Origin: a virus
Virus record (IMG/VR): IMGVR_UViG_3300046000_000939
Location: 1-22,188 of that record
Reading direction: 5' to 3' (one strand)
DNA: 22,188 nt
The position numbers and the translations under genes were made by a program. A model generated the notes under the pieces. It made no database searches. It was not told the origin of the DNA and saw only the letters and a program-made list of their open reading frames with translations. Positions within the stretch are counted from its first letter, which is position 1; each line of letters starts with the position of its first letter. Of the stretch, positions 1 to 22,188 are shown piece after piece.

Positions 1-61
1 AGAGAGTCTCTCTACAGACAGCCACGACTGTATTACAAACTGACTACAGTATCTCTGCTTT

Positions 62-166
62 AACAGTTATGACCCCCACTATATTAATGTGCGAGGGTTA
101 TATGTATTGTATCTATCCCTATATATTTCTGTCAGTATAGTTACAGGGGGTAGTTATTTAACTGTT
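62..166. repeat. Long-range inverted repeat in the terL leader
   Basis: The arm AACAGTTA (62-69) is the exact reverse complement of TAACTGTT (159-166). Nested inside it, ACCCCC (72-77) is the reverse complement of GGGGGT (146-151). The two stems are separated by 2 nt on the left and 7 nt on the right, and together they enclose 68 nt. Short arms in AT-rich DNA can arise by chance, but the nesting of two pairs in the correct order makes a folded DNA or RNA element plausible. Confidence 0.35.
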
Positions 167-205
167 TCTATTAAGTAATAAATATTTTTGTATAAAAGAG
201 TCCGT

Positions 206-234
206 TTTACCTGTTTGGACAGGTTAAGTATATA
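206..234 (+). promoter_or_regulatory. Candidate promoter with overlapping palindrome
   Basis: TTTACC (206-211) and TATATA (229-234) are separated by 17 bp, which fits a bacterial sigma-70 type promoter reading towards terL. Each hexamer matches 4 of 6 consensus bases. The spacer contains the perfect inverted repeat ACCTGT-TTGG-ACAGGT (209-224), which could be an operator or a simple hairpin. The TATATATA run (229-236) allows other registers. This is a sequence-pattern call only. Confidence 0.35.
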
Positions 235-325
235 TAGAGAGTAAAATAGTTCGTAAGTCTTTTTAGAGCCTTACTCACTCTGTTACAATATGCTGTACAA
301 ACTGTCTGTTATAGGCGGGGGTACT

Positions 326-2236
326 ATGCCTACAGATGGGATAACAATGGGCGGATTTAAGAGTGGGGATGAGCACCACCTTGCTAAAGGGCTGGCGCTA
401 TCTAAGGCTAACGTCTTAGCATCTGTAAGAGCAGGTCTTCCAATCCCTGCGGCAATGGCAAAGGAAAACAAGAAAGCAGACACCATCCGAGTATGGATGG
501 CGCGAGACCCCGAGTTTGCACGCTCCCTAGAGGAGGCAAAGGAAGAGGGTCAGAAGTCTGCCTTTACCGAACTAGGTGTAGAGAAAGAGTCCATTGAGTT
601 CTCGGACTTTTCATTAGCATTTTTAGACCAACAGGTGTTTCCACACCATCAAGACTGGGTGGACCTACTTGAGGGGTACGAGCCTTCATGGCTTCACCCT
701 AGTATGATTTACGAGCCTGGAGAGTTGAACCGCCTATTGGTGAACGTTCCTCCTGAGCACGCTAAGTCCACCGTCATCACGGTGAACTACTCAACTTACC
801 GCATTGCCCTCAATCCTAACATCCGCATCATCGTGGTTTCTAAGACATTGAATAAGGCTCGCGAGTTCGTATATGCTATAAAGCAACGACTGTCCCATCC
901 ACGCTGGCTTAAACTGCAGACCGCATTCGGTCCAGAGGGCGGCTGGAAAGGTGACGCTGATACTTGGCGAACCGATACTGTCTACCTTGGGGGCGATGCG
1001 CGTAACTCTAGTGAGAAGGACCCAACCCTTCAGGCACTAGGTATGGGTGGTCAGATTTACGGTGCCCGTGCTGATTTGATTATTCTTGATGACTGCATTA
1101 CTACTGCCAATGCCCATGAGTGGGAAAAGCAGATGGACTGGTTGCAGAAAGAAGTTATTACCCGTCTGGGTAAAAATGGTAAGTTACTAGTGGTGGGGAC
1201 CCGAATTGCAGCCAACGACCTTTACAAAGAACTTCGTAACCCGAAGCACTGGTCGGGTGGTAAAACGCCTTTTACTTATATGGGCATGCCTGCTGTTTTG
1301 GAGTATGGTGACCAACCCGAGGATTGGGTTACACTTTGGAAAGAGTCTGATGTCCCGTGGGACGGAGATGATGATACGCCGCAAGAAAATGGATACTATC
1401 CCAAGTGGGACGGACCAGCCTTATTTAAAAGACGCAGCGAAGTTACTCCCTCTACGTGGGCACTGGTTTATCAACAAGAAGACATCCAAGAAGATTCAAT
1501 CTTCCCACCCATGCTGGTGCAAGGGTCAACTAACGGGATGCGCAAGCGAGGTCCATTAAAAGACGGTGCTGCTGGACATCCACCAAAAGTGGAAGGACAT
1601 ACTGTAATTGGCTTTGACCCTGCTATGGCGGGTAATGCGGCTTTTGTTGTGGCAACGTATAACCGTGCAGACGGAAGAATTTACATAGTTGAATGTATCA
1701 ACATGAGTGAACCTACTCCACAAAAGATTAGAGCAACAATTGAAGAACTCACTATTAAATATAAACCACAAGAGTTCCGAGTTGAAATTAACGCTCACCA
1801 GAAAGCCTACTCCCTTGACGAAGACCTACGAAACTGGCTTGCTTCATACGGTGTACGCCTTGACGCACACTTCACAGGGAAAAACAAATGGGACACTTCG
1901 TTTGGTGTTGCTTCAATGTCTAACCTCTTTGGCACAGTCCGTGACGAGAAGTTCCAAAAGAACAACATTATAGAATTACCTTCATCAGATGGTTCTGAAG
2001 GTATTAAGGCTCTTACTCAGCAACTACTTACGTGGAAGCCTGAGACCAGAGGCAAGACTGACTGCGTTATGGCTTTATGGTTTGCGGTTATTCGCATCCG
2101 TGAACTGATGCAGGCTGGTAGTAGAACTTCTATGTATGCCAACAATCGTTGGGCTACTCAAGCACAGATTAATAATAGACACTCAATTAACTTAGACGAA
2201 GCCTTTGCAGAGCAATGGCAAGACATGTATGGATAG
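326..2236 (+). CDS. terL: Phage terminase large subunit (ATPase and nuclease)
   Basis: This is the motor that pumps phage DNA into the prohead through the portal and cuts it. Counting from the ATG at 326 (636 aa), a Walker A segment VPPEHAKST lies at residues 141-149. A Walker B segment (LIILDD) is near 251-256, followed by a coupling-type strand LLVVGTR. The C-terminal RNase H-like nuclease shows GFDPAM with D431, VEINAH with E487, and D579 in KTDCVMALW, the expected acidic triad. Residues 27-75 look like an added helix-turn-helix domain. I chose 326 because a GGGGG-rich Shine-Dalgarno-like stretch sits 5 nt upstream. The in-frame ATG at 290 has no visible ribosome site and would add 12 residues. 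The 5' half is visibly richer in G+C than the genes that follow. Identity as terminase is secure. Confidence 0.95.
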   Translation: MPTDGITMGGFKSGDEHHLAKGLALSKANVLASVRAGLPIPAAMAKENKKADTIRVWMARDPEFARSLEEAKEEGQKSAFTELGVEKESIEFSDFSLAFLDQQVFPHHQDWVDLLEGYEPSWLHPSMIYEPGELNRLLVNVPPEHAKSTVITVNYSTYRIALNPNIRIIVVSKTLNKAREFVYAIKQRLSHPRWLKLQTAFGPEGGWKGDADTWRTDTVYLGGDARNSSEKDPTLQALGMGGQIYGARADLIILDDCITTANAHEWEKQMDWLQKEVITRLGKNGKLLVVGTRIAANDLYKELRNPKHWSGGKTPFTYMGMPAVLEYGDQPEDWVTLWKESDVPWDGDDDTPQENGYYPKWDGPALFKRRSEVTPSTWALVYQQEDIQEDSIFPPMLVQGSTNGMRKRGPLKDGAAGHPPKVEGHTVIGFDPAMAGNAAFVVATYNRADGRIYIVECINMSEPTPQKIRATIEELTIKYKPQEFRVEINAHQKAYSLDEDLRNWLASYGVRLDAHFTGKNKWDTSFGVASMSNLFGTVRDEKFQKNNIIELPSSDGSEGIKALTQQLLTWKPETRGKTDCVMALWFAVIRIRELMQAGSRTSMYANNRWATQAQINNRHSINLDEAFAEQWQDMYG

Positions 2237-2244
2237 GAATTTAA

Positions 2245-2511
2245 ATGGCAACAAAAGCAGAAAAAGTATTAAAGACAGAAAAAATGGCAAGCACAGGAAG
2301 TAATCCATTGCGTGCTGCAGTAAAATATGTTGACAATGGTCTTAGTGGTCTAAATTTAAAGCCACGAGAAGAATTAGCATTAAGAAATAAATTAATTCCT
2401 ATTGTTTCTAATCGTATTAAAAATGAACGTGGTCGTACAGCATCTCGCGCTGCTGGAGTTGTTAGCCGCGAAACAAAGGCTCGCATTAAAAAAGCATTAA
2501 ACAAATTCTAA
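2245..2511 (+). CDS. Small basic protein between terL and portal, function unknown
   Basis: This 88-aa protein is rich in Lys, Arg and Ala and probably mostly helical, with a very basic C-terminus (ETKARIKKALNKF). It starts 8 nt after the terL stop, with an AGGAA ribosome site about 6 nt upstream. I recognise no domain. Its place between terminase and portal suggests a packaging or head role. A small terminase subunit is a possibility, but its size and lack of a recognisable helix-turn-helix argue against that. Base composition drops to about 30-40% G+C here, well below the start of terL. Confidence 0.75.
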   Translation: MATKAEKVLKTEKMASTGSNPLRAAVKYVDNGLSGLNLKPREELALRNKLIPIVSNRIKNERGRTASRAAGVVSRETKARIKKALNKF

Positions 2512-2540
2512 ATAATTTTTAATCAATCGTTAGGACAACA

Positions 2541-4298
2541 ATGTTATCAATTGAGCAAGTAACAGCACGGGTTGATTCCCTGCGTTACCGCAATCACGAA
2601 CGTGATGCACGTAATCTAGACGTACTTGCTGTCCGTAAAGGAAAGATTGCTCAGGTATATCCTAACTTCTTTCCAGAAGGTGTTGATGCTAACGTAGTAG
2701 CAAACTTTATTGATATTGTTGCACGCGACTTATCGGAAGTTATGGCTCCGCTTCCAGCAATTAATTGTTCTGCAGCCAATCAAGTATCTGATAGAGCACG
2801 TACCTTTGCTGATAAGCGCACTCGTATTGCTTCTAATTATTTTCAGAACTCAGATTTATCAGTACAAATGTATTCAGGTGCAGACTGGTACATTACATAT
2901 GGTTTCGTCCCATTCATAATTGAATTAGACGATGAAGCAAAGTTGCCACGTATTCGCATAGAAAATCCTATTGGGGCTTACCCAGAGTTTGACCGCTATG
3001 GACGTTGTACGGCATTTGCTAAACGGTACTCTATGACACTTGGTGAACTGGTATCTCAGTTCCCAGAGTATGATAGAGAACTTCTTGGACCAGATGGTTA
3101 CAAGCAAGACCTTAATGCACAGATTGAAATGGTTCGTTATTACGATAAAGACCAATCTGTAATTTATGTGCCACGCAGAAGTAACCTAGTTCTTTCTCAA
3201 GCATTAAACCCGCTTGGTAAGATGATGGTTGTTGTAGCACGTAAGCCATCTATTGATGGTGAACTACGTGGACAGTTTGATGATGTACTTGGTATTCAGT
3301 TGCTCCGTAATAGATTCGCATTACTTGCGATGGAAGCAGCAGAGAAGTCAGTACAAGCACCGATTGTACTACCACAAGATGTCCAAGAACTTATGCTTGG
3401 TGGAGATGCTGTTATTCGTACAGCCAATCCAGCAGGTGTGCGCCGTGTTGAACTTACACTTCCACAAGGTGCGTTCACTGAACAAGCACAACTTAATCAA
3501 GAACTGCGTGTGGGTACACGCTATCCTGAAGGACGCACAGGAAACATAGATGCTTCTATCGTCACTGGACAAGGCGTACAGGCTCTTATGGGAGCCTTTG
3601 ATACACAAGTTAAATCTGCGCAAGCAATCTTTGCTGCAGCACTTAGAGATGTTATTGCTCTATGTTTTAATGTAGATGAATTAATCTTTCCAGAAGAAAA
3701 AACAATTCGTGGAGTAGATTCTGGTTCTCCTTATGAAATTACATATAAGCCAACTAAAGACATTAAATCTGATTACTCAGCCGATGTACGTTATGGCATG
3801 CTTGCTGGTCTCAACCCAGCACAGGGACTTATCTTTATGCTACAAGCATTAGGTGGCGGTCTTATTTCCAAAGATATGGCAATGCGTGAGTTACCGTTTA
3901 ATGTTAACGTAACGCTAGAGCAAGAGAAAATTGAAATTGAAAAGATGCGCGATTCGCTTCTTACTTCATTGAACGCAATGACACAAGCAATTCCGCAAAT
4001 GGCAACACAGGGACAAGACCCATCAGATATAGTTCGTAAGATTGCAGAAGTAATTAAGGCGCGTCAAAAAGGCAAAGCAATAGAAGATACTATTGAAGAA
4101 GTCTTTAGACCTCAGAATCCTCCTGCTGGCGCTGAACAATCAGTTGAGCAACCTGTCCCCTCTGCTCCTGGCGAGGCACCAGCAGGAGGCGCACCTTTAC
4201 CACAAGAGCGACCAGAGTTACAAACATTACTTAGCAGCCTAACAAGTGGCGGTAAAGCACAAGGCGTAGCACGTTTAAGTCAACAGCGAGCAATATAA
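2541..4298 (+). CDS. Portal protein
   Basis: This is predicted to be the ring-forming channel at the unique capsid vertex, where terminase docks and the tail attaches. The 585-aa length is usual for portals. The N-terminal region has the helix NFIDIVARDLSEVMAPLP (about residues 54-71), typical of portals. The core carries GNIDASIVTGQGVQAL (about 334-349) followed by a long helix, as in actinobacteriophage portals I recall. The C-terminus (about 525-575) is a Pro/Ala/Gln-rich disordered tail. A TTAGGA ribosome site lies 7 nt before the ATG. Position after terL supports the call. Assignment is by motif and context, not by search. Confidence 0.87.
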   Translation: MLSIEQVTARVDSLRYRNHERDARNLDVLAVRKGKIAQVYPNFFPEGVDANVVANFIDIVARDLSEVMAPLPAINCSAANQVSDRARTFADKRTRIASNYFQNSDLSVQMYSGADWYITYGFVPFIIELDDEAKLPRIRIENPIGAYPEFDRYGRCTAFAKRYSMTLGELVSQFPEYDRELLGPDGYKQDLNAQIEMVRYYDKDQSVIYVPRRSNLVLSQALNPLGKMMVVVARKPSIDGELRGQFDDVLGIQLLRNRFALLAMEAAEKSVQAPIVLPQDVQELMLGGDAVIRTANPAGVRRVELTLPQGAFTEQAQLNQELRVGTRYPEGRTGNIDASIVTGQGVQALMGAFDTQVKSAQAIFAAALRDVIALCFNVDELIFPEEKTIRGVDSGSPYEITYKPTKDIKSDYSADVRYGMLAGLNPAQGLIFMLQALGGGLISKDMAMRELPFNVNVTLEQEKIEIEKMRDSLLTSLNAMTQAIPQMATQGQDPSDIVRKIAEVIKARQKGKAIEDTIEEVFRPQNPPAGAEQSVEQPVPSAPGEAPAGGAPLPQERPELQTLLSSLTSGGKAQGVARLSQQRAI

Positions 4299-4308
4299 GG
4301 GAGTAATC

Positions 4309-4551
4309 ATGGCAGCACGTAAGAGACAACCTGCAAAGGTAAAAACTGTTGCTGATGAAGATTACTCAAAGTTAGACCAGTATGCAATTGAACTACATGA
4401 GTTTTTTAAATCACTGCGCAGAGCAGGATTTAATAATGATAATGCTCTTTGGTTATTATCAGCCAAAGATTCATTTCCTGATTGGTTGCAAAAAGCACCA
4501 ACAGCAGCAGATGTAAGAAAACATTTAGAAGATGAAGAGGAGGATGACTAA
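4309..4551 (+). CDS. Small conserved phage protein, function unknown
   Basis: This 80-aa protein has a basic N-terminal tail (MAARKRQPAK), a helical core with LHEFFKSLRRAGFNNDNAL, and a strongly acidic C-terminus (EDEEEDD). From memory, the core resembles small proteins next to the portal in actinobacteriophages, whose function is not known to me. An AGGGAG ribosome site sits about 6 nt before the start. Its stop overlaps the next start as TAATG, so the two are probably translated together. A role in head assembly is inferred from position only. Confidence 0.75.
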   Translation: MAARKRQPAKVKTVADEDYSKLDQYAIELHEFFKSLRRAGFNNDNALWLLSAKDSFPDWLQKAPTAADVRKHLEDEEEDD

Positions 4552-4958
4552 TGGCTAGAGGCGGTTATAGAAGACCTAATAATCCAGCGCCAGTGTCAGG
4601 TCCTGGCGCTTTATCACAGCGTACCGATGGTGGTGCAACTGAAGGCTTTACTCAAGGACAGGCTACATACACAGGTCTTCCTTACGGACAAAACAAGATG
4701 ATTAACCAACAGCAAAGCGAAGCACCAATGGCTGCTGCAGCAATGCCACCAATTCTTTCATTAGATGAACCCAGCATGCGTCCAGATGAACCAGTAACTT
4801 CTGGTATTAATATGGGTGCTGGTGCTGGTACTGAAGCAATGCGTGGTATGCCTAACTATGCACCAACACTTATTGATACAATTAAACAACTTACACAATT
4901 TGACCCATCAGGCGATGCAGAATTAATTTATAGACAACTACTTGATAACGGGTACTAA
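4551..4958 (+). CDS. Disordered portal-adjacent protein, function unknown
   Basis: This 135-aa protein has low-complexity, Gly/Pro/Gln/Met-rich sequence. The N-terminus contains RRPNNPAPVSGPGALSQRTD, which I recall as a recurring signature of small proteins next to portals in actinobacteriophages. The middle is Ala/Met-rich and the last 30 residues (TLIDTIKQLTQF onward) look helical. It overlaps the upstream gene by TAATG and has a GAGGAGG ribosome site within that gene's end. It also overlaps the giant gene downstream in the same way. The function is unknown; a flexible virion component is plausible. Confidence 0.78.
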   Translation: MARGGYRRPNNPAPVSGPGALSQRTDGGATEGFTQGQATYTGLPYGQNKMINQQQSEAPMAAAAMPPILSLDEPSMRPDEPVTSGINMGAGAGTEAMRGMPNYAPTLIDTIKQLTQFDPSGDAELIYRQLLDNGY

Positions 4959-7900
4959 TGCAATACATTAATCCTGTTGTTGCTTCTGTTTCTCCTAACT
5001 TATACTCTGCTGCTAAGCAGGCTAATTTAAACTCTACTCAGACTACTCAAATTGAACAGATGAGTTACACGATTAAAAAACATCGTGACCTATCTAAATT
5101 AGATAATAAGATTGCTCGTTCACAATTTGATAGACTAGACCCTAATGCTCAAGAGCAATTAAAGTTTATGTTTAAAAATGCGGACTATCTTAAAGAAGAA
5201 CCTACTGGTTCTGACCGCGTTAAAGGATTGTTTACTGGAGCACTTAAAATAGCAGCAAGCCCACTTATTGGTTTATTTAAGGTTGCTGGTCAGTACAATA
5301 AAATTATTAATCAACCGTATAAGGTTGCTCGTTTGGCTGCGCAGGGACAAGATTTATTTTCCGTAAAAACATGGTACCAAGCATGGGACGGCAACAACGT
5401 TTATGATGATGGTGCTCTTAAAGAAGCAACTGATTACTTTGGTCAGTACGATGTTCAGGTAGCAAAAGGTTTACTAGCAGGACGTACTCCTGGTGAGATT
5501 GTTCAGGATTATGGCAAGGTTGATAACAACATTCTTGAATCAATCAAAAAAGCCTATAACGACCCTGATGCTTTTAAGCAGGTATTAGATGGCGTTAAGT
5601 ACGCACAGGTTTCACCTGGTCGCGACCTTGCCCGTATGTTAGATACAAAGCCACCACGTGATGGTGGTCTGCACGGAGCATACGTTAGTGGTACAACTAA
5701 AAACGTTTCTGGTGTAATTGACTTTGTTTACCAGTTAGCAATTGACCCACTTACTTGGTTAACAGGTGGTGGAAATAAAATTCTTACTAAGGGTGAGAAA
5801 ATTGCTAACCAAATTCTTAAAGATGTTGATAGTGGCGTAGGCGCAGAGCGTGCTGTTGAAAAAGCATTCCAAGACCCTAAATTATTTAACCTATGGGAAA
5901 ACCAATTAGGTCCACTTGTTAAACGATACAAAGAAGGCAACCCTGAAGAGAAGGCTGTTGCTTATCGCACAATCATGGAAAACCATCCAGGTTGGGCTAA
6001 CCCACAATTTATTAAAGCGTTGGCTGATAATGATACTCCAGTAGTAAATGCAGCAACTGCTAAGAAGTATTTTGAAGATACTACCAACTTGCAACGTTTA
6101 CTTTCTGGTCGTGTAGATGGTACAACATACCAACGCAATGGCGTTGCTATTGCTCGTACTAATCGTCTTTACATGGATGGCATGCTCCGTAACCTTGATG
6201 GCATTTTTAATTTCCGCCGTGGTGCAGAAGAATTAACACCTAAAGTAAAAGAAATACATAAAGCACTTATTTCTCCAGTAGATGCAATTGAACGCATTAA
6301 AGCAGGAGATGCTGGTATGGCTGCAGTCTTAGCATCTAATAAAGAGATTACACGCTGGAAGCGTATTGGACAACTTGCTTCACGTTCCGCTCAAGGACTA
6401 GAAGTACGCACTGGTCCAGATGCTGTACTTACTGCTGCTAACTTTACTGCACGTGCTCGTCAATTATTGCCACGCGATATGGCTGAAGCACTAACACAAA
6501 GATTTATTGCATCACCTGCTGATGAGCAATTTGTTATTTTGCGTAATCTGGATGCTTCCACAATGTACTCAATGGGTCTTGGTGGAGACGCACGTGGTGA
6601 AGAACTAATCCAAACTATCCTTCGTGATAAATATGGAGACAAAGCAGGCTTTGCAACTAAAGTAGATGTAGGTGTAAACCCAGAACACGCTAAAGTTGCA
6701 CCACCTAATGCTATAAAGGTTAATGAAGTAGGCACTGTAATGAATACAGAAGGTCCAATTCAACCTTATCAGGCTACTAAGGCTGTTGGTTCCCTGCCTT
6801 ATGATGAAATTGGTTCCATGATATGGAACATTAAATCTAAAAAGAATCTTATTAACGCTATTGGCGGAGCAACACAGGGTTCATTTTCTAAAAAAATAGT
6901 AGATAGTTGGTCAATTCTTACACTGTTCCCACGTTTGGGTATCCGTTCTGCAATTGATGAAGCAACTATGTATGTTTTATCTGCACCAACTAAAGATTTA
7001 TTAAGACTTGCTTCTTTTCAAGGCTTTAGAATGAGCAATCGTTCTAAAACATTTACTGGTTCTGGAGAAGCAACTGGTCCACTTAAAAAAATAATACAAA
7101 AAGTATTTAAAGTAGGACCACAAGTAAACTTGTTTGATATTGTAGGCAAAAAACTTAACATTAATCCAGAAGAAGCACTATCAATTGACGCACGAATTAC
7201 TGCTATGCAAAAATTTGCAGACGCTAAGGGCGTAGATGTAGCACTTCTTGATAGTATGGAAAAACGTGAAGCCGTATCTCAGGCTGTTGCTAAATTGTAT
7301 GCTCGTTATCTTGATGAAGACACAATGGATTATTTATTGCAAGCATTTGTTCACTCACCTGATGCTTTAAACTCCATGGCTCAGTCAATGGTTGCACACA
7401 GCGCATTATCTGGTAAATATGGCAAGGATATTATTAAAGCAACTATTACTCCCAGCATGCTGGATAATGCATTTAAAGAAATAGGCGTTAAAATGACGCG
7501 TGGTACGCGTATGTTAAATACTACAAGCCTATCGCAACGTCAAGTTGCTCTTGCACAGTACGAAAAATGGTTTAAAGCCTTTGTTGGAAACAAGGCTAGT
7601 ATAGGAGATAAGGTTTATCTTAATCCTGCTAAAATCTTTTTCAGTAATGATGGATTGCGCACTGGCGATAACATGACTACTGCCCTTGATGAGGGCATGA
7701 TTTCTGTTGGATTTAAAAAAGGTCCAATAACTGGTAATTGGTTTGTTGATGACGAAGTACTTGTTAGAGATTTTCTATCTATGTCATCACACAGCGTAGA
7801 AATGCGTACACGTGGTTTAAGTGACGATGAAATTGTTCGCACTCAGTTGTTCCGCATGTTTAATGATATGTACGAAACCTTTCATGGTAACGTTAATACA

Positions 7901-10063
7901 TTCAACGATAAGTTAATGGCATTAATACGTAAGAGTAAAGATGAGATGGATGCCTTTGCGCTTGCAGCAAAGAATCCTCGTGAGTCTACATGGAGTCAGG
8001 CTTCTGCACGTATCAGCCTAGACGATTTTGAAGATGCTACTGATGGCTACCGTATTACTGGACAGATTAATACTGGCATTGACTTTGAAAACTTTAATGC
8101 TGAGACAGTGTTTAGACGTTATGGTGCTATGGCAATGGAAGAAATGGATAAACAGGTTACTGGTATATTCCGTCAACCAGCCATCATGGTTACATATGCA
8201 CAACTGCGTAAAAAGTATTCAGGTTTAGAGCGTGAGTTTGCTGAGAACCAGTACAAAATTAATGGTGGTTTGTGGGAATCTGGTGGCAAAGCAAAGAATA
8301 AAGTAGAGTGGGAAAACGCACTAGATTTAGCGCAAAAACGTTTTACTGAAATCTCTACACGTGAAGCAGCAGATGTAATTCTTAAGTATGCAGATAACCC
8401 TGCTATTCGTTCTAACTTTGCTTTTAGTGCACGTACTGTTGGAAGATACTACCGCGCTACAGAAGACTTCTATCGCCGTATCTACCGCTTAAAAGATGTA
8501 AGCCCTAGAGTTTTATATCGTATGCGCCTTGCTAGTCTTGGTATAGAAGCCAGTGGTATGTTCCACAAAGACCAGAATGGTGAACCATATGTAGTAATGC
8601 CTATGGATAACATTATCTTTAAGGCTACAGATGGCACGATTCGTGCCTTGACTGGTAATACTGGTTATAGCCAACCATCGTTTAACGAGTTTACATTTAA
8701 ACTACGCATGATGAACCCATCATTCTCACAAGATGCTGGTTTGCCTACACTATCTGGTCCTGTTGCAGGACTTAGCGTAGTAGCAGTAAAGAATATATTA
8801 GGTTCCTTACCAGGACAGTTACCGTTTATTGGTGATATGATAGATGAACCCGCTAAGCAATTAGCAGAAAGTATAGATACATTTGCGCTAGGTAATATCG
8901 GTGATAACATGGATATTACACGGGCTATTGTGCCAGTAGGTCTACAAAGAGCGTATTCAATTTTTAATAAAGATGAAAAGAACCGTCAAGAAGTAACTGC
9001 AGCACAACAGGCAATTGCTTACAATGCAGCACGTGGTAAGTTCTTGGATGCTAACTCAACAGCAGAAGAAAAGGCTGAGTATCTACGTAACATACGTATA
9101 TCTGCACACAATGTACTAGTTATTCGCCACGTATTAGGTCTGTTTGGACCAGTTGCACCTACTGTTATTGAAAGCCAAGGTGTACCTGATTACATTAAAG
9201 AAACAGGCATTAGCGGATTGCGTTCTGAGTTCTTTGATATTCTTAATGGTATTAGTGCAACAAGCAATGGTGATATTGCAGAACCATATGAAGAAGCATT
9301 GGCTACATTTATTGGTGATAACCCAGGTAAACTTATCTATACAATATCACGTGATGATAAGCAAACAAAGGTTCTTATTAGAAACACAGATAAATTAAAA
9401 AACTGGGGTATTGCTAACCAAGATATGATTAAGAAGTATGGTGAAGCAGCATACATATTTGCACCACAAATCGGTGATTTTAATGCTGCTACATACAACT
9501 GGATACAAGCAGCAGGTCTTGTTAAAAGCAAAAGTCTTGAGAAGTATTACAATGATTTGCTAGTAGCCGAAGATAAACAAACTTATTATAACATTGCACG
9601 TAGTGAGAAGAATCAACTACGTGATACATCCGACCCTGTTGCACGTGCTAATATCATTAGTCGTGCTACAGATGCTCGTGATTCTATTAAAGCATCTAAT
9701 CCTTTATTAATACCAGCCCTTATTGGTGAAGGTAATAACATAGGTAGCGAGCAAGTAATGCTAGAAAACATAGAACAGATTATTGATAGTCCTAATACTA
9801 ATGTTCCCGATGCTACTCGTATCCGCATGAATTTGGCTATCAGAATGATTCGTGACTTCATGGCATTCTGTACTAATCCAGAACTAGCAAATGCAGTTAA
9901 CGCAGCAGACATTAAAGCCGAACGCAAACAACAAGTTGAGGCAGATTTAAGAGAGTTAATGTTAGGTGACCTATACGTAATAGAGGCTAACCGAGCCATC
10001 TTTAAGTCTATCCTTAACTTCTACTCACGTGATTCTTACTATGCATACAAGGAGAAGAAGTAA
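4958..10063 (+). CDS. Giant candidate virion protein (1701 aa), function unknown
   Basis: This single uninterrupted reading frame fills about 23% of the window. It starts in a TAATG overlap with the previous gene and has only a weak GGG upstream, so it probably depends on coupled translation. The sequence is mostly alpha-helical. It has several hydrophobic or amphipathic stretches, including residues 90-111 (LFTGALKIAASPLIGLF), about 250-275 (FVYQLAIDPLTWLTGGG) and about 1266-1294 (VAGLSVVAVKNILGSLPG). I see no clear lysozyme, transglycosylase, protease, MuF or ADP-ribosyltransferase motif. Position between portal and scaffold, and its size, fit an internal or ejection protein delivered with the DNA, or a large minor head protein. 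A classical tape measure is less likely because it lies before the capsid genes and is not flanked by tail genes. The reading frame is certain; the function is inferred. Confidence 0.88.
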   Translation: MQYINPVVASVSPNLYSAAKQANLNSTQTTQIEQMSYTIKKHRDLSKLDNKIARSQFDRLDPNAQEQLKFMFKNADYLKEEPTGSDRVKGLFTGALKIAASPLIGLFKVAGQYNKIINQPYKVARLAAQGQDLFSVKTWYQAWDGNNVYDDGALKEATDYFGQYDVQVAKGLLAGRTPGEIVQDYGKVDNNILESIKKAYNDPDAFKQVLDGVKYAQVSPGRDLARMLDTKPPRDGGLHGAYVSGTTKNVSGVIDFVYQLAIDPLTWLTGGGNKILTKGEKIANQILKDVDSGVGAERAVEKAFQDPKLFNLWENQLGPLVKRYKEGNPEEKAVAYRTIMENHPGWANPQFIKALADNDTPVVNAATAKKYFEDTTNLQRLLSGRVDGTTYQRNGVAIARTNRLYMDGMLRNLDGIFNFRRGAEELTPKVKEIHKALISPVDAIERIKAGDAGMAAVLASNKEITRWKRIGQLASRSAQGLEVRTGPDAVLTAANFTARARQLLPRDMAEALTQRFIASPADEQFVILRNLDASTMYSMGLGGDARGEELIQTILRDKYGDKAGFATKVDVGVNPEHAKVAPPNAIKVNEVGTVMNTEGPIQPYQATKAVGSLPYDEIGSMIWNIKSKKNLINAIGGATQGSFSKKIVDSWSILTLFPRLGIRSAIDEATMYVLSAPTKDLLRLASFQGFRMSNRSKTFTGSGEATGPLKKIIQKVFKVGPQVNLFDIVGKKLNINPEEALSIDARITAMQKFADAKGVDVALLDSMEKREAVSQAVAKLYARYLDEDTMDYLLQAFVHSPDALNSMAQSMVAHSALSGKYGKDIIKATITPSMLDNAFKEIGVKMTRGTRMLNTTSLSQRQVALAQYEKWFKAFVGNKASIGDKVYLNPAKIFFSNDGLRTGDNMTTALDEGMISVGFKKGPITGNWFVDDEVLVRDFLSMSSHSVEMRTRGLSDDEIVRTQLFRMFNDMYETFHGNVNTFNDKLMALIRKSKDEMDAFALAAKNPRESTWSQASARISLDDFEDATDGYRITGQINTGIDFENFNAETVFRRYGAMAMEEMDKQVTGIFRQPAIMVTYAQLRKKYSGLEREFAENQYKINGGLWESGGKAKNKVEWENALDLAQKRFTEISTREAADVILKYADNPAIRSNFAFSARTVGRYYRATEDFYRRIYRLKDVSPRVLYRMRLASLGIEASGMFHKDQNGEPYVVMPMDNIIFKATDGTIRALTGNTGYSQPSFNEFTFKLRMMNPSFSQDAGLPTLSGPVAGLSVVAVKNILGSLPGQLPFIGDMIDEPAKQLAESIDTFALGNIGDNMDITRAIVPVGLQRAYSIFNKDEKNRQEVTAAQQAIAYNAARGKFLDANSTAEEKAEYLRNIRISAHNVLVIRHVLGLFGPVAPTVIESQGVPDYIKETGISGLRSEFFDILNGISATSNGDIAEPYEEALATFIGDNPGKLIYTISRDDKQTKVLIRNTDKLKNWGIANQDMIKKYGEAAYIFAPQIGDFNAATYNWIQAAGLVKSKSLEKYYNDLLVAEDKQTYYNIARSEKNQLRDTSDPVARANIISRATDARDSIKASNPLLIPALIGEGNNIGSEQVMLENIEQIIDSPNTNVPDATRIRMNLAIRMIRDFMAFCTNPELANAVNAADIKAERKQQVEADLRELMLGDLYVIEANRAIFKSILNFYSRDSYYAYKEKK

Positions 10064-11640
10064 TGGCAAACGTAGAAATTCAACAAACGGAAAGACAACT
10101 TGCCGAACTTATTAAACAACTTAATGCAGAGCGTTCAAAACTTTTTGGTAGAAATCGTCCTGGTTATAATTTAAAGAAATATAAAACAGATAGCATTCCA
10201 TATGAGCGTGCTAAGGTTGCATATGATAAACTATACCCAGCATTTCAATTAAAAGAAACAAGATTAAATGCAGAGATTGCTAAAGTAAGACAAACTGTTG
10301 AATCTTTAAAAGAACAAGAAGCAACATCTAAGACTAATGCTGGTAGAAATGAAAAGATTAAAGATGCTGAAACTGCTCTTAAAGTAGCAAAAGATTTAAG
10401 AGATGCTGCAGGCATTGAAGAAGCACAAGATGCTCTTGCTGCATTAAAGAATCCTCCTTCAGACATGGAAACAGGTGCACCTACTGAAGCATTAGCAGTA
10501 ACTGGCACAGATAGATATAGTAATTACACTCTTAATTCTGATGGCTCTGTAACGGGACCAAGCACTGAAGACAAGAATGGTTTACGTCAGTATGCTATTA
10601 CTGTTAATAAGCCAACCACTAGGCGTCCTGGCGGACCTACTGTTTCGCAGATAAACTTTTATGATTCACCTGTCAAAGCACGCGATACTTTTATTAAGAC
10701 ATACTATGGTGATGGTCAGAATGTTGATGTATTAAAACAACAACTATTAAGTAGTGGTTGGATTAAAGAAAAACAACTATCTGATGGCACATGGTTTCGT
10801 GGACTAGATGACTTTATTTCAGACTATACCCGTCATGCTGTAGAACAAGTTAAGTATGGAACTGCTGAAGAATCTGATTCTATTATGGATTATCTGGCAA
10901 CAAAGAAGCCAGCAGGTACTTCATCTGTTAAGACATATCGTACGTACAGTACACGTGGCGAAGCCAAGCGTATGTTTGATGACTATATGGTCAACCTTCT
11001 TGGTCGTCCTGGCACAGCAGAAGAGAACAATCAGTACTTTGACATACTAAACAAAGAAGAAAACAAAGCAGTATCTACTGTTGTTAATGGAACTCAAACA
11101 GGTTCTAACCTAGATGATGCTGACCGCGTATTGCTTGCTGTTAAGGTAGCAAAGAAAGCCCTCAAAGGCAGCACAATTGAATCAATTCTTAATTCTAAAA
11201 CAGGTAGTCAAGCAGCAAATGACATTGCTGATTTACAAGAAACTGCTGCTTCATATGGTTTACCGCTTGATGCAGCAACAGCATTAACGTATGTAGCCAA
11301 TGGATTAGGCACACGAGATTATCTTAATAAACAAAAAGAACGTCTACGTCTTAATGCTATGCAAATGTATCCTACGTTTAAAGAACATATAGCAGCAGGT
11401 GGAACTGTTAAGGACATTACTGATGTGTATGCATATGCTCGTCAAAAGAAACTTGGTGTTGTTATTCCTAATTCAACACAGGATAAGAAAGTAATGGCTG
11501 CAGCACTGGCTGGTAAGTCAATTGCTGATTACGACAGAGAGATGCAGGGCGAAGATGAATGGGGCTTTTCTGAAGAAGCAGGAGAAATTGGTGCTGACTT
11601 TACACAACAAATTCTTAGGTCGTTTGGATTCGGTGGATAA
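10063..11640 (+). CDS. Candidate virion protein with N-terminal coiled coil
   Basis: This 525-aa protein starts in a TAATG overlap with the giant gene, with AAGGAG upstream inside that gene. Residues 1-30 and about 60-130 are Glu/Lys/Ala heptad-like coiled coil. The middle includes an aromatic-rich segment (DGTWFRGLDDFISDY) and a LLGRPGTAEENNQYF segment resembling a repeat found in some large surface or structural proteins. Toward the C-terminus, LRLNAMQMYPTFKEHIAAGG followed by VKDITDVYAYARQKKLGVV resembles, from memory, a segment in large actinobacteriophage virion proteins. No catalytic motif is visible. Together with its neighbours on both sides it is probably part of one virion subassembly. 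Confidence 0.82.
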   Translation: MANVEIQQTERQLAELIKQLNAERSKLFGRNRPGYNLKKYKTDSIPYERAKVAYDKLYPAFQLKETRLNAEIAKVRQTVESLKEQEATSKTNAGRNEKIKDAETALKVAKDLRDAAGIEEAQDALAALKNPPSDMETGAPTEALAVTGTDRYSNYTLNSDGSVTGPSTEDKNGLRQYAITVNKPTTRRPGGPTVSQINFYDSPVKARDTFIKTYYGDGQNVDVLKQQLLSSGWIKEKQLSDGTWFRGLDDFISDYTRHAVEQVKYGTAEESDSIMDYLATKKPAGTSSVKTYRTYSTRGEAKRMFDDYMVNLLGRPGTAEENNQYFDILNKEENKAVSTVVNGTQTGSNLDDADRVLLAVKVAKKALKGSTIESILNSKTGSQAANDIADLQETAASYGLPLDAATALTYVANGLGTRDYLNKQKERLRLNAMQMYPTFKEHIAAGGTVKDITDVYAYARQKKLGVVIPNSTQDKKVMAAALAGKSIADYDREMQGEDEWGFSEEAGEIGADFTQQILRSFGFGG

Positions 11641-11642
11641 CT

Positions 11643-12845
11643 ATGCCTCCTGGTAAAAAAACTAAACCCCCTGTATATCTATCTGGTCCTGGTGCCGTTA
11701 GAGGCAAAGCCCCTATTGTTACAAAGACTGCACCTAAGCCTGTTGTATCTAAGTCTAAGCCTAAAGCAAAAACTTTAAACGCATTAGATAAACTTAAAAA
11801 AGATTTTGATAGATTAAATAAACTTGTTGATACGTTTAACGCTGGTGGTGGTAGTGATGATGGTGGTGGTAGTGATGATTTGCTACCAACTGGTGGCGAT
11901 GAATCAGTAGTAGATGCAGGTTTAGAGTATCAGAAAGCAATGGACGAGAAGGCTCGTCAAGATGCTTTTGAAGTCATGCGTGCTACATTTGAAAGTTATG
12001 GATTAGGTTCTTTAGCAGATACTTTGACTCGTATGTTTAAGGCTGGCTTAACACCTAATCAAGCATTAGTTAAGATGAAGTATGATAAATCTATTGACCC
12101 TGCCACAGGCAAACCATTCAATGCTGCATATACATTGCGCTTTGCTGGTAATGAAAAGCGTCTTGCTAAGGGATTAAATGCATTAAGTGAAGCAGAGTAT
12201 CTTGCTAATGAAGACTCATATGCCGAAACACTACGTGCATATGGACTAGGCAACATGCTTAGCATGGACCGCACAGTTAATGAAGCAAAGTTTTCTGATT
12301 ACATTGGTAACGATATGTCACCAGTTGAGTTTAAAGACAGAGTATCTACTGCCTCTGACCGCGTTATTAACGCAGATAAGGGTATCAAGGATACGTTTAA
12401 AACATTCTACCCTAACCTTACTGATAATGACTTGATTGCTTACTTCCTTAATCCAACTGAAACAATTGGAAAACTTAAAGAGAAGGCAACCGCTGCTGAA
12501 ATTGGTGGTGCATTTACTGGTCAAGGATTAACTACTAGCCGTATGTCTGCTGAAGGTTTTGCTGCTTATGGTATTGACCGTGCTGCAGCACTTCAAGGTG
12601 CTGAGAGCATAGCAGGTGTATTACCTGAAGCAACTAAACTAGGTAATGTTTATGGTGAAACTGGTATTCAATACACTCAACAAACTGGAGAAGAAGAATT
12701 TCTAAAGTCTAGTGATGCAGCAAAGCGTAAGCGAAACATATTAGCATCTAAAGAACGTGCTAGTTTTGAAGGCAGTTCAGGTAACGCAGCAGGTGCATAC
12801 AGCACTGGTTACTTAAAGAAAAATTCTTCAGCAGGACAAATATAA
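11643..12845 (+). CDS. Candidate virion protein, YGLGSLA-type family
   Basis: This 400-aa protein begins with a Lys/Pro-rich disordered region (residues 1-45), then a short helix and a flexible GGGSDDGGGSDD linker (68-79). The folded part carries ESYGLGSLADTLTRMFKAG, LRFAGNEKRLAKGL, SEAEYLANEDSY, RAYGLGNML and YFLNPTE. From memory, this series of motifs recurs in phage structural proteins of actinobacterial and aquatic phages, without an assigned function that I know. The C-terminus is Ser/Gly/Ala-rich. It starts 2 nt after the previous stop, with GGTGG upstream. It is the last gene before the structured spacer, so it closes a transcriptional or translational unit. Confidence 0.82.
   Translation: MPPGKKTKPPVYLSGPGAVRGKAPIVTKTAPKPVVSKSKPKAKTLNALDKLKKDFDRLNKLVDTFNAGGGSDDGGGSDDLLPTGGDESVVDAGLEYQKAMDEKARQDAFEVMRATFESYGLGSLADTLTRMFKAGLTPNQALVKMKYDKSIDPATGKPFNAAYTLRFAGNEKRLAKGLNALSEAEYLANEDSYAETLRAYGLGNMLSMDRTVNEAKFSDYIGNDMSPVEFKDRVSTASDRVINADKGIKDTFKTFYPNLTDNDLIAYFLNPTETIGKLKEKATAAEIGGAFTGQGLTTSRMSAEGFAAYGIDRAAALQGAESIAGVLPEATKLGNVYGETGIQYTQQTGEEEFLKSSDAAKRKRNILASKERASFEGSSGNAAGAYSTGYLKKNSSAGQI
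11844..11879 (+). repeat. Tandem duplication of an 18-bp unit in a linker
   Basis: The unit GGTGGTGGTAGTGATGAT occurs twice in exact tandem (11844-11861 and 11862-11879) and encodes GGGSDD twice. It forms a flexible acidic linker in the 400-aa virion protein. Exact identity at DNA level suggests a recent slippage or duplication and a length-variable site. Confidence 0.85.
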
Positions 12846-12965
12846 AATAGAATCCTATGTGACCGACCAGCCCACATAGCGTAGAAGACTGGTAGTAAGA
12901 GCCAGGCTAGTTCCCCGACTAGAATCTGAGGCTTGCGACTAAAACGAATAGAAGGGTGGGTTGCT
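12846..12965 (+). promoter_or_regulatory. Structured untranslated leader before scaffold and capsid genes
   Basis: This is the longest gap between genes inside the block. CTATGTG (12855-12861) pairs with CACATAG (12873-12879). The 11-nt loop contains ACCAG (12866-12870), complementary to CTGGT (12889-12893), which gives an H-type pseudoknot layout. A second hairpin CTAGT-TCCCCG-ACTAG lies at 12907-12922. It has no U-tract, so a simple intrinsic terminator is unlikely. No tRNA cloverleaf is visible. A TATAAA at 12841-12846 could be a -10 box, but I find no matching -35. A leader controlling expression of the scaffold and capsid pair, or an RNA processing site, is possible. Confidence 0.5.
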
Positions 12966-13442
12966 ATGAGCAACAACTACTGGGATGAAGACGAAGACGA
13001 CCTAGATACCGACAACGAAGCACAGATGGATGGAAGTGACTTACTTAAAAAGTTACGGAAAGCCAAGCGCAACGATGAGAAGCGTATCAAAGAACTCACT
13101 GAGCAACTTGAGGGTTTATCCAAGACGCAGCGTGAGCGTACAGTCAAAGAGGTCCTAGAACAGAAGGGTATCAATCCAAAGGCACAACGATTAATCCTAA
13201 AAGATTTGGACGATGTTACCGAAGAGTCAGTGAATAACTGGCTTGTAGATAACGGAGACCTATTTGGATTATTACAGCCAGAGGTTAACGAAGAACAAGA
13301 GATAAATCGCGCAGCCTTACGGCAGCAAGATATTGTCACTCAACTTGGTATGAACCCAGACCGAGCAGAAGATTTATTGATGAGAATTAATAATGCGGCA
13401 TCCGCAGAAGAACTCAATCAAATTATCTACTCTCAACAATAA
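12966..13442 (+). CDS. Scaffold-like capsid assembly protein
   Basis: This 158-aa protein lies just before the major capsid gene. Its N-terminus is strikingly acidic (YWDEDEDDLDTDNE). It is followed by a charged coiled coil (about residues 25-60, DLLKKLRKAKRNDEKRIKEL) and a helical remainder ending in short helices. Acidic, helical, small and next to the capsid gene is the usual profile of a phage scaffolding protein, which fills the prohead and leaves before packaging. I chose the ATG at 12966 because AAGGGTGGG lies 6-7 nt upstream. An in-frame TTG at 12933 would place that ribosome site inside the gene. No protease partner is visible, so the scaffold would exit intact or be cleaved by another enzyme. 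Confidence 0.8.
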   Translation: MSNNYWDEDEDDLDTDNEAQMDGSDLLKKLRKAKRNDEKRIKELTEQLEGLSKTQRERTVKEVLEQKGINPKAQRLILKDLDDVTEESVNNWLVDNGDLFGLLQPEVNEEQEINRAALRQQDIVTQLGMNPDRAEDLLMRINNAASAEELNQIIYSQQ

Positions 13443-13463
13443 TTTACATAGTAATTTCACAAC

Positions 13464-13478
13464 TCACCTAGGAGGTGA
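13464..13478 (+). promoter_or_regulatory. Ribosome site of the capsid gene inside a palindrome
   Basis: The sequence TCACCT-AGG-AGGTGA is a perfect 6-bp inverted repeat with a 3-nt centre. It contains nearly the whole anti-16S complement (AGGAGGTGA), and the ATG follows at 13485. A second pairing, TTCAC (13456-13460) with GTGAA (13475-13479), competes for the same bases. In RNA the ribosome site could be masked in a small hairpin and opened by ribosomes finishing the upstream gene. Confidence 0.6.
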
Positions 13479-13484
13479 ACAACA

Positions 13485-14429
13485 ATGGCTAATGCATATA
13501 CATCTTCTACTGGCAATCTCGCTGGTACCGCTGGTGGTGCAGGTCTCGTCCAAAAGGCGTATGACCGTCTACTAGACTTCGCGTTGCGTTCAGAACCCCT
13601 AATTCGTAGCGTGGCAGATAAGAAGCCCGTCAAATTAGCAAACCCTGGCTCAACCGTAGTTCTACAACTATACGCAGATTTGTCTGAACAGACAACTGCT
13701 TTAACAGAATCAACTGAGCGTGACTCAGTACAGATTGCTGCTCCAACATCAGTTACTATTACTCTTGCTGAGTATGGTAACTCTGTTCTTACAACACGTG
13801 CGTTGGAACTCTTCAGCCTTGCTGATGTAGACCCAGCAATCGCTAACATCATTGCCTTCAACCTTGCAGGCTCAATTGATACAGTTGCACAGACTGAACT
13901 TCGTGGTGGTACTAACGTCATCTATGGTGGCACACGTACTAACACAGTAACAATTGCTGCTACAGATACAATCACTTCTGCTAACATCCGTAAGGCTGTT
14001 GCTAAGTTGCGTTCAGGTCTGTCAGTTCCTCGTAAGGGTTCAATGTACTGGTGTGGTATCCACCCAGAAGTTTCACACGACCTTCGTGCTGAGACTGGTG
14101 CTGGTGGATGGCGTTTGCCTCACGAGTACAACTCAAATGAAAACATTTGGGCTGGAGAAATTGGTTCATATGAAGGAGCCTACTTCGTAGAGTCTGCTCG
14201 TATGTTCAATGATACTGATGGTGCTTCAAGCGCCAAGGTATACCGCACAATTCTTGCTGGTAAAGAAGCAATGGCTGAGGCTGTTGCTGAAGAACCACAT
14301 ACAGTTATCGGTCCAGTTATTGACCACTTGATGCGTTTCCGCCCAATGGGTTGGTACGGCGTTCTTGGCTTCAAGCGTTATCGCGAAGCAGCCTTGTATC
14401 GTATTCTTACAGGTTCATCAATCGCTTAA
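13485..14429 (+). CDS. Major capsid protein, N4-gp56 type
   Basis: This 314-aa protein is predicted to be the main shell subunit with the HK97 fold. The sequence matches the N4-gp56 capsid family as I know it. It has the PGSTVVLQLYADL strand region followed by TTALTEST (about residues 55-76), VTITLAEYGNSVLTT (about 90-104) and RGGTNVIYGG (about 140-149). It also has NIRKAVAKL (about 167-175), GEIGSYEGAYFVES (194-207), and a C-terminal FRPMGWYGVLGFKRYREAAL (about 275-294). The ribosome site is very strong. Codons tend to end in C and local G+C is visibly higher than in neighbours, as expected of the most expressed virion gene. The scaffold gene upstream and hairpin downstream support the call. 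Confidence 0.93.
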   Translation: MANAYTSSTGNLAGTAGGAGLVQKAYDRLLDFALRSEPLIRSVADKKPVKLANPGSTVVLQLYADLSEQTTALTESTERDSVQIAAPTSVTITLAEYGNSVLTTRALELFSLADVDPAIANIIAFNLAGSIDTVAQTELRGGTNVIYGGTRTNTVTIAATDTITSANIRKAVAKLRSGLSVPRKGSMYWCGIHPEVSHDLRAETGAGGWRLPHEYNSNENIWAGEIGSYEGAYFVESARMFNDTDGASSAKVYRTILAGKEAMAEAVAEEPHTVIGPVIDHLMRFRPMGWYGVLGFKRYREAALYRILTGSSIA

Positions 14430-14439
14430 TTGATTGACG

Positions 14440-14473
14440 GCTAAGCAGGGAGCACACGTGTTTCCTGCTTGGC
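14440..14473 (+). terminator. Long hairpin directly after the major capsid gene
   Basis: The two 16-nt arms gctaagcagggagcac and gtgtttcctgcttggc pair throughout in RNA, with three G-U wobbles and a loop of about 2-4 nt. It begins 11 nt after the capsid stop codon. No run of U follows, so it does not fit a standard intrinsic terminator. It could be a partial terminator, an RNase processing site or a 3' stabiliser that raises capsid mRNA relative to downstream genes. Placement after the capsid gene mirrors where many phages put a terminator. Confidence 0.6.
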
Positions 14474-14495
14474 AGTAAGTTCATTAAGGAGAACA

Positions 14496-14768
14496 ATGGC
14501 AACATATACACTTGTAACACCAACTCTGGAACAAGGTCACATTGGTGCTCATCGTTTGTTTACACACTTTAGACAACGTACTAAGAGTTACACAATCATC
14601 CTTAGTAATGGTATTTATTCGCTTATACAGTTTCCAACTGAAGATGAGTTAGCAACTTACACTGCTTACTATATGGGTGGATGTCAACATACTGGAATTA
14701 GTGATGCTATTAGAACAGCAATGATTGCCGATGGGATTGTAACTTCGGCTAACTTTACAGTGGAATAG
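14496..14768 (+). CDS. Small conserved protein after the capsid gene, function unknown
   Basis: This 90-aa protein begins MATYTLVTPTLEQG and contains HRLFTHFRQRTKSYTIIL, then a beta segment and DELATYTAYYMGG. I recall similar short proteins placed right after the capsid gene in actinobacteriophages, with no known function. The ATG at 14496 follows AAGGAG by 5 nt. An in-frame TTG at 14469 would start within the upstream hairpin and is unlikely. It may be a decoration or head-completion protein, but nothing in the sequence proves that. Confidence 0.75.
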   Translation: MATYTLVTPTLEQGHIGAHRLFTHFRQRTKSYTIILSNGIYSLIQFPTEDELATYTAYYMGGCQHTGISDAIRTAMIADGIVTSANFTVE

Positions 14769-14774
14769 GGACAA

Positions 14775-15221
14775 ATGCACGAACATATTAGCAAGGTACT
14801 TGAATGGGGATTTAGCGCAGACCATAACTTTGAAGTAGTCCAATGGGGATGCACACTTTGTGAGGTAACTTCAGATAAGCCATTTCAATATGAAGATACT
14901 TTTGTAGACCATACTCAATGCGATTCATCTTGCTTTGGTTGTAAAGCCAAAAACCTACAGTTAAATGCAGGTGATGCTAGAGGTGATGTTAACGCAAGTG
15001 GTACTACTCAAAAGAAATGGAACTCTGAACTTGAAGCATATAGAAGTGCCAGAGCACAGGGTATTCAACCTGGTGGTACAAAGAGAAAACAAATAGAAGC
15101 AGCGCACGATGCATCTGAGAAATTAGGTACAGCGTATGATGGCAACACAATGATGCAAGCAGAAAAGTTAGACAAATCAACAGCCAACGTAATCAAAGAA
15201 CTTAAGGAAGCAGGAATATAA
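14775..15221 (+). CDS. Cys/His-rich putative zinc-binding protein
   Basis: This 148-aa protein starts 6 nt after the previous gene, with AGGGA upstream. The N-terminal third has C26-x2-C29, H46-x2-C49 and C53-x2-C56, a spacing that fits one or two zinc-binding clusters. The C-terminal part is helical and polar (KKWNSELEAYRSARAQGIQP and a DASEKLGTAYDG segment). From memory it resembles actinobacteriophage proteins found just after the capsid gene. A nucleic-acid or protein interaction role is likely for such a finger, but the target is unknown. It is separated by only one base from the lysine-rich cluster that follows, so it probably belongs to the same translation unit. Confidence 0.78.
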   Translation: MHEHISKVLEWGFSADHNFEVVQWGCTLCEVTSDKPFQYEDTFVDHTQCDSSCFGCKAKNLQLNAGDARGDVNASGTTQKKWNSELEAYRSARAQGIQPGGTKRKQIEAAHDASEKLGTAYDGNTMMQAEKLDKSTANVIKELKEAGI

Positions 15222-15222
15222 A

Positions 15223-15378
15223 ATGCCTAAAGTTGGAAAAATGACATTCCCTTACACAGCAAAAGGTAAAGCAGCAGCAAAGAAGGCTGCATACAAGACT
15301 GGTGAGAAAATGGAATCTAAGTCCATGAAGAAGATGGAAATGAAAAAGGGTATGAAGAAGATGGGTAAGAAGAAGTAA
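15223..15378 (+). CDS. 51-aa Lys/Met-rich basic protein
   Basis: This very short gene begins MPKVGKMTFPYTAKGKAAAK and ends KKGMKKMGKKK. It has 18 Lys and 8 Met in 51 residues and, apart from two Glu, no acidic residues. An AGGAA ribosome site lies about 7 nt upstream. The stop overlaps the next ATG as TAATG, which supports that it is really translated. The KVGK.TFPYT.KGKAAAKKAA opening recurs in small proteins of aquatic phages as I recall. Such a protein would bind DNA or RNA by charge; packaging with the genome is an inference. Confidence 0.8.
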   Translation: MPKVGKMTFPYTAKGKAAAKKAAYKTGEKMESKSMKKMEMKKGMKKMGKKK

Positions 15379-15668
15379 TGGCTGCTAAACCGCTTCGTCC
15401 TTCTGCAATGATTAAGCAGCGTGTAAAGAGTACTCCAGTTGCTATGCCTAAGAAGAGTACAGCAATGGGTAAGCCAGCACCTTTAGTTATAAAGATAACT
15501 CCACCTGGAAGAAAAGTTGCTAAGCCAAAAGGAAAGCCAAAAGGTCTTAATGATTTTCTTAAAGAGAACAAGCGTCCTCCAAGCAAAAACAAAAAGTTAC
15601 CTTCAGAAGCAGATGCAATTATTAAAGGTTACAACGATAAGAAAACTTTAACTAGAAAGAAAAAATAA
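15378..15668 (+). CDS. Lys/Pro-rich basic protein (96 aa)
   Basis: This protein overlaps both neighbours by TAATG. It is rich in Lys and Pro with low-complexity stretches such as KVAKPKGKPKG and a C-terminal KKTLTRKKK. Only a short middle segment (LNDFLKEN) looks able to fold. No domain is recognised. Its ribosome site is weak, so it is probably translated by coupling to the 51-aa gene. It is grouped with the other basic proteins as a candidate nucleic-acid-binding virion or host-takeover protein. Confidence 0.77.
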   Translation: MAAKPLRPSAMIKQRVKSTPVAMPKKSTAMGKPAPLVIKITPPGRKVAKPKGKPKGLNDFLKENKRPPSKNKKLPSEADAIIKGYNDKKTLTRKKK

Positions 15669-15925
15669 TGGCTGACCCAAGACTAAAACGAATAGGTGTA
15701 TCTGGCTTTAATAAGCCTAAACGAACACCAGACCATCCTAAAAAGTCACACGTAGTTGTGGCTAAAGAAGGTACCAAAGTTAAGGTAATTCGTTTTGGAC
15801 AACAGGGTGTTACTGGAGATAGACAACCAAGTGCAAGACAGGCTTCATTCAAAGCCCGTCATGCTAAGAACATTGCTAAGGGCAAAATGTCTGCAGCATA
15901 TTGGGCAAATAAGGTGAAGTGGTAA
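15668..15925 (+). CDS. Conserved small basic phage protein (KSHVVVAKEG type)
   Basis: This 85-aa protein has MADPRLKRIGVSGFNKPKRT, PKKSHVVVAKEG, VKVIRFGQQGVTG, FKARHAKNIAKGKMSAAYW and a terminal ANKVKW. I recall this chain of motifs as a widespread family in cyanophages, pelagiphages and other aquatic phages, with no assigned function. It seems to form a small beta core (HVVVAKEGTKVKVIRFG) followed by a basic helix. It overlaps both neighbours by TAATG. Its wide conservation suggests a specific job rather than simple charge neutralisation. Confidence 0.85.
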   Translation: MADPRLKRIGVSGFNKPKRTPDHPKKSHVVVAKEGTKVKVIRFGQQGVTGDRQPSARQASFKARHAKNIAKGKMSAAYWANKVKW

Positions 15926-16107
15926 TGGCTACTAAAAAGAAATCTACAGTTAATGCTGCTGGTAATTACACTAAGCCAACTATGCGTGCATCTTTGTTTA
16001 AAAAGATTAAGGCTGGCTCTAAGGGCGGAGACCCTGGTGAATGGTCTGCACGTAAGGCTCAACTGCTTGCTGCTCAATACAAAAAGGCAGGCGGAGGTTA
16101 CAAGTAA
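15925..16107 (+). CDS. Conserved small basic phage protein (GNYTKP type)
   Basis: This 60-aa protein has STVNAAGNYTKPTMRASLF, then KIKAGSKGGDPGEWSARKAQ and LLAAQYKKAGGGYK. From memory these motifs recur in a family found in many aquatic phages, often beside the previous gene's family. Its function is unknown to me. The start is at the TAATG overlap (15925). An upstream in-frame ATG two codons earlier lies inside the preceding gene and is less likely. The conserved Trp and the AGGGYK end suggest a defined fold despite the small size. Confidence 0.83.
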   Translation: MATKKKSTVNAAGNYTKPTMRASLFKKIKAGSKGGDPGEWSARKAQLLAAQYKKAGGGYK

Positions 16108-16343
16108 TGGCACTTGCTAAATCTCAAAAGTCTTTAAAAGACTGGACTGCACAAAAGTGGAAAACTTCTGATGGCAAGCCATCTAAAGGTAAAAAGCGGT
16201 ATCTGCCAGAAGCAGCGTGGGCATCACTGACACCTGCAGAGAAAGCAGCAACCAATAAGGCTAAAGCAAAAGGTAATGCAAAGGGTAAACAGTTTGTTAA
16301 ACAACCTAAAGCAATTGCAAAGAAGACCGCAAGAAATAGATAA
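16107..16343 (+). CDS. Conserved small basic phage protein (SLKDWTAQKW type)
   Basis: This 78-aa protein has SLKDWTAQKWKTSDGKPSKG, RYLPEAAWASLTPAEKAATN and GKQFVKQPKAIAKKTARNR. The pattern is a family I recall in aquatic phages and some giant viruses, of unknown function. It overlaps the previous gene by TAATG with GGAGG just upstream, and ends 15 nt before the glycosyltransferase-like gene. Conserved Trp residues and the GKPS loop suggest a folded core, with a basic tail for nucleic acid contact. Confidence 0.83.
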   Translation: MALAKSQKSLKDWTAQKWKTSDGKPSKGKKRYLPEAAWASLTPAEKAATNKAKAKGNAKGKQFVKQPKAIAKKTARNR

Positions 16344-16358
16344 CAAAGGTGGGGACAC

Positions 16359-17057
16359 ATGGTTAAGCAAAAGAAAGAAACACTAGCAGTCGCTTGGTGT
16401 GATAACGGTATGGTAGATGGCAAGTTTATGGAAGGTGTCGTAGACACCATTATAAACTCTGGCGTAGAGTTCTGTGGTTCATTAAGGGCACATGGTAATC
16501 AGATAGCACAGCAACGAGAGATGTTAGTTAATCGTTGGTATGATAATAATAAATCTGATTGGCTGCTCTGGCTTGACTCAGACATTATGATTACTCCAGA
16601 AAAGTTCCTTAAACTTTGGAACCGCAGAGATGCAAAAGATATACCATTGCTTACTGGTGTTTACTTTACAAGTAATGAACCAGAGCAACCTTTAATGAAA
16701 CCCTTAGCAACTGTTTATGAGTTTGCTGAAGTACCAGATGGTATTGGAATTAGAAGGTTAGACCCACTACCAAAGAATACTTTTATGAAAGTAAGTGCTG
16801 CTGGTATGGGCTTCTGCCTAATGCATCGCAGTGTAATAACAAGGATTAAAGAAGCACTGCCAGGAGTTCCGTTCTTTACAGAGGTAGGTGCTAACAAGCA
16901 GTTTACTGGTGAAGACATTTACTTCTTTGCAGTAGTAAACAAAGCAGAAATTCCACTTTGGTGTGATACCGCTGCAACAGTAGGACACATGAAAAGATTT
17001 AATATGGATGAAAACTACTACGATGCTTTTGGTAGAGGTAAAGGTTATGCAAACTAA
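16359..17057 (+). CDS. Glycosyltransferase-like protein, GT-A fold
   Basis: This 232-aa protein has the features of a nucleotide-sugar-dependent transferase. It shows an N-terminal strand (LAVAWCDNG), an arginine-rich helix (QIAQQREMLVNRWY), and WLLWLDSDIMITP with a DxD metal site at residues 73-75. It also has VSAAGMGFCLMHRSV (145-159), TGEDIYFF (183-190) with the acidic pair often used as catalytic base, and a late His at 210. The likely reaction is transfer of a sugar to a protein, glycan or nucleotide acceptor in the cytoplasm. The acceptor cannot be read from the sequence. An AAAGGTGGGGA ribosome site precedes the ATG. Its end overlaps the methyltransferase gene by 11 nt, so the two probably work together. 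Confidence 0.82.
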   Translation: MVKQKKETLAVAWCDNGMVDGKFMEGVVDTIINSGVEFCGSLRAHGNQIAQQREMLVNRWYDNNKSDWLLWLDSDIMITPEKFLKLWNRRDAKDIPLLTGVYFTSNEPEQPLMKPLATVYEFAEVPDGIGIRRLDPLPKNTFMKVSAAGMGFCLMHRSVITRIKEALPGVPFFTEVGANKQFTGEDIYFFAVVNKAEIPLWCDTAATVGHMKRFNMDENYYDAFGRGKGYAN

Positions 17058-17625
17058 ATATCCTAATTGGTTTGAGATGACCGCAAAAGAAAACTTTGAG
17101 TCACAACTGTTACCACTTGCTGGCAAGTTTGGTTTACGATTCCTACAGATTGGTGCCTTTACAGGCGATGCATCTGTCTGGTTAATAGATAACGTATTAA
17201 CCACAAAGAACTCTGTGCTAGAAGATGTAGACATCTGGACTGGTTCAGATGAAGAAGAACATCAGGCTATGGACTGGTTAGATGTTGAACGTGTTTATGA
17301 TTCACGGATTGCTTTTCGTCCTAACATAATTAAATACAAGATGGATAGCAAAGAGTTCTTACGTTCTATTGATGAGCCAACCTTTGACTTTATCTATATA
17401 GATGGAGACCACACCGCAGAAGGTGTGTTACAAGATGCAGTGCTTGCTTGGAGATTACTTAAGCCAGGTGGCATTATTGCATTTGATGATTATTTGTGGG
17501 AAGACCCTAGAGGTGTTGAGTTCCAGCCAGGCTGGTCAATAGATACTTTTGTAGGAGCAGTTAAAGAAGAATCAGAAGTTTTACTATCAAACTCTCAAGT
17601 ATGGCTAAGGAAAAATAAGGAGTAA
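17047..17625 (+). CDS. SAM-dependent class I methyltransferase
   Basis: This 192-aa protein has a Rossmann methyltransferase layout: motif I FLQIGAFTGDAS (residues 32-43), DFIYIDGDHTAEGVLQD (114-130), and LLKPGGIIAFDDYLW (137-151). The YIDGDH segment is typical of the Methyltransferase_24 group, often linked to sugars or small molecules. I chose the ATG at 17047, which has GAGG and AAGG just upstream; an in-frame ATG at 17008 would extend 13 residues into the preceding gene. It overlaps the glycosyltransferase-like gene by 11 nt. DNA methylation is unlikely, since no DPPY/NPPY-type motif is present. Methylation of a transferred sugar is a reasonable inference. Confidence 0.87.
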   Translation: MQTKYPNWFEMTAKENFESQLLPLAGKFGLRFLQIGAFTGDASVWLIDNVLTTKNSVLEDVDIWTGSDEEEHQAMDWLDVERVYDSRIAFRPNIIKYKMDSKEFLRSIDEPTFDFIYIDGDHTAEGVLQDAVLAWRLLKPGGIIAFDDYLWEDPRGVEFQPGWSIDTFVGAVKEESEVLLSNSQVWLRKNKE

Positions 17626-17627
17626 CA

Positions 17628-18671
17628 ATGGCTGCTAAAAGACCAACAGGTGCTTATCCAAAATCTAGCAAAAAATCTATTGCTAAAGCAAGATTTAAGG
17701 ATTCCCAAAAAAATGGTAGAGTTTTATCTGGTGAAGTAATTACACCTGGTTCTACTATTCGTCTTGGCGCTAAAGTATTAACTGCAGCACAAAAGGCTAT
17801 TGTCGGACGTGCCGTCCGTGAGAATGTATTAGAAAAAACCGCACAACGTGCAGGTGCTAAAGCCAAACCTATGCTCCGTAAAGTATCCGATAAAGATGCT
17901 AGAGCAGTATCACGTGAAATGTCTAAGCGTCCTAATAATGTGGGTCGTGCACGTGCGGTAACTAAACCAGATAACACTGTTGGTGTTGGTCGTTCAGAAG
18001 CACGCCGTATGCGTGAGTTACAACCAATAACAAAAAAGCAGGGTACTCCAGTAAAGCCTAAAGATGTTCTTGAAGCACGTGCTAAGGCACGCGCTGCAAC
18101 TGTTAAGAAACAATTAACACCTATTAGACCTAGAGGCGTTCCTGCTGGTGGTAAAAGTATTGCTGGTCCTAAAACAAATCCACGCACAATAACTGTTGCT
18201 AAACCATCTGCTGCTACTACACGTGCTAAAAGAGTTAACCCTGGTGACCGTAAATTAGATGAAAGCCGTAGACAGGGAATGAAAGATGCTATTAGAGATA
18301 ACCGTAATACATTCCAACCTTTAAATAAATCTCCATATCAAAGAGAATTAGAACAAGTAAGAGAAGGTAAGTCAAGTAATATCTCTACAAAACCTACAGA
18401 CCGTCAAATGGCAGAAGCAGACCGCCGCGTTAACGAAGCACTTAAGAGCAACCGTAAACCAGATATGCCTAACTCTAAAAAAATTGGTGAGGCTGCACGC
18501 AAGCGTCCTAATCTAGATGTTCGTAAAAAACAATCACTTAATGCACAAGCCAAGCGCATTTCTGCGCTTGATAAAGCAAAAGGTTTATCTAGAAAACAAC
18601 GTTTAGAAAAACGAGCAAAGGCTAAAACAATTGCTACACGAATCCGTAGAGAAGCAACAGGAGGTAAGTAA
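17628..18671 (+). CDS. Large, very basic low-complexity protein (347 aa)
   Basis: The protein is dominated by Lys, Arg, Ala, Pro and Ser over its whole length, with few aromatic residues. Examples are SKKSIAKARFK near the start and a C-terminal RKQRLEKRAKAKTIATRIRR. It is probably disordered in its first two thirds with short basic helices later. No family is recognised. AAGGAG lies 6 nt before the ATG and its stop overlaps the next ATG as TAATG. A DNA- or RNA-binding role, perhaps inside the virion, is suggested by charge alone. A ribosomal or histone-like homology is not visible. Confidence 0.82.
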   Translation: MAAKRPTGAYPKSSKKSIAKARFKDSQKNGRVLSGEVITPGSTIRLGAKVLTAAQKAIVGRAVRENVLEKTAQRAGAKAKPMLRKVSDKDARAVSREMSKRPNNVGRARAVTKPDNTVGVGRSEARRMRELQPITKKQGTPVKPKDVLEARAKARAATVKKQLTPIRPRGVPAGGKSIAGPKTNPRTITVAKPSAATTRAKRVNPGDRKLDESRRQGMKDAIRDNRNTFQPLNKSPYQRELEQVREGKSSNISTKPTDRQMAEADRRVNEALKSNRKPDMPNSKKIGEAARKRPNLDVRKKQSLNAQAKRISALDKAKGLSRKQRLEKRAKAKTIATRIRREATGGK

Positions 18672-18925
18672 TGGCACTAGGTAAAGCAGGCAGTAGCCTC
18701 AACGCAGAACTTAATCGCCTTGCTGGTACAACTGGCAAGGCAGACCAAGGTGCTGCTAATGCATATGCAAGCACATCTGGTCTAGGACTTAATGCTGCCC
18801 TTAATAAGAAGGCAGATGCTACTCGTCAACCTAGTGCATACAAAGGTCTTAACGCTATCTGCAATGAACTGGCAAGCACAACTGGTAAATCAGCATCTGA
18901 TGCATTACGGAGCATAAACGTATAA
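18671..18925 (+). CDS. Small three-repeat protein (LNA...LA.TTGK)
   Basis: This 84-aa protein is built from three imperfect repeats: SLNAELNRLAGTTGK (about residues 9-23), GLNAALNKKADATRQ (about 39-53) and GLNAICNELASTTGK (about 59-73), ending in an Ala/Ser-rich helix. I recall similar short proteins placed before tail-fibre genes in actinobacteriophages, with unknown function. It overlaps both neighbours by TAATG and has GGAGG upstream. It is probably a small virion or tail accessory protein; the sequence does not show more. Confidence 0.78.
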   Translation: MALGKAGSSLNAELNRLAGTTGKADQGAANAYASTSGLGLNAALNKKADATRQPSAYKGLNAICNELASTTGKSASDALRSINV

Positions 18926-19872
18926 TGACTACATTACTAGATATGATTAATGAAGTATCTATTAACCTTTCAGGTTATACACTTCAGCAAGACCGTGCTA
19001 CTCACATTACGGCAGACGTTGCAGCAACTGCTTCAACTATTGCTGCACCAATTACTTTATCCCTTGCATCTACCGACAGCGTAGGCAAAGGCATTGTTGA
19101 AATTGATGAAGAATTATTCTGGGTAGATAACTATGACCGAGTTGGTAACACTGCAACTATTGCTCCTTACGGTAGAGCATATCTAGGTACTACTCTTGCT
19201 GCGCATACAGCAGGTACTAAGGTTACTATTGCTCCTACATTCCCACGTTTTGTAATTAAGCGAGCAATTAACGATACTATCAGCGCAATTGGTTCATCTA
19301 TTTTTGCAGCCAACACAACTACAATTACATCTAACTCTGCAGTATCAGCCTTTAGATTACCTGCTACTGGCACTACATTAAATATTCGTAACATTCTTGC
19401 TATTGCATATCAAGCATTAGGCTCAAGTAAAGAATGGATTCCTATTCGTAGTTATCGTTTTGATGGCAATGCTAACTCAACTGCATTTACTAGCGGTCAG
19501 ACTGTATCTATCTATGACTACATTCCTTCAGGACGTAGTGTTCAGATTGCATATGCTACTGACCCAGTTGCATTTCCAGACTTAGCAACTACTGCATTAA
19601 CTAATGCACAGGTCTTTGAAACAGTATCGGGGCTTCCAGCCTCCTGTAAAGACCTAATTATTCTTGGTGCTACCTATCGTTTGTTGTCTAATCTTGACCC
19701 AGCACGTGCGTCAATGGTTAGCCCACAAGCAGATGAAACAGACTCCAAGCGTCCGTATGGTTCATCTCAATCACTTACTAGACAAGTTTATACTTTGTTT
19801 ACTCAAAGACTAAACGAAGAAGTAAAGAGCCAGCAGGAAAAATATCCTATCCGTGTCCACTATTCCCTTTGA
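18925..19872 (+). CDS. Candidate connector or tail-associated protein
   Basis: This 315-aa protein has an N-terminal helix (TLLDMINEVSINLSGYT). It then has a beta domain at about residues 27-103 (GIVEIDEELFWVDNY, then TATIAPYGRAYLGTTLAAHT) and a helix (FVIKRAINDTISAIG). A second beta-rich part follows, with a C-terminal helix pair (CKDLIILGATYRLLSNLDPARA). The ending is reminiscent of head-tail adaptors and tail tubular proteins, but I cannot assign a family. The beta domain resembles the first 90 residues of the tail-fibre-like protein encoded next. It begins in a TAATG overlap. A structural role at the tail or connector is likely; the exact position in the virion is open. Confidence 0.8.
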   Translation: MTTLLDMINEVSINLSGYTLQQDRATHITADVAATASTIAAPITLSLASTDSVGKGIVEIDEELFWVDNYDRVGNTATIAPYGRAYLGTTLAAHTAGTKVTIAPTFPRFVIKRAINDTISAIGSSIFAANTTTITSNSAVSAFRLPATGTTLNIRNILAIAYQALGSSKEWIPIRSYRFDGNANSTAFTSGQTVSIYDYIPSGRSVQIAYATDPVAFPDLATTALTNAQVFETVSGLPASCKDLIILGATYRLLSNLDPARASMVSPQADETDSKRPYGSSQSLTRQVYTLFTQRLNEEVKSQQEKYPIRVHYSL

Positions 19873-19883
19873 TAGGCAGATAA

Positions 19884-21818
19884 ATGACAACTAGAAAATA
19901 CTCATCCAGAGCACAGCAAACCACATTAACTAGCCCAATCACCTCTGGTGATACAAGTATGACTGTAGGTTCTGGTGCTAACCTTATGGGTGGTAAGACA
20001 CCCGCAGTAGGTGAAACCTATACCGTTGTCATTGACCCTGATACGGCTCTTGAAGAAATTGTAGATGTTAGTAACCACGCATCAGGTAACACACTTACCA
20101 TTGCTAGAGGCATTGATGGCTCTACTGCGGTAGCCCACTCTGCTGGTGCTATTGTTCGACATATGGTTATTGGTCGTGACCTATCTGAGGCTAATACTCA
20201 CATTGAAAATGTTACTAGTGCTCACGGCTTGACTATTGCAGATGTAATTACAACTACAAATACAAAGACTCTTACAAACAAAGACCTTTCATCTGCAACT
20301 AATACTCTTTCAACATCAGTCGTAACACTAACTGGTTCGCAAACTCTTACAAATAAGAATTTAACTAGCCCAACCATTACTGGTACAGGCGCTATTGCTG
20401 GTACATTTACAGGAAACCTTACAGGTAACGTAACTGGTAACGTATCAGGAACTGCTGGTTCTGCTACGGGCAATGCTGCTACAGCAACTGCCTTGGCTAC
20501 CGCCCGTGACTTCCAATTAACTGGAGATGTAGAAGCATCAGCCGTATCCTTTGATGGTTCTGGCAACGTAAGTTTAACTACTGTTATTGGTACTGGCGTA
20601 ATTGTCAATGCTGACGTAAATGCTTCTGCTGCTATTGCTTACAGTAAGTTAAACCTTAACGGAACTATTACTTCTGCTGATATAGTAGATGGCACTATTG
20701 TTGCTGGGGATATTGCTAACGCAACTATTACTGCAGCCAAGATGGTTACAGACCCATATGCTCGTGCTAACCATACTGGTACACAACTAGCAGCAACAGT
20801 CTCAGACTTTGACACACAGGTACGCACATCTCGCTTAGACCAGATGGCTGCACCTACTGCGTCAGTTGCTCTTAACGCCCAAAAGATTACAGGTCTTGCA
20901 GACCCTACACTTGCACAAGATTCTGCTACTAAAGCATATGTAGACTTACAACGAGATAACCTTATTAACTCAGCCCCTGGTATCTATGATACTTTGGGTG
21001 AGATTGCTACTGCAATCCAATCTGGTGGAACATTCTACGATTCTCTAGTACTTAAGTCTGGTAGCACAATGACGGGTGCTTTAACCTTGTCGGGTGCTCC
21101 AACTGTAGATTTACACGCTGCTACTAAACTCTATGTAGATGGTGTTGCTGGTTCCGCTACTGCTGCTGCAGCCTCTGCTGCTGCCGCTGCTACAACTTAT
21201 GACAACTTTGATGACCGTTACTTAGGTGCTAAGTCATCTGCTCCAACGCTAGATAATGATGGTAACTCACTTATTACTGGTGCTCTATATTGGAATACTC
21301 CTGGCGCAACTATGTATGCTTGGACTGGTTCTGCTTGGGGTTCTATCTCTTCATCTGCTGAAATCTATCGCTATAAGTTTATTGCAGCAGGTGGAGAAAC
21401 ATCTGTATCAGGTGCTGACGCATCTTCTCAGACTCTTGTATACATTGCTGGTAAAGAACAAGTATACCTTAACGGTGTTCTTCTTGTTCGTGGTACAGAC
21501 TACACAGCAACTAATGGTACAAGCATTACAGCCCTAGCAGCCCTTGTTGTAAATGATGTACTAGAAATTATTACCTTTACAGCACTTAGCGTAGTAACTG
21601 ATATACCTCAGTCTATAGTAGATGCTAAGGGTGACTTAGTTGTAGGTACTGCTGCTGATACAGTAGGTAGACTTGCAGTAGGAACTAACGGATTTTATTT
21701 ACAGGCTGACTCCTCAGCAGGCACAGGTCTTGTTTGGTCTGCAGTAGATACATCTACACTTGAAACAATAGTAAATGTTCAAAACAATTATGTAATGTCC
21801 ATAATGGGCGCAATCTAA
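19884..21818 (+). CDS. Tail fibre or spike-like adsorption protein
   Basis: This 644-aa protein has an N-terminal domain (about residues 10-93) that probably anchors it to the virion. A repeat region follows with TKTLTNKDL and SQTLTNKNLTSP (near 129 and 153), then Gly/Thr/Asn repeats (GNLTGNVTGNVSGTAG, about 175-195). Next come fibre modules LNAQKITGLADPT...ATKAYVD (about 330-354) and STMTGALTLSG...ATKLYVD (about 394-420), an Ala-rich stretch, and YDNFDDRYLGAK. The C-terminal part has YWNTPGATMYAWTGSAW and DAKGDLVVGTAADTVGRLAV. All are typical of trimeric phage fibres. The final 20 residues end in a hydrophobic segment (VMSIMGAI). Host receptor specificity cannot be read. GATAGG lies upstream of the ATG. 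Confidence 0.9.
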   Translation: MTTRKYSSRAQQTTLTSPITSGDTSMTVGSGANLMGGKTPAVGETYTVVIDPDTALEEIVDVSNHASGNTLTIARGIDGSTAVAHSAGAIVRHMVIGRDLSEANTHIENVTSAHGLTIADVITTTNTKTLTNKDLSSATNTLSTSVVTLTGSQTLTNKNLTSPTITGTGAIAGTFTGNLTGNVTGNVSGTAGSATGNAATATALATARDFQLTGDVEASAVSFDGSGNVSLTTVIGTGVIVNADVNASAAIAYSKLNLNGTITSADIVDGTIVAGDIANATITAAKMVTDPYARANHTGTQLAATVSDFDTQVRTSRLDQMAAPTASVALNAQKITGLADPTLAQDSATKAYVDLQRDNLINSAPGIYDTLGEIATAIQSGGTFYDSLVLKSGSTMTGALTLSGAPTVDLHAATKLYVDGVAGSATAAAASAAAAATTYDNFDDRYLGAKSSAPTLDNDGNSLITGALYWNTPGATMYAWTGSAWGSISSSAEIYRYKFIAAGGETSVSGADASSQTLVYIAGKEQVYLNGVLLVRGTDYTATNGTSITALAALVVNDVLEIITFTALSVVTDIPQSIVDAKGDLVVGTAADTVGRLAVGTNGFYLQADSSAGTGLVWSAVDTSTLETIVNVQNNYVMSIMGAI

Positions 21819-21834
21819 CGGAAGGTAGTAACTA

Positions 21835-22137
21835 ATGGCTACAACATCTAAGGTGCTCGTAAGAGCAGCAGCAGCAACATCAACGGCAACACTGTACACA
21901 GTGCCAGCCTCTACAACAACAGTAATAACTAATATTTTAGTAACCAACTCAGCAGCATCTGCTGCTACGTTTACTCTTACGCTTAACAGCGTTGATATAT
22001 TTACTACAACAGCAATTGCTGCTAACTCAACAGTAACAATTGACCTTAAGCAAGTGCTTGCAACAACTCAAATTATTGCTGGCTTTGCATCAGCAATTAC
22101 AGTTAAGTTTCACATCTCAGGAGTGGAGATAGCGTAA
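21835..22137 (+). CDS. Small beta-rich virion accessory protein
   Basis: This 100-aa protein is rich in Thr, Ala, Val and Ile with regular short strands (TLYTVPASTTTVITNILVTN, then FTLTLNSVDIF and STVTIDLKQVL). This gives an immunoglobulin-like or jelly-roll-like beta sandwich appearance. Its composition resembles the adjacent tail fibre. It starts 16 nt after the fibre gene with GGAAGG upstream, and its stop overlaps the next start as TAATG. It could be a fibre tip, decoration or fibre-assembly protein; this is inference from composition and location. Confidence 0.8.
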   Translation: MATTSKVLVRAAAATSTATLYTVPASTTTVITNILVTNSAASAATFTLTLNSVDIFTTTAIAANSTVTIDLKQVLATTQIIAGFASAITVKFHISGVEIA

Positions 22138-22188
22138 TGGGTATTGTACAAATTCCTGCAGCAGTTGCTGGTGCTACCCGTAACATAG
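22137..22188 (+). CDS. Start of a further gene, cut by the window end
   Basis: An ATG in a TAATG overlap opens a frame reading MGIVQIPAAVAGATRNI for 17 codons to the window edge. A CAGGAG ribosome site lies about 17 nt upstream, with GTGGAG closer. The overlap matches nine other junctions in this block, which supports it as a real start. No function can be given. Confidence 0.6.
   Translation, partial: MGIVQIPAAVAGATRNI

Follow-up and report, generated by a model that had tools for sequence, protein, structure and literature searches.

A variable slot of small basic proteins behind the capsid module of a probable freshwater actinobacteriophage: candidates for DNA-binding accessory proteins of the phage head

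What is the role of five short, lysine-rich genes that a virus encodes one directly after another behind its capsid gene? The window, by which we mean the whole stretch of 22,188 bases from an IMG/VR virus record that was analyzed here, encodes TerL, portal, capsid, and later structural genes, and the five genes (p51, p96, p85, p60, and p78, named after the length of their products) follow in this region (Table 1). A first-pass annotation had described them, with 51, 96, 85, 60, and 78 codons, as strongly basic and coupled through TAATG overlaps. These coordinates proved exact: neighboring genes each share a single base, all lie on the plus strand, and their products have pI values of 10.4-11.4 and lysine contents of 16-35%. 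The same annotation had placed the cluster among the structural genes, which agrees with its orientation along the capsid gene. The strand, the gene order, and a capsid-to-slot stretch in which promoter and terminator signals are not in excess over shuffles are the features that suggest late expression.

Table 1. Features of the window, with positions counted from its first base
Feature	Position	Strand	Description
88-aa protein	2245-2511		net +14, pI 11.1; between terminase and portal genes; small basic protein in head region
1701-codon gene	4958-10063		almost a quarter of the window; no PHROGs or Pfam match
Major capsid protein	13485-14429	+	Phage_capsid_3, phrog_1357; anchor for choosing relatives
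Two non-basic genes	14496-14768 and 14775-15221		between capsid gene and basic cluster
p51	15223-15378	+	51 aa, net +15, 35% Lys; low-complexity lysine tail with GKKK end; weak phrog_33179
p96	15378-15668	+	96 aa, net +23; rare family
p85	15668-15925	+	85 aa, net +17; free-standing Tlr6F/DUF5754-type domain (phrog_7595)
p60	15925-16107	+	60 aa, net +12; N-terminal half of a DUF5872-like protein (phrog_17747)
p78	16107-16343	+	78 aa, net +18; C-terminal half of the same DUF5872-like protein as p60 (phrog_14910)
Glycosyltransferase	16359-17057	+	phrog_34859; divides or bounds the basic slot
Methyltransferase	17047-17625	+	Methyltransf_24; alternative in-frame start ATG possible upstream at 17008
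p347	17628-18671	+	347 aa, net +62, pI 11.6; further basic slot protein

The basic cluster and its slot

Ranked by charge per residue, the cluster proteins occupy the top five places among the 24 called genes, and contiguity of the five most basic genes is not expected by chance (P = 0.0005). Comparison with relatives yields median dN/dS values of 0.19 for p51, 0.08 for p85, and 0.06 for both p60 and p78 (83-122 comparisons each), indicating that these four genes are under purifying selection. The value for p96, 0.34, derives from only three comparisons, two of them with one same contig. This protein has no database match and homologues in only a few loci, and a search for relatives of p347 found none. 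For p51, tblastn against phages returned no match, probably due to its low complexity, and the NCBIfam search gave no significant match.

A survey of related loci can offer a broader view of the region in which the cluster resides. We compared 45 loci, namely the window and 44 relatives picked by capsid similarity that hold both a 148-aa and an 84-aa gene, some of them from the same or nearly identical contigs. The interval between these two genes, hereafter the slot, contains small basic genes in every locus, 3-9 by family count. The position behind the capsid module, to which the first-pass annotation had drawn attention, recurs in every capsid-selected relative with enough sequence, whereas beyond the window's phage group p85 and p60/p78 can also be encoded at a distance from capsid genes.

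The slot ORFs are nearly uniform in charge. With those labelled as glycosyltransferase or methyltransferase set aside, 234 of 247 display a pI above 9.5; the 13 non-basic ORFs consist of one cluster of 12 short ORFs (35-52 aa), whose copy in the window is nested in the methyltransferase gene in another reading frame, and one glycosyltransferase missed by the labelling. Among distinct ORFs of 35-130 aa in the same loci, a pI above 9.5 is found for 175 of 186 inside the slot and for 30 of 160 outside (Fisher P 3e-51, which serves as a guide only, the ORFs being non-independent).

The families that make up the slot vary strongly. We count 42 families over the 45 loci, including p51 (present in 33 of 45), p60/p78, p85, DUF6321, DUF6496, and many unnamed ones, and none occurs in more than 73% of the loci; this high turnover indicates that no single slot family is essential. 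The mean content overlap amounts to 0.67 at capsid identities of at least 98%, drops to 0.26 at 95-98%, and ranges from 0.12 to 0.21 below. Even between capsids that are 95-98% identical, families are replaced while the basic charge stays. p85 and p60-p78 also change their order among relatives, with p60-p78 sometimes found beyond the glycosyltransferase, which is itself nearly constant; the methyltransferase is present in 14 of 49. In the window, the slot extends past both of these genes to p347. As a side observation on one of the families, DUF6321 also forms the C-terminal domain of cyanomyovirus T4-GC119 proteins, whose genes neighbor neck and terminase genes (L398 5873-7237; L402 4762-6249), and one T4-GC119-type protein with this domain is annotated as structural in S-B43.

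Kinship of p60, p78, and p85

Three of the proteins had been taken for three widely conserved aquatic families. All three, p85, p60, and p78, indeed fall into PHROGs (7595, 17747, and 14910) of unknown function, but p60 and p78 are, as their relatives indicate, two halves of one protein; that they are independent families is ruled out by fused relatives and constant linkage. In a scan of bacterial and archaeal genomes, both domains appear in a single ORF on many contigs, from Corallococcus, Myxococcus, Hymenobacter, Sphingomonas, Roseomonas, Rubrobacter, and others, and in Pelagibacteraceae the fusion adopts the opposite order (p78-p60). The contigs carrying this reversed-order protein in Pelagibacteraceae (L363, L366, L361, and others) reach up to several hundred kb. 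By locus, we count 168 viral split, 6 viral fused, 38 bacterial fused, and 13 swapped arrangements, along with 24 split ones on genome-collection contigs, some of which are probably viral. On a FastTree tree, parsimony requires only three changes between split, fused, and swapped states.

The linkage between the halves is strict. p78 accompanies p60 in all 78 loci untruncated by a contig end and in all 38 with 3-kb flanks, with one dominant spacing (a domain gap of 15 in 120 loci), and one contig, that of L086/L230, carries p51-p96-p85 followed by a single fused gene. p60 aligns with the N-terminal half of the Corallococcus fused protein (58% over 59 aa) and p78 with its C-terminal half (43% over 63 aa), with residues kept from phage to bacterial chromosomes. 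The splitting by phages and the reversal in one bacterial lineage indicate that the halves very probably work together. Constancy of this kind does not extend to the three presumed families as a set, for which constant co-occurrence behind the capsid gene had been proposed as a check: p60 is found in only 6 of 28 p85 loci with 3-kb flanks, whereas the p60-p78 pair is constant.

Taken singly, neither p60 nor p78 matches DUF5872 (PF19197) up to E = 1, whereas the best fused bacterial relative reaches 29.2 bits (cut-off 27.5) and others fall slightly below the cut-off. In several fused proteins, Rho_N repeats (1.9e-17, 1.3e-05) follow at the C-terminus, and SAP is weakly matched. Both of these folds bind nucleic acids, and a nucleic-acid function can therefore reasonably be supposed for DUF5872-like proteins. 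Neighbors of the DUF5872 gene in bacterial chromosomes are mostly ordinary metabolic or regulatory genes (ten genes checked). A link to Ku/LigD repair was also considered and was not borne out, since the ten chosen neighbors include no Ku/LigD gene and one UvrD helicase. Next to a Myxococcus DUF5872 gene, we noted a gene with an eCIS_core domain (L335 3597-4730, 1.1e-07), a domain associated with contractile injection systems. The fused viral p60/p78 protein is predicted to adopt a compact helical fold (pLDDT 84.5), with no relative in the PDB by sequence or fold, and a search of plasmids with p60 gave no match.

The kinship of p85 points in a different direction. p85 belongs to phrog_7595 (1.1e-35), and tblastn and alignment recover its domain in Vibrio phage ICP1 (gp125), Vibrio phage P018-4, and Aphanizomenon phage CL131. 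In ICP1 gp125, an XkdF protease domain (PF14550, 7.5e-10; phrog_3017, head maturation protease, 7.9e-13) is followed by the p85 domain (phrog_7595 at residues 184-261, 7.2e-12). The order is opposite in P018-4, with the p85 domain N-terminal to the XkdF protease, and in CL131 the domain occupies positions 534-604 of a 1393-residue portal and Mu F protein (phrog_7595, 2.6e-7). ICP1 gp125 is a predicted procapsid protease encoded in the late capsid operon gp122-126 (PMC7567579), in which gp122, gp123, and gp124 are the coat, decoration, and scaffold proteins (PMC10945586). In purified CL131 virions, LC-MS/MS detected the portal, ORF012, at the level of the protein as a whole (PMC6293099). The strongest indication of a function in the head is that the domain is joined to two different head proteins. 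The Prochlorococcus phage MED4-184 encodes a free-standing p85 homologue with the head morphogenesis gene on one side and the major head gene on the other, and in SIO1, P12053L, S-EIV1, and HMO-2011 the homologue sits elsewhere, so that the position alone is not universal.

p85 itself scores below the Pfam cut-off for DUF5754/Tlr6F (PF19058; E 0.064, 13.7 bits versus 27.4). Its homologue in phage NCTB, found by tblastn (8e-5), matches PF19058 above the cut-off (2.5e-11). The p85 model, predicted as a compact folded domain (pLDDT 90.6), matches a Tunisvirus protein in Foldseek with a probability of 1.00 and an E of 1.2e-3; other structure-search matches are ICP1 ORF125 and XkdF and ChaB proteins. 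Sequence and predicted structure together indicate a relationship of p85 to the DUF5754/Tlr6F proteins found in giant and polinton-like viruses. Against solved structures, neither sequence nor fold revealed a counterpart of p85 at the sensitivity used, and no known DNA-binding fold was matched. DUF5754, the same family as Tlr6F, is conserved in polinton-like viruses, virophages, giant viruses, and phages, and its function is unknown (PMC4642659, PMC12220804); one algal giant virus is listed with both DUF5754 and DUF5872 (PMC12085832). In the literature searched, DUF6496 appears in no paper, and DUF5872 and DUF5754 appear only in gene lists or in passing.

The predicted folds also bear on the comparison with DNA-condensing viral core proteins made in the first-pass annotation. 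Strong basicity fits such a comparison, but the folded models of p85 and the fused p60/p78 protein speak against protamine-like extended chains, and the notion that all five proteins are protamine-like disordered chains is rejected for these members.

A possible role in the phage head

By capsid protein, the nearest cultured kin of the window phage are the Planktophila phages LanE43AprE7 and AprF5 (OX376640 and OX376641, 71%), followed more distantly by Streptomyces phages (52%). LanE43AprE7 and AprF5 were the first phages to be cultured on Ca. Nanopelagicales (PMC10202952). This kinship points to a freshwater actinobacterium as the likely host, and the carriers of the cassette would be freshwater actinobacteriophages.

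The conserved charge, the changing families, the position next to the capsid module that is kept within this phage group, and the use of one family as a domain of head proteins elsewhere are most simply explained together by late, head-associated DNA-binding accessory proteins. We hypothesize that the cluster shows one version of a hypervariable late cassette encoding such proteins, which would probably be packaged, and we give this reading about as much credence as doubt. The slot proteins would be made together with the capsid protein, would enter the procapsid or bind the DNA under packaging through their positive charge, and would then be carried along with the DNA in the head, where they would help to neutralize or protect it. 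p60 and p78 may act as a unit, as separately translated but coupled halves, and p85 would be a free-standing copy of the domain that other phages attach to their prohead protease or portal. DNA binding, incorporation into the virion, and an effect on the DNA are what we infer from this combination of features.

The possible extent of such an effect can be estimated from charge. One copy each of p51, p96, p85, p60, and p78 provides +85 charges against ~78,000 phosphates in a genome of ~39 kb, a size taken from cultured relatives, which implies that neutralizing even half of the DNA would take some hundreds of copies of each protein. It is hence more plausible that they act locally or in part than that they condense the DNA fully. 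In the literature searched, we found no report of a stand-alone member of a slot family in a virion. Further points speak against the head-associated reading, namely the positions of p85 and p60/p78 apart from capsid genes in other phages, the dispensability of any single family that the turnover implies, and the absence of a known DNA-binding fold among the matches of p85. The relatives of p60/p78 that are ordinary bacterial chromosomal genes count against packaging, as their function needs no virion.

This last observation leads to a possible though doubtful alternative, in which the slot proteins are purely intracellular late binders of nucleic acid, nucleoid-like and acting in replication, transcription, or DNA protection, that lie behind the capsid gene only because this spot of the late operon tolerates insertions. 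The chromosomal DUF5872 proteins of free-living bacteria, some with Rho_N/SAP domains, would fit such a role, as would the varied positions of the families in other phages, beside lysis, terminase, or nuclease genes. It is harder to reconcile with a p85 domain that forms part of a prohead protease and of a portal, and an insertion-tolerant spot would not be expected to contain small genes that are nearly all basic.

Rather unlikely, in our estimate, is that the proteins are packaged and injected with the DNA to act against host defenses or in host takeover, in the style of T-even internal proteins, with an arms race driving the turnover. Small size, basicity, proximity to head genes, and very fast change of content are all in line with such a function, and gene flux in the cultured Planktophila phages has been described as high (PMC10202952). 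However, unlike fast-evolving effectors, these families are shared by distant phages and bacterial chromosomes and evolve under strong purifying selection, and no common leader was recognized among the slot families when sequences were read by eye and C-termini and composition were tallied.

That the genes are weakly constrained or spurious lysine-rich ORFs of an A-rich region, as the low-complexity lysine tails of p51 and several slot families (GKKK ends 33 slot-protein C-termini) and the few or missing relatives of p96 and p347 might suggest, is hardly credible, being already contradicted for p51, p85, p60, and p78 by their low dN/dS, by the residue conservation from phage to bacterial chromosome, and by precisely coupled starts.

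Returning to the head-associated cassette, a bolder form of it, which we regard as speculative and rather unlikely, would be a rapidly exchanged set of packaged nucleoid proteins that freshwater actinophages keep next to the capsid gene, on its far side. Its members would be drawn from a pool common to bacterial chromosomes and giant viruses, selection would hold the total basic charge of the head while families come and go, and the Tlr6F/p85 domain would be a module of the head interior from tailed phages to giant viruses.

The cluster had been put forward as an undescribed system; its families are in fact already known from Pfam and PHROGs, and it is their functions that are not. New to our knowledge, and in the literature searched, are the split and swap relation of DUF5872, the fusions of Tlr6F-type domains to prohead protease and portal, and a slot that conserves charge while it exchanges families. 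These offer a functional lead for two orphan families, since the presence of a Tlr6F-type domain within prohead protease and portal points to head assembly and the halves of DUF5872 very probably cooperate. If the slot proteins are packaged, some tailed phages would carry a chromatin-like set of proteins, and the cultured pair of Ca. Planktophila LanE-43 and its phages F5 and E7 makes the question testable.

Comparison with known systems

The loci of internal proteins in T-even phages comprise small, basic, variable genes near head genes, and in all these respects they resemble the window cluster, whose proteins are known from genes alone; we know of no sequence relation between the two sets. 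The bacterial and viral DUF5872 proteins (PF19197) are related to the window more directly, as the halves of the fused proteins align to p60 and p78. The window differs from them in having two coupled genes, which lack the Rho_N/SAP extension and follow a phage capsid module.

By structure search, p85 has its fold in common with the Tlr6F/DUF5754 proteins of polinton-like viruses, giant viruses, and phages, although its own score lies below the PF19058 cut-off. The ICP1 gp125 prohead protease and CL131 ORF012 contain the same domain within a larger head protein, whereas p85 of the window is a stand-alone protein.

Cultured counterparts are the slots of LanE43AprF5 and LanE43AprE7 (phages of PMC10202952). 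Unlike the window, they lack p60/p78 and have no glycosyltransferase at that place, and they hold proteins of 53 aa and 118 aa, a DUF6496-like protein of 61 aa (so labelled by resemblance to the scanned slot family), and p85. Their layout matches that of the window, with the capsid gene followed by two genes, the basic genes, an 84/90-aa gene, and a 305/315-aa gene, and their p85 is 88% identical to that of the window.
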